NCBI RefSeq assembly: GCF_023502235.1
Contig: NZ_JAMFLY010000003.1
Location: forward strand, 496,001 to 560,000
Origin: Flagellimonas myxillae
GTDB taxonomy: Bacteria; Bacteroidota; Bacteroidia; Flavobacteriales; Flavobacteriaceae
Length of the DNA stretch: 64,000 nucleotides
Direction: 5' to 3'
This document shows positions 1 through 64,000 of this stretch, one piece after another (position 1 is the stretch's first letter; the number at the start of each line of letters is the position of its first letter). The notes beneath the pieces were generated by a model, which was given only the letters and a program-made list of their open reading frames with translations, was not told where the DNA came from and did no database searches. Both the position numbers and the translations under genes were made by a program.

Positions 1-953
1 CAATTAAGAATATCTTCTCTTTTGGATTTGATGAATGTTTTGATTTTATCAAAATTGTCATATTCCTTCATAATAAAATCAAATACTAAACCCCAGATAA
101 TGTAGACAACAAACCCGGCGAATATTATGCCCCAAAACTCTGCTTTGGTAAAAGCAATTTGAACATTGAAATCCGGTGAGTTTAGTGTTTTCTCAATGTC
201 ATATATCTTTTTTTCTATTTGGTATGCCAGTATCGCATCAAAAATAAAAGTGACAATAAATAGGGTACCTATCTTGATATAGGAGGTCCAATTTTTATGT
301 TTTTGGAACATGTGGATAAGATATCCTAGCCCCATAAAAGCGAAGGGTATGGTAGAAACGAAAATACCCTCAAGCCACCCATCTTCAATCGCCTTGGTCA
401 AGGCATTGGCATCAAAGATTGCATTGGTCAATTGGTTGGTGTCAAACACTTTGAAAAAAGCGGAATACGATGCCGATATATAAAAAACCAGTAGATAGAA
501 TGTAATAGGAATCAATACTATTAAGCCTAAGTAAAATTGGGCTTTGGGCTTTTTGTCTGCATCTTCAACATATTTTTCAGGGTTTTGTTTTACATCGGCT
601 ATTTCATTTCTATAGTTTGAGATTTTTTGTTCCAAAGCTGAAATGCCTTCTTCTGCTATGGCCTTAACGGTTTTCCTTTTTTTCAATTCAATCTCATACT
701 TGCTTTTTTCCTGTACATAGGGCTCTTTCAATTCTTTTTGCAGTTTCTGGTTTTCCCTGCATTTCCCCTTATAATCCATATACACATCTTGCAAGCAGGC
801 TTTGAAAATCATATGATTTCCTTCTGCTTGTTTTGAGGAACCGTAACCGCTTTCAAAAAATGTGAGCTTTATTTTTTCTTCTTCTTGCTCTTTTCCCTCT
901 ACTTCCTGAGGGGCCGTTTTTTTAATCGAAAATATTTTTTTTAAGGAGTTCAT
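1..953 (-). CDS. Partial coiled-coil/four-helix membrane protein (C-terminus outside window)
   Basis: Open reading frame starting at ATG 951-953 and running off the left edge after 317 codons. I do not recognise the family. Residues 1-40 are acidic and charged. Residues 60-125 are Lys/Glu-rich and likely coiled coil. Four hydrophobic segments follow at about 140-162, 197-216, 224-245 and 272-293, and a charged tail continues past the edge. It starts 1 bp after the stop of the TerB-like gene, so it is probably the last visible gene of an operon running 1996 to 1. An inner-membrane protein with a large cytoplasmic N-terminal coiled coil is the safest description; a link to defence or transfer functions would be guesswork. 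Confidence 0.8.
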   Translation of the reverse strand, partial: MNSLKKIFSIKKTAPQEVEGKEQEEEKIKLTFFESGYGSSKQAEGNHMIFKACLQDVYMDYKGKCRENQKLQKELKEPYVQEKSKYEIELKKRKTVKAIAEEGISALEQKISNYRNEIADVKQNPEKYVEDADKKPKAQFYLGLIVLIPITFYLLVFYISASYSAFFKVFDTNQLTNAIFDANALTKAIEDGWLEGIFVSTIPFAFMGLGYLIHMFQKHKNWTSYIKIGTLFIVTFIFDAILAYQIEKKIYDIEKTLNSPDFNVQIAFTKAEFWGIIFAGFVVYIIWGLVFDFIMKEYDNFDKIKTFIKSKREDILN

Positions 954-954
954 A

Positions 955-1353
955 TTATTCTTCCATTTTGGATATCAATTCTTTTAGCGGAATATTGGCC
1001 TTGGCGTTTTCTAAAAGAAATTCACAGATATCTTTAATATTCTCTTCTTCGAAATCAAATTTTAGGCAGTACTTTCTTAGGGTATTTACCTCATCATCTG
1101 TTACAATGCCATCGGCCCATATCATTATGGCCAAATCATATAGATATTCAATTTTTTTCTCTAGTGATGTTGGTATGATGGAATCTTGTGATGGATGTAA
1201 TAAAATATCGTTTAATTGATCTTTACTTATTCCTCTTTCCTCAGCAAATTTGTAAAGCATTTGCAATTCCAGAACATCAAAATTGTCATCAGTAAATGCA
1301 ATCTGATAAAGTCTCAAAAAATGACTTTTCAATTCAGTGGAAATATTCATCAT
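955..1353 (-). CDS. TerB-like small helical protein
   Basis: About 132 residues, all alpha-helical, with the spacing and acidic character of TerB/DUF533-type domains: a first helix pair containing FxxLYQIAFTDDNFD, then IEYLYDLAIMIWADGIVTDDE, the hallmark 'A..DG.v...E' repeat of this fold. The fold is associated with tellurite-resistance loci and with membrane-linked stress or defence modules; the function here is unknown. Several start codons are adjacent (GTG 1356, ATG 1353, ATG 1350) and no Shine-Dalgarno is present; I take the first ATG. It lies between the excalibur gene and the membrane protein with gaps of 9 and 1 bp, so it is likely co-transcribed and may partner the membrane protein. 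Confidence 0.75.
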   Translation of the reverse strand: MMNISTELKSHFLRLYQIAFTDDNFDVLELQMLYKFAEERGISKDQLNDILLHPSQDSIIPTSLEKKIEYLYDLAIMIWADGIVTDDEVNTLRKYCLKFDFEEENIKDICEFLLENAKANIPLKELISKMEE

Positions 1354-1362
1354 CACAACATG

Positions 1363-1662
1363 TTAGTTAATATTGTTTTCACAGGCTATTCCATCATTGT
1401 CTCTATCTAAATTGGAATAGCAATTTCTATTACTTTCAAAAGCGGACTGAGCTGCAGTTTGAGACGAAAAATCAGAACAATTGCTATCGCAATCTGAATC
1501 GTTTTCACATGATATGGTTATTAAGATTATTGCCGTAATTATAGCGAAGCCAAAGCAACCCTTTTTCGTTTTCCTTCCTTTGGATTTTTTAAGTGATTTG
1601 TTCACAAAATGGCCTTGAACGTATGTGCCATCTTTCTTGTAATATCCTCTGCGATACTTCAT
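1363..1662 (-). CDS. Excalibur calcium-binding domain membrane-anchored protein
   Basis: 99 residues. The N-terminus MKYRRGYYKKDGTYVQGHF is a short basic motif seen in many small flavobacterial proteins (recalled family knowledge). One hydrophobic segment at about 36-52 ends in a Cys (ITISC) and could be a membrane anchor or lipobox, though it lies far from the start. The C-terminus carries an excalibur domain, with NxNCYSNLDRDNDGIACE giving the DxDxDG loop and CE end that bind calcium. Expected to sit outside the cytoplasmic membrane. It lies in the small-protein operon downstream of DUF1508 and the Pro/Lys peptide. Confidence 0.8.
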   Translation of the reverse strand: MKYRRGYYKKDGTYVQGHFVNKSLKKSKGRKTKKGCFGFAIITAIILITISCENDSDCDSNCSDFSSQTAAQSAFESNRNCYSNLDRDNDGIACENNIN

Positions 1663-1670
1663 TTAATACT

Positions 1671-1796
1671 TTATTTAGGAGGTTTTCTTTTATGCGGTTT
1701 CACAGGTACGGTTTTAGGACTATTAGGATTTTTTCTTGGCACTGGAGAAGGTTTAGATCTTTTGTGTGGTTTTACGGGAACTGTTTTCTTTGCCAT
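1671..1796 (-). CDS. 41-residue Lys/Pro-rich peptide with an exact internal decapeptide repeat
   Basis: Short gene starting at ATG 1794-1796, 11 bp after the DUF1508 stop. The 41 residues contain the decapeptide KTVPVKPHKR twice, joined by a Pro/Ser/Lys linker, and end in KPPK. It is highly basic with no hydrophobic segment. A longer in-frame start at 1877 would overlap the DUF1508 gene and give an N-terminus of unrelated character, so I reject it. Function unknown; the composition suggests nucleic-acid or cell-wall polymer binding, which is inference. Position between two recognisable small genes supports real expression. Confidence 0.6.
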   Translation of the reverse strand: MAKKTVPVKPHKRSKPSPVPRKNPNSPKTVPVKPHKRKPPK

Positions 1797-1807
1797 TTCA
1801 AAATGTA

Positions 1808-1996
1808 TTAACTGGTCAAATCTTCTACCTGCGCAAAGGGCGCATCTCTTTTTACCGCTTCGATTCCGTTTTTGCACGATTGTTTATAGTTGTACATCTC
1901 GCTTGTAGCGATGATTTCACCATTGCCTTTGGAGCGAAGGTTAAAATAGAATTTACCGTTGCTACTCTTTTTGATTTCAAATTTTGGAAATGCCAT
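1808..1996 (-). CDS. DUF1508 (YegP-like) protein
   Basis: 62 residues carrying one YegP/DUF1508 unit: FEIKKSSNGKFYFNLRSKGN followed by EIIATSEMYNYKQSCKNGIE, the classic beta-hairpin/helix pattern of this family. Members are small cytoplasmic proteins of unknown function, often one or two copies per chain. It is the first gene of an island operon that continues to the Pro/Lys peptide, the excalibur protein, the TerB-like protein and the membrane protein. A TAnnTTTG promoter with a palindrome sits 30-75 bp upstream. ATG 1994-1996 is the only sensible start. Confidence 0.9.
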   Translation of the reverse strand: MAFPKFEIKKSSNGKFYFNLRSKGNGEIIATSEMYNYKQSCKNGIEAVKRDAPFAQVEDLTS

Positions 1997-2024
1997 GATT
2001 CTTTTGATTTTTATTTTGTTTACG

Positions 2025-2069
2025 CAAACCTAAAGGCATTCAAAAAAAATTCCTTACAGATATCTGTAA
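2025..2069 (-). promoter_or_regulatory. Island promoter A: TAGGTTTG -7 box with a TTACAG-N4-CTGTAA palindrome
   Basis: On the minus strand a perfect -7 element TAGGTTTG lies at 2032-2025, 29 bp before the DUF1508 ATG. Exactly 21 bp upstream of it is the perfect palindrome TTACAGATATCTGTAA at 2054-2069. It occupies the place where the usual -33 TTTG should be, and no good TTTG is present there. The same arrangement recurs at 3186-3236. The palindrome is likely an operator or activator site; which regulator binds it is not visible. Confidence 0.65.
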
Positions 2070-2128
2070 AGCAAAAAAGTAATATCAAAAAGATTTTTAA
2101 ATGCTTAGTATTGTTGTTGAAATGAGAA

Positions 2129-2347
2129 CTAATCTTCCCATCCGCAAAGCGTTCTACCCATATTTTTCGCCTCTTTCAAAGTGACCTCATAGATTTTGGT
2201 GGAGCAACAGGAAAGCCCTCGGCAATGCTTGTTATAATGATATCGCTTACTTCCCTTGCCCTTGCAGACATAAACTTTGTTTTTCTCAATAGTTGAAGAA
2301 TTTAAACCAACAAAAAGTATGCAGAGACATATGGCAAATGATTTCAT
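2129..2347 (-). CDS. Small secreted Cys-containing protein
   Basis: 72 residues with an N-terminal signal peptide (MKSFAICLCILFVGLNSST) followed by VYVCKGKGSKRYHYNKHCRG and a C-terminal ACGW-like end (GRTLCGWED). Similar short exported proteins with VYVC...YH...CRGL...C are common in Flavobacteriia as far as I recall, with no assigned role. The conserved cysteines suggest disulphides or metal binding in the periplasm. It sits in a 70-bp-gapped position after the lipoprotein at 2419 and may be its own transcription unit. Confidence 0.75.
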   Translation of the reverse strand: MKSFAICLCILFVGLNSSTIEKNKVYVCKGKGSKRYHYNKHCRGLSCCSTKIYEVTLKEAKNMGRTLCGWED

Positions 2348-2418
2348 AACTAGCAGTAATAATTCAAATTAATAGTTATTTATTCCAATATTTTGCTTTC
2401 ATTTTTTAGTCCAAGGCT

Positions 2419-2793
2419 TTAATTGGGTTGTGAGTACCACGATGAGTCGTTTAATAGTGTTAGACAGAGTCCTGCTATTTCGGAAATTTCAGATTGGTCT
2501 ACTACATCGTGATCTTTTACTGCTCCATCGATGCAGATTTTCAAGTCGGTCGCACTACTCTTCACTTCACTTAGTGATAAATCCTTATTTATCGAATAGA
2601 CGAAGTCAGCACAAGTTGCCAGTTTATTTCTTTCTGTAGCTGATTTCCAATCGATTATTTTGGCTTTATGTAGAGTCCCTCCATTAAACCATTCCTTGGA
2701 TTCTGCAATTGGACCTGATAAATTACTATTATTAGAACAACCACATTTCCAAATGAATAAAACAACCACAATAACAATGATGACTTTTTTCAT
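2419..2793 (-). CDS. Small lipoprotein of unknown function
   Basis: 124 residues. A short hydrophobic leader (VIIVIVVVLFIWKCGCSN) ends in Cys residues that could be lipidated. The mature part is mixed alpha/beta with several Cys. I do not recognise a family. Its ATG overlaps the last 4 bases of the upstream membrane-protein gene (ATGA at 2790-2793), showing translational coupling, so it belongs to the operon that starts at 3158. Confidence 0.6.
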   Translation of the reverse strand: MKKVIIVIVVVLFIWKCGCSNNSNLSGPIAESKEWFNGGTLHKAKIIDWKSATERNKLATCADFVYSINKDLSLSEVKSSATDLKICIDGAVKDHDVVDQSEISEIAGLCLTLLNDSSWYSQPN

Positions 2794-3014
2794 GACTTAT
2801 CGGTTATTTGCTTATCTGAGTTTTCGATTAGTTTTCTTAGTAGATTATTTGTTTCATTCATAATGCTTATACGCTCATCAATTTTATAATACCATAGGAC
2901 GACCCAACGAAATATGAAAAACAATACTAGAAGGAAGCATAGCAATAAAACGAATATTAGGGCTGGCAAGCTAAATTCATTCATCATTAAATCGATTGTA
3001 AATAATATTAGCAT
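2790..3014 (-). CDS. Small single-pass membrane protein
   Basis: 74 residues: one strongly hydrophobic segment of about 25 residues near the N-terminus (LPALIFVLLLCFLLVLFFIF) and then a charged helical tail (YYKIDERISIMNETNNLLRKL) that looks like a coiled coil. The start at 3014 directly follows the TAA of the upstream 47-residue gene with no gap, and the stop overlaps the next gene, so all three are translated as a coupled unit. Function unknown. An internal ATG at about residue 10-11 is an alternative start. Confidence 0.6.
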   Translation of the reverse strand: MLILFTIDLMMNEFSLPALIFVLLLCFLLVLFFIFRWVVLWYYKIDERISIMNETNNLLRKLIENSDKQITDKS

Positions 3015-3158
3015 TTAATTTTTGCACCCATTTCTGTCACAGGTAATCCTCTCATTAGAGTATACCCAATGACTTGCAGAAGTATCAAAACCACATCCTG
3101 TTTCTCCACCTTTATATCCAATGTGCACTTCTCCAGTTTCTGTATTTTTTACAGCCAT
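3015..3158 (-). CDS. 47-residue Cys/Gly protein, first gene of the second small-protein operon
   Basis: Starts MAVKNTETGEVHIGYKGGET at ATG 3156-3158; the longer in-frame start at 3200 would extend into the promoter. The protein has no signal sequence and ends SHWVYSNERITCDRNGCKN, giving three Cys that might bind metal. I recall similar short TGCGFDT...CDKNGCKN proteins in Bacteroidota, function unknown. It precedes a coupled membrane protein and lipoprotein, and is preceded by a promoter identical in layout to that of DUF1508. Confidence 0.65.
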   Translation of the reverse strand: MAVKNTETGEVHIGYKGGETGCGFDTSASHWVYSNERITCDRNGCKN

Positions 3159-3185
3159 GATAATTGTTTTTAAGTTTCCATTAAA

Positions 3186-3236
3186 CAAACCTAATCTCAT
3201 AAAACAATAATCCCTTACAGGATTCTGTAAGGGATT
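3186..3236 (-). promoter_or_regulatory. Island promoter B: TAGGTTTG with long TTACAG-N4-CTGTAA inverted repeat
   Basis: The minus-strand -7 box TAGGTTTG is at 3193-3186. The palindrome core TTACAGGATTCTGTAA is at 3215-3230, again exactly 21 bp from the -7 box as in promoter A. Here the arms extend to 12 bp each (AATCCCTTACAG / CTGTAAGGGATT, 3209-3236). The element also lies 41 bp downstream of the response-regulator stop, so it could serve partly as a terminator for that operon. It lacks a T-run of the usual kind, which favours an operator role. Confidence 0.65.
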
Positions 3237-3277
3237 TAAATTTGTTTTGATAATCGGGTCTTAGGAAAAATTAAAAA

Positions 3278-3943
3278 TCAAATTTTACCTTCCTTTGCGA
3301 GTTTAAATAGCAGGCTTGTGGTATTCTTTGCCTTGTATTCATCATATAGCTTGCTTATTCTTTTGTCAATTGTACTCTCGCTATTTGGAGTCCTATTTTC
3401 TTTTTTAAACTTATCGGAAACTTCTTTCTTGGTGAGGCCGTTTGCGAGTTCTTTTAATATAGCACGATCAAAAGCATCCAATTCAAAAGAATTGTTAGCG
3501 GCAGTCAAATTCAGTTGGGGCGATACAAAAGTCCTATTGTGAAACACTTCGTTAACGGCATTGACCAACTCAACCATTCCTCTTCGGCCCTTGCAGACAT
3601 ACCCGTTAATTTTATCCTCTTTAAAAAGAGCATTGACGTGGCTAGGATTGTTTTCCATAGAGTGGACAATAATTTTTAATTCTGGTTGCTGCGCTCTTGC
3701 TACTTTAATGAGTTCTTGTCCAGAAGTGAGTTTGCGGTCCACATGGTCTTTTTCGAAAAATAAATCGGTGACCATTAACTCGTAAGGCTCATTTTTTTTG
3801 AGGGCCACTTTCAAACGATTAAATGCCTTGTCACAATAAAACTCGCTTTGCAATTCTTCGATTGCCAATTTTTCAGTTAAGGTTTCGGCAATACCTTGGT
3901 TTTCTCCCTGAAAATCTTCTACTAATACTACCTTTTTGAACAT
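3278..3943 (-). CDS. NarL/LuxR-type response regulator
   Basis: 221 residues. The receiver domain (1-130) has the acidic pair E9/D10, the phosphoacceptor in VTDLFF (D60) and a conserved Lys in YVCKG. A GerE-type helix-turn-helix follows at about 150-200 (FDRAILKELANGLTKKEVSD and STIDKRISKLY). The HTH is longer and less canonical than NarL. It lies 11 bp downstream of the sensor-kinase gene, its obvious partner. Likely target promoters include the two palindromic promoters a few hundred bases away, which is inference from proximity. Confidence 0.85.
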   Translation of the reverse strand: MFKKVVLVEDFQGENQGIAETLTEKLAIEELQSEFYCDKAFNRLKVALKKNEPYELMVTDLFFEKDHVDRKLTSGQELIKVARAQQPELKIIVHSMENNPSHVNALFKEDKINGYVCKGRRGMVELVNAVNEVFHNRTFVSPQLNLTAANNSFELDAFDRAILKELANGLTKKEVSDKFKKENRTPNSESTIDKRISKLYDEYKAKNTTSLLFKLAKEGKI

Positions 3944-3954
3944 GTCGTATTCAA

Positions 3955-5895
3955 CTATTTGGGGATTCGGATTTCGGCGCGAAAGCCTTTCTCTTCTTCT
4001 GAATCAAAAGTAATACTTCCACCGAGGGCTTGAATACGCTTTTCTGTATTCCATAGTCCATTTTTTCTCAATAATGATTTTTTTGAAGCCCCGACGCCGT
4101 CATCTTCATAATAAATAGAGAGCTCTTTCTTTTTGACTCTGAATAAAATCACAGTTTGGTCGGCCTTACTATGTTGCGCCATATTCTTAACCAACTCTTG
4201 CAGCACCTTAAAAATTATCGTTTTTGTTTGATGAGATACTAATGGCCAATCAAGTTCTTTGCCACCATCAAAAATCATTTCAACTTCTACCGGTTTGAGA
4301 TATTCCAAAGTCACTTTCAGACTATTCCAAAAATCAGAACCGGTGTCTACCGTATTAATTTCACGCGAGAAACTTCTAATTTGATTGTAGACAGATTCCA
4401 ATTTATCTAAAATGGCAGATTTGTCTTCACCTCTTTGCAGCATTAGCATGGCTTGATTGATTTTACCACCATGGTCATCATGTAATTTTCGGGAAAGTTG
4501 TTCCTCGGTTTCTTGGATAGCCACCAACTTCTCGGCTTTACTTTCCTGTTTTAGCCGATAAGTACGTTGTCTAAAACCGTAAAGCGAAAGGCCTAAAACA
4601 GAGGTAATGAAAAGGAGGCCACCCAAATACAGGGTCTTCTGATTTCGTTGTTGACTGGCCTCCAGTTCTTTTTCAGCATTTTCTTTTTCGAGACGCAAAA
4701 TGGATTCTTGTTTTAGCCGATCATCGTATTTGTATTTAGCAAACTGGGTTTTAACCTTCAGTTCTTGTGTATACAAACTGTCTTGCAAATGAACATAGCG
4801 GTCACGGAGATTGATATTTTGCGGTTGCAATTCCATCAAAAATTTTAAAGCATCTTTTTCTGCACGAGGGATTTTTAAAGTTCTCGAAAGTTGAATAACA
4901 GAATCAAAATAGGATGTTGCTCTTCTTGGGTAAGTTTTAATGTAGAATTCTCCTAAGTGTGTATAACTGGCAATTAGTCCACGATTGTCATTGATTCGTT
5001 TTCGAATTTTTAGTGGTTCAAAAAAGATTTTTGGTTTTTTGTTCTTTTCTGAAAGCCATTTTGCATAAGCTAGGTTGTCCAATGCTCGGGCATACTCACG
5101 TTGATTTTGTTTTAATAAGGAATCTTGGATGATACTTCTCAATATGGCAATGGCATCCTCATACTGGGCATTATCAATATAAGTAACTGCCAAATTATTT
5201 CGATATATTAATCCATCTATTTCAATGCCAGTCATGTTAATGGCCCGATTATAATTCCTTATGGCATCTGAATAATTTAATAACTTACGATGGTTAGTGG
5301 CTAAAAGGTTATAGCATTGAGCAATATATGTGGTGTCTTTTTTAGGTGTTAAAAACTCTATGGCTTCAGTTAGAGTTTCTTTACTACCAAAAAAATCATT
5401 AAAATCCTTTTGGATTGTACCCATATTTAAAAGATTTCTACCTACCCAACTACTATCACCTACTTGCTCATAGTAGCCCTTTGAAAGTGTGTAATTTTGA
5501 AATGCTTTATCTGAATTATGGACTATTTCTGAGAAATAATAGCCCATCAAATAACGCTGCTTAGCGATATAATATGAATCAAGGCCTTCAATAGAGTCTT
5601 GGAATAAATATTCATCGAAAAAAATTAAACTATCATATTGCCTTGAAGAATAGTGGATCCAGGATTTTTGATATGCCAGTTGACCCATAATTTCCTGATC
5701 CCTGACTTTTCTTGAGATTTCGAGTGCCTTATTAATCGCTCTTAATCTTTCATCCAATTTAAGCTTCAAATCCTGGGATTCCAAGAAATAGTGACTAATA
5801 CTATCATTTACTTTTTCGGCTTTTAAGTCATCTCCTTTCTTAGTACAACAAGAAATTGACACTACAATAAGAAGCAAAAGAAGAGAATGTTTCAA
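3955..5895 (-). CDS. TPR-containing lipoprotein sensor histidine kinase (HisKA_3/HATPase)
   Basis: 646 residues. A lipobox-like leader (LLIVVSISCC) is followed by a long helical TPR sensor region (about 40-370). A coiled coil leads to one transmembrane segment near 415-435 (LYLGGLLFITSVLGLSLYGF). The kinase core has the HisKA_3 H-box RKLHDDHGG, the N-box ELVKNMAQHS, G1 DDGVGA and a G2-like GLWNTEKRIQALGG. This periplasmic-TPR kinase class is common in Bacteroidota and pairs with NarL regulators. It should phosphorylate the regulator 11 bp downstream. A hairpin separates it from the tiny lipoprotein gene upstream. Confidence 0.88.
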   Translation of the reverse strand: MKHSLLLLLIVVSISCCTKKGDDLKAEKVNDSISHYFLESQDLKLKLDERLRAINKALEISRKVRDQEIMGQLAYQKSWIHYSSRQYDSLIFFDEYLFQDSIEGLDSYYIAKQRYLMGYYFSEIVHNSDKAFQNYTLSKGYYEQVGDSSWVGRNLLNMGTIQKDFNDFFGSKETLTEAIEFLTPKKDTTYIAQCYNLLATNHRKLLNYSDAIRNYNRAINMTGIEIDGLIYRNNLAVTYIDNAQYEDAIAILRSIIQDSLLKQNQREYARALDNLAYAKWLSEKNKKPKIFFEPLKIRKRINDNRGLIASYTHLGEFYIKTYPRRATSYFDSVIQLSRTLKIPRAEKDALKFLMELQPQNINLRDRYVHLQDSLYTQELKVKTQFAKYKYDDRLKQESILRLEKENAEKELEASQQRNQKTLYLGGLLFITSVLGLSLYGFRQRTYRLKQESKAEKLVAIQETEEQLSRKLHDDHGGKINQAMLMLQRGEDKSAILDKLESVYNQIRSFSREINTVDTGSDFWNSLKVTLEYLKPVEVEMIFDGGKELDWPLVSHQTKTIIFKVLQELVKNMAQHSKADQTVILFRVKKKELSIYYEDDGVGASKKSLLRKNGLWNTEKRIQALGGSITFDSEEEKGFRAEIRIPK

Positions 5896-5913
5896 ATGAA
5901 ATGAGGTTAAATA

Positions 5914-5944
5914 AGCTGCACCTTAAAGATATTAAGGTACAGCT
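5914..5944 (-). terminator. Intergenic hairpin between small lipoprotein and sensor kinase
   Basis: Arms AGCTGCACCTT (5914-5924) and AAGGTACAGCT (5934-5944) with a 9-base loop. In RNA made from the minus strand all 11 positions pair, one as U-G. In plus-strand RNA the same position is a C-A mismatch. The stem is therefore best in the direction of the operon. It lacks a strong U-run and could be an attenuator or partial terminator that lets the lipoprotein be made in excess over the kinase. Confidence 0.5.
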
Positions 5945-5966
5945 CAAATAAAACAAATTATTACAA

Positions 5967-6131
5967 TTATTTGTCCCCGCCAGGAGGAGGAGGAGGAGGA
6001 GGGTTTCCATCATCCCCCTCAGTTGCAATAACTTGGTGTAACGCCTCCGTAGAAGCCACATCTTCCTTGTTACAGGAAAATAAGAATATGTTAAAAACGA
6101 CAGCCATAATGGCCAAAAACACTTTTTTCAT
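5967..6131 (-). CDS. Tiny Pro/Gly-tailed lipoprotein upstream of the sensor kinase
   Basis: 54 residues from ATG 6129-6131. Signal MKKVFLAIMAVVFNIFLFSC with a lipobox Cys, then NKEDVASTEALHQVIATEGD and a tail of seven prolines followed by GGDK. Nothing beyond the lipid anchor, an acidic stretch and the proline run is recognisable. It is the first gene of the unit that continues to the kinase and regulator. A small secreted lipoprotein next to a periplasmic TPR kinase could be its ligand or inhibitor; this is inference. A TTG start at 6158 is possible but adds no signal-like sequence. Confidence 0.65.
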   Translation of the reverse strand: MKKVFLAIMAVVFNIFLFSCNKEDVASTEALHQVIATEGDDGNPPPPPPPGGDK

Positions 6132-6514
6132 CTTTGTGATTTTTTTAATGTTGAACAAAGGGGTGGCTGTCCAGGGTTTTCCCAGAGCTGTTCATTTGGC
6201 TTTTCAGCCACCCGTGAGTTTGGAGTACTCCTTTGTTTTTGGAAAGTGGAAACTGCAAGCGGCTGATTTAGCTACTTTCCATTGGCCTAACACTGGCCGC
6301 TTTACAGAATCCCACAAAAATGAATCTTCTAGAAAAGCTATGTTAGCAAGGCATAGCAAAATTCATTCTTGGTACAAATTAAATTGATGAGGTTAAAATT
6401 CTGATAGACACGGATCTGACATGTATTGGACATGTATTGGACATCAATAAAACTGGTAATTACCAAGGTGAAAACTTCTATTGTTGAAGACGAAAAACTT
6501 GTATTTTTAGTTAG
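6132..6514. other. Divergent intergenic region with inverted and tandem repeats
   Basis: No convincing gene. It holds an inverted repeat GGGTGGCTG (6161-6169) / CAGCCACCC (6205-6213). Two interlocking 7-bp stems follow: GGAAAGT (6241-6247) / ACTTTCC (6274-6280), and AAGCGGC (6257-6263) / GCCGCTT (6296-6302). An exact tandem repeat of ACATGTATTGG lies at 6419-6429 and 6430-6440, 75-96 bp before the plus-strand gene. A TATTTTTA element at 6502-6509 may be a -7 box for that gene. These are probably regulatory sites for the two-component operon and the divergent membrane protein. Confidence 0.5.
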
Positions 6515-7234
6515 ATGAATGAGAAAAGAACCAAGGAAATAGTTAAGGAGGTCTATACAAAGGCTAAAATAAACTGTATTTCTAATGCTAAAAATGCTCT
6601 GGCCATTCACGTGGAGAATGAGTTGTTAGAGCGTTACAAGAAATCTTTAAGCTATAAAACCATTGAAAGGGCTTTTGATAAATACATTGATGGAAAGAAA
6701 ATCGGACCTCCTTTGGCAGAAAGTGTCAACTTAATGTGTGTTTATTTAGGGTTTGAGAACTTTACTGATTATGTTAGGCGTCGACAAAAATGGAAATGGA
6801 AAGTAACAATAGGGATTTCATTGGCCGCAATTTTAATCTCTCTTTTGGTTTTGTTGCCCAAATTCTCAAAAAATAGCAATACTTCTTCTATATCTAGGAA
6901 CGGTTGCATGACTTGGGCTGATTCAATATATGTTACGGCTTCTTGCGATTCGGGGCCATATTCGAAATATGAAACCCCAATAGTTCCAATGAATCAAAAT
7001 AAAATGAAGAATTTTAAAAAAGTTGAGGTGGATGCAGCGTATTCATTTTTTACGGAAGATGGTAAACCGTTAATATGGTATCATAAAAAGAATGATAGGG
7101 AACTTGAGTATTTTACCGCACCTGGATTGCATCCTATAACAGGGAAAACACTTGACGAAATCACCGAGTATATGATTGAGAAATATGTCCCAATACATTC
7201 AAATAAAAGTGATTCTTTCATAAAGGAAAACTAA
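6515..7234 (+). CDS. Membrane protein with N-terminal putative DNA-binding region
   Basis: 239 residues. The cytoplasmic part (1-90) is basic and helical and contains KTIERAFDKYIDGK and a LCVYLGFENFTDYV-like region; flavobacteria have many proteins with this head, which I recall but cannot name as a family. One transmembrane segment lies at about 95-113 (VTIGISLAAILISLLVLLPK). The extracytoplasmic half (125-239) carries two Cys (GCMTW, TASCDSG) and aromatic patches. Topology resembles a membrane-bound one-component regulator, but no HTH is proven. It is transcribed away from the two-component operon and converges on the gene at 7268. Confidence 0.7.
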   Translation: MNEKRTKEIVKEVYTKAKINCISNAKNALAIHVENELLERYKKSLSYKTIERAFDKYIDGKKIGPPLAESVNLMCVYLGFENFTDYVRRRQKWKWKVTIGISLAAILISLLVLLPKFSKNSNTSSISRNGCMTWADSIYVTASCDSGPYSKYETPIVPMNQNKMKNFKKVEVDAAYSFFTEDGKPLIWYHKKNDRELEYFTAPGLHPITGKTLDEITEYMIEKYVPIHSNKSDSFIKEN

Positions 7235-7267
7235 ACACTAATATGTGTAGCAAAAGTCAAGAATTGT

Positions 7268-8065
7268 TTATTTACTCTTTGATTTAGTGAACACATTGTT
7301 TATTAAGTAATCTATGGCCTGCTGATCGGTTATCGGTCTGTTCTTCTTTTGTTGATTTGTTAAGCTGCTAGTATTTATTTTGTTTGAGGATTTCTGCGTG
7401 GTTTCAAATGTGCTTTTTACTGCTTCCGTGTTGTCACTTTTGTAGTCTTTCTCAAAACCATAGATTTCATTCAAGGACACAACAATCTTAAATACGGTTT
7501 CAAATTCTATGAAACGAGTAAATTCTTCATTTGTCGATGCATTCACCCTATCAAAATAGACATTGTTGCCCTCAAGAAAGGGTATGAGCAGAAAAGAGTT
7601 GGCCAGATTGTTTTTAATGGCCTCCTGTTGGCCCAACAACACCTCCATTTTAGCGAGTCCCTTTACCCTTTCAATACCATTATTGTCCCTTGTGGTATTG
7701 AAAAACCGGACTGTCCTGGTCAAGATCTGATCGGAAAAAACCTTGAAATACCCCAGAGCCACCTTTTTTTCAGATTCTTTGTCCAATCCAAAGATCTCGT
7801 CCTCAAAGTCCAAATAGAACGCATAATAGGGGGTAGTAATACTCTCTATGAACCTATCAAGTAGAAAACCATAAAGATCATCCATAAGTTGCTTTGTGGG
7901 CTGCGGGATGGGAGGGGTGTCCAAGGGGTATACCTGATTGACCCCATTGTTTAGGGTAATACGGTATACCTGTTGAAAAAGACCTTCTTCAACAAGGAAA
8001 TTGTTGCGTTCATCTTCATCCATGGACCCTAGTCCATGTCCTTTAAATTGGCCAAAATATGACAT
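7268..8065 (-). CDS. Hypothetical island protein adjacent to integrase
   Basis: 265 residues from MSYFGQFKGHGLGSMDEDE; the in-frame upstream stretch to 8158 reads like non-coding sequence, so I choose ATG 8063-8065. No signal peptide or membrane segment. Helical middle (LMDDLYGFLLDRFIESI, FGLDKESEKKVALGYFKVF) and a Ser/Thr/Lys-rich tail ending in RPITDQQAIDYLINNVF. It could be a recombination accessory or DNA-processing protein because it follows the integrase by about 107 bp. No motif proves that. Unrecognised. Confidence 0.65.
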   Translation of the reverse strand: MSYFGQFKGHGLGSMDEDERNNFLVEEGLFQQVYRITLNNGVNQVYPLDTPPIPQPTKQLMDDLYGFLLDRFIESITTPYYAFYLDFEDEIFGLDKESEKKVALGYFKVFSDQILTRTVRFFNTTRDNNGIERVKGLAKMEVLLGQQEAIKNNLANSFLLIPFLEGNNVYFDRVNASTNEEFTRFIEFETVFKIVVSLNEIYGFEKDYKSDNTEAVKSTFETTQKSSNKINTSSLTNQQKKNRPITDQQAIDYLINNVFTKSKSK

Positions 8066-8143
8066 AGTGTGGTAAAAATAGAGAAACTGGCAAATTGTCT
8101 GACCAATCTGTTGATGGGTGCAACAATTTTTTTGTTGGTCGTC

Positions 8144-8177
8144 AATAGGGTATAACACCCTATTTGGATACCCTATT
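8144..8177. repeat. Perfect 10-bp inverted repeat at the end of the integrase gene
   Basis: Arms AATAGGGTAT (8144-8153) and ATACCCTATT (8168-8177) separated by 14 bp. The right arm overlaps the integrase stop codon and the left lies upstream of the next gene, so it could be an operator for that gene or a recombination-protein site. A further partial copy ACCCTATTTGG sits in the spacer. There is no T-run, so it is not a typical terminator. Confidence 0.55.
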
Positions 8178-9543
8178 CCAACTCCTTCAATAAATGTGAG
8201 TAGTCCTCTGGTAATTCAGCATTGATATCCCTTAGGTATTTTTCCAGTGCGGACATAGTTGTGTGTCCGGTTATAAGCATTAATTTCCCCTTTGCCATTG
8301 CCGGTGGGAACTTCTTTGCCAATTTATGGTAGACCTGTGTAATGAAGGTATGGCGATAACTATATAGACCGTATTCCTTCCCGAGACCCAGGGCATCCTT
8401 GGCTTTTTTGAATTGTTTGCTGTAATGGTTCCTTTTGTTGTCCTCTAGGGTGTCCCAATAACCCCCGATACTATCCAAAGCGAACAAGTTACTTTTAGGG
8501 TCAAAGGCGCTAAGGTCAGGTAAGTGCTCCAAAAGGATGTCGGGAAGGATCTTTGTTGCCCTTTGCTTTGTCTTGGTCCGTACATGGATCAGTTTGTTGA
8601 CAGTGTCGATGTCACCAACGAGAAGTCTACATACCTCTATTGGCCTTAGGAAGGCATATGAAACGAACCTGACAAAGAGCAATAGGACAGGATCGTTGCT
8701 GGCCAAATAGTTGTCCAACATTTTAAGTTGGTCCAAGCTATAGGTCCTATGTAGGTTGGGTTTTGTAGGCAAGGAACGGATGCCCTTGACAAAATTGTTG
8801 GTGATAAGACCATTGTCCTCGAAGAACTGGAACAATGAGCTAAGGTCGGCCTTGGTATTGTTGTGTGTTCTAGCGCTGGTCCTCTCCAATACGGTCCGCA
8901 GGTACTCCATTGCCAACTTTCGGTCAAGGTCCTCCACCGCAAGATCGTTGCCCAATTTGTTGCGAGCCCATTCGCTAAATTGGTTCGCCCTGCTCTTGAA
9001 CCTCGAGAAAGAGGTTGCACTAAGGGTGTGCGATTTGAATGCCAACGCATCATCAACCGCACTGATAAGGGTAGTTTTTCCAGAATCGGTCCCAATTGAG
9101 ATTGTTGTGTCCACAGTAACGGGCTTGTCCTGTTTTGGCGCAACAATCCCAGTTTGTTGCTGAATCTCTTCATTGGCCGGATCGAACATTGGTAGAAGGT
9201 GCGTATTGTCCGAATAGGGGTCGAATCCCTTGTCCAGTAGGAACAGCAGGTTCCGGCTCAATGTCCTGAGATGTGCCAGGCGTTCTCGTTTGTTGGCCAT
9301 CCTGTTGGCCCCTGCCTTTATGTTGGGCTGGCGTTTGAGTTTCCCGGTATTGGGGTCGCGATAGGACCAATAGACATACCAGTCCTTCGAAAGTGCGTCC
9401 TCTTTTTCCTTTTTGGACAGTTTGGACCACTCGGAAGGGTCTATGCCGCCGGTGTAGATCTTGGGTTCGGAAAAGGAAGGTTTTTTGCCCAAAACGTGTA
9501 CGGTATCGTGTACGGTCTTCAAAAATAGCGAAACTGTGGCCAT
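8173..9543 (-). CDS. Tyrosine recombinase / phage-type integrase
   Basis: 456 residues, the integrase of the island. The N-terminal 60-120 region fits an arm-binding domain, a SAM-like core-binding domain spans about 165-265, and the catalytic domain follows. Visible catalytic residues: R300 (FLRPIEVCRL), Lys around 325, R397 in YSYRHTF (the usual HxxR histidine is Tyr394), H427 in ITGHTTM and the nucleophile Y436 in LEKYLRDI. The start ATG lies 55 bp from the 3' end of tRNA-fMet, reading away from it, the standard arrangement after insertion into a tRNA 3' end. Its leader is filled by the tRNA's terminator hairpin. Confidence 0.92.
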   Translation of the reverse strand: MATVSLFLKTVHDTVHVLGKKPSFSEPKIYTGGIDPSEWSKLSKKEKEDALSKDWYVYWSYRDPNTGKLKRQPNIKAGANRMANKRERLAHLRTLSRNLLFLLDKGFDPYSDNTHLLPMFDPANEEIQQQTGIVAPKQDKPVTVDTTISIGTDSGKTTLISAVDDALAFKSHTLSATSFSRFKSRANQFSEWARNKLGNDLAVEDLDRKLAMEYLRTVLERTSARTHNNTKADLSSLFQFFEDNGLITNNFVKGIRSLPTKPNLHRTYSLDQLKMLDNYLASNDPVLLLFVRFVSYAFLRPIEVCRLLVGDIDTVNKLIHVRTKTKQRATKILPDILLEHLPDLSAFDPKSNLFALDSIGGYWDTLEDNKRNHYSKQFKKAKDALGLGKEYGLYSYRHTFITQVYHKLAKKFPPAMAKGKLMLITGHTTMSALEKYLRDINAELPEDYSHLLKELE

Positions 9544-9574
9544 AAAAAAACGGATTGCTGGTACACAATCCGTT
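9544..9574 (-). terminator. tRNA-fMet terminator abutting the integrase start codon
   Basis: Minus-strand stem AACGGATTG / CAATCCGTT (9566-9574 and 9549-9557) with an 8-base loop, followed at once by a run of T that ends at the integrase ATG (9543). It should stop transcripts from the tRNA. Because the start codon directly follows the U-run, integrase expression from tRNA read-through would be low. Confidence 0.75.
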
Positions 9575-9597
9575 GTCTTTGTTGCCTTTGGGCCTTG

Positions 9598-9670
<73 letters not shown>

Positions 9671-9742
9671 ATATATGTTTTAATCGGAATTTACTAACCG
9701 ATTTCTTTGTTTTTTCTTTTCCCAAAAGTAAAGTAGGTACTT

Positions 9743-9766
9743 TATCCTGAGCCCAGTCGAAGGATA
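9743..9766. repeat. REP-like short palindromic repeat
   Basis: Imperfect palindrome with outer arms TATCCT/AGGATA around a core of the CTGAGCCCAGTCGAAGG type. Elements with this core are scattered through many Bacteroidota intergenic regions (family recollection). It directly abuts the tRNA fragment. Confidence 0.6.
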
Positions 9767-9783
9767 CTGCTCTATCCCGCGAT
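9765..9783. repeat. 19-bp duplicate of the tRNA-fMet 5' end
   Basis: TACTGCTCTATCCCGCGAT occurs here and at 9654-9672, where it is the acceptor and D-arm start of tRNA-fMet. The copy has no remaining tRNA body. It matches the 5' end, not the 3' end that the integrase uses, so it is better explained as a remnant of a second tRNA-fMet than as an att site of the present island. Confidence 0.7.
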
Positions 9784-10032
9784 GTGGACGGCAAATATAC
9801 AACCGTTTTTCCTTTATTTCCAAATTTAACGAGACTTTGATTTGAAAAATGAAGTACATCCAAATCAATTGGTCGAACAAATACTGAACGAAGCCTTGGT
9901 CTCAGTCTAAATATTTTGATCTGAAAGTTGTTAATGGGTGGTTAGACCCCAATATCTGATTGGATGCTGGAAGTTCGGATTATCGGATTATTAGTTCTTG
10001 TCCTTACCGCATAAATATTTACCTTCGGAACC

Positions 10033-11400
10033 ATGGAACAAGTCAACGATTTCTTATCCGCAATGCTGCCATACACAGAATGGGCCATGCTCATCCTGTT
10101 GATAGGCGGCGGATTATTCTTGGTATTTCGATCTAAATTTTTACCCTACCGGTATTTTGGGCATGCTATTGCCATAACTGCTGGTAAACATGACAAAGAG
10201 GGAGCTAAAGGAGATGTAAGCCATTTACAGGCTTTGTCCGCTGCGGTAGCCGCTACTGTCGGCTTGGGCAATATTTCCGGAGTGGCCATAGCCATATATA
10301 TGGGTGGCCCCGGAGTGGTGTTTTGGATTTGGATCACTGCATTGATCGGAATGTGCATAAAATTCTATTCATGTAGTTTGTCAATCATGTACCGCGGACA
10401 AGATTCGGACGGAAAGTTGCAAGGTGGCCCCATGTTTTATATTACCCAGGGTATTGGCAGCAAAGCCAAACCGCTTGCCACCTTTTTCTGTATTGCGGGA
10501 CTTTTTGGTTTTCTGGGCGTGTTTACGGCCAATCAGTTTACCCAAACCTTTATGAATGTGGTGAAGCCGGATGAGAATTTGGCAGTGCTTGGCGATTTCA
10601 ATTGGAAACTAATAGTTGGGATTTCGTTAGCGATAATTACCTCCTTTGTAATTTTTGGAGGACTTAAGAAAATCGCACGTGTTGCATCGGCCATTGTTCC
10701 CTTTATGGTCCTCATTTATTTTGTGGCCGTAATGGTTGTAATGGCAACCAATAGCGGTGATATTTTACCTTCATTAAAATTGATCATTACGGAGGCCTTT
10801 AACTTTGATACCATGGTTAAAGGTGGTTTTTGGGGATTGGTAATTCTCGGTGTTCGGCGCGCCATGTTCTCCAATGAAGCAGGTCTCGGAAGTGCCCCTA
10901 TGTATCACGGTCAGTCAAAAACGGACGAACCCGTCCAAGAAGGATTGGTGGCAATGTTGGGACCCTTTATCGACACCATAATTGTGTGTACCCTAACAGC
11001 TATTGTAATTATTTTGAGTGGCGCATATTTGGAAGCAGAGAGCAACGGCATCCTTATGACATTGATTGCCTTTAAAAAATCACTTTTTGGATATGGTGAT
11101 GTACTGTTGATGATCATTGTAGCTGCATTTGCCCTTTCTACCTTGTTCACCTATTCGTATTATGGAGTAAAATGCCTGTCTTTTTTGACCAACGCCAAGA
11201 TTGGCAAGTTTTACAATGGCTATTTTGTCGTAACCATAGTTTTTGCAGCGGTTGCTTCCGTTGATCTTGTGATCAACCTCATTGATTTGGCTTATGCACT
11301 AATGGTCATTCCGAATATGATCGCTGTACTTTACCTATCACCAAAAGTAAACGCCGCGGCTAAACAGTATTTTTCTAAATTAAAGGATGAAAAAGCATAG
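10033..11400 (+). CDS. Sodium:alanine/glycine symporter (AGCS family)
   Basis: 455-residue inner-membrane carrier with about 11 hydrophobic helices. The AGCS signature region is clear: SAAVAATVGLGNISGVAIAI near residue 75, then a GGPMFY motif, and RAMFSNEAGLGSAPMYH near 280. These define the cation and amino-acid binding helices of this family, which imports alanine or glycine with Na+ (or H+). Family length is about 450-550. Its stop overlaps the era start by 14 bp, so the two are co-transcribed. Which amino acid is carried cannot be told from sequence alone. Confidence 0.93.
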   Translation: MEQVNDFLSAMLPYTEWAMLILLIGGGLFLVFRSKFLPYRYFGHAIAITAGKHDKEGAKGDVSHLQALSAAVAATVGLGNISGVAIAIYMGGPGVVFWIWITALIGMCIKFYSCSLSIMYRGQDSDGKLQGGPMFYITQGIGSKAKPLATFFCIAGLFGFLGVFTANQFTQTFMNVVKPDENLAVLGDFNWKLIVGISLAIITSFVIFGGLKKIARVASAIVPFMVLIYFVAVMVVMATNSGDILPSLKLIITEAFNFDTMVKGGFWGLVILGVRRAMFSNEAGLGSAPMYHGQSKTDEPVQEGLVAMLGPFIDTIIVCTLTAIVIILSGAYLEAESNGILMTLIAFKKSLFGYGDVLLMIIVAAFALSTLFTYSYYGVKCLSFLTNAKIGKFYNGYFVVTIVFAAVASVDLVINLIDLAYALMVIPNMIAVLYLSPKVNAAAKQYFSKLKDEKA

Positions 11401-12271
11401 ATCAGGTTTCGTAAACATTATCGGTAATCCCAATGTGGGCAAATCCACATTGATGAACGCTTTTGTGGGCGAGAAACTTTCTATCATCACTTCCAAGGCG
11501 CAAACCACCCGTCACCGTATTTTGGGGATTGTAAATGGTGATGATTTTCAAGTAATTCTTTCGGATACCCCGGGAATTATTAAGCCTGCCTACGAGCTGC
11601 AAACCAGCATGATGGATTTTGTGAAATCCGCTTTTGAGGATGCTGATGTGCTTGTGTACATGGTGGAAATAGGTGAAAAAGGTCTGAAAGATGAGGCCTT
11701 TTTCAAAAAAATTGAGAATAGCAAGATACCTGTACTTCTGTTGCTCAACAAAATAGACACTTCGGAACAGTCAATGTTGGAGGAACAGATCCAACATTGG
11801 CAAAAATTATTGCCCAAAGCGGAAATCCATCCCATTTCGGCTTTGGAGAATTTCAATGTCGAGGAAGTTTTTCAAAGAATATTGGAGCTGCTACCAGAAG
11901 CTCCCCCTTTTTATCCGAAGGATCAACTGACCGATAAGCCTGAACGTTTTTTTGTAAACGAGACCATACGTGAAAAAATACTGCTCAACTACAAAAAGGA
12001 GATTCCGTATGCGGTGGAAGTGGAAACCGAGGAATTTTTAGAAGATGAGAATATTATCCGAATCCGTTCCGTGATCATGGTCGAGAGGAATACCCAAAAA
12101 GGAATCATTATAGGGCACAAGGGCAGTGCCTTAAAAAAGGTAGGGGTGCAAGCAAGGAAGGACTTGGAGAAATTCTTCGCCAAACAAGTTCATATTGAGC
12201 TCTACGTGAAGGTAAACAAGAACTGGCGGAGCAGTTCCCAGCAATTAAAGCGTTTTGGCTATAATGGTTGA
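11387..12271 (+). CDS. era: GTPase Era
   Basis: 294 residues, the usual Era length. The G domain has G1 GNPNVGKST near the N-terminus, G3 DTPGI and G4 NKID. A C-terminal type-2 KH domain follows (GIIIGHKGSALKKVG). Era binds the 3' end of 16S rRNA and assists 30S assembly at the inner membrane. The ATG lies inside the end of the symporter gene (14 bp overlap), implying coupling. The downstream opposite-strand gene begins its stop 8 bp away. Confidence 0.97.
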   Translation: MKKHRSGFVNIIGNPNVGKSTLMNAFVGEKLSIITSKAQTTRHRILGIVNGDDFQVILSDTPGIIKPAYELQTSMMDFVKSAFEDADVLVYMVEIGEKGLKDEAFFKKIENSKIPVLLLLNKIDTSEQSMLEEQIQHWQKLLPKAEIHPISALENFNVEEVFQRILELLPEAPPFYPKDQLTDKPERFFVNETIREKILLNYKKEIPYAVEVETEEFLEDENIIRIRSVIMVERNTQKGIIIGHKGSALKKVGVQARKDLEKFFAKQVHIELYVKVNKNWRSSSQQLKRFGYNG

Positions 12272-12278
12272 TGGCAGT

Positions 12279-12779
12279 TTAACGTTTTAGCTCGGAAATC
12301 AACTCTTTGATATACGTTTTGAGCTGTTCCATTTGTGGACCTCCCTTTGATTTTCCCAACCGTCCGAACGCATATAGGGCAAACCAAATAACTACCAAGA
12401 AAAACATGCCCACCAACCAAGGGGTAACATCGTTCCCCAAGGAGTACTTGGAATAGGCAAATACCCCTAAAATGATAAACACAGTGCCCACCCCAAAATG
12501 AAGGAACATAAAAAAGGTCCAAAGGGTAGGATTGGGGCCAAAAACCCCATGGATTTTACTGATACCTTTTTCAAATGAGGTCAACTCCAAATGCACTTGG
12601 GGGGTCCAAAAATTGGTCTCCGATTTTTTAAAGCGGATATATACGTGTTCATCCAACCTTTTTACCAAGAAGGGGTGGGGGGCCTTACGGTCAAAAACCG
12701 TCTTAAGCCGATCCAAATCTTCCTTTAGGGGAACTTCAAAACGGGGCCTAAGCACTATCTCGTTGGTAAAATCACTCAT
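12279..12779 (-). CDS. Conserved flavobacterial membrane protein between era and der
   Basis: 166 residues. The soluble N-terminal half (1-85) is beta-rich with VLRPRFEVPLKEDLDRLK and FKKSETNFWTPQVHLEL. Two transmembrane segments follow at about 88-108 (TFFMFLHFGVGTVFIILGVF) and 120-138. The charged C-terminus is helical. I recall it as a conserved neighbour of era/der in Flavobacteriaceae, sometimes mislabelled as a GTP-binding protein; no nucleotide-binding motif is present. Function unknown. Confidence 0.8.
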   Translation of the reverse strand: MSDFTNEIVLRPRFEVPLKEDLDRLKTVFDRKAPHPFLVKRLDEHVYIRFKKSETNFWTPQVHLELTSFEKGISKIHGVFGPNPTLWTFFMFLHFGVGTVFIILGVFAYSKYSLGNDVTPWLVGMFFLVVIWFALYAFGRLGKSKGGPQMEQLKTYIKELISELKR

Positions 12780-12831
12780 AAGTGGTTGAAATTGAAAAAA
12801 AAAGGTATCATTTTTTCTTCATAAATAATGG

Positions 12832-12839
12832 TATTTTTG
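12832..12839 (+). promoter_or_regulatory. Candidate -7 promoter element for der
   Basis: TATTTTTG matches TAnnTTTG and ends 16 bp before ATG 12856. The -33 region has only a T-run. Its position would put the transcript start at about 12844, which favours ATG 12856 over ATG 12850 as the der start. Confidence 0.4.
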
Positions 12840-12855
12840 CCAAAATTTAATGCGG

Positions 12856-14157
12856 ATGAGTGCTATAGTGGCCATTGTGGGAAGACCCAATGTTGGTAAG
12901 TCCACCTTTTTCAATAGACTAATACAACGTCGCGAAGCAATCGTGGACGCTGTTAGTGGGGTCACCCGCGACCGTCATTATGGAAAAAGTGACTGGAATG
13001 GAAAGGAATTTTCCCTAATCGATACTGGAGGATATGTGGTTGGAAGTGACGATGTCTTCGAAAAGGAAATCGACAAACAAGTGGAGCTTGCGATTGACGA
13101 AGCGGATGCAATTATCTTCATGGTCGATGTGGAATCTGGGGTCACCGGAATGGACGAAGATGTGGCCAAATTGCTTAGGAAAGTAAACAAACCCGTCTTT
13201 TTGGCGGTAAACAAAGTGGATAACGTCCAGCGACAAGCCGATGCCGTGGAGTTTTATGCTTTGGGACTTGGGAACTATTACTCCCTTTCAAGCATTAATG
13301 GAAGTGGAACGGGAGACCTTTTGGACGCCGTTGTAAAAGAACTGCCCGATATCGAAGAGGAGGAAAGCGAACTTCCAAGATTTGCCGTTGTGGGAAGACC
13401 CAACGCCGGTAAATCATCTTTTATAAATGCCCTTATCGGGGAAGAACGTTATATCGTAACCGACATAGCTGGGACCACCCGGGATAGTATCGATACCAAA
13501 TACAATCGATTTGGTTTCGAATTCAATTTGGTGGATACGGCGGGTATCCGAAGAAAGGCCAAGGTAAAGGAAGATTTGGAGTTCTATTCGGTGATGAGGT
13601 CCGTAAGGGCCATTGAACATGCCGATGTCTGCATTTTGTTACTGGATGCTACCCGTGGATTTGATGGGCAGGTGCAGAACATTTTCTGGTTGGCCCAACG
13701 CAACAACAAAGGCATCGTGATTCTTGTCAATAAATGGGATTTGGTAGAGAAAGAGACCAATTCCGTTCGCGATTTCACCGCAAAAATCAAAAAGGCCATT
13801 GAGCCATTCGATGATGTGCCTATCCTGTTTATTTCGGTGCTGACTAAACAGCGGATTTTCAAAGCAATTGAAACGGCAGTGGATGTGTTTAAGAACCGTT
13901 CAAAAAAAGTTCCTACCAGAAAGTTGAACGATATCATGCTGCCCATCATTGAGCATACCCCACCACCAGCCTATAAGGGGAAGTATGTGAAAATCAAGTT
14001 TTGCACCCAATTGCCAACGCCCTACCCCCAATTTGCCTTTTTCTGTAATTTACCGCAGTATGTGCGGGATCCCTACAAACGATTTTTGGAAAATAAGCTT
14101 AGGGAGAATTTTGATTTTAGCGGAGTACCCATCACCATCTTTATGCGAAAGAAATAG
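12856..14157 (+). CDS. der: GTPase Der (EngA)
   Basis: 433 residues with two tandem G domains (GRPNVGKST near residue 8, GRPNAGKSS near 180), each followed by DTGG/DTAG and NKxD motifs, and a C-terminal KH-like domain. Der is essential for 50S subunit maturation. I start at MSAIVAIVG rather than two codons earlier, as orthologues begin there and the -7 box spacing fits better. It is transcribed from its own promoter and converges on pbpC, with stops 6 bp apart. Confidence 0.97.
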
Positions 14158-14163
14158 GGGATT

Positions 14164-16539
14164 CTAGTTTTCCGAAGCAATCTTGACCTTGACATTCTGC
14201 TGAATGCGGTTTCCTGTGTGGTCCACAGCGGTTAGTAAATAGCTACCTTCACCAAGTGGCAGGACTATTTCATGAAAATCCGATGTTGAACTAACATAAG
14301 TCTCGTCCAAGTACCAATGGACGGTACTGTCCTTTTGTTGGTGCGCCAATTTAAAAATAACTTCTTGGGCAATGGAACCAAAATCTTTCGGGAGCAGGAT
14401 TTCTTCATTGCTTCTTGGATGGATAAACTCCATTTTAGCCAGTTCCCCACCCTGGCAACCCTCCAAATACGGGGGAAGTGGTTCGTAATTGGGGTTGGTA
14501 TTGGCATAGAAGTATTCCACAATGGGAGGTAGCTTAAACCAATTTTTGGGTACAATGTCTTTCAAAGGGTAGCAACTGGAATTTACCCTGTAAGTGGCGT
14601 TAGCGTCCAAGAAAATGCGCTGATGGTAAGGGCAAACAGCAGTTCTTTCCCCCTGTTCAGGAAGAAGCGTTTCTTCAACCTCGCTGCAATACACGGAAGC
14701 GACAAACCCACTATCCTTGCACGTTTCAAGTGCGGCAAGGTCGTCGTAGGGTTCAAGGAACCAACCGCTTGGTGGAAGTTGACCCAAAACTTCGAAAAAC
14801 AGGGGTGCGGCGGCTGTAATTCCAGTTAATCCCGGTCTACCTTCCCCATCGGCGTTGCCCACCCATACACCAATGGCGTATTTTGGTGTAACCCCAACTG
14901 CCCAGGCGTCCTTAAACCCAAAGCTGGTTCCTGTTTTCCAGGCAATGGGCTGTGAGGAATCAAAAAACTCCCAGTTTTCATCCCCATTCGGGCGGTTTAC
15001 ATCCCTTAGGGATTTAAAAGTGTGGTAAACGGCCCCAGCATTGAATAAGGGGGCTTCGAATTGACTTTCTCCAAAATCGATATTTTCATTTGTAGCATAA
15101 CGGGCTTCTGTAAATTCATAAGGTCTATAGGTACTGGAATTGGACACATAATGGTTGAGGGTGGATGCTGTAGCAGCGTAGGCGTTGGTTACTTGCCATA
15201 GCGAACTTTCAGCACCTCCAAGAATAAGGGGCAGACCATAATGTTCTGCAGGTTTTGTCAATGATTGCAGTCCCATTTTTTGAAGCTTGTTGTAAAACTT
15301 TTGCAGCCCAAATTGTTGAAGTAAGCGAACAGCGGGTACGTTTAAGGAACGACTTAGGGCCAGACTTGCTGGTACTGCACCACTATGTTTTTTGTTGAAA
15401 TTCTCGGGATGATAACCGTTGATGACCGTGGGAACATCTTTCACCAGACTATGGGGCAAAAGGTCGCCCTCGTGTAACATGGAGGTAAATAAAAAGGGTT
15501 TAAGCGTACTCCCTGTACTTCTATTCTTTGTTATGATGTCTACAGAATTACCGTGTTCCACACTAGTGGGGGCATTGCCCACATAGGCCAGTACCTTTCG
15601 GGTTTCCACATCCAAAACCAAAACGGCTAGATTATGGATTTCGTTGCCTTTCAATCTTTGGGAATGCTGCCTCGCCAATCGGTTTACCTGAATTTGCAAA
15701 TGCCGATCTAAGGAAGTTTGAACATGGGTTCCAGGATGTTCCATTTTTATCCGTTCGGTTAAATGGGGAGCAATGTTGGGTAGCGGCAAAGGTTTTTGTG
15801 GCAAGGGCTCTGCAATAGCCAGTTCGTATGTGGTTTCGTCAATGATTTCCCTGGAATACAACTTTTTCAGCAATCTGTTGCGTTTGGCCCGCAGGGCTCC
15901 CTCATTTTTACCTGGAAAAATCAAGGAAGGTGCATTTGGCAACACAGCCAAAGAAGCCGACTGTCCCCAACTCAACTCATGGGCTGGGATTCCAAAATAT
16001 CGCCATGAAGCGGTTTCCAATCCAACCACATTTCCTCCATAGGGGGTATGGCTGGCGTAAAGCGTAAGAATTTCTTTTTTGGAGTACTTAAACTCCAAAC
16101 GAGTGGCCATAAAAAGTTCAATTCCCTTTTCCCAATAGGTCCGTTTTTTATTTTTTCTGCTCAATCGAACCAACTGTTGTGTAATGGTACTTCCGCCGCG
16201 CCTACTTTTTTTGGTGAGGTTATGTTTAATGGCCTTAAGAATGGAAACGGGATTAAAACCAGGGTGTTTGTAGAAATGTTCATCCTCAAACAGAAGGACA
16301 CATTGCTCGTACCGTGTGGGAATTGAGTCCATTTCCGGAAAGCGGTATTGACCATCTTCCGCCACCCTTGCCCCAATCAAAACATGATCGGCGCTGCTTA
16401 CCACAGTAGATACTGGGTCCTTAAAAAGATGTTTGGGCAAGCAAAACATCCAAAGAAGAACTATTGCCAAAAACGCAATAAGCCTAAACTTATACTTAAG
16501 CACAATTCTCATCACTATGGAATCCCTGTTTTCCATCAA
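14164..16539 (-). CDS. pbpC: Penicillin-binding protein 1C
   Basis: 791 residues. N-terminal signal-anchor helix (FLAIVLLWMFCL). GT51 transglycosylase domain with EDEHFYKHPG and RGGSTITQQLVRLSRK near 115. Penicillin-binding transpeptidase domain with the SxxK serine in STGSTLKPF near 340, an SxN-like SRSLNVP and KTGTS near 535. A C-terminal beta-rich BiPBP_C-type domain ends in HTGNRIQQNVKVK. It polymerises and cross-links peptidoglycan in the periplasm. The gene follows the alpha-2-macroglobulin gene by 7 bp, the well-known pbpC/yfhM pairing, consistent with a cell-envelope repair role. Confidence 0.95.
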   Translation of the reverse strand: MMENRDSIVMRIVLKYKFRLIAFLAIVLLWMFCLPKHLFKDPVSTVVSSADHVLIGARVAEDGQYRFPEMDSIPTRYEQCVLLFEDEHFYKHPGFNPVSILKAIKHNLTKKSRRGGSTITQQLVRLSRKNKKRTYWEKGIELFMATRLEFKYSKKEILTLYASHTPYGGNVVGLETASWRYFGIPAHELSWGQSASLAVLPNAPSLIFPGKNEGALRAKRNRLLKKLYSREIIDETTYELAIAEPLPQKPLPLPNIAPHLTERIKMEHPGTHVQTSLDRHLQIQVNRLARQHSQRLKGNEIHNLAVLVLDVETRKVLAYVGNAPTSVEHGNSVDIITKNRSTGSTLKPFLFTSMLHEGDLLPHSLVKDVPTVINGYHPENFNKKHSGAVPASLALSRSLNVPAVRLLQQFGLQKFYNKLQKMGLQSLTKPAEHYGLPLILGGAESSLWQVTNAYAATASTLNHYVSNSSTYRPYEFTEARYATNENIDFGESQFEAPLFNAGAVYHTFKSLRDVNRPNGDENWEFFDSSQPIAWKTGTSFGFKDAWAVGVTPKYAIGVWVGNADGEGRPGLTGITAAAPLFFEVLGQLPPSGWFLEPYDDLAALETCKDSGFVASVYCSEVEETLLPEQGERTAVCPYHQRIFLDANATYRVNSSCYPLKDIVPKNWFKLPPIVEYFYANTNPNYEPLPPYLEGCQGGELAKMEFIHPRSNEEILLPKDFGSIAQEVIFKLAHQQKDSTVHWYLDETYVSSTSDFHEIVLPLGEGSYLLTAVDHTGNRIQQNVKVKIASEN

Positions 16540-16546
16540 ATTTGCA

Positions 16547-19500
16547 CTACTGAATTACCTTTATCCATTGGCCTTTGTTTCGAGCCAAATAATTATTGTC
16601 GTACATGGCTTCGGCCTGGGCACCGGGTAAATAGTAATCCCCAAGGAAGGATGCATTGAGTTTAACCGTAAAGGTTTTTCCCTTTTTGGACCCCAGGTCA
16701 AAATAGAAATGGGTACGGTCGTCTCTGGTATCCACATAATCGGCATTTCCCATGTTTTCATTGTTTCCAACGGCATAGGAAGTGTCCACGATCTCCCAAC
16801 CACTAGGAACAATTTGTGTCAGGGCTACATTGTCTATAGCATCATTGGAGGCATTGAATACACGAATTTGCGCCCGTAGCTCCGTCCCTTGTCGCAATTG
16901 GGCTATATCCAAAGAACTTCCCGAAGCGTCCTGGTAGCTTACGGACAACGTAAGGTTTTTTTGCTGTTCCAACTCCTTACCAACTGGAAGTTTACCACTT
17001 TGAACAAGGGTTGCATAAATAACATTTCCCTGTTCGTTTTTGACATGTATTTCATCCTGTAAGGCCGATATGGGCAAACTTCTTTGTGCGATGGCCTTAT
17101 CTGACCTTACCTGAATTTCTTTTCCATTGTGGGTATAGGTTAGCTGTATGGACTTACCTCCATTTTTAGCGACCATTTTGGAAAGGGATAACAGCGCAAA
17201 AGCTGTTTCCTGGGTGCTATACCACCTTTGGGAAGATAGGTTTTTACCCAAGGATTCCGCCAATCCGCGTTGTTGGGTATCGCCGAGGATTACCATGGTC
17301 TCCAAGGCCATTGCCCTATTCCGAAAAACGGAACCGTATGTACGATAATCATAGGTGTTGGAGGTAAAATTGATATTGGCGCTTTGCGCAAGTTCCTTGG
17401 CCACCCCATGTTTGCCCGAAAGGGCATAGGCCGCAGCCAAACGCCATTTAGCCTCGTTACTGAGATTGTTGGATTCCCGCAATCGGTTCATCGCTGCAAG
17501 TTCTGGTTGTTGGGCCAAAGCCAGGGTATAAAGGCGGTATGCTTGCCCAATGTCATTGTTGTACCGGGTTTGTTGATTGCTCCATCGCTGGGCCGTGTTC
17601 TTTTGATATCGTAACCAGTTGCTCAAAAAAGTAAGTGGCAATTGATACCCTTTCTTTTTGGCCTCCAACATAAAATGTCCGGCATAGGATGTTCCCCAAT
17701 CGTTGGCACTTCCGTATCCGGCCCAATAGCTTAATCCTCCACTGGGCAATTGAAAGTCGTTAAGGCGCTTAATGGCAGCCTTGATGTTTTTTTCAGCTTC
17801 TTTTTTACGGTCAAAAGTGATGTCGAGTACTTCGTCCAAAAACAGTTGTGGAAATGCCGCAGAAGTAGTTTGTTCCACACACCCATGCGGGTATCGGAGC
17901 AAATATTCAATCCGTCCGGAAAAATCCATGGGCGGTAGGGTCGAAAATTCTATAGCGGCTGTATTCGTTCCAGAAGTACCGAAAGTTTCCAGCGAAATGG
18001 ATTTTGTTTGATTCGCTTCTACTGTGTACAAGGAGTTTTTAGTGGTAATGGGATTGGGATTTTCCACATCGATTTCCGTTTCACTATAGGCTGTTTCGCC
18101 AGCACCTATTACATCAACCCTTATCTGTTGGTAAGCACTGGAAGGGTTCACTTTGAATTCAAAATTTACAATTTGCTCCCCAACATCGGAAAAGGCAATG
18201 TTCTTAGTGGTACCCCCCAAGGGTTCCAAGGCTTTTCCCGCTTCAATGGCCACTTTCACGTTTTTGATTTTCTTTTCCATGGCAAAAACAGTAACGGGAA
18301 TGGTCACTTTTTCTCCTGGGGATAGTTTTCTTGGGATAGAGGTCAGAACCATCAGCGGTTTACGCACTGGGGTTGTTGCTTCGGCGTTCCCATAAGCACC
18401 CTTTTTATTGCCCGCTACCAACATAGTTCGCACGGAACCGACATAGTTGGACATATTTAAGCTATGTTCTACTTTCTCCCCTGCTGCTAGTTCAAAAGGT
18501 CCAAGATATTGCACAACAGGTTTGAATCGTTGGGCTTTCCGATTTTTGGCACCTTCGCCAATGGCCCCGCCCCCAATGGCATATATGTTGTCAACACTCA
18601 CGGAATAAGCCCCCATCACATCGTCAAAAATGTCGAAGGTTTTAACCCCCAAGGCTTGTCTGGCGTAAAATGCGCTATGGATATCTGGTGTTTTAAACCG
18701 TGTAAGGTCCAATAGCCCTTCGTCCACAACAGCTACGGAATACGTCATGGGTTTACCACTCGCTTCAGAAACACTAATGGTATAGTCTTTTTCCGGTTGC
18801 AGCACCTCGGGTAGTCGGAGTTTGGGCTCCAAAAATGTAGCTGGATTTTCTACCAATAGGGGGACCACTCCATATAAACGAATTGGGAGGTCGTTGGCTA
18901 CTTGACCATGTGGCTGTAGCAAAGAAATGTTTACGTAGACATTCGGTGCCATTTCCGAAGTAATGGGGATATTGACCTGCGTTTCTTGGGATGAGGTTTC
19001 AATCCATTGCTGTGATAAGACCTCTGACCCATTTTCGACGCTAACAAGGGCACGACCACCTTTATCCGAGGGAAAGGTCACGATAGCTTCTTCTCCCAAG
19101 CTGTATTTTTCCTTGTCGGCCGAAAACACCAAGATTTTGGAACTTTCACTGTCTCCCGAAGAAGGGGATCTCCACCAATTTCTATAGAAATAGGCGGTGC
19201 GGCCTGTTGCATGGCCCGATGCTTCATCCAATACCCGAATTAGAAATCGCCCTCCATCTTCATCTGGAATGTTGAGGTCGAAGTTTGCCTTGCCCATCGA
19301 ATTTGTGGTAATGTTTAGCTCCTTATACGGTCTATGTACGGTGGCATTTTCATAACGGGATAGATTGTCTCGACCCCGGTTCCACCACCATCTCCATTCA
19401 ATTTTGAATACCTGTACTTTCAATTTCCGATTGCTGGAATTTTCTCCCTGACTGTTTACACTCACCACTTCAAAAGTGTTATTGTCATCTGTTAGAAAAG

Positions 19501-22102
19501 AGCCGTACCGCTTCGCTTTTGGCGAACGAAGTCCCGCAAAATGGGAAAAGGGAGCCAATTTTTTGGTAAATACATCAATAGAAAAGTCCCCGCCGTTTTC
19601 AAAAACTTTGGTGGTAAAAACGGCCTGGAGCATTCCGGGTGCTTTTTTGCTGGCCCTTATTTCTTCGTCAATTTCCAAAACACCATTGGCATTCAATGTG
19701 GTGTTCACAAATTGAAGTTCGGTTGCATCAAAATTTCGAACAGGATCTTGGAAAACGTATCCCTCCCAATCTGGAAAAGGATTGTTGGCTGTCTGAAGTT
19801 TTGTGTTGATATCGATTTTTAAATTTCGGGCAGGGGCACCGTGGAGCCACTGCACTTTTACCTCTCCCTTGTTGGTTTCATTGGCCTTTAATATCTCGTT
19901 TTCAAATTGGAAATCCACTTTTAGCCGGTTGGGTTTTATGGCAGCTACCTTAAGGTCCTTGTGGAATTGGGCCCCTCCTACAATAATCTTTGTGTTCCAA
20001 CTTCCGGTGGGAGCATTTGCCTTGGTTGGTATTGGAAAATAATAGAATTTACCCTCCCTGTTGGCAAAAAGTCCATTTTGAATTGGAACTGCATTATCCT
20101 TCAATACAGTTCGCTGTACCAATTTGCCTCGTGAGTCACTCACTTCTAAGATTACTGGGTGGTTTTCGGGTAAGGGATTGTTGCGGTCATCCAAAACGAA
20201 GGTCAAATGGGCTGTGTCCCCTGGTCGATATACACCTCTTTCCGTATAAACAAACCCCTGCAATCCACTTTGCAGTTCTTGTCCCGATACGTCAAATTTG
20301 CTTAAGGAAAGCGCATTTCCATCGCCCAACTTGGCGTAGGCAAAATGATCGTTTTTTTCGGCTACGGCAAAAGCAAGGCTTTTGTCCGAATCAAAAATTC
20401 CTAAACCGGTGGCGTCGGTCAAGACTTCGCCCATCAACTGTTGTTGGAAATTGTACAATCTAATTTTTGTATTGGATTCAGGTTTGGTCGACAAGAGATT
20501 GGTAGTGGCAAAATGATAGGTTTTGTTGTTGCCTTTTTTTACGATCAACCCTAGGTCACTTCCCAATAAATGGGTGTGCGCAATTCGGTCATAATTATAA
20601 TAGGCTTGATGGCAAGGATTGTCCTGTTCTTCCCAATTGTAATCCACATTTCTCCAATAGTAGATTTCGTTGTCCCAATAGCGTTCTTCCTGGGTTTCTG
20701 ATTCCAAATCGGTAGTTCCTGAACCATCAATTTCGTAAGTTTCATCAGTTTCCCCACAATTATAGGTAGTGTGCTCTTTCTTAAAGCTAAATTCAACACG
20801 GTAGAGGGAACCCGGGCTTATTTGGACGATCTCTGAAAGGTCAAGTGCATGGGCCTTCCAATAGCTATTGTTTTGTTCCTTGTTCTTTAGCAGGGGTAGC
20901 ACCTTAAAAGCAACCCTGCGCCCAACCGGTCGTAAATCTGAACGGTATTGCGGGCTTAGGTCGTTGTTTTGTAAATATTGGAGCATATTGTCTTGGTACA
21001 CCTGAATAACGCGTACCTCCACGGCCGAAAGATTGACGGTCTCAAAATATATTGGGGTCGCTGTCGCGTTCGGTAAAATTGTACCCTTGGAAATCAATCG
21101 GACATTGGGTTTGAGCTGTTCAAAGGATACGTACTCCGAAAATTGTTTTTTTAAGCTGTAGCCATAAACACTCTTTATGCCTTCAAAAACCTGTACCTGT
21201 GCTTCGCCAACAATTTTATTGGACGGATATACCCGGAGAACGTTCCCGTCTGTTTCAAATCGCAAACTTTCGGCTCCTTCAATGGTCACTAGACCATTAA
21301 GGTTTTGATTTTCCTGTAAAGGCTCTGAAAAATTTAAGCTAAGGGCGGCGTTGGTACCTGTTGAGGTCTTGGCATCCATAACCACAAACTTGTTCAAGCC
21401 TGGAATGGTATAGCTTTCCGTTCCCTTATTATCTACCCCTAGGGCGGAACCGTTCCATGATATAACCAATTCCGAATCATCGACTTGACGTGCTACGCTA
21501 TCAATTTTAAAATTGTAATAGCTGGCATCTTCCGTTGTGTTTTCCCATTGGATGGACATTTTTCCTGTTCCTTGGGAAGCGGAAAGGACAGATCTTATTT
21601 TTGAAGCTGGTAGTACATCGGAAGCTTCCAATGTTCCGGTGAGATACTGCCAGTCTTTGCTGTAAGACTGAAGATTATCCAGATTGATCTTGAAATTGGG
21701 GGTCAGGGTCTTGAATCCAAAGGTGAAGGTTTCGTAGTCCTTGTCGATATTTTCAAACAGCTTGTGTAAATGCAGTGTTAGGGTGTACTCGGTATCTGGT
21801 TTTAGTCGTTCATTTGGTTGGAAAACCAGTTCGGTGCCATTTTCGATGGCCAATTTCCCATCCACTTTTGGTGAAATTTTCAGGTATTCCAAGGGCAGTT
21901 CCTGGGTTAATTCATATTGATCCAATTGCTGGGAAAGAGCTATGCGGATAGGAGAGGAAACACTCTGGTGTCCATGGGTATGGTAACTTATATAATCCTT
22001 GAATTTGAAGAGGTTGTCCAGACTGTCCGGATCTGCCTTCTTTTTGCAGGAAATTGTGGTAATTAGTAAAAAGGCTGAAAAAAAACGAAGGAAACGTACC
22101 AT
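16547..22102 (-). CDS. Bacterial alpha-2-macroglobulin-like lipoprotein
   Basis: 1851 residues, the largest gene here. Lipobox leader (LLITTISCKKK). MG-type beta domains with the MG2 signature AHLTFVLDDRNNPL and YTERGVYRPGDT near residues 600-650. An alpha-2-macroglobulin core region MTYSVAVVDEGLLDLTRFKT precedes the thioester domain. The thioester motif is intact, HGCVEQTTS with Cys1408 and Gln1411, so it should be able to trap proteases covalently. A terpenoid-cyclase-like helical domain and a C-terminal receptor-like domain follow. Anchored facing the periplasm, it probably inhibits proteases that enter when peptidoglycan is breached, working with PBP1C encoded 7 bp downstream. Confidence 0.95.
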   Translation of the reverse strand: MVRFLRFFSAFLLITTISCKKKADPDSLDNLFKFKDYISYHTHGHQSVSSPIRIALSQQLDQYELTQELPLEYLKISPKVDGKLAIENGTELVFQPNERLKPDTEYTLTLHLHKLFENIDKDYETFTFGFKTLTPNFKINLDNLQSYSKDWQYLTGTLEASDVLPASKIRSVLSASQGTGKMSIQWENTTEDASYYNFKIDSVARQVDDSELVISWNGSALGVDNKGTESYTIPGLNKFVVMDAKTSTGTNAALSLNFSEPLQENQNLNGLVTIEGAESLRFETDGNVLRVYPSNKIVGEAQVQVFEGIKSVYGYSLKKQFSEYVSFEQLKPNVRLISKGTILPNATATPIYFETVNLSAVEVRVIQVYQDNMLQYLQNNDLSPQYRSDLRPVGRRVAFKVLPLLKNKEQNNSYWKAHALDLSEIVQISPGSLYRVEFSFKKEHTTYNCGETDETYEIDGSGTTDLESETQEERYWDNEIYYWRNVDYNWEEQDNPCHQAYYNYDRIAHTHLLGSDLGLIVKKGNNKTYHFATTNLLSTKPESNTKIRLYNFQQQLMGEVLTDATGLGIFDSDKSLAFAVAEKNDHFAYAKLGDGNALSLSKFDVSGQELQSGLQGFVYTERGVYRPGDTAHLTFVLDDRNNPLPENHPVILEVSDSRGKLVQRTVLKDNAVPIQNGLFANREGKFYYFPIPTKANAPTGSWNTKIIVGGAQFHKDLKVAAIKPNRLKVDFQFENEILKANETNKGEVKVQWLHGAPARNLKIDINTKLQTANNPFPDWEGYVFQDPVRNFDATELQFVNTTLNANGVLEIDEEIRASKKAPGMLQAVFTTKVFENGGDFSIDVFTKKLAPFSHFAGLRSPKAKRYGSFLTDDNNTFEVVSVNSQGENSSNRKLKVQVFKIEWRWWWNRGRDNLSRYENATVHRPYKELNITTNSMGKANFDLNIPDEDGGRFLIRVLDEASGHATGRTAYFYRNWWRSPSSGDSESSKILVFSADKEKYSLGEEAIVTFPSDKGGRALVSVENGSEVLSQQWIETSSQETQVNIPITSEMAPNVYVNISLLQPHGQVANDLPIRLYGVVPLLVENPATFLEPKLRLPEVLQPEKDYTISVSEASGKPMTYSVAVVDEGLLDLTRFKTPDIHSAFYARQALGVKTFDIFDDVMGAYSVSVDNIYAIGGGAIGEGAKNRKAQRFKPVVQYLGPFELAAGEKVEHSLNMSNYVGSVRTMLVAGNKKGAYGNAEATTPVRKPLMVLTSIPRKLSPGEKVTIPVTVFAMEKKIKNVKVAIEAGKALEPLGGTTKNIAFSDVGEQIVNFEFKVNPSSAYQQIRVDVIGAGETAYSETEIDVENPNPITTKNSLYTVEANQTKSISLETFGTSGTNTAAIEFSTLPPMDFSGRIEYLLRYPHGCVEQTTSAAFPQLFLDEVLDITFDRKKEAEKNIKAAIKRLNDFQLPSGGLSYWAGYGSANDWGTSYAGHFMLEAKKKGYQLPLTFLSNWLRYQKNTAQRWSNQQTRYNNDIGQAYRLYTLALAQQPELAAMNRLRESNNLSNEAKWRLAAAYALSGKHGVAKELAQSANINFTSNTYDYRTYGSVFRNRAMALETMVILGDTQQRGLAESLGKNLSSQRWYSTQETAFALLSLSKMVAKNGGKSIQLTYTHNGKEIQVRSDKAIAQRSLPISALQDEIHVKNEQGNVIYATLVQSGKLPVGKELEQQKNLTLSVSYQDASGSSLDIAQLRQGTELRAQIRVFNASNDAIDNVALTQIVPSGWEIVDTSYAVGNNENMGNADYVDTRDDRTHFYFDLGSKKGKTFTVKLNASFLGDYYLPGAQAEAMYDNNYLARNKGQWIKVIQ

Positions 22103-22318
22103 CTTGAAAAGGAAATTAATTCAACAATTATTTTGCCAGAGACAAGATAGCCTAAATTCGATGAGAGAGGGGGCGTGATCTTATGAAGAGCACATTATGA
22201 TTTACGGATGGCCCGTTTGAATGGATGGAACCTTATGAAATATTTATGATTTTGCCCATTTCAAATGCCTCTTAAAAGCAATATCTTCAAGCTTCATAAC
22301 AACTTAAAAACGAACATC

Positions 22319-22726
22319 ATGCGCAATCTTTTGCTATTATTTTTTTCCGTTGGGTTTTTCTTCAGCGCAAACGCCCAATCTGACTATGAACTGGTGGAAC
22401 AAACTTTGAATTATTATATGGAAGGGGGCTCCAATAGGGATTTCAATACCCTAAAAAAGGCTTTCCATGAAACCGCAACCATGAAATACATCACCGACGT
22501 GGGCTATAAGGAGGTAAATGCCCTGGAATTCTTTAGTAAAATGAAAACAGGAGACCGGGTAAATAGGAAAAACAGGATAGCAGAAATTACCATATCGGGC
22601 CATGCGGCCAATGCCAGATTGGAACTGGAATATCCCGATTTCACCTTTGTTGATTTCATGAATCTGCTCAAGATAGATGGAGAGTGGAAGATCGTGAACA
22701 AGATTTTTTACAAACGCGTTGACTAA
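22319..22726 (+). CDS. Secreted NTF2-like (lumazine-binding-like) protein
   Basis: 135 residues from MRNLLLLFFSVGFFFSANAQ, a clear signal peptide; the longer start at 22265 puts 18 residues of unrelated sequence before it. The mature part is a SnoaL/NTF2 cone: VEQTLNYYMEGGSNRDFNTL, FHETATMKYI and KIDGEWKIVNKIF, resembling the Lumazine_bd_2 type. Periplasmic, probably binding a small ligand; no catalytic residues are obvious. It is followed 26 bp later by another NTF2-like lipoprotein on the same strand. Confidence 0.8.
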   Translation: MRNLLLLFFSVGFFFSANAQSDYELVEQTLNYYMEGGSNRDFNTLKKAFHETATMKYITDVGYKEVNALEFFSKMKTGDRVNRKNRIAEITISGHAANARLELEYPDFTFVDFMNLLKIDGEWKIVNKIFYKRVD

Positions 22727-22752
22727 CTCCTAATCCAAACAACTTTTTAACA

Positions 22753-23223
22753 ATGATAAGAACTGCATTGACCATGGCGGTAATGGTAGTATTTGCCGCA
22801 TGTAAACAAACGGAAACCCCTGTTGTCGAACCTGAAATAGTGGATGAAATCACCAAAGAGGAGGCCCTTGACTTGCTTCATACCTGGACCAACGCCTATT
22901 TAAAGGGCGACGCGGGTCCACTTATTGAAGTGTTGGATGATAGTTGGGTGTATTCCGGTTCCGGTGACGGGAGTACTTCAAACAAAATAGCGACAATTGA
23001 TGAATTTAGTACCGCTGACTACTCCTTTGATGAAATCAAGTATCACGACTTGGACGTACAGCTTTATGGGGATGTTGCCGTGGTTCGGGGCTGGGAAAAA
23101 ATGGTGATTTTGGGCAGCGATAAACAGGACACCACCATTTTGAAATTGAGGTTTACTGATGTTTATCAGAAAAAAGAAGGCAAGGTAAGAGCCATTGCCA
23201 CCCATAGCTCCCCAATGGAGTAA
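22753..23223 (+). CDS. NTF2-like (DUF4440/SnoaL) lipoprotein
   Basis: 156 residues. The leader ends in VVFAACKQTE, a lipobox. The mature part is an NTF2 fold: TWTNAYLKGDAGPLIEVLDD, then DSWVYSG, and the strand DVAVVRGWEKM with YQKKEGKVRAIATHSS at the end, the DUF4440 pattern. Probably anchored in the periplasm and co-expressed with the preceding NTF2-like gene. Substrate unknown. The following minus-strand gene begins its stop 75 bp downstream. Confidence 0.85.
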   Translation: MIRTALTMAVMVVFAACKQTETPVVEPEIVDEITKEEALDLLHTWTNAYLKGDAGPLIEVLDDSWVYSGSGDGSTSNKIATIDEFSTADYSFDEIKYHDLDVQLYGDVAVVRGWEKMVILGSDKQDTTILKLRFTDVYQKKEGKVRAIATHSSPME

Positions 23224-23298
23224 TATTAGGCTTTTGGTGGATGTGCCGGTTTGCATTCACCTTGGTATCCCCAATTTAAGCTTGGCAAGGTGTAACCC

Positions 23299-23736
23299 TT
23301 AAAGATTCACGGTTGCAATACCGTCGGTCAGGGGAACCTCTACATTAATGTCATTTATTCTAATCTCCGAAAGTACGGGAATTGGTAAACAGCATTCCGT
23401 TGCTTGTGAAAACTCAAAAGTGGCATTTACGGTGAAGGAGTGTTCATCACTTAGCCTGATAAAATAATTGTATGTGCCGTCACCCCAATCTGGGTCTTGA
23501 AGCAAAAGGATTGGACTCGAAATTGACTCCAAGGAGAACAAGGTGTTCTCATCGTCTACGGTAACATCGTTAAAGCTATAGGTGCCATTATCAAACACGT
23601 TGCTGCCATTTAGGCGAATATCAAAAGCCAAAACGCTCGATCGTGGACATAATGTGGAGCAGTCTTCATCATCAGTATTCAAACACGACAGGATAAGAAG
23701 TGTGGGTACAAGGAGAAAAAGTTGTTTAAGTGTCAT
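23299..23736 (-). CDS. Small lipoprotein of unknown function
   Basis: 145 residues from MTLKQLFLLVPTLLILSCLN with a lipobox Cys; 19 residues of poor sequence are removed relative to the upstream ATG at 23793. The mature part has an acidic, Cys-containing start (DDEDCSTLCPR) followed by beta-rich sequence with two more Cys (ATECCLP). It resembles many surface lipoproteins of flavobacteria in form only. No family recognised. Confidence 0.65.
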   Translation of the reverse strand: MTLKQLFLLVPTLLILSCLNTDDEDCSTLCPRSSVLAFDIRLNGSNVFDNGTYSFNDVTVDDENTLFSLESISSPILLLQDPDWGDGTYNYFIRLSDEHSFTVNATFEFSQATECCLPIPVLSEIRINDINVEVPLTDGIATVNL

Positions 23737-23826
23737 GAGGTATTTTTTAGTTAGATAAAAGCTATCAAAAAAAGTTGCGTTGTGCAAGGTCATCTACAAA
23801 TAGGGTGGAATCGCTTTGGATTTTGT

Positions 23827-24612
23827 CTACCATCCCCCAGAAGCGCCCCCGCCACCAAATCCGCCTCCTCCGAAGCCCCCACCAAAGCCTCCGGAACCAA
23901 ATCCGCCACCTCCAAAACCTCCGGAGGATCCCGAACTACGTCCCATATTGCTCAAAATGATCATGTCCCACAGGTCTGGACCGCGGTTTCTTCCACCGCC
24001 TCGGCCGCCTCTATTGTTTCTACCTTTTCGGAACAGAATGATCAAAACAATAAGAAAGATGATCAGGGGCAAGAATTTCTCCAAGGGAAAGCCCTCGTTG
24101 TTCCCAAAGGTTCTGTCTTCCTCAAATTCGCCATTGAGTACCTGAAAAATTGCATCGGAACCTTTGTCAAGCCCGCTGTAGTAATCCCCTTTTTTAAATT
24201 CTGGGATAATGACGTATTCAATGATACGTTTCGACATAAAATCGGTAAGGGAACCTTCTGTTCCATAGCCTGTGCTGATGGCTATTCGCCGGTCATCCCT
24301 AGCGAGTAAGATCAAGATTCCATTGTCTTCATCGGCCTGTCCTATCCCCCATTTGTGCCCCCATTGTGCGCCGAGGTAATTGATATCCTCCCCCTGCGTT
24401 GAACTAATAATGGCCACCACAATTTGTGTGGAAGTACTGTCGGAATATCGGATGAGCTTTTGCTCCAAAGCTTTGCTTTGGCTGCTGGGAAGCAAGTTTA
24501 CATAATCGTAGACACTCGTCTGTACCTTCGGTTTTTCGGGTATGGTAAATTGCCCCCAACAAAGGGAGATACATAAAAATGCAAGAAGAAAACTACCCTT
24601 TGGAAATGGCAT
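23827..24612 (-). CDS. TPM-domain membrane protein with Gly-rich tail (YgcG-like)
   Basis: 261 residues. Signal peptide LLAFLCISLCWGQ, then a TPM domain (about 25-165) with VNLLPSSQSKALEQKL, STSTQIVVAIISST and ARDDRRIAISTGYG. A transmembrane helix at 190-206 (FLPLIIFLIVLIILFRKGR) is followed by an Arg/Gly-rich and then Gly/Ser-rich tail ending in GGGGASGGW. This architecture is typical of YgcG-type proteins that sit with LemA; they are implicated in membrane or photosystem-style repair in other taxa. It overlaps the second TPM gene by 20 bp and belongs to the LemA operon. Confidence 0.88.
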   Translation of the reverse strand: MPFPKGSFLLAFLCISLCWGQFTIPEKPKVQTSVYDYVNLLPSSQSKALEQKLIRYSDSTSTQIVVAIISSTQGEDINYLGAQWGHKWGIGQADEDNGILILLARDDRRIAISTGYGTEGSLTDFMSKRIIEYVIIPEFKKGDYYSGLDKGSDAIFQVLNGEFEEDRTFGNNEGFPLEKFLPLIIFLIVLIILFRKGRNNRGGRGGGRNRGPDLWDMIILSNMGRSSGSSGGFGGGGFGSGGFGGGFGGGGFGGGGASGGW

Positions 24613-25030
24613 CGCTCAATTCGTTGGTATCCGTTTGGTCCCAAGGAAAGTGGGCACGTAATTCTTTTCCGGCCCGCAATACCCCTTCAACAATTCCTTG
24701 TTTATAGTTCCCGTTTTGAAAATGGGAGGAAATCACCTCTTTTGTAGATTCCCAAAAACCTTTGGGAACGGCACGGTCGATTCCCGTATCGCCGTAAATG
24801 ACGAATTTTTTATCCTCTACGGCCACATAGATAAGTACTCCGTTTTCCTCCTTGGTATTATCCATTTTAAGGAAATGGAACAGCTGTTGTGCCCTGCTAA
24901 AATGATCCATTTTTGCAGTGGACTCAATATGTACCCGTATTTCTCCAGATGTATTTTTTTCCGCTTCAAGAATGGCGGCAACAATGTCCTGTTCTTCCTC
25001 AAACGTTAGAAAATCTTCTACTTTGGACAT
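24593..25030 (-). CDS. Cytoplasmic TPM-domain protein
   Basis: 145 residues, a TPM domain with no signal peptide: DIVAAILEAEKNTSGEIRVH, then KEENGVLIYVAVEDKKFVIY and GDTGIDRAVP. The gene starts 2 bp after the LemA stop and overlaps the next gene by 20 bp. The set LemA-TPM-TPM is a conserved Bacteroidota operon. Specific function is unknown; partners are likely LemA and the YgcG-like protein. Confidence 0.88.
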   Translation of the reverse strand: MSKVEDFLTFEEEQDIVAAILEAEKNTSGEIRVHIESTAKMDHFSRAQQLFHFLKMDNTKEENGVLIYVAVEDKKFVIYGDTGIDRAVPKGFWESTKEVISSHFQNGNYKQGIVEGVLRAGKELRAHFPWDQTDTNELSDAISKG

Positions 25031-25032
25031 GC

Positions 25033-25632
25033 TTAATTAAATTCGAAGTTGACATCGGGGGCATTCTCGGTGCCTGGATTGGAACTGAATAGCGCTATAG
25101 CATCAAAATTGGCAAGATTTGCTATAATATTGGTTGGAATTTTTTCAATCTTGATGTTGTAATCTCCAGCCAATTCGTTGAATCGGTTCCGTTCTACATT
25201 GATTCTATTTTCGGTTCCCTCCAATTGCGATTGCAGTTCCAAAAAGTTTTGGCTTGCCTTTAAATCTGGATAGCGTTCCACGGTGACCAACAATCTGGAA
25301 AGTGCAGAGGATAATCCGGTCTGTGCTTCTTGGAAAGCAGCCAATTGTCCTGGTGTAATATTATTGGCATCTATAGTGGTCGAAGTCGCTTTTGCGCGTG
25401 CATCGATTACATCTTTTAACGTTCCACGTTCAAAATCTGCCGCCCCTTGCACGGTCTTGACCAAGTTGCCTATCAGGTCGCTTCTTCTTTGATACGAACT
25501 TTCCACGTTGGCCCATTGCTTTGTGGCCTGACCTTTCATGTCAACTAGGGTGTTATTGGTGTTTACGTACCAGCTTCCCAGTATCACAGCAAGGGCAATT
25601 AATACAATGATGGCAAGAATACCTTTTTTCAT
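25033..25632 (-). CDS. lemA: LemA family protein
   Basis: 199 residues: N-terminal transmembrane helix (ILAIIVLIALAVILGSWYVN), then the all-helical LemA domain with QWANVESSYQRRSDLIGNLV, VERYPDLKASQNFLELQSQL and ENRINVERNRFNELAGDYN, the signature of the family. Typical length 180-200. Role unknown but reproducibly linked to TPM-domain proteins, as here. The gene lies 23 bp after the MerR regulator gene. Confidence 0.95.
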   Translation of the reverse strand: MKKGILAIIVLIALAVILGSWYVNTNNTLVDMKGQATKQWANVESSYQRRSDLIGNLVKTVQGAADFERGTLKDVIDARAKATSTTIDANNITPGQLAAFQEAQTGLSSALSRLLVTVERYPDLKASQNFLELQSQLEGTENRINVERNRFNELAGDYNIKIEKIPTNIIANLANFDAIALFSSNPGTENAPDVNFEFN

Positions 25633-25655
25633 GTTCCCGGTTTTAGTGTTTATGT

Positions 25656-25985
25656 TTATAGTTGTTCTTTGATCTTAAGCAGTTCGGCCTTTACTTTTTG
25701 TAGTTTCTGAATGACCTCAAAGTTGGAAAGAGTTTTTTGTTTGTCCTCTTTCAGATGGATTTTGGCACCCTCTAAGGTAAACCCCCGTTCCTTTACCAAA
25801 TGATAGATTAGCTGTAGATTTTTAATGTCCTGGGGGGTAAACTTGCGATTGCCTTTGGCATTTTTCTTGGGTTGCAGTACATCAAACTCCTTTTCCCAAA
25901 AACGAATCAAAGAGGTGTTCACGCCAAATGCCTTGGCCACTTCGCCAATGCCATAATAACGTTTTTCGGGAAGATCTATGTGCAT
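25656..25985 (-). CDS. MerR-family transcriptional regulator
   Basis: 109 residues. N-terminal MerR winged helix: EKRYYGIGEVAKAFGVNTSL, IRFWEKEFDVLQPKKNAKGN, then FTPQDIKNLQLIYHLVKERG. A coiled-coil dimerisation tail follows; there is no effector-binding domain. The ATG shares its first base with the stop of the M23 gene (TAATG), so it is translationally coupled to it. It is encoded directly before lemA and could regulate that operon. Confidence 0.9.
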   Translation of the reverse strand: MHIDLPEKRYYGIGEVAKAFGVNTSLIRFWEKEFDVLQPKKNAKGNRKFTPQDIKNLQLIYHLVKERGFTLEGAKIHLKEDKQKTLSNFEVIQKLQKVKAELLKIKEQL

Positions 25986-26962
25986 TAATCCAAGGATTGG
26001 TTCTCCTGATTGGCAAACTTGAGCATATTCTCAAACTCTTCCGCCGTTAAACTTCCGTAGTAGAAGTTAATGGGGTTAATGCGTTCCTTGTCCTTAAAGA
26101 CTTCGTAATGTAAGTGTGGTGCCTCGGAGCGTCCAGTATTTCCAACAAATCCAATCAAGTCACCTCGTTTTACCTTTTGCTTCTTGGTTACATTGTACTT
26201 GCTCAAATGGGCATAAAGTGACATATAACCGTACCCATGATCTATACGGATGTGCTTTCCGTAACCAGATGAACGATTGTCCGCTCTAAGAACAGTGCCA
26301 TCGCCAGTGGCATAAATGGGTGTTCCTCTTGGAGCGGTAAAATCCATGCCCCGGTGCATTTTACGAGCCTTGGTAAAAGGGTCCGAACGCCAACCATAAC
26401 CCGATGCCATTCGTGTAAGGTCCTCATTGCGCACAGGCTGGATGGCTGGGATGGCAGCCAAAAGTTTTTCCTTCTCTTCCGCCAATTTGGCAATTTCATC
26501 CAACGATTTGGACTGGATTACCATCTGTTTTTGAATGATATCCAATTGCTTGGTGGCATTGATGACAATTTCCGAATTGTTAAACCCTTCCAGGGATTTG
26601 TATCGGTTAACCCCTCCAAAGCCGGCACGGCGTTGTTCTTCCGGGATGGGGTTGGCCTCAAAATACAAACGGTATATATTATTGTCCCGATCCTCGATAT
26701 TGGCCAATACCTGCTCCATCTGCTCCATCTTTTTGGTCAAAATCTCAAATTGGAGCTCATAGTTGCGAACCTCTCGGTCCAATGAAAGTTCCTTTGGGGT
26801 GTTCAACCAGTTGGTATTTAGGAGTACAATAAGGCCTAAAAGCCCGAACAAAGCAGAACCCAGAAGGAAAAAGAAAAGATTACGGTATTTTTTGGACTTT
26901 TTCGGCTCAATCTTCCGATATGAAAGCGTATCCGGATCGTAATAGTACTTAACTTTAGACAT
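25985..26962 (-). CDS. M23 family peptidoglycan endopeptidase
   Basis: 325 residues. A basic cytoplasmic head (KVKYYYDPDTLSYRKIEPKK), one transmembrane helix near 28-48, a coiled coil (about 65-185) and a C-terminal M23 (LytM) domain. Zinc ligands are visible in HRGMDFTAPRGTPIYA (HxxxD) and APHLHYEVF (HxH), with the intervening DHGYGYMSLYAHLSKY. It likely cleaves peptide cross-bridges in the periplasm or regulates division. It is divergent from alaS with a 105-bp gap and coupled to the MerR gene downstream. Confidence 0.94.
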   Translation of the reverse strand: MSKVKYYYDPDTLSYRKIEPKKSKKYRNLFFFLLGSALFGLLGLIVLLNTNWLNTPKELSLDREVRNYELQFEILTKKMEQMEQVLANIEDRDNNIYRLYFEANPIPEEQRRAGFGGVNRYKSLEGFNNSEIVINATKQLDIIQKQMVIQSKSLDEIAKLAEEKEKLLAAIPAIQPVRNEDLTRMASGYGWRSDPFTKARKMHRGMDFTAPRGTPIYATGDGTVLRADNRSSGYGKHIRIDHGYGYMSLYAHLSKYNVTKKQKVKRGDLIGFVGNTGRSEAPHLHYEVFKDKERINPINFYYGSLTAEEFENMLKFANQENQSLD

Positions 26963-26985
26963 GAAGGGATTTTATCCTATTTTTG
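26954..26985 (+). promoter_or_regulatory. Candidate alaS promoter
   Basis: TATTTTTG (26978-26985) fits TAnnTTTG; a weak -33 TTTA lies at 26954-26957 with a 20-bp spacer. It predicts a leader of about 78 nt for alaS. The -33 part lies within the start of the divergent M23 gene. Confidence 0.4.
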
Positions 26986-27067
26986 CGCATTCTTTTTAAG
27001 GAGAACAAACAAATATAAAAATTGTTTTGCTTAAAGTGTTAAATTTAATAAAACCCTAGGATTTTCA

Positions 27068-29692
27068 ATGACATCCCAAGAAGTCAGAGCGCAGTTTTTA
27101 AGTTTTTTTGAAGGCAAAAAACACAAGATCGTTCCCTCAGCACCCATGGTGATGAAAGACGACCCAACCCTGATGTTCACCAATGCGGGAATGAACCAGT
27201 TCAAGGAGTTTTTCCTAGGCAATTCTGTACCCAAATCCAAACGGGTGGCGGATACCCAAAAATGTCTTCGTGTAAGCGGAAAGCACAATGATCTCGATGA
27301 GGTGGGAAAGGATACCTATCACCACACCATGTTCGAGATGTTGGGCAACTGGAGTTTTGGGGATTACTTTAAGAAAGAAGCCATTCAGTGGGCTTGGGAG
27401 CTACTTACCAAGGCCTATGGTATTGATAAAGACAGCCTTTACGTATCTGTTTTTGAAGGCAGTGATGATGCTGATAATTTGGAAATGGACAAAGAGGCTT
27501 TTGCTCTCTGGAAGGAAATCGTTCCTGAAGACCGAATCATCATGGGAAACAAAAAGGACAACTTTTGGGAAATGGGCGACCAAGGTCCCTGTGGTCCTTG
27601 TTCGGAAATCCATGTGGATATCCGAAGCAAAGAGGAAAAGGCAAAAGTTTCCGGCGCATCCTTGGTAAACAAAGACCATCCACAGGTAGTCGAAATTTGG
27701 AACTTGGTCTTTATGCAATATAACCGTAAGGCCAACGGACAGCTGGAAAGCCTTCCTGAAAAGCACGTGGATACGGGAATGGGTTTTGAACGACTTTGTA
27801 TGGTCCTTCAAGGAGTGCAATCCAACTATGACACCGATGTGTTTACCCCCTTGATTCGGGAAATTGAGACCATAACAGGGAAGAAATATGGAAAGAACGA
27901 GGAATTGGACATTGCCATTCGCGTGGTGGCGGATCATATAAGGGCCGTGGCCTTTTCCATTGCAGATGGACAGTTGCCGAGCAATAATGGTGCAGGTTAT
28001 GTCATCCGTAGGATTTTAAGACGTGCCATCCGCTATGGGTTTACCTTTTTGGGAACCAACAAGCCCTTTATCTACCGATTGGTAAAAGTGTTGGGCGAAA
28101 CCATGGGAAAAGCCTTTCCGGAACTTAGGGAGCAATACCAGCTCATTGAAAATGTGGTAAAGGAGGAGGAAAGCTCCTTCCTGAGCACCTTGGAACAAGG
28201 ATTAGTATTGTTGGATTCTGTTCTAAAATCCTCCAAGACAAAAACCATAGATGGACAAAAGGCCTTTGAACTGTACGATACTTTCGGATTTCCCATTGAT
28301 TTGACCGCTTTGATCTTAGAGGAAAAAGGTTATATACTGGATTCCGAAGGGTTTGAAAAAGCGCTCAAGGAACAAAAAGACCGTTCCCGGGCGGCTTCCG
28401 AAGTGTCCAAAGAGGATTGGAAGGTGTTATTACATGATTCCGAACAGGAATTTATTGGATATGATAGTTTGGAGGCCGATGTTAAATTGGTCAAATACAG
28501 AAAGGTGACCAGTAAAAAGGGAGGAGATCAATATCAATTGGTCTTTAATTTGACCCCATTTTATGCTGAAGGAGGAGGACAAGTAGGAGATAAAGGATAT
28601 TTAGAGGCTTCTAATGGGGATGTGATCTACATCATCGATACCAAAAGGGAAAACAACGAGATTGTCCATTTCGCCGAGAACCTTCCCAAGGATGTTTCGG
28701 GCACTTTTAAGGCTTCCGTGGACAAAAAGCAACGCTGGAGAACGGCAAGTAACCATACAGCAACGCATTTGTTGCACCAAGCACTGCGCGAGGTTCTGGG
28801 AACCCATGTGGAACAAAAAGGTTCAGCTGTACATTCCAAGTATTTACGTTTTGATTTCTCCCATTTTTCAAAGTTAAGTACCAAGGAACTCAGGGATGTG
28901 GAGAATTTCGTAAATGCGCGGATAGAAGGGCAATTGCCTTTGGAAGAAAGCAGAAACATTCCTTTGCAAGAAGCAATGAATCAAGGTGCCATGGCCTTGT
29001 TTGGGGAGAAGTACGGCGATACGGTACGAACCGTACGATTTGGACAATCCATTGAGCTGTGTGGGGGTACCCACGTGAAGAACACGGCGGATATCTGGCA
29101 TTTTAAGATTGTTTCCGAAGGTGCAGTTGCAGCGGGAATCCGACGGATAGAAGCCATTACCTCCGATGCGGTCAAGGAATTCTATTTCAAGAACAACCGC
29201 ATGCTTTTTGAGATTAAAGACCTACTCAATAATGTTCCCGACCCCGTAAAGGCCGTTGCAGGCCTCCAAGAAGAAAATGCAGGTCTAAAAAAGCAGATCG
29301 AGCAGCTTTTGAAGGATAAGGCGAAAGGACTTAAGAGTGAACTTATTTCCGAATTGAAGGATATCAATGGCATCCAATTTTTGGCCAAACAAGTGGAATT
29401 GGATGCGGCTGGAATCAAGGATTTGGCCTTTGAAATAGGCGGGCAAATCGATAATCTTTTCCTATTGTTGGGTGCAGAAAAAGATGGAAAAGCTTTGCTT
29501 TCCTGTTACATTTCGAAAGAATTGGCGTCCAACAAGGGATTAAATGCCGGAACCATCGTAAGGGAACTGGGGAAACACATACAAGGTGGAGGTGGGGGAC
29601 AGCCCTTCTTCGCTACTGCGGGGGGCAAAAACCCTGCGGGCATCCCATCAGCTCTTGCCAACGCTCTGGACATAGTGAAAGCAACACCCTAA
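27068..29692 (+). CDS. alaS: Alanyl-tRNA synthetase
   Basis: 874 residues, full length for the family. The class II catalytic domain begins [19 protein letters not shown] and contains TNAGMNQFK. An editing domain near 560-700 carries the zinc motif [10 protein letters not shown], with Cys-His in [10 protein letters not shown]. The C-terminal C-Ala domain ends [14 protein letters not shown]. It charges tRNA-Ala and edits mischarged Ser/Gly. The gene after it starts 3 bp downstream. Confidence 0.98.
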
Positions 29693-29695
29693 ACA

Positions 29696-30349
29696 TTGCG
29701 CTTCAAGCTAAAGCATATCAACTGGAAATACATTTTTGGAGAAATCCTTTTGCTGTTTGTTGGTATTAATTTGGCCATTTGGTTCAACGATTGGAATGCA
29801 TCAAAATCTGTCCAAAGGGACAAAGAAATTGCCCTCACCAAAATCAAGGGTGAAATAGAGGCCAATTTGGTGCAGCTTGTTGAAAACCGCACTGAAAATC
29901 AAAAAATACCACGTTTTGTCCGTGAGTTGGACAGTTTAAAAAATGAGCAAGACCAATTGCTTCTTACACCGACTGATTGGCAAAGTTTTGTAGCAAAATA
30001 CCCCAATTTTATTACGGCTATAGATTCAGTTGAAATGGGTGTTGGCATCTACAATTATATTGGCGATACCAGTTTGTACCTGGAGATTACGGATTTAAGC
30101 AGTATTGCATGGGAGATTTCCAAATCAACGGGAATTTTCCATGAATTTGGATATGATTGCCTCTACGACCTTCAGGGAATGTACTATACACAGGAACTGG
30201 TGCGGGAAGAAATGAAAAAGGCTACAGAGGCCATGGGGAACCGGTCTATTGAGGATTTGGTAAAGGTCCTCAAGATTATGGATCAATTGGAGGGGCAACT
30301 GGAAGGACAATATCGTGATATGATCCAGAGTATCGACAATTGCAAGTAA
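29696..30349 (+). CDS. DUF6090-like single-pass membrane protein
   Basis: 217 residues from a TTG codon 3 bp after the alaS stop; no ATG fits. The N-terminus YIFGEILLLFVGINLAIWFN followed by DWN is the signature head of a large flavobacterial family (I recall DUF6090), with one membrane helix and a helical extracytoplasmic body. The body is rich in Glu/Lys helices (EIEANLVQLVENRTENQKIP). No function known. It begins a three-gene plus-strand run with the GSCFA and DUF4230 genes. Confidence 0.7.
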   Translation: MRFKLKHINWKYIFGEILLLFVGINLAIWFNDWNASKSVQRDKEIALTKIKGEIEANLVQLVENRTENQKIPRFVRELDSLKNEQDQLLLTPTDWQSFVAKYPNFITAIDSVEMGVGIYNYIGDTSLYLEITDLSSIAWEISKSTGIFHEFGYDCLYDLQGMYYTQELVREEMKKATEAMGNRSIEDLVKVLKIMDQLEGQLEGQYRDMIQSIDNCK

Positions 30350-30356
30350 GGTTGGT

Positions 30357-31316
30357 ATGAAACTACAGACTCAAATTCCACTTGATCCCGCTAGTAATCC
30401 CATCGATTATAACAGCAAAATCCTGTTGCTGGGTTCCTGTTTTGCGGAAAACATGGGAACAAAGCTTGAATATTACCAGTTCCAAACCAAACTAAATCCC
30501 TTTGGAATTCTGTTTCATCCATTGGCTATCGAGAATTTGGTCAGCCGGGCTGTTCTGGCTAAATCCTATCAATCAGAAGAAGTATTTGAACAGAATGGGA
30601 GATGGCTTTGTTTTGATGCCCATTCCGATTTAGGTGCCAATTCCCAGGATTCCCTGCTGGAAAATTTGAACTCGGCCTTGATGGAAACCCGGAAATGGCT
30701 AGAAACTGCGTCCCACATTATAATCACCTTGGGCACAGCTTGGGTATATCGTAACAAGGCCACAAATCAGCTTGTTGCCAACTGCCACAAAGTGCCCCAA
30801 AAAGCATTTGAAAAGGATTTGTTGACAGTTAGGGAAATTGAGTCCTGTTTGATACGGATGTTGGACCTCATTTCCACAGTAAACAAAAATGCAACTGTGG
30901 TTTTCACCATCTCCCCAGTGCGACACCTTAAAGATGGATTTGTGGAGAATCAGCAGAGCAAGGCACATCTTATCACCGCAGTCCAGGAAGTATTGTCCTC
31001 GCGAGAGGAGTTGAAAGGACAATACTTCCCAAGCTATGAAATTATGATGGATGAGCTACGGGATTATCGGTTTTATGGAAAGGACCTGGTGCACCCCAAT
31101 GAGCTGGCCATTGTCTATATCTGGGAGCGATTCAAATCGGTTTGGATATCTGAAGAAATTTACGCGGTGATGGAGGAGGTAGAAGGAATTTGGAAAGGAT
31201 TGGAACACCGGCCGTTTAACTCTGAATCTGAAGCGCATCAAAAGTTCAAAACGTCGTTAGCTGCGAAAATCACGTATCTTAAGGAGAGACACCCCTTCAT
31301 GAATTTTGAACGATGA
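30357..31316 (+). CDS. GSCFA-domain protein
   Basis: 319 residues. The family-defining motif is near the N-terminus: LLLGSCFAENMGTKLEYYQF, then NPFGILFHP. The C-terminal region has VVFTISPVRHLKDGF, then FPSYEIMMDELRDYRFY and LVHPNE. This is an SGNH-like hydrolase family of unknown substrate; the Ser of GSCFA and a distal Asp/His (D..HPN) would be catalytic. The stop overlaps the next start by 4 bases (ATGA), giving coupling to the DUF4230 gene. Confidence 0.9.
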   Translation: MKLQTQIPLDPASNPIDYNSKILLLGSCFAENMGTKLEYYQFQTKLNPFGILFHPLAIENLVSRAVLAKSYQSEEVFEQNGRWLCFDAHSDLGANSQDSLLENLNSALMETRKWLETASHIIITLGTAWVYRNKATNQLVANCHKVPQKAFEKDLLTVREIESCLIRMLDLISTVNKNATVVFTISPVRHLKDGFVENQQSKAHLITAVQEVLSSREELKGQYFPSYEIMMDELRDYRFYGKDLVHPNELAIVYIWERFKSVWISEEIYAVMEEVEGIWKGLEHRPFNSESEAHQKFKTSLAAKITYLKERHPFMNFER

Positions 31317-31918
31317 AAAAAATACTCTTGGGAGCCCTGATCGCCCTATCTGCCATTTTGATTTACAAATCGTGCACAGAATACAATCAGGATAAGGCGA
31401 TATTAAAGGAAAGTTCCCTTTTGTTGCAACAAGAACTGAAAAATGTGTCAAAGCTTATCGTGACCGAAGGGCATTTTGTGGAAGTATATAATTATGCAGA
31501 TTCCAAAGAGTTATTCGGCAGCCTGGTCACCGCGGATAAAAAAGCCTTGGTCGTGGTCAATGCCGAAGCCACGATTTCTTATGATCTTTCCCAATTGGAA
31601 ATTGAAGTGGTCGAAGTGGAGAAAACTATTCGGATTCTGACCATTCCTGAGCCAGAGATTGCCATCAGCCCCGATTTTGAATATTATGATGTTACAGCAG
31701 ATTATTTTAATCCTTTTAATGCTGAAGATTACAATGCTATCAAGGAAACTGTGAACGAATCCCTCCGAAAGAAAATAGAGATTTCTTCTTTAAAATCAAA
31801 TGCTGAGAACAGGTTATTGAGTGAACTTTCCCGGATTTATGTATTGTCGAATTCTATGGGATGGACTTTGGAATTCAATGATAAAAGGGTCTCCGAGATA
31901 TCCACTTTGTTGGATTGA
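31313..31918 (+). CDS. DUF4230-domain membrane-anchored protein
   Basis: 201 residues with an N-terminal hydrophobic segment (ILLGALIALSAILIYKSC), then the DUF4230 pattern: VSKLIVTEGHFVEVYNY, then KALVVVNAEATISYDLSQLE and TIRILTIPEPEIAISPDFEY. Function unknown. Translationally coupled to the GSCFA gene (ATGA overlap at 31313). Confidence 0.85.
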   Translation: MKKILLGALIALSAILIYKSCTEYNQDKAILKESSLLLQQELKNVSKLIVTEGHFVEVYNYADSKELFGSLVTADKKALVVVNAEATISYDLSQLEIEVVEVEKTIRILTIPEPEIAISPDFEYYDVTADYFNPFNAEDYNAIKETVNESLRKKIEISSLKSNAENRLLSELSRIYVLSNSMGWTLEFNDKRVSEISTLLD

Positions 31919-31970
31919 ACTTTTTGTAACATTGTCCGTTTTTTTCAGTCTTACAAAAAACAAAAAACGA

Positions 31971-33653
31971 ATGATAAGGTCTCACATATTAATTTGTACT
32001 ATTGTTTTGGGATTGATTTCTTGCTCTCAAGAACAGTCCAATCATATAACGTATCATGTCACATCAATTCAAAAGGATTCCATTCCAAAGCTTCAAGTGT
32101 TGATGTCATTTTTGCCTTCGGCGGAAGGGGTGACGGTTCTGGAATATCCAAATGATGCATGGGGGCAAGAAAACCTACACAACGCTATTGAAAGCATGGA
32201 AATTATTGATGTGAAGGGCGAGATTGAAACGAATAAGGATAGTGGATGGATTACCCTTAAGCACCCCAAAGACTTAAAAGAACTACAATTTAAATATGTG
32301 TTGCAGCAAGATTTTCCAAATCCCATCACATCAAGAAAAACCTATAGACCGATAATTCAACCTAAATACTTTCATCTTTTTTCCCATAACCTGTTTATGC
32401 TGCCCCAGACTGCGGGTGATACCTTGAACTTGCATTTGGATTGGAAAGGATTGTCCGCTAAAGATGTTGTTCATAATAGTTTTGGGAGTAATGAAAAGAA
32501 TCAAACATTGGAAGCTGTTCCAAAGACAAAGTTCCTGGAATCAATTTTTGTTGGAGGGGATTTTACCATTGATGAAATTACCATCAAAGGAAACAAGGTG
32601 TATTTAGCCACTAGGGGAAATTGGGTTCCTTTTTCTGTAGATGAAGTAAGAGACCTTCTCCAGGAGACGCTCGAATGTCAACGTAATTTTTGGAATGATC
32701 ATAGCCAGGAATATTTTACGGTTACTATGCAGCCGTTTCCATTAGAAAATGGGAGTAGTTTTCAAGGTACTGGGCTTACAAATTCGTTCGCTACCTCAGT
32801 TTCGAACAATGATTTGACCCAGCTGAATCAGATGGTTTACCTATTCAATCATGAGTTGATGCATAATTGGATAGGCCATGAGATACATAATGACAATGAA
32901 GAAGAACAATATTGGTTTAGTGAAGGGTTTACAGAGTATTATACATTCAAGAATATTGCCAAAAACGGGATAAATGATCTAAGACCAAGCTATTTCATTC
33001 AAGAAATTAACCGCACCATTCGAAATTTGCATGCTTCACCAGTTTTTATGGCTCCAAATTCGGAGATTAATTATGATAATTTCTGGACCAATCCAGACTA
33101 TTCCAAGTTACCGTATTCCAGAGGTGCAATTTTCGCTTTTGTATTAGATCAACAGATTCAATTGGCAACAAACCGCACAAAGAACTTGGACGATATCATG
33201 CGTCGCATTTTCCATGATGCCGCCCATGATGGACAAAAAGTGACTCACGAATATTTTGTGAATATGGTTAAAGAATATCTGGGAGAGGAATTTGAAAGTT
33301 ATTTTGATAAGCACATTGAACAAGGGGTTCCTGTGCCTCTTGCAGAATTTTTTACCAGCTTAAAATTGGAGTTCACTCGAGAGAGTAGAATATTTGAACT
33401 AGGATTTCAATTTTCAGAAGATAAGAAGGAGATAGTTTCAGTGGTGGAGGGTAGCAATGCATACAAAAGTGGGCTAAGAGCTGGAGATAAAATCATGTCA
33501 CGGAGTATTTGGCATGGGGACATTGATAAAAAAGTGGAGCTTGGTGTTTTCAAAGCTGGTAAATTACACCAATTGACCTTTTATCCGGTTAAAATGGCTC
33601 CGGTTCCGCAAATAATTGAAAATCCAGGAAATTTATCGAAATTAGGCTTTTAA
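31971..33653 (+). CDS. M1/M61-like zinc metallopeptidase lipoprotein with PDZ domain
   Basis: 560 residues from MIRSHILICTIVLGLISCSQ, a lipobox leader; an upstream in-frame ATG at 31821 lies within the preceding gene and is rejected. The active site HELMHNWIGHEIH (H294, E295, H298) is followed by FSEGFTEYY (third ligand Glu near 320), the M1/M61 gluzincin layout. A C-terminal PDZ-like region (GSNAYKSGLRAGDKIMS) points toward M61 glycyl-aminopeptidase type. Expected outside the inner membrane. It ends tail-to-tail with the aromatic hydroxylase, overlapping by 4 bp. Confidence 0.85.
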   Translation: MIRSHILICTIVLGLISCSQEQSNHITYHVTSIQKDSIPKLQVLMSFLPSAEGVTVLEYPNDAWGQENLHNAIESMEIIDVKGEIETNKDSGWITLKHPKDLKELQFKYVLQQDFPNPITSRKTYRPIIQPKYFHLFSHNLFMLPQTAGDTLNLHLDWKGLSAKDVVHNSFGSNEKNQTLEAVPKTKFLESIFVGGDFTIDEITIKGNKVYLATRGNWVPFSVDEVRDLLQETLECQRNFWNDHSQEYFTVTMQPFPLENGSSFQGTGLTNSFATSVSNNDLTQLNQMVYLFNHELMHNWIGHEIHNDNEEEQYWFSEGFTEYYTFKNIAKNGINDLRPSYFIQEINRTIRNLHASPVFMAPNSEINYDNFWTNPDYSKLPYSRGAIFAFVLDQQIQLATNRTKNLDDIMRRIFHDAAHDGQKVTHEYFVNMVKEYLGEEFESYFDKHIEQGVPVPLAEFFTSLKLEFTRESRIFELGFQFSEDKKEIVSVVEGSNAYKSGLRAGDKIMSRSIWHGDIDKKVELGVFKAGKLHQLTFYPVKMAPVPQIIENPGNLSKLGF

Positions 33654-35401
33654 CTTATCAAAGTACCTTCTACCAATGTGATACCATCATCAATCAAATG
33701 ACCTACTTCTGGACGGGCTTTCTTGACTTCTTCCAAATGGTGTTTGATATCTTGGGCCAATTCATCCCGTTGTCCATTTCTTGCCAGTTCGTAAAGCTCT
33801 ACGGGTAATAACCAATCCTCTGGAAATTCCCCCTTGATTTCTTCGAACAGCTTTCCACGGGAGATATAGGTGTTGATTCCCTCCCGATAGTCCCTTACAC
33901 GTTGGTAATATGCTTCCAGTTTGATCCTACGTTCGTCCCTTGTCTTTTTGATGGTGGTCTCGGTGAGCTCGTGGGTAATGAGATCAAAACTTTGCAAGTC
34001 TGCCGGACCATTATAAGCGGAAACAATTTCTTGACCAACGGCCATGTGGTACAATCCCCATTCTGGTAGGAACAACAGTTCTCCGTTATGGGTCACCTTG
34101 CAGTCCTTAAAAGTGATCAATAGGATTTTTCCCTGAAGGTTACGGGTTCCGGTAACTATGGTTCCTTCCACCTTAAGTCCGCCCTCAAATTCAAGGGCAA
34201 CTTCCTCCTCTTCAAAAATTTTGTAGGCTTTTAGGTCCCTTGGGCTCATATCCTCAATGGCCAGGTTAATACCTTTTAGCTTGCCAATTGGGGAGCCAAA
34301 TCCATCTGCATGGTCCAGTGTACTGTGGCCAACTAGTTCCTTATCTCTATATCCCAAGGCCGTAGGTCCGGAAGTTTTAATATATATGGGCTTGTTTTTA
34401 TGTGCAACCACTTCCGAAAATACGCCCGAAATTTGAAGGCCCGTACTCAGTTCCAAGGTGCCCAACGATTTGGAGTCGATAAGTTTTTGCGCTCCGCTCA
34501 ATCCCCCTGTCCGCAAGGCCATGGTGTTGGCAAAATCCTCCAAAACTTGACTTAAATGTGCAAAGTGGGGGGTAACGAATAGTTGGGGCTGTGGCTTTGT
34601 AATATCAAAGGCTGTCCGTGCGGTTTCCAACGTATAGAGGAGCTTTTCAACATCGCTTTGCATGCACCATTTACTTTCTCCAATGGAGGAAAGCAATCCT
34701 GCTCCATAAATTTTGGGGTTTTCCAACGTGCCTATCAGTCCGTATTCCACAGTCCACCAATGCAAATTTCGAATCAGGGCCATTTCGCTGGGTTCGCCCA
34801 TATTCTCCTGAAGGTGTTCAATATGTTTTTCCGCTTTGTTAATTTCCTCTTGGGGGGTTCCGGCTGCTTCTTTTATTATGGATAGATGTCTTACGGCCTC
34901 ATAGAGCTCATAATCCTTGGCGCTGGAAATCGCCTTGCAGCCAATTTCTCCAAACCTTCTCAAATATTCTGCATATTCCGGATTTGCAATAATGGGTGCA
35001 TGCCCCGCACCTTCATGGATAATATCGGGGGCAGGGGTGTATTCAATATTTTCCAATTGGCGTATATCGGAAGCGATCACCAAAACATTGTACGCTTGAA
35101 ACTCCATGAATGCGGCCGGGGGTATAAACCCATCAACGGCTACCGCGGCCCATCCAATCTCCTTTAAAATCCGGTTCATCCCATACATATTGGGAATACT
35201 ATCTATGGAAATTCCGGTTTTTTCCAATCCCTCTACATAGGATTTATGGGCTACTTTGCTCAGGTAATCCACATTTTTACGCATTACATAGCGCCAAACC
35301 GCTTGGTCAATAGCGGTGTATTCCTCGTAATTCTGAGGTTTTATGAACTGCTTTAAATGTTCTGGAAGCTTGTCCAGAATAGGATTGGATTCGTAACTCA
35401 T
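33650..35401 (-). CDS. Aromatic amino acid hydroxylase, long bacterial form
   Basis: 583 residues. The N-terminal about 330 residues are an iron/pterin aromatic hydroxylase domain. Fe ligands are visible in IIHEGAGHAPI (two His near residue 130) and WTVEYGLIG (Glu near 218). Phenylalanine 4-monooxygenase is the closest well-known activity, making tyrosine with tetrahydropterin and O2. The C-terminal about 250 residues are extra compared with the roughly 280-residue proteobacterial enzyme; this long form is known in Bacteroidota but its tail has no assigned role. Single-gene unit, probably. Confidence 0.88.
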   Translation of the reverse strand: MSYESNPILDKLPEHLKQFIKPQNYEEYTAIDQAVWRYVMRKNVDYLSKVAHKSYVEGLEKTGISIDSIPNMYGMNRILKEIGWAAVAVDGFIPPAAFMEFQAYNVLVIASDIRQLENIEYTPAPDIIHEGAGHAPIIANPEYAEYLRRFGEIGCKAISSAKDYELYEAVRHLSIIKEAAGTPQEEINKAEKHIEHLQENMGEPSEMALIRNLHWWTVEYGLIGTLENPKIYGAGLLSSIGESKWCMQSDVEKLLYTLETARTAFDITKPQPQLFVTPHFAHLSQVLEDFANTMALRTGGLSGAQKLIDSKSLGTLELSTGLQISGVFSEVVAHKNKPIYIKTSGPTALGYRDKELVGHSTLDHADGFGSPIGKLKGINLAIEDMSPRDLKAYKIFEEEEVALEFEGGLKVEGTIVTGTRNLQGKILLITFKDCKVTHNGELLFLPEWGLYHMAVGQEIVSAYNGPADLQSFDLITHELTETTIKKTRDERRIKLEAYYQRVRDYREGINTYISRGKLFEEIKGEFPEDWLLPVELYELARNGQRDELAQDIKHHLEEVKKARPEVGHLIDDGITLVEGTLIS

Positions 35402-35469
35402 GCTGCTGTAGTATCGGCCCTAAAGTTACAAAATAGGGTACGGAAATCCACTTTTTGTTGGGTGAGCAA

Positions 35470-35495
35470 CAAAAAAAACCGTCCTTTTGGACGGT
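35470..35495 (-). terminator. Rho-independent terminator of the DUF4136 gene
   Basis: Minus-strand hairpin ACCGTCC-AAAA-GGACGGT (arms 35489-35495 and 35478-35484) followed by a run of eight T. It lies 7 bp after the stop. Confidence 0.85.
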
Positions 35496-35501
35496 TGTGT
35501 T

Positions 35502-36083
35502 TTAATTGGAGGCCACAGTGGGTATTGGTGGGTATTCCTTAAGGATGTGCGAAACAAATTCCCGGATGCGTTCCTCTTTCTTTTCGATATTTTTGGTGTT
35601 GTTCAGGGTGCCTACACCGCGTCCTTGCCAAACAAGTTCTTTTTTATTGGCGTCGATAACATCAATATAGAGTGAACCTTCGGTGCGGGTACTCACGTTA
35701 TTGCCGAAGCCACCTCCCCAGCCCCAACCAGGACCCCAGACCCAGGGATTGTAGAAGCCGCCCCAGCGGCCGCCCCATCCAAAGTTGTTGTTGTAGACGT
35801 CAACACGCTCACGTTCCTTGGTGAAAATACTGATCAATACATCAGGATTTTGGGATTTTGCAAAACCCCGTGAGGTCATTTCTGTCTCAATGGCCTTTAG
35901 AATTCTTTTTTTGTCCAAATCCGAGATTTGGGCCTTGTCGATACCAGTTTTATAGAAGGCATAGGTTTGATAGGTGCCAAAATCCGCTTTGTCATCGTAA
36001 TCAGAAACAACACGTACGGAGGAGCAGGAAACCATAAAGGTTGCAACTAAGGCAATAAGGGTAAGAAATTTTACATTTTTCAT
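35502..36083 (-). CDS. DUF4136 lipoprotein
   Basis: 193 residues; leader LIALVATFMVSCSSVRV with a lipobox Cys. The DUF4136 signature follows: SDYDDKADFGTYQTYAFYKT, KRILKAIETEMTSRGFAKS and ELVWQGRGVGTL. A Trp/Gly-rich loop (NNFGWGGRWGGF) lies in the middle. Outer-membrane or periplasmic lipoprotein of unknown role, common in Bacteroidota. Ends at a strong terminator. Confidence 0.92.
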   Translation of the reverse strand: MKNVKFLTLIALVATFMVSCSSVRVVSDYDDKADFGTYQTYAFYKTGIDKAQISDLDKKRILKAIETEMTSRGFAKSQNPDVLISIFTKERERVDVYNNNFGWGGRWGGFYNPWVWGPGWGWGGGFGNNVSTRTEGSLYIDVIDANKKELVWQGRGVGTLNNTKNIEKKEERIREFVSHILKEYPPIPTVASN

Positions 36084-36152
36084 ATCAATTATATTTTTGA
36101 GTTCAACAGAAAAGACTAATAATCAGTCACAAATATTATGCCGAACATACTG

Positions 36153-36314
<162 letters not shown>

Positions 36315-36480
36315 CTACTAGAATCCTGTCCAATTCCACATAAAATTAAGCTATTCCGATGAAAAGCCTTGTTTTGCGTAAATTGGGTTATTCACCGAGA
36401 TTGTTAATGTTATTATCGATGCTATCCATTCTTGAGCGGCTTCAAAAGTTATATTTGTAGGAAACCTATGATAATTCGGT

Positions 36481-36810
36481 TTGATTTTAGTCTTTAAACA
36501 TTTCTTTTATCGCAACTATGTTGGTCTCTCTTTGTGGCCCTTTATTATCTTAAAGGAAGGTGCCCTAAGAAAGGATGAGGTACTCATCAATCATGAACGC
36601 ATTCACCTGAAACAGCAACGGGAACTTCTCATTATACCTTTTTATATACTTTATATTTCCGAATGGTTGTTGCGCTCGGTTTTATATCTAGACAGTTATA
36701 GGGCTTATCAAAATATTAGTTTTGAGCGTGAGGCCTATGCCAATGAGGATGATATGGAGTATATTTTCCAGAGAAAACCGTATAGTTTTTTAAACTATTT
36801 GATGCGTTAA
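36481..36810 (+). CDS. Small membrane protein with HExxH motif
   Basis: 109 residues from TTG 36481; a nearby ATG (36468) is out of frame and stops at once. It contains INHERIHLKQQRELLIIPFY, an HExxH signature followed by a membrane helix, and SFEREAYANEDD, where a third zinc ligand could lie. This short family is frequent in flavobacteria and looks like a truncated M56-type protease core. Whether it cleaves anything is unknown. Confidence 0.7.
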   Translation: MILVFKHFFYRNYVGLSLWPFIILKEGALRKDEVLINHERIHLKQQRELLIIPFYILYISEWLLRSVLYLDSYRAYQNISFEREAYANEDDMEYIFQRKPYSFLNYLMR

Positions 36811-36820
36811 TTCCAAAAAC

Positions 36821-37726
36821 TTGTTGATTCCCAACCAGAAAATTGACCTCCCACTTTTGAAGGAAAGTGGAATTACCCTGTACGTTAAAAGGGAGGATAC
36901 CATTCATCCACACATTTCAGGCAATAAATACCGCAAACTCAAATACAATCTTGTTGAAGCGAAACGACAGGGACATGATACCCTGCTTACATTTGGCGGG
37001 GCGTTTTCCAATCATATAGCGGCTACGGCTTATGCAGCAAAAGAAGCTGGACTAAAAACAATCGGAGTCATCCGTGGAGAAGAATTAACGGAGAAATGGC
37101 AAGAAAATCCTACCCTCAAACAAGCGTCTGAACATGGCATGCAATTTCATTTTGTGCCTCGTGATGCTTATCGTGAAAAGACCTCACCAGATTTTGTAAA
37201 GAATCTCGAGGATAAACTGGGCAAGTTTTATCTGGTTCAGGAGGGCGGAACCAACGCCTTGGCCATAAAAGGTTGCGAGGAAATTTTGACCGAAGAGGAC
37301 GGCAATATTGATTTCATCTGCTGCGCGGTGGGTACTGGCGGCACCTTGTCTGGAATCATCAATTCGGCTAACGCCCATCAAACCGTTTTAGGTTTTCCAG
37401 CTTTAAAAGGCGGTTTTCTGAGGGGGGAAATCTCCAAATTCACCCAGAACAATAACTGGGATATAATATCGGATTACCACTTTGGAGGATATGCCAAAAT
37501 CAATAGTGAGTTGGTGGACTTTATCAACAATTTTAAAAAGAAAACCGGTATTCCTCTTGACCCAGTATATACTGGAAAGATGCTTTTTGGTATTTTTGAC
37601 CTGATTAATAAAGGCTTTTTTAAGTCTGGCACACAGATTTTGGCCATCCATACTGGAGGTTTGCAAGGGATAAAAGGCATGAACGAAGTACTGAAACGAA
37701 AGAATTTACCGTTATTGGATTTATGA
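36821..37726 (+). CDS. PLP-dependent ACC deaminase / D-cysteine desulfhydrase family enzyme
   Basis: 301 residues, fold type II. PLP lysine in SGNKYRKLKYNL near residue 35, the Ser/Asn motif TFGGAFSNHIAATAYAAKEA, a phosphate-binding loop CAVGTGGTLSG near 170, and a C-terminal IHTGGLQG. Likely deaminates 1-aminocyclopropane-1-carboxylate or desulfhydrates D-cysteine; sequence alone cannot tell which. It overlaps the next gene by 4 bp. Confidence 0.88.
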   Translation: MLIPNQKIDLPLLKESGITLYVKREDTIHPHISGNKYRKLKYNLVEAKRQGHDTLLTFGGAFSNHIAATAYAAKEAGLKTIGVIRGEELTEKWQENPTLKQASEHGMQFHFVPRDAYREKTSPDFVKNLEDKLGKFYLVQEGGTNALAIKGCEEILTEEDGNIDFICCAVGTGGTLSGIINSANAHQTVLGFPALKGGFLRGEISKFTQNNNWDIISDYHFGGYAKINSELVDFINNFKKKTGIPLDPVYTGKMLFGIFDLINKGFFKSGTQILAIHTGGLQGIKGMNEVLKRKNLPLLDL

Positions 37727-38574
37727 TCAGAAGAGTTGGATATGTTATTGTGCTCCTATTTTTGGTAGTAAGCTGTAAATCCAAAAAACGAACGGTTGCC
37801 CATCAGCCCAAGCCGGTGGTGGAGACCACCACCCATCGCAATCCTAATCGGGATTTACCCAAGGATGGGCCCAAAGAATCCGAATTGTATCCACTACCAG
37901 CCAACCCGGGCCGATTTGTAAGATTTCCTATTGCAGACACCCAGGAATACATCGAAACCTTTGCTGAAATGGCCCAATACGAAATGCGTGCCTTTGGTAT
38001 TCCAGCCAGTATTACCTTGGCACAGGGGATTTTGGAAAGTGGCTCAGGAAAAGGGGAGTTGACCAGAAAGACCAACAACCATTTTGGAATCAAATGCCAT
38101 ACCGGATGGGACGGAGAATTCGATTTCCATGATGATGATGCCAAAGGGGAGTGTTTTAGAAAATACAACCATCCCATGTATTCGTTCCGGGATCATAGCA
38201 TTTTCCTTTCATCTCGTTCTAGATATGCTTTCCTCTTTAATTACAGACGGGACGACTATAAAAAATGGGCCTATGGTCTTCGACAGGCAGGCTATGCGAC
38301 GGATCGCAAGTATCCGCAGAAATTGATTGCCTTGATAGAGCGCTACAATTTGGACCAATATGATGAAAAAGTGGTGCGAGGGGGACTGGATACGGTGCGA
38401 GCGCCCAAGGAATACGAAGTATTTACCCATGTGGTGGCACAAGGCGAGACCTTGTATGCCATCTCAAGAAAATATACCATTTCGGTGGAGGAGTTGAAAC
38501 GTCTCAACAATTTGAGCAATAACACCATTTCCATTGGTCAGGTGCTTAATGTCAGAAAAGAAAAAACGAAGTAA
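37723..38574 (+). CDS. LysM glucosaminidase lipoprotein
   Basis: 283 residues. Leader IVLLFLVVSCKSKK with lipobox, a Pro-rich linker, a glucosaminidase domain with ASITLAQGILESGSGKGELT and NHFGIKCH, and one C-terminal LysM (GETLYAISRKYTISVEELKR). It probably cleaves peptidoglycan glycans at the outer-membrane inner face. Coupled to the upstream PLP enzyme by an ATGA overlap. A repeat fills the gap to hemL. Confidence 0.92.
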   Translation: MIRRVGYVIVLLFLVVSCKSKKRTVAHQPKPVVETTTHRNPNRDLPKDGPKESELYPLPANPGRFVRFPIADTQEYIETFAEMAQYEMRAFGIPASITLAQGILESGSGKGELTRKTNNHFGIKCHTGWDGEFDFHDDDAKGECFRKYNHPMYSFRDHSIFLSSRSRYAFLFNYRRDDYKKWAYGLRQAGYATDRKYPQKLIALIERYNLDQYDEKVVRGGLDTVRAPKEYEVFTHVVAQGETLYAISRKYTISVEELKRLNNLSNNTISIGQVLNVRKEKTK

Positions 38575-38578
38575 ACCG

Positions 38579-38642
38579 TCATTCCGCACTTGATGCGGAA
38601 TCCAGAAACTTAAAAAAGATTCCTGCTTGAGCAGAAATGACA
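38579..38642. repeat. REP-like hairpin repeat between LysM and hemL
   Basis: Inverted ends GTCATT...AATGAC enclose two inner stem loops (CCGCACTTGATGCGG and CTGCTTGAGCAG). Repeats of this sequence style are frequent in Bacteroidota intergenic spaces. The element reaches to 10 bp before the hemL ATG. Confidence 0.75.
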
Positions 38643-38651
38643 ACTAAAAGA

Positions 38652-39929
38652 ATGCTATACCAACGAAGCAGCGTCTTGTTTGCAGAGGCCAAAAAATACA
38701 TTCCCGGAGGAGTAAATTCCCCAGTACGAGCATTTAAAGCCGTGGGCGGGGATCCAATTTTTGTGAAAGAAGCCAAAGGAGCCTATCTCTATGATGAGGA
38801 TGGCAACCAATTGATTGACTACATCGCTTCCTGGGGTCCATTGATTTTGGGTCATGCACACGAACCCGTGATCAATGCGGTAGTGGAGAAGGCTAAAAAG
38901 GGCACTTCGTTTGGAATGCCTACTGAAATTGAGACCGAGTTGGCCCAACTGGCGGTTTCCATGGTGCCGAATATTGATAAAATCCGTTTTGTGAACAGTG
39001 GTACCGAGGCTTGTATGAGTGCGGTGCGTTTGGCAAGAGGGTATACCGGAAAAGACAAGATTATCAAATTCGCTGGTTGTTACCATGGTCACTCGGATTC
39101 TTTCTTGATTCAGGCAGGTAGTGGCGCAGTGACTTTTGGAAGTCCCAACAGTCCTGGGGTTACCCAAGGTACGGCCAAGGATACCTTGCTGGCCAATTAT
39201 AATGATTTGGAAGGGGTAAAAGCCCTTGCTGAAGCGAATAAGGGGGAGATTGCGGCCATTATTTTAGAGCCCGTGGCCGGAAATATGGGCTGTATTATTC
39301 CAACGGATGAATTTATCCATGGTCTTCGTGAACTTTGTACCCAAGAGGGCATTTTGTTGCTTTTTGATGAGGTGATGACCGGATTCCGATTGGGTAAAGG
39401 GGGTGCACAAGAAGCTTTGGGTATTGATGCCGATATTGTGATGTTCGGAAAAGTGATCGGAGGCGGATTGCCCGTGGGCGCTTTTGCTGCACGCACTGAG
39501 ATTATGTCCCATTTGGCACCGGAAGGCCCAGTATACCAAGCTGGAACTTTAAGCGGAAATCCGCTGGCCATGAGTGCAGGTTTAGCCATGCTTACCGAAC
39601 TCAATAACAGACCTGAAGTGTTCACGAGTCTGGCTGAAAAAACGGAGTATTTGCACGAAGGCATTGCCGAAGTGTTGACTGAAAAAGGAGTGACGCACCA
39701 AATCAACCGCTATGGCAGCATGATTTCCGTGCATTTCTGTGAAGACCCTGTGGTGGATTTTGCTTCCTCGGCCAAAGGCAACAACGATACGTTTAAAAAG
39801 TATTTCCATGGGATGTTGAAGCGGGGAGTTTATCTCCCACCTTCGGCATTTGAGAGCTACTTTTTAAATGATGCGCTTACCTATTCGGATTTGGACAAGA
39901 CTATTGAAGCAGTTAGAACAATTTTCTAA
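38652..39929 (+). CDS. hemL: Glutamate-1-semialdehyde 2,1-aminomutase
   Basis: 425 residues, starting [20 protein letters not shown]. It has the class III aminotransferase core: [39 protein letters not shown] and the PLP lysine in [16 protein letters not shown]. It converts glutamate-1-semialdehyde to 5-aminolevulinate in heme synthesis. An in-frame ATG 15 bp upstream lies in the repeat; orthologues start at MLY, so I use 38652. Confidence 0.97.
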
Positions 39930-39981
39930 TGTCCCTTCCCAGATTCCTGTGGGAGAAACTTATTTAATTTGACTGGATATT

Positions 39982-40024
39982 GCTCCTTCCCTTTAAGGGA
40001 AGGTATCCGAAGGACAGTAGGGTC
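39982..40024. repeat. GTCCTTCGGAC-type palindromic repeat, left copy (R2)
   Basis: GCTCCTTCCCTTTAAGGGAA at its start, then GGTATCCGAAGGACAGTAGG, ending GGTC. Same family as 40454-40499 (inverted) and 40674-40716. It lies left of the DUF559 gene with its GGGTC end facing it. Confidence 0.75.
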
Positions 40025-40045
40025 ATAATATTAAACTACTTGCTT

Positions 40046-40399
40046 CTATCCAAAATGCTCCCGAATCTCCTGTAACACCGAAGGCAAATTCTCAAACACC
40101 ATTTTATTTTCAAACCTGAGCACCGTGAGGCCAAGACCTTCTAGATGTTGTGTCCGGAAATAATCCTTTTCTTGGGCCACAGCATTAAAATGTACCTGCC
40201 CATCCAGTTCAATAATCAGTTTTTCAGAGACGCAATAAAAATCCACAATGAAATTATCAATGCTGTGCTGCCTTCTGAACTTTCTTCCGTCCAGTTGTTT
40301 GCGTTGCAATTTGGTCCAAAGAAAAACCTCGGCCGGGGTCAGGTTTTTGCGTAGGTCTTTCCTATACTGTTTTAGTATACGTTTGTTATGTCTCCTCAT
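40046..40399 (-). CDS. DUF559 (Vsr-like) endonuclease
   Basis: 117 residues. DUF559 pattern: LRKNLTPAEVFLWTKLQRKQ, GRKFRRQHSIDNFIVDFYC and KLIIELDGQVH, matching the VSR-type nuclease core with acidic residues D and E for metal. Family members are probable DNA endonucleases of unclear role. Here the gene lies between two inverted copies of a palindromic repeat (39982-40024 and 40454-40499), suggesting mobilisation with, or by, the repeats. Confidence 0.85.
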   Translation of the reverse strand: MRRHNKRILKQYRKDLRKNLTPAEVFLWTKLQRKQLDGRKFRRQHSIDNFIVDFYCVSEKLIIELDGQVHFNAVAQEKDYFRTQHLEGLGLTVLRFENKMVFENLPSVLQEIREHFG

Positions 40400-40453
40400 T
40401 GGGTAGTGTAAGATTCGGTAGGGGTAAGGTAGGTAAAATAATAATTAGCTAAA

Positions 40454-40499
40454 ACCCCTCCGTCCTTCGGACACCTCCCCTCCTACGAAGGGAGGAGCC
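40454..40499. repeat. GTCCTTCGGAC-type palindromic repeat, inverted copy (R3)
   Basis: ACCCCTCCGTCCTTCGGACA then CCTCCCC and a further stem CTCCTACGAAGGGAGGAG. Reverse complement aligns with 39982-40024 and 40674-40716. Confidence 0.78.
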
Positions 40500-40673
40500 T
40501 TGAGTTGGCCCGCTAGGTTAATTTACCACACAAATGAAACTATTTTTGGTTACAGCAATCCTGGTTTGGAACAGATAATTGCTGCATTCTTCCTGCTACT
40601 TTAATCCATTAAATTTTATTGCACCTTTCCTAATTAATGAAGGACCGACTGCTATAATTCTTAGTTACCCTTT

Positions 40674-40716
40674 GCTCCTTCCCTTTTAGGGAAGGTGTCC
40701 GAAGGACGGAAGGGTC
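40674..40716. repeat. GTCCTTCGGAC-type palindromic repeat (R4)
   Basis: GCTCCTTCCCTTTTAGGGAA then GGTGTCCGAAGGACGGAAGG and GTC. Nearly identical to the copy at 39982-40024, same orientation. Confidence 0.78.
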
Positions 40717-40891
40717 AAAAAACTCCCAGTCGCCTAGATTATATTGTAGGCTTTGTTAACATATATTCACCTATTCCAGAATCTTGAATCTAGATAATAA
40801 TACCAAGTTGAATTTCATCTTGAATACCTACTGAAGAAATGGGAATGGATAAAGGATTTAGAATGACATTTGTTAAAGTGTGTTAAAATAT

Positions 40892-40931
40892 TACCGAACG
40901 TTTGGTAAAATTGAAAATGATTGTACATTTG
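40892..40931 (+). promoter_or_regulatory. tetR promoter with overlapping TetR operator
   Basis: A textbook Bacteroidota promoter: TTTG (40901-40904), 19-bp spacer, TACATTTG (40924-40931). The imperfect palindrome TACCGAACGTTTGGTA (40892-40907) covers the -33 box. The same sequence, perfect, is found before the hydrolase gene. Binding of the TetR protein here would block its own transcription. The -7 box ends 4 bp before ATG 40936, so the message is leaderless or starts at ATG 40942. Confidence 0.75.
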
Positions 40932-40935
40932 TCCC

Positions 40936-41496
40936 ATGAGAATGGCAAAAGTATCAGATCAGGAAATTTTAAACGGGCTTATGTCCGTGTTTCGTTCCAA
41001 GGGCTACGATGGGGCAAGCCTAAACGAGTTGGCCGAGGCCACCGGACTTAAAAAGGCCAGTCTCTACCACCGCTTTCCCGGAGGGAAAAAGGAAATGACC
41101 GATGCCGTGCTGGATTTTATGGAAGCCTGGGTCAATGAGAAGGTCTTTAAAGTACTATCCAATTCCGAGGTGCCACCCCAACAACGGCTTAAAGATGCGT
41201 TGTACAACATTGGCGAGGTGTACGGTCATGGGACCAAGGTATGCTTGTACCGTTCCTTGAGTATGGACACCGGCATGTCGCTCTTTGGCACTAAAATAGA
41301 GAAGGGTATTGCACAATGGCTGGAATCGTTCAGCATTCTGGGCCAAGCCGTGGGAAAAGATGCAGAGACCGCTGAGCAACTGGCAAAGCAAAGCTTTGTG
41401 GAAGTTCAGGGTAGCTTAGTGCTCAGTAAGGCCATGGGCAGTACGGAGCCCTTCGCCCAGGCCATTGAAAATATTGAAAGTAGATATACAACATAA
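40936..41496 (+). CDS. TetR/AcrR family repressor
   Basis: 186 residues. N-terminal HTH: DQEILNGLMSVFRSKGYDGA, SLNELAEATGLKKASLYHRF. The C-terminal ligand domain resembles regulators with SLSMDTG and VEVQGSLVLS, of unknown effector. ATG 40942 is an alternative start. It likely represses itself and the alpha/beta hydrolase gene 68 bp downstream through the two GAACGTTCGG-type operators. Confidence 0.92.
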   Translation: MRMAKVSDQEILNGLMSVFRSKGYDGASLNELAEATGLKKASLYHRFPGGKKEMTDAVLDFMEAWVNEKVFKVLSNSEVPPQQRLKDALYNIGEVYGHGTKVCLYRSLSMDTGMSLFGTKIEKGIAQWLESFSILGQAVGKDAETAEQLAKQSFVEVQGSLVLSKAMGSTEPFAQAIENIESRYTT

Positions 41497-41517
41497 AAAA
41501 ATTTGAACTTTATATTT

Positions 41518-41531
41518 ACCGAACGTTCGGT
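41518..41531. promoter_or_regulatory. TetR operator before the alpha/beta hydrolase gene
   Basis: Perfect 14-bp palindrome ACCGAACGTTCGGT, 33 bp before the hydrolase ATG, matching the operator at 40892-40907 at 13 of 14 core positions. A TATATTTA element overlaps its left edge and may be the -7 box. Confidence 0.78.
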
Positions 41532-41564
41532 TATTTAATAAAAACAACAATTAATATTAAAATC

Positions 41565-42524
41565 ATGAAAACTAGAAAATCAATTGTAGTAGTATTTGTA
41601 ATGGCACTTTTTGTGGCCTCGAACCTTAACGGACAGCGAAAAAAGTCCGGTGTAGACACTTATCCAACCACTTTTCATACCGCCAAGGTGGCTGGTTTGG
41701 ATATTTTTTATCGTGAAGCGGGACCCAAAGATGCCCCAACCCTATTATTGTTGCACGGGTATCCCACCTCTTCGCACATGTTCCGCAACTTAATGGAGGA
41801 TTTGTCCCAAGATTACCATTTGATCGCACCGGATTATCCTGGCTATGGACGTAGTTCCCAGCCACCGATGTCCGAGTTTGAGTATAGTTTTGACAATTTC
41901 GCGGAGATTGTGGATGAACTATTGGTGCAGCTTAAAGTAGACCGATACAGTCTGTATCTTATGGACTACGGTGCGCCAGTAGGGTACAGAATTTTTGAAA
42001 AGCACCCGGAAAGAGTGGAGGCCTTTATCGTACAAAACGGTAATGCCTATGACGAAGGTTTGGCGGATTTCTGGATTCCCCTTAAAAAGTATTGGAACGA
42101 TTATACTGTAGAAAACGGAAAACCTTTGGAAGGCTTTCATTCCCCAGATGGTCTAAAATGGCAGTACCTGCATGGTGTACAGGACAGCACTAAGGTAAGC
42201 CCTGATAACTGGCACCATGACCTACAGCATTTAATCCGCCCAGAGAACAACGAAATCCAGCTGGCGATGTTCTACGATTACCGCACCAATGTGGATCGTT
42301 ACCCCGGATGGCAAAAACTGTTTCGAGAGTACCAAGTTCCTACTTTGATCGTGTGGGGAAAGAACGACTATATTTTCCCTCCATCAGGAGCTCATCCGTA
42401 CAAGCGTGACCTTAAGAATGTGGAGTTCCATTTGTTGAACACCGGACATTTTGCCTTGGAGGAAAAAGGCGATGAGATTGCCAAATACATCAGCAATTTC
42501 CTTTCCAAAAACAAGATAAAGTAA
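41565..42524 (+). CDS. Secreted alpha/beta hydrolase (epoxide hydrolase / haloalkane dehalogenase type)
   Basis: 319 residues. A signal peptide (VVFVMALFVASNLNGQ), then the alpha/beta fold: LLLLHGYPTSSHMF oxyanion region, DYPGYGRSS, nucleophile elbow LMDYGAPVGY with an Asp nucleophile rather than Ser, WGKNDYIFP acid and TGHFALEE histidine. An Asp nucleophile fits epoxide hydrolases and haloalkane dehalogenases. Controlled by the adjacent TetR. Ends at a strong hairpin terminator. The natural substrate is unknown. Confidence 0.9.
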   Translation: MKTRKSIVVVFVMALFVASNLNGQRKKSGVDTYPTTFHTAKVAGLDIFYREAGPKDAPTLLLLHGYPTSSHMFRNLMEDLSQDYHLIAPDYPGYGRSSQPPMSEFEYSFDNFAEIVDELLVQLKVDRYSLYLMDYGAPVGYRIFEKHPERVEAFIVQNGNAYDEGLADFWIPLKKYWNDYTVENGKPLEGFHSPDGLKWQYLHGVQDSTKVSPDNWHHDLQHLIRPENNEIQLAMFYDYRTNVDRYPGWQKLFREYQVPTLIVWGKNDYIFPPSGAHPYKRDLKNVEFHLLNTGHFALEEKGDEIAKYISNFLSKNKIK

Positions 42525-42546
42525 ATTGAAAACCAGTAATTAGGTG

Positions 42547-42593
42547 CACTGCCCGCGGCTCATTTTTTTCATGAGGTTGCGGGTAGTGTTTTT
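42547..42593 (+). terminator. Terminator of the hydrolase gene
   Basis: Outer stem CACTGCCCGC (42547-42556) with GCGGGTAGTG (42579-42588), inner stem CTCAT/ATGAG, then a five-T run. It lies 22 bp after the stop. Confidence 0.75.
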
Positions 42594-42631
42594 GGTTTTA
42601 ATCCGACTTAGTTTGGCATAAATAATACATA

Positions 42632-43048
42632 ATGGAACAAGAAATAAAGAAGCCGGTTCCTCCTTTCACCCTGGAGACGGCCAAACAGAAAATACAATTG
42701 GCGGAAGATGCCTGGAACAGTCAAGATCCCGTGAAAGTTTCCAAAGCCTATACTGTGGATAGCGAATGGCGTAATCGGTCGCAGTTTATCAATGGGCGGG
42801 AAGAAATCCAAACGTTTTTGACGGACAAATGGGAAAACGAGCGCAATTACAAACTCAAAAAGGAGTATTGGGCCCACGGTGATGATCGTATTGCTGTCCG
42901 CTTTGAGTACGAATATCAAAACAAGGACGGACAATGGTTCCGAGCACATGGCAATGAAAATTGGGAGTTTGATGCAAATGGCTTGATGAAAAAGCGATAT
43001 GCGAGTATTAATGATGTGGCTATTGCGGAAGGGAATAGGAGGTTGTAA
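42632..43048 (+). CDS. DUF1348 NTF2-like protein
   Basis: 138 residues without signal peptide. NTF2-like core of the DUF1348 family: [55 protein letters not shown] and [19 protein letters not shown]. Members are short cytoplasmic proteins of unknown activity, often annotated as nuclear transport factor 2 family. It has its own unit after the hydrolase terminator and ends directly against a repeat. Confidence 0.9.
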
Positions 43049-43052
43049 CCCA

Positions 43053-43174
43053 CCCACCCCTCCGATTCCAACTTTGTTGGAATCACCTCCCCTCCACGAA
43101 GGGAGGAGTTTTTTAGGAACACAAGTTGGTTCTCCCTTCGTGGAGGGGAGATGTCCGAAGGACAGAGGGGTAGG
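43053..43174. repeat. Paired inverted palindromic repeats (R5)
   Basis: Two copies of the 40-kb repeat family head to head. The left half begins ACCCCTCCGATTCCAAC and carries the palindrome GATTCCAACTTTGTTGGAAT in place of GTCCTTCGGAC. The right half has GGAGATGTCCGAAGGACAGA and ends GGGGTAGG. The whole unit can fold into one long hairpin. Confidence 0.75.
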
Positions 43175-43182
43175 AGAAATAC

Positions 43183-43213
43183 AAAAAAAAACGGGGCATA
43201 ACCGCCCCGTTTT
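43183..43213 (-). terminator. Terminator of the heme-uptake operon
   Basis: Minus-strand stem AAAACGGGGC/GCCCCGTTTT around a short loop, followed by a run of T. Located 28 bp after the DoxX stop. Confidence 0.8.
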
Positions 43214-43241
43214 CCACAAAAATCTAACTAAACCAACCTAA

Positions 43242-43688
43242 CTAAATCGGTTTGATCCAAAGCAGGTGTTTCCACTTGCTTCGTTCTTTAAGGATGAGCA
43301 AAATGTTAATAGCAAACAGACCTCCGGTCTCGAACAGTTCGCCCAGCTCATCGGCTTCCAGAAAAAAATGGAACAAAAAGATGTGGAGCGTTATAGGCAG
43401 TAAAAAAATGGCACCCACAAAACCGGTACCTTGCAACAGTACCAACAGACCAAACAACAATTCGCAAATACCCAGTACCTGCCAAAAGTATCCCGTCTGC
43501 TTGGCTCCACTGATGTACAATATTTTTTGAAGGGTACTTTCTTTTTCGGGAGCTTTGAACTTCTCCGCTTTTTCCACTACTACAACCGGGGATGGAATGG
43601 GCTTTTGGAACTTTTGGATACCTCCGTAGACCATCATTCCACCTAAAACCAGTCGAAGGATTATAAAAACAATATTTTTAATATTCAT
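43242..43688 (-). CDS. DoxX-like membrane protein
   Basis: 148 residues from MNIKNIVFIILRLVLGGMMV; an upstream in-frame ATG at 43745 is inside the preceding gene and is rejected. Four hydrophobic helices in DoxX order: IILRLVLGGMMVYGGIQKF, GYFWQVLGICELLFGLLVLL, GTGFVGAIFLLPITLHIFLF and FETGGLFAINILLIL. DoxX-like proteins are often redox-linked membrane components. It follows the HmuY gene by 10 bp, last gene of the iron locus operon. Confidence 0.85.
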   Translation of the reverse strand: MNIKNIVFIILRLVLGGMMVYGGIQKFQKPIPSPVVVVEKAEKFKAPEKESTLQKILYISGAKQTGYFWQVLGICELLFGLLVLLQGTGFVGAIFLLPITLHIFLFHFFLEADELGELFETGGLFAINILLILKERSKWKHLLWIKPI

Positions 43689-43698
43689 GATGTCCTTA

Positions 43699-45240
43699 TT
43701 ATAGTCTTTCATATGTAAATTGGGCATTACCGCGAATACCTTCATTACTGATATAGGCCGTAAACATCATTTTATAATAGTTTCCGGCCGAATCTTTTAA
43801 GACATAGTAACGGTCATCCTTCAAAACACCGCCAAAAGCATCTCTCCAACCACTGCCAATCACGGTTCTGTTGTCATACACAAAAGCGGACTCATCTACA
43901 TCGCCCCGGCCAAAATTGGCATAGGACGGCACATCAAAATTTGTGACAACCCCTTCGGAATCTTTTTCATAAATGGTAACCTGATACAACCCCACACCGC
44001 CCAAAGTGTTGTGTACGGTATAATCGGAATAGGTCAATCCGGCAACAAGTGGACCTTGGTAGCCATAATAGGAGAACACCCCGCTAAAGTTGATGTCCCA
44101 TGCATCAGCAGCGGGCTCCACACTTACACTCTGACCTTCGGTCAGGCTAAAGCCGGACACCAAGTAGCTGGAATTTTTGGGAACGGTTACCTCAGAAAAA
44201 GCAGTTGTCTCATCCAATGTGGCATATTGAATGGTGTAGTTATTGCCATCGCTCAAGATTCGTACTTTCATAAACCCTCGGTGTTCCCCGGTAGTGTTAA
44301 TGCTTCCAGGTTCGGCAGCTTCCGTAGGGATTTCGTTTCCAAGGCCTACGATGTATACATTGTTCTCATCTGCTGTTGTGGAAATTTCGGCAAAGGCCGT
44401 CCCCTCCAAATCCCCTTGCCAGCTATCGGTAAAGACTACACCTTGTTCAAAATCCCCATATTGGAAATAGCCCACAGGAAGTCCTTGAAGCAATTCTGAC
44501 ACGGTATTTACCGTTACGGTAGTGGGCTGAAATGTCATTGCGTCCAGGGTATTCAATTCCAAAGGGGAGGGCAGTGAGGTGGCCTCAGTTACCGAAAGTA
44601 GATCGGTAATTCCTTCCAACTCGGCGGCTGAGACCAATAAAGAGGCATTCAAATATACCCGGTTTTCAGTGCCGTTGAATAGGCCGAGTTCCCAAGTATC
44701 TCGTTTGACTGTGGTCTGAACCCCAGAGCTAAAGTCGAAATACACTTGATTGGGCATGTTGGAACCCCCATTTTCCAAATCGATGATGCCATTTAAGGCA
44801 GCGATTGGTGAAAAACTAACGGTCGCCGAGTTGATGGAACCATTTCTCCAGTCCGTATTATCAAAACTATCTAAACTGAAGGTAACCGACTTTGTTGTCC
44901 CTTCAATGGGATCCAAGATTTTTGTGAAGGTGATAGTGGCATTTAAATCTCCGGCGGCCACTGGGACTGCAATGGTTCCTGAATTTGCCGCAGGAACAGT
45001 GGAATAATCCGTGCCATAGGTAGCATTTTCACCGGTAAAGGATACGGTGATGGTACCTGCTTCGGTGGCCGCTCGTGAAAAATTCAGGATAATTTCCTTG
45101 GTAGTATCCGTTTCCGAAGTGCTAATGGTTGCACTGCTAAAAGTTACCGAGAAGTCAATCAGGTCTTCCGAGTCGTCACTGCTGCAAGAGCTAACGAAGG
45201 CCAAAAAAAGGGTAACGGCTAAAAAAGTAAGTTTTTTCAT
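43699..45240 (-). CDS. HmuY-family heme-binding lipoprotein
   Basis: 513 residues, lipobox leader (LAFVSSCSSDD). Residues about 25-150 form a Calx-beta/immunoglobulin-like domain (AATEAGTITVSFTGENATYG). The rest is HmuY-like, with DTWELGLFNGTENRVYLNAS and ADAWDINFSGVFSYYGYQG, the repeated 'W-xI/L-F' strands of the family. In Porphyromonas HmuY captures heme on the outer surface and hands it to a TonB receptor; here the receptor gene ends 4 bp upstream. The extra N-terminal domain makes it about twice the length of P. gingivalis HmuY. Confidence 0.88.
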   Translation of the reverse strand: MKKLTFLAVTLFLAFVSSCSSDDSEDLIDFSVTFSSATISTSETDTTKEIILNFSRAATEAGTITVSFTGENATYGTDYSTVPAANSGTIAVPVAAGDLNATITFTKILDPIEGTTKSVTFSLDSFDNTDWRNGSINSATVSFSPIAALNGIIDLENGGSNMPNQVYFDFSSGVQTTVKRDTWELGLFNGTENRVYLNASLLVSAAELEGITDLLSVTEATSLPSPLELNTLDAMTFQPTTVTVNTVSELLQGLPVGYFQYGDFEQGVVFTDSWQGDLEGTAFAEISTTADENNVYIVGLGNEIPTEAAEPGSINTTGEHRGFMKVRILSDGNNYTIQYATLDETTAFSEVTVPKNSSYLVSGFSLTEGQSVSVEPAADAWDINFSGVFSYYGYQGPLVAGLTYSDYTVHNTLGGVGLYQVTIYEKDSEGVVTNFDVPSYANFGRGDVDESAFVYDNRTVIGSGWRDAFGGVLKDDRYYVLKDSAGNYYKMMFTAYISNEGIRGNAQFTYERL

Positions 45241-45244
45241 GGTT

Positions 45245-47410
45245 TTAATTAAGGTTTAAATTGTATGATAGTTTTAGAAAATAGGATCTTCCATTACCGA
45301 ACAACCTGCTGGCACTTGAATTGGATGCATGTGCTCCTGAGGGTACATTTGAGGCGTTTACGGTAACTATGTCGAAGATGTTTCGTGCGCCAAGGGTAAT
45401 GTCCAAATCCTTGGTTATACTTGTTCTGATAGAAGCATCCATCCAGGTGAAATCATCCGTCTGCCCTACAACGGGACCACTGTCCCCAGGAACCAAAACC
45501 TGTGTTCTTCCGGTATACTTTAATTGGGTTGAAAGTGTGGTTTTCCAAGAAGGAATGGTATAACCCAAGGTGGTTTGAATGTTGAAACTCCAGAGGTAAT
45601 CGCTGTTACTATCCGCGGAACTGTCAATAGCGGTGGATTCGCCCATGTAGGTAGCGCCCAATCCAGCTTGCCAACGATCCAATTTGATGCTGTTCTCCCA
45701 GGAGAAGCCTAGGATTTTGGAATAATCCACATTGGCAAAGGTGAAGAGGCTTCGGTCATTGTCATCCGCGGTAACAACGCTGGCAATCTTATCCTGAATA
45801 TCAAAGTAGTACGACTTAATCGCCGATTTTAGGAGACCACTTTCCCCGGTTTTGTATTTGTTTTCCAAATTCAAGAACACGGAAATTCCATCTTCAGGTT
45901 GTAGGTTGGGATTGCCTTGAACATTGTGGTTGGCATCCACAAAATAGAAGAAGAGTTCCTCAAAATTGGGCGCCCGAAACGCTGAGCCAAAGACCGCTTT
46001 TAGTTTGAAAGTGTCGGTAAAATCATAGGTAGAGGAAAGGGACCAAATCAGTTGGTTGCCAAACTGGGAATTGTTGGTAAAACGTGCACCTGGATAAAAA
46101 GATAGCTTATTCGTTAGGTTGAGATCCAGTACCCCAAAAAAGTCATAGTTCTCCAGGGTGTTTTCTACCACATCATTGGAATATTCTCCAGTGGCAATGG
46201 CATCGAAACCAGTTTGACGGGTGAATTCGTATCCCAATTGGGCATTAAAAGATTCCGATTTTGGGACGATATTGGATACAAAACCCTTGGAGTACCAAAT
46301 CTTGCTGGATTGACTCAAATCATCTGCAATAAAGGACTCAATGCCCTGTTGCAAAATGTTGTAGACGTATTGCTGGTAGTAGCGTTTTTGGTCTTGGTAG
46401 GAGAAGAACAGATTGTAGTTGGTCTGTCCTTTTAAAGGCCCAGAAACCGTAAGATTGTTGACCCAGCGATCTGTTTCAAAAATTTCGTCCAACGCGGTTG
46501 GGTTTACCAAACCTGTGCTGGGATTCAAGCGTCCGGTTATGTTACGATCGTAAACAGTAACCTGTTCGTCAAAGTACTGCAGTTTAAAAAAGATATTGTG
46601 TTTGCCCACTGTGGCAGTCAGGTTTCCAAAAGCGGTCAATTGTTCTTTGGGATTCCATTCGGTTCCACGGAGACCGTCATTGATTAAGGTGTTATCTTGG
46701 ATGTTGACATAATCTTTACCTCGGAAGTTGTTATAGAAACCGGCATAATCGTTTCTGGAAGCTCCAATGGAATAGCCTAACTTATTATTGACCTGATTGC
46801 TTACTTTTAAGTTTTGGATGTGTCGGCCTTCAGCAAATAGGCTGTACTCTTCCCCTACGGTTTCCTCTTGCACGGATAGTTGTACCTGCCAGGAATAGTC
46901 ACCTTCCAGGCCTCGTTTGGTTACGATATTGATGACACCGGCTAAAGCATTGTCACCATATAATACTCCCATAGATCCTTCCACGATTTCAATACGATCC
47001 ACATCCTCTAGATTGATTTGGGTGACATCTATATTATTACCCAGTCCGTTGTCACTGGCCATGGGAATCCCATCAATCAGGATTTTTACGTATTGGCCGT
47101 CGAGTCCAAACATATTTACCGTGGACCTACCGGTTGAGGCATCTGGGGTAATGGTGATGTTAAGATTGTAGTTCAGAATATCGGCGAGATTGTTTCCGGC
47201 TACCTTGGCAATGTCCTTTTGATCTACGACCCCAACTGCAAATAATTTCTTGCTTAGCGACATCACTTTACTCTCTCCGGTCACTACAACTTCATTCAAT
47301 TGCTTGATTGCCATGGATTCTTGTTCCAAAGAATCAACTTGTTGCGAATTCACATAAATACCTATAAAACAGGATATTATAGTTGCGGTTATTTGATTAT
47401 TTAGACTCAT
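45245..47410 (-). CDS. TonB-dependent heme/iron receptor
   Basis: 721 residues. Leader FIGIYVNSQ, plug domain (LNEVVVTGESKVMSLSKKLF, VAGNNLADILNYNLNITITP, GVIYG-like LYGDNALAGVINIVTKRGLE), then a beta-barrel ending in the aromatic YFLKLSYNLNLN. No carboxypeptidase-like N-terminal extension, typical of siderophore/heme receptors rather than SusC. It precedes HmuY (4-bp gap) and is divergent from DUF6607. Substrate heme is inferred from neighbours. Confidence 0.93.
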   Translation of the reverse strand: MSLNNQITATIISCFIGIYVNSQQVDSLEQESMAIKQLNEVVVTGESKVMSLSKKLFAVGVVDQKDIAKVAGNNLADILNYNLNITITPDASTGRSTVNMFGLDGQYVKILIDGIPMASDNGLGNNIDVTQINLEDVDRIEIVEGSMGVLYGDNALAGVINIVTKRGLEGDYSWQVQLSVQEETVGEEYSLFAEGRHIQNLKVSNQVNNKLGYSIGASRNDYAGFYNNFRGKDYVNIQDNTLINDGLRGTEWNPKEQLTAFGNLTATVGKHNIFFKLQYFDEQVTVYDRNITGRLNPSTGLVNPTALDEIFETDRWVNNLTVSGPLKGQTNYNLFFSYQDQKRYYQQYVYNILQQGIESFIADDLSQSSKIWYSKGFVSNIVPKSESFNAQLGYEFTRQTGFDAIATGEYSNDVVENTLENYDFFGVLDLNLTNKLSFYPGARFTNNSQFGNQLIWSLSSTYDFTDTFKLKAVFGSAFRAPNFEELFFYFVDANHNVQGNPNLQPEDGISVFLNLENKYKTGESGLLKSAIKSYYFDIQDKIASVVTADDNDRSLFTFANVDYSKILGFSWENSIKLDRWQAGLGATYMGESTAIDSSADSNSDYLWSFNIQTTLGYTIPSWKTTLSTQLKYTGRTQVLVPGDSGPVVGQTDDFTWMDASIRTSITKDLDITLGARNIFDIVTVNASNVPSGAHASNSSASRLFGNGRSYFLKLSYNLNLN

Positions 47411-47427
47411 TCTTGATTAATTGTCGA

Positions 47428-47476
47428 CAAATATATAAGTTATTTTAATTCAGTCTAAATAAAATTAATATTTTTG
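47428..47476. promoter_or_regulatory. Divergent promoters of the heme locus with a shared central element
   Basis: Minus strand: TATATTTG (47435-47428) with TTTA at 47459-47456, spacer 20 bp, for the receptor. Plus strand: TATTTTTG (47469-47476) with TTTA at 47444-47447, spacer 21 bp, for DUF6607. The two -33 boxes are the two ends of one element, TTTAATTCAGTCTAAA (47444-47459). A single iron-responsive regulator bound there would control both operons. The ends are palindromic; the middle is not. Confidence 0.55.
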
Positions 47477-47512
47477 TTGCTCAAATTTTAATCACTTAAT
47501 AAGAATACCACT

Positions 47513-48436
47513 ATGAGAAAATCAACCATTGCAATGGCATTACTTTTGGGAACCATTTCCCTAATTCATGCTCAAAAAAAGAAGGAACTGGATAGAGAAG
47601 CAATTCTGGATATGTGCGGCTGCTACGACATTACTTTTAAGTATACTGAGACCTTTGCTCCGGAAATTGACTATGAAAAGAAAATGGACTATTCCGCCGG
47701 TGCCCTGGAGTTGGCACTTCCTATAGTTAGCGAAAAAAACAAGATTTCCATCCAACATTTATTGGTAATAAATGATTCTATGGTCATCAAACATTGGCGG
47801 CAAGACTGGGAATATGAAAACCAGAATGTATTCTATTATGACAAGGACAACAATTGGAAATTTGGAAGGCTTCCGAAGGAACAAGTCAAAGGCCAATGGA
47901 CGCAAAAAGTGTATCAGGTAGATGATAGCCCTCGTTACTCCGGTTCTGCAACCTGGGTTCATCTTGATGGGAAACACTATTGGGAAAACAAAACAGATTC
48001 ACCACTTCCAAGACGTGAGTACTCCAAAAGAAGTGACTATAACGTTATGAAACGCGGTAACCGTCAGGAAATCACAGCTTATGGCTGGGTTCACGAGCAG
48101 GACAATGATAAAATTATTCGCAAGGATGGGCAAGCAGATGTGTTATTGGCTCAAGAAAAAGGGATGAACATTTATAAAAAAGTGGATGATTCCCAATGCC
48201 AATTGGCCGTGGATTGGTGGAACGAGCATAAAGGTTTTTGGGCCAATGTCCGTGACTCTTGGGATCAAGTTTATGACCGTCAAGGGGATTTGACTTTGCA
48301 TAAAAAAGTGGATGAAAAACCAATGTTCATGCATTTTTATCCCTTAGAGAAAGCACAAGCCAATGCAAGCGAGATTTCCCAATTGATCAACAAATTTGTT
48401 GCAGATTCAAATCAGGTAAATGAGGAAAGTAAATAA
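47513..48436 (+). CDS. DUF6607 secreted protein
   Basis: 307 residues. Signal peptide MRKSTIAMALLLGTISLIHA, then a soluble domain I recall as DUF6607: DMCGCYDITFKYTETFAPE, then HLLVINDSMVIKHWRQDWEY, KGQWTQKVYQVDDSPRYSG and FWANVRDSWDQVY. Found next to heme or iron uptake genes in marine Bacteroidota; role unknown, probably periplasmic. Overlaps the next gene by 17 bp. Confidence 0.85.
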   Translation: MRKSTIAMALLLGTISLIHAQKKKELDREAILDMCGCYDITFKYTETFAPEIDYEKKMDYSAGALELALPIVSEKNKISIQHLLVINDSMVIKHWRQDWEYENQNVFYYDKDNNWKFGRLPKEQVKGQWTQKVYQVDDSPRYSGSATWVHLDGKHYWENKTDSPLPRREYSKRSDYNVMKRGNRQEITAYGWVHEQDNDKIIRKDGQADVLLAQEKGMNIYKKVDDSQCQLAVDWWNEHKGFWANVRDSWDQVYDRQGDLTLHKKVDEKPMFMHFYPLEKAQANASEISQLINKFVADSNQVNEESK

Positions 48437-48944
48437 GCGTAATTTTCAGAATTGGGCCATGCTATGCATGGCCTTTTTCTTGTTGGCTTTTACCACCGAT
48501 AAGATTTCACCCCGTTTACAGCAAAAGCTGGAAAATGCTGTACAAACGACCTTTGAGGTTGAAGATTTTGATTTGCGGGCCATAACGGTGAATTTGGGTG
48601 ATGACTACTTATTTAAGATTCAACATCAGCAAGGGAATTTGGGCTATGCCTATTTGGGTAAGGCACCTAGTATGAAGGATGTTTTTGATTATGTAGTGCT
48701 GTTTAATCCTAATCTAAGCATCAAAAAAGCCAAGGTTTTGATTTATCGAGAAAACCACGGTCGGCAAATAGGGAGTCAGCGTTGGCTAAAACAATTTATT
48801 GGCAAAACAACCGATAGCACCCTGGAATATGGACCGGATATTGATGCTATTTCTGGGGCAACCATTTCCGCAAAGTCCATGACCAAAGCTGTCAATGGGG
48901 TTTTGGAAAAAATGAAGTTACTTCAGGCCAATGGCAACCTTTAA
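48420..48944 (+). CDS. Secreted FMN-binding domain protein
   Basis: 174 residues. Signal segment (WAMLCMAFFLLAFTT) and a C-terminal FMN_bind domain with DIDAISGATISAKSMT, matching the S/T-GATxS motif where ApbE attaches FMN to Thr. Likely a periplasmic electron carrier; next to the HmuY/TonB locus it may reduce iron or heme during uptake (inference). Start overlaps DUF6607 by 17 bp. Confidence 0.85.
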   Translation: MRKVNKRNFQNWAMLCMAFFLLAFTTDKISPRLQQKLENAVQTTFEVEDFDLRAITVNLGDDYLFKIQHQQGNLGYAYLGKAPSMKDVFDYVVLFNPNLSIKKAKVLIYRENHGRQIGSQRWLKQFIGKTTDSTLEYGPDIDAISGATISAKSMTKAVNGVLEKMKLLQANGNL

Positions 48945-48982
48945 CCAAGAGCAGTAAACGGGGCTCAACGCCTTGTTAATCA

Positions 48983-49393
48983 TTACGCATTGTATGGTTT
49001 GCGAACCAAACGCATGGAAATCCACCAATAGTTGCCAGCAGGATCTTTTACTCCGGCTTGTCGGTCCTCGTAAGACATATCAGCAGGCTCTAATACGGAT
49101 TCTGCACCTAGGGCCACCGCATGTTGGTACATATAGTCCACATCATTCACAAATAAATAAAAGGAGGTTCGCATCCCTGCAAACTCCCCGCGGGCCTGAC
49201 TGATCATAAAACAACTATTGCCAATCTTTAAAATACAATTGGCCACATCGCCATTGGGCATGTTGGTTCTATTAAGTTCTTTGGCAAAAAAGGCTTCTTT
49301 CAAAAATTTGATTTCTGATGGCGGGTCGGAAACAAATAAGTAGCTGCTAACCGTTTGGAACCCTTCCGGGATGTACGTATTAAAAATGTCCAT
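48983..49393 (-). CDS. VOC/glyoxalase-like protein
   Basis: 136 residues, two beta-alpha-beta-beta-beta modules: QTVSSYLFVSDPPSEIKFL, NCILKIGNSCFMISQARGEF, SFYLFVNDVDYMYQHAVALG and VKDPAGNYWWIS. It is the PhnB/bleomycin-resistance VOC type, with no confirmed metal triad. Divergent from the AraC gene (68-bp gap). Confidence 0.85.
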   Translation of the reverse strand: MDIFNTYIPEGFQTVSSYLFVSDPPSEIKFLKEAFFAKELNRTNMPNGDVANCILKIGNSCFMISQARGEFAGMRTSFYLFVNDVDYMYQHAVALGAESVLEPADMSYEDRQAGVKDPAGNYWWISMRLVRKPYNA

Positions 49394-49461
49394 TTGTGTA
49401 TGGTTTAGGTTAAAGTGTTGTTATCAAATTACGTAAATTTAAGTACCTATATACATGACGA

Positions 49462-50319
49462 ATGGTCAGGGAAGTATTGGACATTAACGATTTTATTGTT
49501 TTAGTGGAGGTGGCAGATTCCAAGGAAATTACCATTGACTCCTGCACTTTTGACGAGCCAGTAATTGCAGTTGCCTTCTATGGAGCTGGAAATGTGGAGC
49601 TAAGTGTGCAATTTGAGGGGAAAGAAAAGGCCTATAGGCACAGCAAAGGACTTGCCCTATCTTTTTATGCCGACGATAAGGTAGAGTTTGTCCATACGGT
49701 ATCTGCCAACAAACCCTTGGAATGCATTCTTGTTGCCACCTCACCGCGAAATTTGGAAAAATTGCCCCATGGAGAAGGGGAGTTGTTTGCCCAGATGTTG
49801 AACCAGTTGGTGCATCCTTCCGATCACTATGTCCAAGGGCCTAAATTTTACATGACCCCGGAAATGCAGTCCATTGTCCACCAAATTTTTCATTCGCCCT
49901 ACCAAGGAAAGACCAAAATGATGTTTTTCCGTAGCCAGGTTACTACTTTGCTCTCCCATTTTTTTGGGCAATTGGCACAACAGGATGGCGACGGAATCAA
50001 AACATCAGAAAAGGAAAAGTTGGTACAGGCCAAGGAGATTTTAGCCCAAAATCTGGATGCGCCTCCTTCCTTGTCCGAACTTTCAAAACAAATAGGGTTG
50101 AACAGCTTTAAACTGAAGAAAAATTTCAAAGCCTATTTTGGCGTGCCGGTTTTTAAGTACCTCCAAAACGAACGCCTTTCCAAGGCACATGACCTATTGC
50201 GAAATAAAGAAGCTACGGTGCAAGAGGCGGCTTGGCATGTGGGTTATGATAGCTTAAGTTCATTTTCCAACGCCTTTTCCAAAAAATATGGGTTTCGCCC
50301 CAGTCAAATTCGAGGATAG
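49462..50319 (+). CDS. AraC-family transcriptional regulator
   Basis: 285 residues. A 170-residue N-terminal ligand region, then two AraC HTH motifs: SLSELSKQIGLNSFKLKKNF, AYFGVPVFKYLQNERLSKAH and AAWHVGYDSLSSFSNAFSKK, ending YGFRPSQIRG. Upstream is the divergent VOC gene, its possible target. Its stop abuts that of the cyclase gene with no gap, tail to tail. Confidence 0.9.
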   Translation: MVREVLDINDFIVLVEVADSKEITIDSCTFDEPVIAVAFYGAGNVELSVQFEGKEKAYRHSKGLALSFYADDKVEFVHTVSANKPLECILVATSPRNLEKLPHGEGELFAQMLNQLVHPSDHYVQGPKFYMTPEMQSIVHQIFHSPYQGKTKMMFFRSQVTTLLSHFFGQLAQQDGDGIKTSEKEKLVQAKEILAQNLDAPPSLSELSKQIGLNSFKLKKNFKAYFGVPVFKYLQNERLSKAHDLLRNKEATVQEAAWHVGYDSLSSFSNAFSKKYGFRPSQIRG

Positions 50320-51378
50320 CTAACGGGCTTCAACCCGCACCGAACAAATGGATACCGCTCCTTTTTTTCCTTTTAAAGGGACACTGCCAATGTGTTCAAA
50401 AGTGTAGTTGGAGTCATCCAGATGGTTTTTCAAAGTTTCGGAAACCAAAAGCTCGCTCTGCAAATTGTTGCATTGCCCTTGAATTCTGGCCGCAGTATTG
50501 ATGGTATCACCGTGATAGGCTATTTCCTTTTTGTATTTGCCCACTTCGGTTACCGTAACAATACCGGCGTGTACGCCAGCTTTAAAAAAAGGAAGGCAGT
50601 CATAGGTGTTCTCGTAATACTCCCGCTTGCTTTCCAATTGCTGTTTGAACCTGTAAAATGTCTTGAGAAGATTCTGATTGTAAATGCCTTCATCCAAAGG
50701 CCAGGTCAAAACGGCTTCATCACCTACATATTGATATATTTCCCCATTGTTGGCTGCGGCAATTCCCAAGTCGTTAAAGCAGTCCTGTACCAATTTGCTA
50801 TAAGTAACATGCCCCAGTCGTTCTGCCAAGGTTGTTGATGCTTGAAGATCCAGAAACATAAAGATACGCTCTTCCTCATGTGGGGTATAAAAACGTCCCA
50901 TAATGAGTTTCAGAAGATTACCTTCCCCAAGCATAAGGTTTACCTGCCGCAGAATGGACAAAAAAATATTCACACAGGTTACGTAAAAATATATGGCCAC
51001 ACTTCCTGTATCAAATGCAAAAGTGAGTAGATCAATGGATGTGCCAAAATACAGACTGTAAATGCCAAAGGCGACCACCACTAGGAGAGCCATAAATAGG
51101 AGCGTATAGAGTAGCTGCATAAGCAGAAACTTTCTTAGCGAAATATTCTTATAAATGCGTTCTTCGGAAATAATTTGGGCCAAACCAGAAACGAATCCCA
51201 TAATGGGTCCCAACGAAAAGGCAATCAGCAGGCTATCCAGAAATTCAAACTTAAGGCTCCCCACTTCTTCCGTACCCACACCACGAACGATACTTAGAAA
51301 GACAAAACCCAAGGTCCAACCAATCATATAGAATCTGAGCGTTCGCCACCGGCGCTTATTGATCCATGTTCCAACCAT
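50320..51378 (-). CDS. Membrane-bound class III adenylate/guanylate cyclase
   Basis: 352 residues. N-terminal membrane region with helices near 18-32, 48-68, 88-108 and 125-145. The cyclase domain starts at about 170: metal Asp177 in MFLDLQASTT and Asp220 in YVGDEAVLTWP. A conserved KKEIAYHGDTINTAARIQGQ follows, with the transition-state Asn/Arg. Adenylate or guanylate specificity cannot be settled by eye. Cytoplasmic catalytic domain, signal sensed through the membrane part is unknown. Confidence 0.88.
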   Translation of the reverse strand: MVGTWINKRRWRTLRFYMIGWTLGFVFLSIVRGVGTEEVGSLKFEFLDSLLIAFSLGPIMGFVSGLAQIISEERIYKNISLRKFLLMQLLYTLLFMALLVVVAFGIYSLYFGTSIDLLTFAFDTGSVAIYFYVTCVNIFLSILRQVNLMLGEGNLLKLIMGRFYTPHEEERIFMFLDLQASTTLAERLGHVTYSKLVQDCFNDLGIAAANNGEIYQYVGDEAVLTWPLDEGIYNQNLLKTFYRFKQQLESKREYYENTYDCLPFFKAGVHAGIVTVTEVGKYKKEIAYHGDTINTAARIQGQCNNLQSELLVSETLKNHLDDSNYTFEHIGSVPLKGKKGAVSICSVRVEAR

Positions 51379-51480
51379 ATGTTCAAAGTTATCCTTTTAG
51401 AACAAATCTTCCTCCTTTTTGAACAAATCAACCCAAGAAACCCAAGGTAGTTTTGCCCTGTAATCAAAAAAGTTTAAGTA

Positions 51481-51861
51481 ATGAAAACAATAAAAGCATT
51501 GGGTATAGCCATCATCATTTGGATTCTAGGGGTATCCGCGTTTACGCTGATTCATGAACTTCCTTTAATGGAGGATAGATATTTACAGGCCAATATCGGT
51601 TTGGCCTTTGTAGTTCCCTTTTTGGTATGGGCAGGTGCATGGCTGTACTATCGCAAAGGCAACTTAACCCATGGTTTAAAATTAGGATTGGTTATGCTTT
51701 TGGTAAGCGCAACCATGGATGTTTTGATCACGGTACCTCTATTGATTCTTCCCTCCGGAGGCAGTTACTCCAGCTTCTTTGGTTCCCTTGACTTTTGGCT
51801 AATTGGTTTGGAAATCATTGGGGTAACCACCCTCTTCTGGTATTTAAAAGTGCCAAAATGA
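51481..51861 (+). CDS. DUF5367-like four-helix membrane protein
   Basis: 126 residues, four hydrophobic helices: IKALGIAIIIWILGVSAFTL, LAFVVPFLVWAGAWLYY, LGLVMLLVSATMDVLITVPL and DFWLIGLEIIGVTTLFWYL. I recall this pattern as DUF5367. Function unknown. It is followed 55 bp later by the NmrA-type gene on the same strand. Confidence 0.75.
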   Translation: MKTIKALGIAIIIWILGVSAFTLIHELPLMEDRYLQANIGLAFVVPFLVWAGAWLYYRKGNLTHGLKLGLVMLLVSATMDVLITVPLLILPSGGSYSSFFGSLDFWLIGLEIIGVTTLFWYLKVPK

Positions 51862-51916
51862 ACTCATGGGATAATGCAATAATTAAGAAAACATATAACA
51901 TCAAAATTCAAATATT

Positions 51917-52753
51917 ATGAGAAGCAACATTTTAGTATTGGGCGGTAAAGGGAAAACAGGCCGCAGAGTAGCAGAACGACTGTCAAATATGGGACATAAC
52001 GTACGCATTGGATCTCGAAGTGAAACACCATCGTTTGACTGGGACAAACCGGAAACCTGGGCCAAGGCCATGGAAGGAATGGATCGCATGTACATCACTT
52101 TTCAACCCGATTTGGCAGTACCCGGAGCATTTGAGGCCATTCAAGGATTGATGGAAGAAGCAAAACGACAAAACATCCAAAAGGTGGTATTGCTGTCCGG
52201 AAAAGGTGAGAAGGAAGCGGAGCGCTGTGAGCAAGTCGTCATAGATTCGGGTGTGGCGCACACTATAGTCCGCGCCAGTTGGTTCAACCAAAATTTTAGT
52301 GAAAGTTTTTTCTTGGAGCCTATCCAACATGGATTTGTGGCTTTGCCACATGCAGATGTTGAAGTGCCCTATTTGGATGCTGATGACATTGCGGATGTGG
52401 TCGTTGAAGCTTTATTGAAGGAGGAACATAATGGAGAAATCTACGAATTGACCGGTCCAAGATTGCTGACCTTCAGAGAAATTATGCATGAAATTGCCCA
52501 GGTTACTGGTAGGGATATTGCATTCAGACCCATATCCTTATCTGACTATGTTAAGGCCATGGAAAATCAGGGTGTGCCCGCTGATTACGTTTGGTTGATC
52601 AATTATTTGTTCTCCGAAGTTCTCACAAATCCTGACAATCAGGTCATCAAAAGGGATATTGAAAAGGTTTTGGGACGGAAGCCCACGGATTTTTCCGAAT
52701 ATCTCGAACGAACTGCAGCCACCGGCATTTGGAACGAACCCGTTAAGGCGTAA
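51917..52753 (+). CDS. NmrA-type NAD(P)-binding reductase
   Basis: 278 residues, atypical SDR. Rossmann motif ILVLGGKGKTGRRVAERL (GxxGxxG form), QKVVLLSGKGEKEAERCEQV, AHTIVRASWFNQNFSESFF and DADDIADVVVEALL. NmrA-like members bind NAD(P)(H) and act as quinone or azo reductases or redox sensors. Ends at a bidirectional terminator shared with the haloperoxidase gene. Confidence 0.88.
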   Translation: MRSNILVLGGKGKTGRRVAERLSNMGHNVRIGSRSETPSFDWDKPETWAKAMEGMDRMYITFQPDLAVPGAFEAIQGLMEEAKRQNIQKVVLLSGKGEKEAERCEQVVIDSGVAHTIVRASWFNQNFSESFFLEPIQHGFVALPHADVEVPYLDADDIADVVVEALLKEEHNGEIYELTGPRLLTFREIMHEIAQVTGRDIAFRPISLSDYVKAMENQGVPADYVWLINYLFSEVLTNPDNQVIKRDIEKVLGRKPTDFSEYLERTAATGIWNEPVKA

Positions 52754-52772
52754 CACCGATTAAATGGAAAAC

Positions 52773-52798
52773 AAAGGTGGACATTATTGTCCGCCTTT
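52773..52798. terminator. Bidirectional terminator
   Basis: AAAGGTGGACA (52773-52783) pairs with TGTCCGCCTTT (52788-52798) over a TTAT loop; T-run to 52800. Serves the NmrA gene on the plus strand and, with A-run read as T, the convergent haloperoxidase gene. Confidence 0.75.
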
Positions 52799-54121
52799 TT
52801 CTTTGATAGGCAATAAGAAATTCTCCACGGCATAATTGCCAATTTCCCTCCCTAAGCGATGCCCTTCTTCCGAGTCATAGCGGAAATGAATACCTAGGTA
52901 AATTCTTGAAAGTGAGGCCTCCAGACCTGCTTCCGTAAAACTGGAGAATGAACGGGTTGGTGGATGCATTTCCATTTTTTCTGAGAATGGCCCTGCGCTA
53001 TCCACTTCTTGGGTAACCATAACGAAATTGTAGTCGTTTCCCTTCCCCAGGGTATGTGCCAAAGTTTCCATGGCCGCAGAACTTGCCGTTCCATGGGCCG
53101 ATGGGTACGACGGGAATGGGTAGGTGTGTTGGTGTAAGTTATTCCATTCCAAATCTGCAAGGGTATTTGGATTTTCGTCGTTTTCTGCCCATCGGATTGC
53201 GGTATAGGGTCTCCAATGGTTGTAATGGAATTTGTTGTCAAACACATTGATATAGGCATCGTATACGGCCATATTCATCAGGGCGTAAAGTCGGGCTGCT
53301 TCCCATAGGTTTAATTCTTCTTTTAACACCAGTTGCCTGGCGAGTCGGTTATGGGAATTTTCCACAAAATCTTTCCACCACATGGCCAAATGCTCCTGAT
53401 CTCTTGTTCGTATTGCATTTTGGGTACTGCCAACCTCCTTTACCTCATTAAAAGCCTTGGTGTAAGCCTCACTTTGGATATCCGGCGGGGGTGGAGATCG
53501 AAAATGATCTGGTGTGGGGAGCATAAAAGGTTTGGCCTTGGCCCAGCCTGAGCCAAAAATAAAGCCTTCAGGGGTGCCACTATGCTCATTGAATTCGGCA
53601 TAAACACCAGCAGCCATGGGATGCCAGGTATATTCTGCTTCCCCGTCCCAAGCGTCTTGTTGACGGTTTTGTAGAATAGCATTTACCGACTTTTCAGCAA
53701 GTGCTTTGGCATTGGAGTATGCATTCTCTGGATCTGGGAGCCAAAGATGAAGTTCTGCATCAAACTCATTTTTCTTATCTGGATATTGTGAGGTTGCTAC
53801 TAAATATGCAGCGTAGGCAGCAGTTGCCAGTGGGTCACCTTGCCCATTCGATTCAGAAAATGCATAGGTGCCATAGATTGGTGCAATTGAATTCAGGGCA
53901 TCATGAATGGCAATATGCATCATGGAGCCCGTCCGAAGTCCTTTTAGGGTAAGCAATCCATCTTCTTCCACAGCCACTTCCATAATTAGACGGTTCCATG
54001 AATTAAGTACATCTGGTGGATAGTCTTCTACCCTAAGTTGATGATCGTTGCATGAAAGCAATAAAAAATAGATGGGGAACAATCTGAAAAACCTGCGTAG
54101 GCATTGAATAGATATATTCAT
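52784..54121 (-). CDS. Vanadium-haloperoxidase-like PAP2 superfamily lipoprotein
   Basis: 445 residues from MNISIQCLRRFFRLFPIYFL, lipobox at LLLSCND; the longer start at 54169 adds nothing signal-like. PAP2/VHPO motifs: NHWRPYTAIR, FPSYPSAHGTASSAAMETL (PSxH with the acid-base His) and LSRIYLGIHFRYDSEEGHRL (R...GxHF...D; the vanadate-ligating His is likely in EEGH). This is the layout of vanadium chloroperoxidases and their phosphatase relatives. Bacteroidota members include iodoperoxidases; activity here is undetermined. Confidence 0.85.
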   Translation of the reverse strand: MNISIQCLRRFFRLFPIYFLLLSCNDHQLRVEDYPPDVLNSWNRLIMEVAVEEDGLLTLKGLRTGSMMHIAIHDALNSIAPIYGTYAFSESNGQGDPLATAAYAAYLVATSQYPDKKNEFDAELHLWLPDPENAYSNAKALAEKSVNAILQNRQQDAWDGEAEYTWHPMAAGVYAEFNEHSGTPEGFIFGSGWAKAKPFMLPTPDHFRSPPPPDIQSEAYTKAFNEVKEVGSTQNAIRTRDQEHLAMWWKDFVENSHNRLARQLVLKEELNLWEAARLYALMNMAVYDAYINVFDNKFHYNHWRPYTAIRWAENDENPNTLADLEWNNLHQHTYPFPSYPSAHGTASSAAMETLAHTLGKGNDYNFVMVTQEVDSAGPFSEKMEMHPPTRSFSSFTEAGLEASLSRIYLGIHFRYDSEEGHRLGREIGNYAVENFLLPIKEKGGQ

Positions 54122-54280
54122 AAATCCATGGTTTTGGGGAATAGATTCGAATACCTGACCACACGCCAATACGTGACGATTTGAAGGTTAATCGAACCAA
54201 TTCCGGGTTACTAAAACAAAAGGGGGTTTCGTGTATCTAAGGTACGGCAAAATTAGTTAATCCGCTGAAAACAAGTGTTT

Positions 54281-55006
54281 TTACAAGAATTTAAGGAGGT
54301 GCTTGTACGTCATGCCCGATAAAATAGCCAACCCAAAGCTAAGCAAGGTGCCAATGAGGACGTATTCCGTTAGCTTTCGGTTTTTCCCTTTGTTGAGATC
54401 TCCGAAACGGAACACGGATTTGGCCGCAATAAGCAAACCAATGGCGGCCCATTGACCCAAAAGGATAAATCCAAAAACAAAAAGACGTTCCAACATACCT
54501 ATATACTTCCCTGCATTTTTCAAGGACCCTCCCTCCTCGGAATCATCATTGGTGATAACTTCCTTGATATAGGGCGCCAACAACATGCGCATGAGAACCC
54601 CGGAAACGAAAGTGACAAAAACAAGAAAGGTGATCAATAGTAGGCTTTGCTCCCCAAAAATTGAAGTGGGGTCAATTGTGAAGGGTTCAACCCAGTAAAC
54701 GGCACCCATTATTACTACAAGATGAAGAATCTGGTCGAGAGCAAAGAGCCAGCGGTAATTTTTGGGGTTGGTAAGAGCCAATTTGGCAAGATCTATCAAG
54801 AAGTGGGTAGTAATGACAAGTACTACAATGCCCAAGTGTTGAAACTGCAATAATACCAGCAAAAGAAGGAGGTGGATACCCATATGCCAATAGAGGTATT
54901 TGGATTTCCATTTTTTTTGGAGTTTGTTATCAACCCAATGACTGGGTTGAAGCATAAAGTCGCCGATAAAATGGGCTAGGATAAGTTTTAAGGCAAGTAG
55001 AATCAT
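54281..55006 (-). CDS. DUF3307 membrane protein
   Basis: 241 residues with about seven hydrophobic helices. Family head: LALKLILAHFIGDFMLQPSH then WHMGIHLLLLLVLLQF and VLVITTHFLIDLAKL with conserved His/Asp. Function unknown; consistently encoded with SatD-type regulators. The ATG overlaps the satD stop by 4 bases (ATGA). Confidence 0.9.
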   Translation of the reverse strand: MILLALKLILAHFIGDFMLQPSHWVDNKLQKKWKSKYLYWHMGIHLLLLLVLLQFQHLGIVVLVITTHFLIDLAKLALTNPKNYRWLFALDQILHLVVIMGAVYWVEPFTIDPTSIFGEQSLLLITFLVFVTFVSGVLMRMLLAPYIKEVITNDDSEEGGSLKNAGKYIGMLERLFVFGFILLGQWAAIGLLIAAKSVFRFGDLNKGKNRKLTEYVLIGTLLSFGLAILSGMTYKHLLKFL

Positions 55007-55602
55007 GGTTTGGGGAGTTGGGCATTGTAGAATTTCGTCATTTTTTGGAGCGCATCAAAACCTGCTTTAGTCAGTTCTTCACTTATATTGCCCTGTGATT
55101 TATTAAGCAGTTGGGCAAGTTCTTTTTGATTTTTTTTTGGGTTTTTGATAGCATTTTTAACCGTCTGGGCGGTGGCCGGAGGCCAATGGTCCATGGTCAG
55201 TAGCGCAAGCTCTAGGAGTAGGTTCATTTGGTCATCAAAAGCTTTATGGGACGATTTTATACCCAAGTTTTGTCTTTTCAATCCTTCAAAACACTTCCCC
55301 GAATGTACATAGGCCTCCCCGTTGGATTCAGTTACTTTTTCGGCCTGATATCCCTTTTCACCCAAGCCAATGGCAATCCGAACGTCCAAGTTTTTAAATT
55401 GCTTGATACTGGCCTTGACGTACAATGAGGCTTCCAATGCTTTTCCTGGGGTGGTCACCAACTGAAAGCTGTCGCCCCTATAGATTTCCCACTCTTTCGG
55501 TTCCTTTCCATAGTGGTTTAGGGCTTGTTTTAATTCGGGTAGCCAAATAGATGCCTCCTGTTCGGTTGAGTTTTTTATATCGCCGGTAAGTACTGCAATC
55601 AT
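55003..55602 (-). CDS. SatD-family regulator
   Basis: 199 residues. N-terminal SatD domain: MIAVLTGDIKNSTEQEASIW, EIYRGDSFQLV and DVRIAIGLGEKGYQ, resembling a degenerate cyclase-like fold. A C-terminal helix-turn-helix follows at about 160-190: KELAQLLNKSQGNISEELTK. Known only as a putative transcriptional regulator. Upstream lie five palindromes of TATCTG-N8-CAGATA type at 28-bp spacing, probable binding sites for this protein. It is translationally coupled to DUF3307. Confidence 0.88.
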   Translation of the reverse strand: MIAVLTGDIKNSTEQEASIWLPELKQALNHYGKEPKEWEIYRGDSFQLVTTPGKALEASLYVKASIKQFKNLDVRIAIGLGEKGYQAEKVTESNGEAYVHSGKCFEGLKRQNLGIKSSHKAFDDQMNLLLELALLTMDHWPPATAQTVKNAIKNPKKNQKELAQLLNKSQGNISEELTKAGFDALQKMTKFYNAQLPKP

Positions 55603-55618
55603 GTCATGTGGTTTAAAA

Positions 55619-55750
55619 TATCTGTAAAATAGCAGATAACTTAAAATATCTGCTGATTGGCAGATAATCTAAAATATCTGTTGATTGACAGATAATCAAA
55701 AATATCTGTAAAATAGCGGATAATCAAAAATATCGACAAAATAACCGATA
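55619..55750. repeat. Array of five 20-bp palindromes at exact 28-bp spacing
   Basis: Copies start at 55619, 55647, 55675, 55703 and 55731. Pattern TATCTG-N8-CAGATA; copy 4 ends CGGATA and copy 5 is TATCGA...CCGATA. The N8 of copies 1 and 4 is identical (TAAAATAG). Spacers are AT-rich (ATCAAAAA style). The array fills the whole gap between the SatD ATG (17 bp away) and the SH3 gene stop (11 bp away). It looks like an operator array. Confidence 0.9.
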
Positions 55751-55760
55751 AATGCGTGCT

Positions 55761-56579
55761 TTAATTGGGGACAGGTTCATTAAAATTGGGAACCAATTGG
55801 CCATCCATCCAGCTAAGCTCCCTGATTTCCACCGTAGTTTTAGTCCAATTTGTGGATTCATCGTAGAGTTCACCCTGTTCTTTTTTGAAAAGAATTTTAT
55901 CCGGAAGGCCACCTACATCAGTTGGGAAAATAAAGCGTTCGGAATGGAAATACACCCCAGAATCCGTAACCTGTGATAACGATCCAACGGGGGTAAGCTC
56001 TCCGTTGTGCGCAAAAAGATAGGTGCCTCCACCGTCTACACCACAGGCTTCTGCGAAATAATTGATATACAAAATACCGTCAATGCCAGGGATGCCCTTG
56101 TTATCAAAGACTTCAATTTTGAAATCCGTATTGGACAGCGGAACCTTTATTTCAACATAATCCCCATGCTTCACGCTACGGATGTTCAAAAACGTCTTTT
56201 TGCCTTTCTTGGAATAGGCAAAATAGTAGTTTTCACCATTTAGGGTTTTTCTTTCCAACGATATTAGTCCACCAAGTACGTAGCCTGTGACACCATCATC
56301 GTATTTTACTTTGTAAAAGGGAGAGTCAAATCCCTTATAGGGCCAGGAAAACTGGGTCTTTTCCAAAATTTCTATCCATTCCCCGATTTTGAGCAACTCC
56401 AACACTTCGGATTCAGCACTGGGCGTGGACCTTAATTTTGTGTCGTTGCCAAAAACGTAGACTTTTTGCCCTGGTTGAAAAGAACATGCTTCCGTTGGAC
56501 AATAGTAACTGTCCTGGGCATAGTTGAAAGAGAAAGTAAATAGGGTGGTTAGGGCCGTGATCCAAAATTTTGTTTTCAT
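55761..56579 (-). CDS. Secreted SH3b-domain protein
   Basis: 272 residues, signal peptide ALTTLFTFSFNYAQ. SH3b-like domain at about 35-105: GQKVYVFGNDTKLRSTPSAE, VLELLKIGEWIEILEK, YKVKYDDGVTGYVLGGLIS. The rest, with YFAYSKKGKKTFLNIRSV and LYINYFAEACGVDGGGTYLF, resembles no family I know. Probably periplasmic and peptidoglycan- or ligand-binding. Confidence 0.8.
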   Translation of the reverse strand: MKTKFWITALTTLFTFSFNYAQDSYYCPTEACSFQPGQKVYVFGNDTKLRSTPSAESEVLELLKIGEWIEILEKTQFSWPYKGFDSPFYKVKYDDGVTGYVLGGLISLERKTLNGENYYFAYSKKGKKTFLNIRSVKHGDYVEIKVPLSNTDFKIEVFDNKGIPGIDGILYINYFAEACGVDGGGTYLFAHNGELTPVGSLSQVTDSGVYFHSERFIFPTDVGGLPDKILFKKEQGELYDESTNWTKTTVEIRELSWMDGQLVPNFNEPVPN

Positions 56580-56692
56580 TTTATACAGTTTTAAAGTGAA
56601 GACAGCCCAAATGGGTGTTAAAAGATATACGGTACAAAATGTTAAAATGGTTTATTCATATAACCAAATAGGTGCTTGAATGGCGATGCTAT

Positions 56693-56725
56693 AAAAAAAG
56701 AAACCCCGTCCATGGCGTGACGGGG
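56693..56725 (-). terminator. Terminator of the CpxP/Spy-like gene
   Basis: Minus-strand stem CCCCGTC/GACGGGG with loop ACGCCATG, followed by a run of T (56699-56693). It lies 22 bp after the stop. Confidence 0.85.
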
Positions 56726-56747
56726 CTCCTAAAATCAACAAAAAACA

Positions 56748-57191
56748 CTATCCTCTTCTTCCCTTCTCCTGCATTTTCTTTTTGCCGTTCATTCTTTTTC
56801 TAAGCTTAAGTTTTTTCCAGGTCTGGTATTGATCATCGGTCAATATTTCCTTCATTTCCTGATGATGGGCAATTTGCCGATCCAAGCGTGCATTTTCAAT
56901 CTCGAACCGCTCATCGGCTGTCGGCCTTTTAAGCTCGCCTTGCTCTTTTTTGGCCTTAAGTTCTTCACGTTTGGCCGTTAATCGCTCTGCTTGGGCCAAG
57001 TTAATTTCCATTATCCGTTCTTGTTGACCTTCCGTGAGATCAAGGGCCAATGTCAGTTTTTTGGTGTGGAGTGTAGCCATTTGCTCCGATGTCAAATCTG
57101 CCTTAAATCCACGTCCCTTCCTATTTACATTTCCTTGGGCGGCAACTCCAATGCTGGTCAATAGGAGCATTGCCATTACTAATCTTTTCAT
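56748..57191 (-). CDS. Spy/CpxP-like periplasmic helical protein
   Basis: 147 residues from MKRLVMAMLLLTSIGVAAQG (signal). The mature part is helical with LTSEQMATLHTKKLTLALDL and LTEGQQERIMEINLAQ, then a Glu/Lys-rich helix and LTDDQYQTWKKLKLRKR. LTxxQ repeats are the Spy/CpxP mark. Bacteroidota have many such short proteins next to envelope-stress or metal-sigma genes; none is adjacent here. Probably a periplasmic chaperone or inhibitor. Confidence 0.85.
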   Translation of the reverse strand: MKRLVMAMLLLTSIGVAAQGNVNRKGRGFKADLTSEQMATLHTKKLTLALDLTEGQQERIMEINLAQAERLTAKREELKAKKEQGELKRPTADERFEIENARLDRQIAHHQEMKEILTDDQYQTWKKLKLRKRMNGKKKMQEKGRRG

Positions 57192-57296
57192 ATGCTTAAA
57201 TTTTAATGATTTGGAATTTGGACAAAGCATGGCCCAAATGGTTTAAAACCAAATCTATTTTTAATAAGCTTTTATGAATTGGTGTTGTAGCGGAAT

Positions 57297-57485
57297 CTAC
57301 TTTTGGACCACATGCATTTCCTCGACGGTGTCCTCGTCCTCCAAATTGTCCTCAAATTCTGTTTTTACCAGTTCCTTGGCGCGTAATTGTTGTTGGAACT
57401 CTTCGTGTTGCTCCACCACATAATAGATAGACGATGCGGTCAAGAAACAGATAAAATAAATAAGACTTTTGATTTTGTAGGTCAT
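57297..57485 (-). CDS. Small single-pass membrane protein
   Basis: 62 residues from MTYKIKSLIYFICFLTASSI (membrane segment), then a helical acidic tail (FEDNLEDEDTVEEMHVV). A TAGGTTTG box lies at 57523-57516, about 30 bp upstream of the ATG, so it may have its own promoter; -33 is weak. Function unknown. A longer start at 57530 is less likely. Confidence 0.6.
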   Translation of the reverse strand: MTYKIKSLIYFICFLTASSIYYVVEQHEEFQQQLRAKELVKTEFEDNLEDEDTVEEMHVVQK

Positions 57486-57657
57486 GATCTTAGGATTTGG
57501 GATTACTAAAATAGGCAAACCTATCGCCAATCTTCGCGATATGTTGTGAAGTTAACCTTTTTAGATGTGTATGGGACAAAATGCATGGTATAATCGATAA
57601 AATGCATGGTTTGCCCCAATCCAATCCTACAAAACTGTGTTTCCTACAAAAAGAAGA

Positions 57658-60156
57658 CTATTTGGGATCTAAAATCAAGTCAATTCGCTCCAAGGCATCC
57701 TGTAGATGATACCTGCTCATACGGTCCGTAATTCTAGAGAGCCCACTTCTAATATCCCTTTTGAGATTGTTGAGCTCTGCCCGGGCCACCGAACGGATAT
57801 CCGACTGACTGGTATTTACCACGGTCGATTTGCGATAACCTCCGAAATCAGAAAGTTTGTTCTGGTTTGGGGCTGTCATTAGGTACTCCAAACGATCAAT
57901 ATGCGCTTTCTGAAGGTTTCGCCTGTATGTGTCAATCGCCTTGCCGTTTCGAGTTTCGGACCAAAGCCCCCTTCGTAGGTCTTCCATCATGTCCAGAAGG
58001 CCATAAGCATTTTTGCCATTGATGGTTTCGTTCTCAATCAGACGTGCCATTTTTCCAAGATGGAGAAGGGTATTTAGATAGCGCACCTGGGTAGAGCGGA
58101 TATTTTCCACGGAACCGGAATATTGAACCTTGTTGAAAATTTCTTGATCCAGAAGCCAGGTGGGAGTCTTAAAGAGTTGCTCCTGTAAGAAGGCCATGCA
58201 ATTTTCTTGATGCGACTTGTCCACATGGGTATAGACCGCTCCTTCTTGGTCAGCCGTTTTGTAATGCTCGTATACGCCACCTATGTTATTGGCCACATGA
58301 CCCATGTAGCGGCGGTACTGTGCAACAACTTGACCGTATAGGGTTTCAAGATCATCGTAGTTTTTGCCAACTTCCGTTGTCCACTGGGCCAAGTTCGGAA
58401 CTATACGTTTCAAATTCTCTATTCCATACAGACCAGCTTTGATTGCATCATCTCCCAAATCCTCGGTTTGCGAGCTGGGATCATGGATGTCTCCGACCTG
58501 TTGATGGCCAAAGCGGTACATGGGGTCATTCTCATGTGCTCTGATCCATTGGTTCAAAATTGGTTTTTCATCTTTTGCTGATGTGCCAAGAATGGGTTTG
58601 TAACCCCATCGTATAGCATATTTATCATAAACACCGATGTTGGGCATCAAGGCGACACCGTCATCTCCAGGTTGGGCCACATAGTTAAACCTAGCATAAT
58701 CCATGATGGAAGGAGCCGTACCATATTTTTTGGTAAACGATGCTGAACGCAGCGAATCCACGGGATAGGCCACGCTACTTCCCATATTGTGCGGGAGGCC
58801 CAAGGTATGTCCTACCTCGTGGGCAGAAACAAACCGAATTAAGCGTCCCATGATCTCATCCTTAAAAGCCACGCCTTGGGCCTCTGGATTAATGGCGGCT
58901 GTTTGCACGAAGAACCAATTCCGTAGCAACGACATCACGTTGTGGTACCAATTAATGTCTGATTCCAAAATCTCTCCACTTCGGGGGTCGCTAACATGGG
59001 GTCCATTGGCATTCGGTATCGGAGAGGCTAAATACCGCACCACAGAATAGCGAACATCCTCAGGAGACCATTCTGGGTCTTCTTCCAGGGATGGAGGGTC
59101 TTTGGCAAGGATGGCATTTTTAAAACCGGCCGCTTCGAAGGCCACTTGCCAATCTTCTATTCCTTTTTTGATAAAGGGAACCCACTTTTTGGGCGTTGCC
59201 CGGTCTACATAATATATGATGGGTTTCTTGGGTTCTACCAGTTCCCCGGCCTTGTATTTTTCAATATCTTCATCTTTAACTTCAAGACGCCAACGATCCA
59301 AATAGCGAACCGTTTTACTTTCTTGTGCATCCAATCCATAATCTACCTGCCCTCTGGCAAACCACCCTACTCGCTCATCAAAGTACCTTCTTTTCATGGG
59401 TTCTTTGGGCAATAGGATCATGGAGTTGTTGATTTCCACGGAAATGGACCCTAGAGTTTGATTGCTGGGAGGTTCATTGGCGACATAGGTTTTTACATGT
59501 CTGGCCTCCACATTCAGCGGATAACTCTTTACCGATTCTATATAGCTTCGTTCTCCATCCAATCTACTTACCTTATATTGCTTTCGATAATGTGATGGCA
59601 ATCCAATCGCATTCACATCTTTTGAAAATAGTGGGTTGACCTCAATCACGGTAGCTGGATTCAGCGAGTCTTTTTTATTGAATGCTTTAATGTCGAAAGC
59701 AAAAAGTACCGGCTCAAAATTGGAATTGACCACTGCTTCGTGGATAGGTAGGGAATCCGCAGCTACATTACCGTAGGATACTACCCTTAGCAATATTTTC
59801 TTGTGTTTTTTCTCCCAACGCAACACTTGGGTGTTGATTTTACCCCCGCCAAAGCCAATTCCAGAAGCCGTTTTGGAAATTCTACTTACCATGAGCATTT
59901 CCCTGTTCAATAGCGAGTCTGGAATTTCGTAATAATGTTTGTCGTCTACTTGGTGCACTTGAAAAAGCCCGTCATCCGTCTTGGCCTCTTTGGTAATGAC
60001 CTTGTCATAGGGTTGAATGTCACCTTTTTTGGGCTTTTCGTTGGCTTTTTGTTCAGTGTTTTTCTTTTTCTTTTTGAAAAGTTGGGCGTTTGTTTGGCCC
60101 ACAAAACCTATTAGCATAATGGCCAATAAGACCTTGGGAAGTAGTTTTTGGATCAT
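57658..60156 (-). CDS. Zinc-dependent metalloprotease (DUF5117/DUF5118 type)
   Basis: 832 residues. Signal peptide LLAIMLIGFVGQTNAQ. Family signature domains N-terminal of the catalytic site; active site SAHEVGHTLGLPHNMGSS (HExxHxxGxxH metzincin form) near residue 450. Long C-terminal helical region. Family members are large secreted proteases of unclear target. Standalone gene. Confidence 0.9.
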   Translation of the reverse strand: MIQKLLPKVLLAIMLIGFVGQTNAQLFKKKKKNTEQKANEKPKKGDIQPYDKVITKEAKTDDGLFQVHQVDDKHYYEIPDSLLNREMLMVSRISKTASGIGFGGGKINTQVLRWEKKHKKILLRVVSYGNVAADSLPIHEAVVNSNFEPVLFAFDIKAFNKKDSLNPATVIEVNPLFSKDVNAIGLPSHYRKQYKVSRLDGERSYIESVKSYPLNVEARHVKTYVANEPPSNQTLGSISVEINNSMILLPKEPMKRRYFDERVGWFARGQVDYGLDAQESKTVRYLDRWRLEVKDEDIEKYKAGELVEPKKPIIYYVDRATPKKWVPFIKKGIEDWQVAFEAAGFKNAILAKDPPSLEEDPEWSPEDVRYSVVRYLASPIPNANGPHVSDPRSGEILESDINWYHNVMSLLRNWFFVQTAAINPEAQGVAFKDEIMGRLIRFVSAHEVGHTLGLPHNMGSSVAYPVDSLRSASFTKKYGTAPSIMDYARFNYVAQPGDDGVALMPNIGVYDKYAIRWGYKPILGTSAKDEKPILNQWIRAHENDPMYRFGHQQVGDIHDPSSQTEDLGDDAIKAGLYGIENLKRIVPNLAQWTTEVGKNYDDLETLYGQVVAQYRRYMGHVANNIGGVYEHYKTADQEGAVYTHVDKSHQENCMAFLQEQLFKTPTWLLDQEIFNKVQYSGSVENIRSTQVRYLNTLLHLGKMARLIENETINGKNAYGLLDMMEDLRRGLWSETRNGKAIDTYRRNLQKAHIDRLEYLMTAPNQNKLSDFGGYRKSTVVNTSQSDIRSVARAELNNLKRDIRSGLSRITDRMSRYHLQDALERIDLILDPK

Positions 60157-60424
60157 TTCATTGTCAGTTTGGTATTCTCAATGGCATCAAAGAACCTAAA
60201 AAACGTGAAAACAGACTGTTAAATAATTACTAACTCTGAATTTTTCGCAAAAATGCATCAACCTTTGGGAGCGCTCAATTTTACTGATAGTTCAGCTTGA
60301 ATCCCTACTTATAACTGGGCTGAGGGAGAATTGGTTTTTGCCAAAAAAAACCAAAAAGCTGTAACAATTTACAATTAGGGTAGTCTTATAGGCATACATC
60401 ATCAATCAAAAAATTCAATCAAAA

Positions 60425-61159
60425 ATGAACAAATTATTAATGATTTACGGTTGTGTCCTTTTAAGTGGTTCCGCCGTAGCAAACGACCAGCAAAGTACTA
60501 CCGATGCTGTTGTGGAAACACACACCAAACAGGTCAGTACGTTTGAGAACAATGTAACGCTACTTCAAATTGGTGGCGATTTTAATGAGGGAGCTTTTAG
60601 GTTTTACGAAATGTGGAACGAGGAAACCTCAGAACTGAATCTGAACGAAATAGAATTTTTGGAGGAAGACCTGGAAGTTGATCTTGGGTTTGATACCTCG
60701 GACTATCTTCCCAAGGACTTTGATCCTTATAAAAACTATTTTGATTTGAATTCCCTTATATATATTGAAAACGAAACTGAATGGCAATTGGATTTTGATT
60801 CCAGCTCCTATTTACCGGAAGGGTTTAACCCGTACTCCGAGGTAGTGGACGTACATTCGATCAATTATATGGAGGAAGAAGACCTAGATCTTGGTTTTGA
60901 CACTAAGGATTATCTACCAGAAGGTTTTTCACCTTACGAACCATATATCGATTTAAATTCGATTCCTTATATAGAAGCCGAAAATGAGTGGGAATTAGGC
61001 ACTGGTTTTGTACATAGCTTGCCAGAAGGATTTGATCCTTACTCTGAGGTTTTGGAAGTAGCTTCCATCAACTACATGGAAGATGAAGAAATAAACTTGG
61101 GCTTTGATACTTCAAAGTATCTCCCAGCAAACTTTGACCCCTATTCTAGGGTTGATTAG
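60425..61159 (+). CDS. Secreted protein of five FDTxxYLPxxFxPY repeats
   Basis: 244 residues. Signal MNKLLMIYGCVLLSGSAVAN, then a unique stretch (21-70), then five 34-35-residue repeats at 71-105, 106-140, 141-174, 175-209 and 210-244. Each has a helix or strand start (LNLNEIEFLEE), then LGFDTSDYLPKDFDPY. Repeats 2 and 4 share EW in the middle (ENETEWQLDFD, ENEWELGTGF), and 3 and 5 share SINYMEEE/SINYMEDE, so the array looks like a duplicated pair. Very acidic. I cannot assign it to a family; it may form a repeat-built surface or periplasmic structure. A sister gene at 61501 has two units. Confidence 0.85.
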   Translation: MNKLLMIYGCVLLSGSAVANDQQSTTDAVVETHTKQVSTFENNVTLLQIGGDFNEGAFRFYEMWNEETSELNLNEIEFLEEDLEVDLGFDTSDYLPKDFDPYKNYFDLNSLIYIENETEWQLDFDSSSYLPEGFNPYSEVVDVHSINYMEEEDLDLGFDTKDYLPEGFSPYEPYIDLNSIPYIEAENEWELGTGFVHSLPEGFDPYSEVLEVASINYMEDEEINLGFDTSKYLPANFDPYSRVD

Positions 61160-61205
61160 GTAGGATGTAATTTTCATTTTACAAATTTTTGAGTTAGTTA
61201 GTTTT

Positions 61206-61230
61206 AAAGCCCCCTTTTTGGGGGCTTTTT
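61206..61230 (+). terminator. Terminator of the first FDT-repeat gene
   Basis: Stem AAAGCCCCC/GGGGGCTTT with a TTTTT loop and T-run, 47 bp after the stop. Directly before it is the motif GAGTTAGTTAGTTT, also seen before the terminator of the second repeat gene. Confidence 0.85.
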
Positions 61231-61500
61231 AATTTTTGACGCCTAAATCGACTGATTTAAAACGAGTTAACAAAAAAATAACACAAAAATCGATAAAGTG
61301 TATTTGATAAAAATCACCCTTTAACACTGCCAATCCTACAAATTTTTGGTGCTTGGATCACTGGGTTGATAATTGTGAAATACTACGATTGACAACTCCA
61401 TTATTTGCCCAATTTTACCCTTACGTTAACGAAATTCTAATTGTAATAATCTTCACAATTGGTGGTTATATCTTTGTCTTAAATTTAAAAAACGGCAGTT
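61231..61500. other. Promoter region of the second FDT-repeat gene
   Basis: 270 bp without coding signal. A -7 box TATCTTTG lies at 61469-61476, 24 bp before the ATG, with no clear -33. The rest is AT-rich and has no strong repeats. Confidence 0.5.
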
Positions 61501-61806
61501 ATGAAAATTAGAAATATACTAGTGATACTGATCGCTGTTACCACCATATTCGCAGCGGCCAACAACAATAAAAAAACGAGTGCTCCCATCGAGCATTTTG
61601 ATCTTAATACATTGGTTTTCCTTGAGGAAGAAAATGAATTGGTCCCGGGTTTTGACACCGCGTCCTATCTCCCAGATAGTTTTAACCCATACGAGGTAAA
61701 GTTCTCTCTGGAAGCCATTAACTATATGGAAGAAAATGATGAGGTGAATTTAGGTTTTGACACCTCCGGATATCTACCAGAAGGTTTTGATCCGTATATA
61801 CAGTAA
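61501..61806 (+). CDS. Secreted protein of two FDTxxYLPxxFxPY repeats
   Basis: 101 residues. Signal MKIRNILVILIAVTTIFAAA, a short linker, and two repeats at 33-67 (FDLNTLVFLEEENELVPGFD, TASYLPDSFNPY) and 68-101 (SLEAINYMEENDEVNLGFDT, SGYLPEGFDPY). Clearly homologous to the 244-residue protein 340 bp upstream. Unknown function. Both genes end with the same leader-to-terminator layout. Confidence 0.8.
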   Translation: MKIRNILVILIAVTTIFAAANNNKKTSAPIEHFDLNTLVFLEEENELVPGFDTASYLPDSFNPYEVKFSLEAINYMEENDEVNLGFDTSGYLPEGFDPYIQ

Positions 61807-61847
61807 AGTTAGTTTTATACTTATTTTGAGTTAGTTAGTTTGTTTGG

Positions 61848-61876
61848 GCCCCTCGGTTTGGAGGGGCTTTTTTTTT
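61848..61876 (+). terminator. Terminator of the second FDT-repeat gene
   Basis: Stem GCCCCTC/GAGGGGC over a GGTTTG loop, then a nine-T run. Preceded by GAGTTAGTTAGTTTG, shared with the first gene. It overlaps the last bases of the convergent SLC13 gene. Confidence 0.85.
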
Positions 61877-63305
61877 AAAACAAAACAGGCACTACAAATT
61901 GGAAGACGAGGATCAACAACCCTACTGCGATCAAATTCAGAATTACCCCAACACGAGCCATTTGCGGAACCTTTACATAACCACTTGCAAAAACAATGGC
62001 ATTCGGGGGAGTGGCCATAGGAAGCATAAAAGCACAACTACTGGCAATGGTCACCGGAATCAGTAAATACAGGATGGGGATATCCAGTCCAATGGCAATA
62101 CCAGCCACCACGGGGGCCAGGACGGCTACCAAGGCCACATTGCTCATCAATTCGGTCATAAACAACATAAGGGCAATCAATAGCGAGGCAGTGAGCAAAA
62201 TACTGATTTCACTGCTGGCAATGGCATTGGCCACGAGATCAACAATACCACTGGAAGACATTCCCTTTGCCAAAGCCAATCCTCCTCCGAAAAGGATTAA
62301 TATGCCCCAAGCCAGTTTGGAAGTATCCTTCCATTGAATGATAAAATCCCCATTTTTGAGGTTGTAGGGAACAGCGAAAAGGGCAATGGCCGCAAAAATA
62401 CTGATCATGGTATCCGACAGCCCAAGATTCGGGAATATCCCATTGATCAAGGTCCTGAATATCCAAAGGAAAACGGTAACCGCAAAAATGACCAAAACCA
62501 ACTTCTCCTTACCCGAGGTAGGACCCAATTTTTCCAGCTCTTTCTGAATCACTTCTTTGGATGCATTAAACTGTAAATCCCTATTGGGATACATCCATTT
62601 GACCAGGACCACATAGCAGATTCCAATCATGAGGATGGAAAACGGAAGCCCCAAGGTCATCCATTTCAAAAAAGAGATTTCCGTGTTGTATTCATTTTCC
62701 AAGAGTCCGATCAGCACAGAATTGGGAGGTGTTCCAATAACAGTGGCTATCCCACCTGCATTGGCGGAAAAAGCGATTCCGAGCATTACACTCAAGGCAA
62801 AATTTCTATCGTTTTTGGTAAATCCATCTTCATCGTTGATCAATAAATTAATTACGGAAAGGGCAATGGGCAGCATCACTACCGTACTAGCCGTATTACT
62901 GATCCACATGCTCAAAGCGCCTGTAGCGATCATAAAACCCAAGACCACTTTGTTGGGTGTTGTTCCGGTAAGACGAATGATGTTCAACGCTATTCGTTTA
63001 TGCAGATTTACCTTTTCCAACGCCAGGGCCATCACAAATCCCCCAAAAAACAAGAAGACTATGGGACTGCCATAGTTGGCCCCCACCTCTGCGATGGGTA
63101 AAACTTTGAGTATCGGAAATAGTAATAGGGGTAACAAGGCGGTCACGGAAATGGAAACCGCTTCGGTGATCCACCATATCAGCATCCAGATCGCCACGGC
63201 GATTACCGGATCTCCTTTTTCCGACACAAGAACGATTGGGAGGTTGGTTGCTATAAAAAATGCTATTGGTCCCAAAATAAGACCTAGTTTTTTACTGAAT
63301 TCCAT
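61875..63305 (-). CDS. SLC13/DASS sodium-coupled carboxylate transporter
   Basis: 476 residues, about 11-12 helices. DASS motifs: WISNTASTVVMLPIAL (first SNT), GTPPNSVL, and the second half with TELMSNVALVAVLAP (SNV in place of SNT) and ATPPNAIVF. SNT pairs bind Na+ and the carboxylate; the Thr-to-Val change in the second could affect coupling, or the protein may be an exchanger. Substrate probably a dicarboxylate. Convergent with the FDT-repeat gene; the next gene upstream ends 6 bp before its start. Confidence 0.92.
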   Translation of the reverse strand: MEFSKKLGLILGPIAFFIATNLPIVLVSEKGDPVIAVAIWMLIWWITEAVSISVTALLPLLLFPILKVLPIAEVGANYGSPIVFLFFGGFVMALALEKVNLHKRIALNIIRLTGTTPNKVVLGFMIATGALSMWISNTASTVVMLPIALSVINLLINDEDGFTKNDRNFALSVMLGIAFSANAGGIATVIGTPPNSVLIGLLENEYNTEISFLKWMTLGLPFSILMIGICYVVLVKWMYPNRDLQFNASKEVIQKELEKLGPTSGKEKLVLVIFAVTVFLWIFRTLINGIFPNLGLSDTMISIFAAIALFAVPYNLKNGDFIIQWKDTSKLAWGILILFGGGLALAKGMSSSGIVDLVANAIASSEISILLTASLLIALMLFMTELMSNVALVAVLAPVVAGIAIGLDIPILYLLIPVTIASSCAFMLPMATPPNAIVFASGYVKVPQMARVGVILNLIAVGLLILVFQFVVPVLF

Positions 63306-63311
63306 TTAGCT

Positions 63312-64000
63312 TCAAGCAGTTTTAGGGGTCATTATACCATCTTTGGACCTATTCAATTTGATATTCACCAAAATTTCGTGTAGCGTCTCCGTTGCCAAAC
63401 CATGAAGTACTAGTCTATATGCTGCAGTATAGGTGGATGTGGGTACCATGGGATGCTTGTTATTGACCAAGCCAAGGTGTCCTGGGGTTCCCAATATCTG
63501 GGTGGTATAAATAGCGATGGTTTCATCAAGTTGGAGCGAGTTTGACGCCCGTACAAAATCGTTGGCGGTAAGGAACAACTGGTAAAATGGGGTAAACAGC
63601 TCAATGGCCGACCTAAGGTCCAAAATATTGGTCCACCTGGTAGGGAAATTTATGTGGTTGAACTGATTTTCGGATATCATCTCCAAGTTCAGGTTTCTTT
63701 GCTTTTCGATGGTAGCCCCTTTTTCCTTAAGCTCCCCATTAAGTTTGATCACAAAATTGTAAAGATTAAGATCGTGCTTTAGAAAAAGATCATCCTTGAT
63801 ACCATCAAAGTCATAAGGTTTTAGAGGACTTGTGGTAACCTGCACATCCGGAACATTTTTGGCGATAAATTCCAAAATCTCGCTGCCGGCGTGAAAATGA
63901 CGAAAAATCAGAAGATTGGCGTCTGGGCTAACAAAATTTCGTAGTCCCCAGGCCAAGATTCTATGCAACGCTTTGGAAGAGTCGAACAGTTTTGGAAAAA
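63312..64000 (-). CDS. Partial conserved hypothetical protein (N-terminus outside window)
   Basis: Open from the right edge (64000) to the stop at 63312, 229 codons visible. The first visible TTG at 63968 is not the start because the frame stays open upstream (FPKLFDSSKALHRIL). Helical throughout; ends in a Lys-rich tail. It may be the DUF6909 family by recollection of its LRNFVSPDANLLIFRHF stretch, but I am unsure. It runs 6 bp ahead of the SLC13 gene, so the two may form an operon. Confidence 0.65.
   Translation of the reverse strand, partial: FPKLFDSSKALHRILAWGLRNFVSPDANLLIFRHFHAGSEILEFIAKNVPDVQVTTSPLKPYDFDGIKDDLFLKHDLNLYNFVIKLNGELKEKGATIEKQRNLNLEMISENQFNHINFPTRWTNILDLRSAIELFTPFYQLFLTANDFVRASNSLQLDETIAIYTTQILGTPGHLGLVNNKHPMVPTSTYTAAYRLVLHGLATETLHEILVNIKLNRSKDGIMTPKTA

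Follow-up and report, generated by a model that had tools for sequence, protein, structure and literature searches.

Tandem palindromes of fixed period and variable letters upstream of satD in Bacteroidota: a probable operator array of an autoregulator

The satD-like gene of Flagellimonas myxillae and the gene upstream of it (55003–55602 on the minus strand and 55761–56579, respectively) are separated by 158 bp, and five 20-bp palindromes lie between them. This arrangement raises the question of which protein reads the palindromes and to what effect. The reader is very probably the SatD-like protein itself, acting as autoregulator. The DNA analyzed, the window hereafter, is a stretch of 64,000 nucleotides, and the array occupies 55619–55750 of it, that is, 132 of the 158 bp in the gap (Table 1). 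A sequence-only reading had described five copies of TATCTG-N8-CAGATA spaced by 28 bp: its positions and the exact period hold, and its letters hold for three sites—the other two carry one and three mismatches, respectively, and the latter was missed by a motif search allowing up to two. Tandem Repeats Finder reports the array with period 28 and score 137 and gives no second period-28 array in the window; the sequence-only reading had likewise noticed no similar array elsewhere. In the 3.94-Mb assembly, exact TATCTG-N8-CAGATA is confined to the three array sites, and a triple TAT-N14-ATA at exactly 28 bp matches this array only (at three overlapping places, versus none for the reversed pattern used as control); one-mismatch sites in the rest of the genome are single and scattered. 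The motif alone, at up to two mismatches, is found four times in the window versus 1.88 expected, and 11 of 100 shuffles reach four. Hence, the period and exactness of the array are remarkable, the motif count alone is not. A sigma-70-type consensus match (11/12) also lies within the array, at 55685–55714 on the plus strand and directed away from satD; it is probably due to chance because flavobacterial promoters are unlike the sigma-70 type.

Table 1. Features of the satD–DUF3307 region in the window
Feature	Coordinates	Strand	Description and basis
DUF3307 (PF11750) protein	54281..55006	-	All-helical model; overlaps satD by 4 bp
SatD-like protein, 199 aa	55003..55602	-	Cyclase/GGDEF-like domain (about 1–135) and C-terminal HTH, as predicted from ORF, model and folds
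Putative HTH helices 159–165 and 170–180 of SatD	55063..55128	-	Model (helices), covariation
Palindrome 5, satD-proximal	55619..55638		Exact TATCTG-N8-CAGATA
Palindrome 4	55647..55666		Exact TATCTG-N8-CAGATA
Palindrome 3	55675..55694		Exact TATCTG-N8-CAGATA
Second TATTTTTG	55697..55704	-	-102; TA = last TA of palindrome 2
Palindrome 2	55703..55722		One mismatch; ends CGGATA
TATTTTTG, match to TAnnTTTG	55725..55732	-	-130 from ATG; TA = last TA of palindrome 1 in gene direction; consensus match, unmapped promoter
Palindrome 1, satD-distal, degenerate	55731..55750		TATCGA-N8-CCGATA on plus strand; three mismatches by eye; 28 bp from its neighbor

A relative of the SatD-like protein is present in 110 of the 199 genomes sampled from the family, 53 of 60 from the genus, and 100 of 395 from the phylum, and the closest named matches to the window protein are from Allomuricauda, Flagellimonas, and Muricauda. 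The locus set comprises 257 loci from four samples—family (107), genus (29), named (59), and phylum (62)—with exact duplicates removed and near-duplicates retained. The family sample keeps 107 of 110 (L061 has no start; L111 and L112 have no tblastn match); the genus sample takes 29 loci from 53 matches, the window's own apart; the named sample is what remains of 80 loci after removal of 21 duplicates; and 70 of the 102 phylum matches were taken, 62 of them new. One of the 257 loci, with upstream DNA too short, was excluded from the array count. At least two palindromes of the TAT..ATA type, 28 or 29 bp apart, occur upstream of 211 of the 256 relatives, the site detector requiring TAT/ATA-like ends and near-palindromes so that the constancy of these features is partly built in. 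Dinucleotide shuffles yield a mean of 0.5 and a maximum of one array (20 rounds), 1279 control windows of 220 bp taken elsewhere in these loci yield none, and nine alternative spacing pairs yield one to eight loci each versus the 211 at 28/29 bp. The sequence-only reading had staked its proposal on such palindromes being present at other satD genes, and this is what was found. In 46 of the 257 loci, an array was not detected. The satD repeats of L040 and L030 lie outside the TAT..ATA frame of the detector, and L040 is also devoid of the near-invariant Gln170.

The period can also be appreciated without any motif. The mean autocorrelation of 107 upstream regions is 0.446 at 28 bp and 0.390 at 56 bp on a background of approximately 0.32, with a slight rise at 84 bp (0.341), and the lag with the highest value is 28 in 69 of the 107 loci and 29 in another 13. 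Neighboring detected sites are 28 bp apart 354 times and 29 bp apart 63 times; counted per locus, 178 arrays are purely 28 bp, 27 purely 29 bp, and five feature both. The W140–Q170 stretch of SatD has 29 residues instead of the usual 31 in 15 of the 27 purely 29-bp loci—9 keep the usual length—versus one of the 178 purely 28-bp loci. Judged by this comparison, which ignores shared ancestry, the protein may set the period of its array. The number of detected copies varies: two in 52 arrays, three in 117, four in 33, five in 7, and six in 2 (n = 211), and two to four in the 27 arrayed loci of the window's genus. A counting switch, as the sequence-only reading had considered, was rejected because the site number varies between relatives.

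The letters of the half-sites change from genome to genome. In the 211 arrays, the triplet formed by bases 4–6 is CTG in 37; CGG in 22; AAG in 19; TAG in 14; CGT in 12; TAC in 11; TCC in 8; and ATG in 6, with several rarer triplets and others ambiguous at one base at least. TATCTG/CAGATA is, hence, one letter set of many and was rejected as a family-wide signature. Within a locus, the letters are shared: the identity of adjacent copies is 0.81 in the specificity triplets, 0.62 in the spacer, and 0.53 in the linker, and the triplet agreement between loci is 0.33. Across genomes, satD arrays vary in their letters and keep their geometry. Mixed arrays occur as well and may represent a specificity change in progress: L046 and L049 combine TCC- with CAC-type sites in a single 28-bp register, and L155 and L163, relatives in the window's genus, carry adjacent CG and CT sites. 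The repeats might also be an element of the iteron or centromere type, or stem from tandem duplication and be devoid of any regulatory role: such repeats would likewise be tandem and of fixed period, and some homologues are plasmid-borne. But the linkers have diverged between copies beyond the specificity triplets, which argues that the letters are kept by selection; the letters track the SatD helix (below); and the array adjoins satD only, in this genome and in comparison with the control windows. On the grounds of triplet conservation, helix covariation, and restriction to satD, this scarcely credible reading was rejected.

The SatD-like protein is modeled with a pLDDT of 96.5. For residues 1–130, the first 34 Foldseek matches are to cyclases, GGDEF proteins, Cas10-type subunits, and DosP or GTP cyclohydrolase III, with moderate scores and one match at E ≤ 0.001, and VIA gives a Z of 9.2 to 2qv6 (rmsd 2.7, 106 aligned), tied with the next match at 8.9. 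The N-terminal domain, thus, models as a class III nucleotidyl cyclase/GGDEF/palm-like fold, with catalysis being only conjectural. Asp8 is kept in 254 and Asp44 in 255 of the 257 relatives; going by their motif position, both may lie at the cyclase metal site. The C-terminal part is predicted to consist of the helices 142–153, 159–165, 170–180, and 182–194, of which 159–180 is read as an HTH; its matches to HNF-1 are weak (E 0.31–0.68). PF16264 (SatD) is named after the sat operon of Streptococcus mutans. Of 19 proteins in the alignment, namely the window's and 18 relatives, 15 match this profile, with a best E of 1.9e-9; the profile does not match the window protein at E up to 1, nor anything in the window genome at 0.001, a threshold at which the control genomes are silent too. 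The name SatD, therefore, rests on the relatives and is used in the sense of SatD-like. PADLOC gives weak partial matches (E 0.004 over SatD residues 147–177 and 0.028 for DUF3307), and neither NCBIfam nor PADLOC gives a firm one. The literature searched yielded no DNA-binding role for SatD and no account of SatD together with DUF3307, and the search for the sat operon returned only unrelated matches; in the portion of PMC10326533 available, a SatD family protein figures as an annotation only.

The operator letters covary with the recognition helix of SatD. Covariation was assessed on tip pairs with disjoint paths in a tree, itself without support test, built from residues 1–136 only, and 199 columns were ranked by p-values uncorrected for that number of columns. 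The tests per base demanded a 65% majority among half-sites, which kept 188, 199, 168, and 98 of the 211 loci for bases 4–7, respectively. For base 4, residue 175 is the best of the 199 columns (p = 3.6e-7, uncorrected), followed by M137 and L162; both residue and base change in 16 tip pairs, the operator only in 4, the residue only in 13, and neither in 61. Residue 175 is also the best of the 199 columns for base 5 (p = 1.2e-7, uncorrected; 12 both, 1 operator only, 14 residue only, 72 neither), with residue 172 second; in a smaller locus set, residue 172 comes first (p = 1.4e-10). A143, which lies outside the helix, ranks best for base 6, with 172 second and 175 fifth, and for base 7, the five best columns feature no residue of the recognition helix. 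When the triplets are left unfiltered, 172 heads the ranking, with 144 and 147 next and 175 in eighth place. Since other columns (M137 and L162; 144 and 147) rank high, some shared ancestry remains in the signal.

The following residues and letters go together: C4 is found in 85 of the 86 loci with Glu175; A5 in 47 of the 49 with Gln175; C6 in all 24 with Lys or Arg175; and G5 in 50 of the 57 with Ser or Thr172. Asn172 leaves base 5 variable (T 47, A 21, G 7, C 2; n = 77), and a one-residue code for this base was rejected since Asn172 occurs with several letters. Taking residues 171-172-175 together, GNE goes with CT in 26 of 26; SSE with CG in 12 of 12; NTE with CG in 4 of 4; and STE with CG in 14 of 16, the other two being ambiguous at one base. 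SNE (n = 21) is split between CT (12), CG (7), and ambiguous letters (2), and its combination with CG is also met in the relatives L158, L160, and L162 from the window's genus. The 29 further loci of this genus comprise 22 with GNE and CT, 5 with STE and CG, and 2 with GNE in which no array was detected. When letters are predicted from loci of less than 50% N-terminal identity, 0.68, 0.75, and 0.80 are correct for bases 4, 5, and 6, versus a majority-class baseline of 0.55, 0.38, and 0.69—a prediction that is good for base 5 and modest for bases 4 and 6. Residues 169, 171, 172, and 175 are proposed as specificity positions; among them, 171, 172, and 175 would fit a lambda/434-like pattern, in which specificity lies where the recognition helix begins and one turn further along.

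Covariation differs from binding, other columns rank close behind, and single near-match sites exist elsewhere in the genome; another HTH protein might, thus, read the array, with the covariation of SatD due to shared ancestry. We regard this as very unlikely. For both base 4 and base 5, the top column out of 199 on separate tip pairs is a recognition-helix position, and the same residue–letter pairs recur in unlike HTH backgrounds, such as EQSDISK (L010) and NQDAVSK (L089), which both face TATTCC. Furthermore, the triple pattern is found in this genome at satD only, and some plasmid-borne homologues feature palindrome pairs of the same period. That the letters are read by SatD is, hence, a well-supported interpretation, and SatD is very probably the reader because they covary with its recognition helix. 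Together with the palindromes upstream of 211 of 256 relatives, this makes autoregulation by SatD, which the sequence-only reading had found plausible, the best reading.

The sign of regulation may be judged from the position of promoter-like boxes. The flavobacterial sigma-A −7 consensus is given as TAnnTTTG in the part of PMC9723704 at hand. Within at most 170 bp upstream of 174 arrayed loci, this box occurs 153 times (in 105 loci) versus 32 times in one mononucleotide shuffle, and 91 of the 153 boxes begin at unit offset 18, where their TA is the last TA of a palindrome. All sites end in TA, so the fair control is the other strand: TTTG stands at the −7 offset after the palindrome in 92 of 578 sites in the gene direction and in 3 in mirror image. 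These palindrome-fused boxes suggest promoter overlap and repression by SatD, repression being the likelier sign because bound SatD would cover a promoter fused to palindrome ends. A −7-like box downstream of the array, 46 bp from where the last detected site begins, is present in 16 loci, as would suit an upstream activating region from which bound SatD touches RNA polymerase. Activation is unlikely, as the commonest position of the box—91 of 153, and strand-specific—is the one that SatD would cover.

The palindromes might also act as RNA, namely by forming hairpins in the 5′ leader of the satD mRNA and thereby controlling its translation or decay. The array of the window folds better than its shuffles (z −4.8; 0 of 200 as good), both arms of the palindromes change together in the manner of compensatory changes, and one terminator-like match lies within the array. 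But tandem palindromes fold well regardless of their role, the −7-like boxes inside many arrays would place some copies outside the transcript, and no Rfam family matches at gathering score. Hairpins, moreover, require neither common letters nor an exact 28-bp period nor a correlation with the SatD helix. An RNA leader leaves all three unexplained and was rejected as highly improbable.

The partner of SatD, the DUF3307 protein, is probably located in the membrane, and comparison of its model (pLDDT 87.7) with the PDB gives no fold match at E ≤ 0.001. H12, D16, H41, H45, H68, D72, D91, and H95 are invariant in 38 aligned relatives, which hints at a membrane protein with a metal site. As far as the text of PMC8504454 was accessible, DUF3307 serves there as a label of a phage ORF. 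The satD–DUF3307 pair is stable: of 80 named loci, 79 have an ORF of 200–300 aa, which shares 4 or 7 bp with the satD end in 74; 59 of the 62 phylum loci keep a DUF3307-like ORF; and DUF3307 is detected by tblastn in 193 of 195 other loci. The pair is also carried by plasmids of Vibrio, Enterobacter, Pseudomonas, Salinivibrio, Klebsiella, and E. coli, and Pseudoalteromonas plasmids encode a SatD-like protein. Small or mobile plasmids with both proteins are L306, L308, L307, L303, L304, and L302—with transposase or integrase genes near the pair in L302, L304, and L307—and pEC34A (L306) has 3770 bp and five annotated genes, two of which are the pair. On plasmids, satD–DUF3307 looks like an accessory, perhaps defence, module. 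A viral scan gave four distant relatives; tblastn of phages found no match to the window or the Enterobacter protein, and E. coli genomes contain no DNA match to the Enterobacter gene.

Thirteen plasmid and viral loci, one of them (L302) from Bacteroidota, were inspected for palindrome pairs. A script, run without shuffle control and also giving pairs at 25, 26, 31, and 32 bp, identifies L303 (three copies of TTAGCC..GGCTAA), L304, L305, and L299 as loci with clear pairs of 28- or 29-bp spacing. Visual inspection adds L298, L306, and L308, the latter two being close relatives; L302 has a weak pair at 28 bp, and none is visible in L300, L301, L307, L309, and L310. Where such pairs are present, their letters differ from those of Bacteroidota and their period is the same.

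Taken as a whole, the following scheme of the array as SatD's autoregulatory operator is likely in our judgment. A SatD dimer would read each 20-bp palindrome through its C-terminal HTH, dimeric binding being suggested by the palindromic sites. Residues 171, 172, and 175, with 169 just ahead of the helix, would select half-site bases 4–6, and the outer TAT/ATA would be common to all operators. Neighboring dimers 28 bp apart (8/3 turns at 10.5 bp per turn) would each be rotated by approximately one third of a turn, placing every third dimer (84 bp, 8 turns) on the same face of the DNA; the commonest copy number is three, and three 28-bp units make 8 turns. The constant period suggests contacts between neighbors, perhaps via the cyclase-like domains, and its rigidity points to cooperativity. 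By covering the sigma-A promoter, the −7 box of which merges with palindrome ends, bound SatD would repress satD–DUF3307. A nucleotide, or a product made from one, near Asp8/Asp44 would probably alter the assembly and release repression, ligand control being suggested by the predicted cyclase-like fold. A farther-reaching picture, which is rather doubtful, regards satD–DUF3307 as a mobile two-gene nucleotide-signalling module—a cyclase-like sensor or enzyme with a membrane effector, possibly for defence—kept repressed by a SatD filament on a three-fold-wound array, with selection against cross-repression by copies that arrive from outside driving the operators apart into private 'immunity groups'.

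A self-regulating factor with tandem operators is a kind already known, and the satD array is a variant of it. Lambdoid repressors such as those of lambda and 434 bind palindromes at their own promoters through an HTH, with specificity residing in a few residues of the recognition helix that differ between relatives. SatD would resemble them in its own-promoter palindromes and the few specificity residues; they are not known to have a long array of strict period, and SatD adds a cyclase-like domain. NrdR would resemble SatD as a nucleotide-loaded oligomer on repeated boxes with a helix-phase rule, and it differs by its Zn-ribbon and ATP-cone and by a box pair that works best at integer turns, according to the section of PMC12051234 available. 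SatD, by contrast, would occupy two to six sites at 8/3 turns, combines a cyclase-like fold with an HTH, and has letters that vary between genomes; no Zn-ribbon or ATP-cone is found in SatD among the Pfam families listed, which models as a cyclase-like domain with an HTH, and the 28- and 29-bp spacings (354 and 63 times) break the integer-turn rule. For the MerR family, residue–base correlations across the family point to contacts (Prot-DNA-Korr; PMC5045206, in the excerpt available). SatD differs from that case by a fixed-period array at a seemingly single target and by its many letter sets. A literature search for tandem palindromes with helical phase returned only looping by the lac repressor.

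The array is, hence, genuine and general, and probably the operator of an autoregulator with a natural, partly readable recognition code, as read from sequence comparison. The pair is nearly the sole cargo of a 3.8-kb enterobacterial plasmid, and its function is, therefore, worth finding. For an uncharacterised family widespread in Bacteroidota, a DNA-binding role and a target are proposed; some two hundred naturally occurring helix–operator pairs would provide a partly readable recognition code; and the combination of fixed period and free letters suggests that the geometry of assembly is separable from the recognition of sequence.
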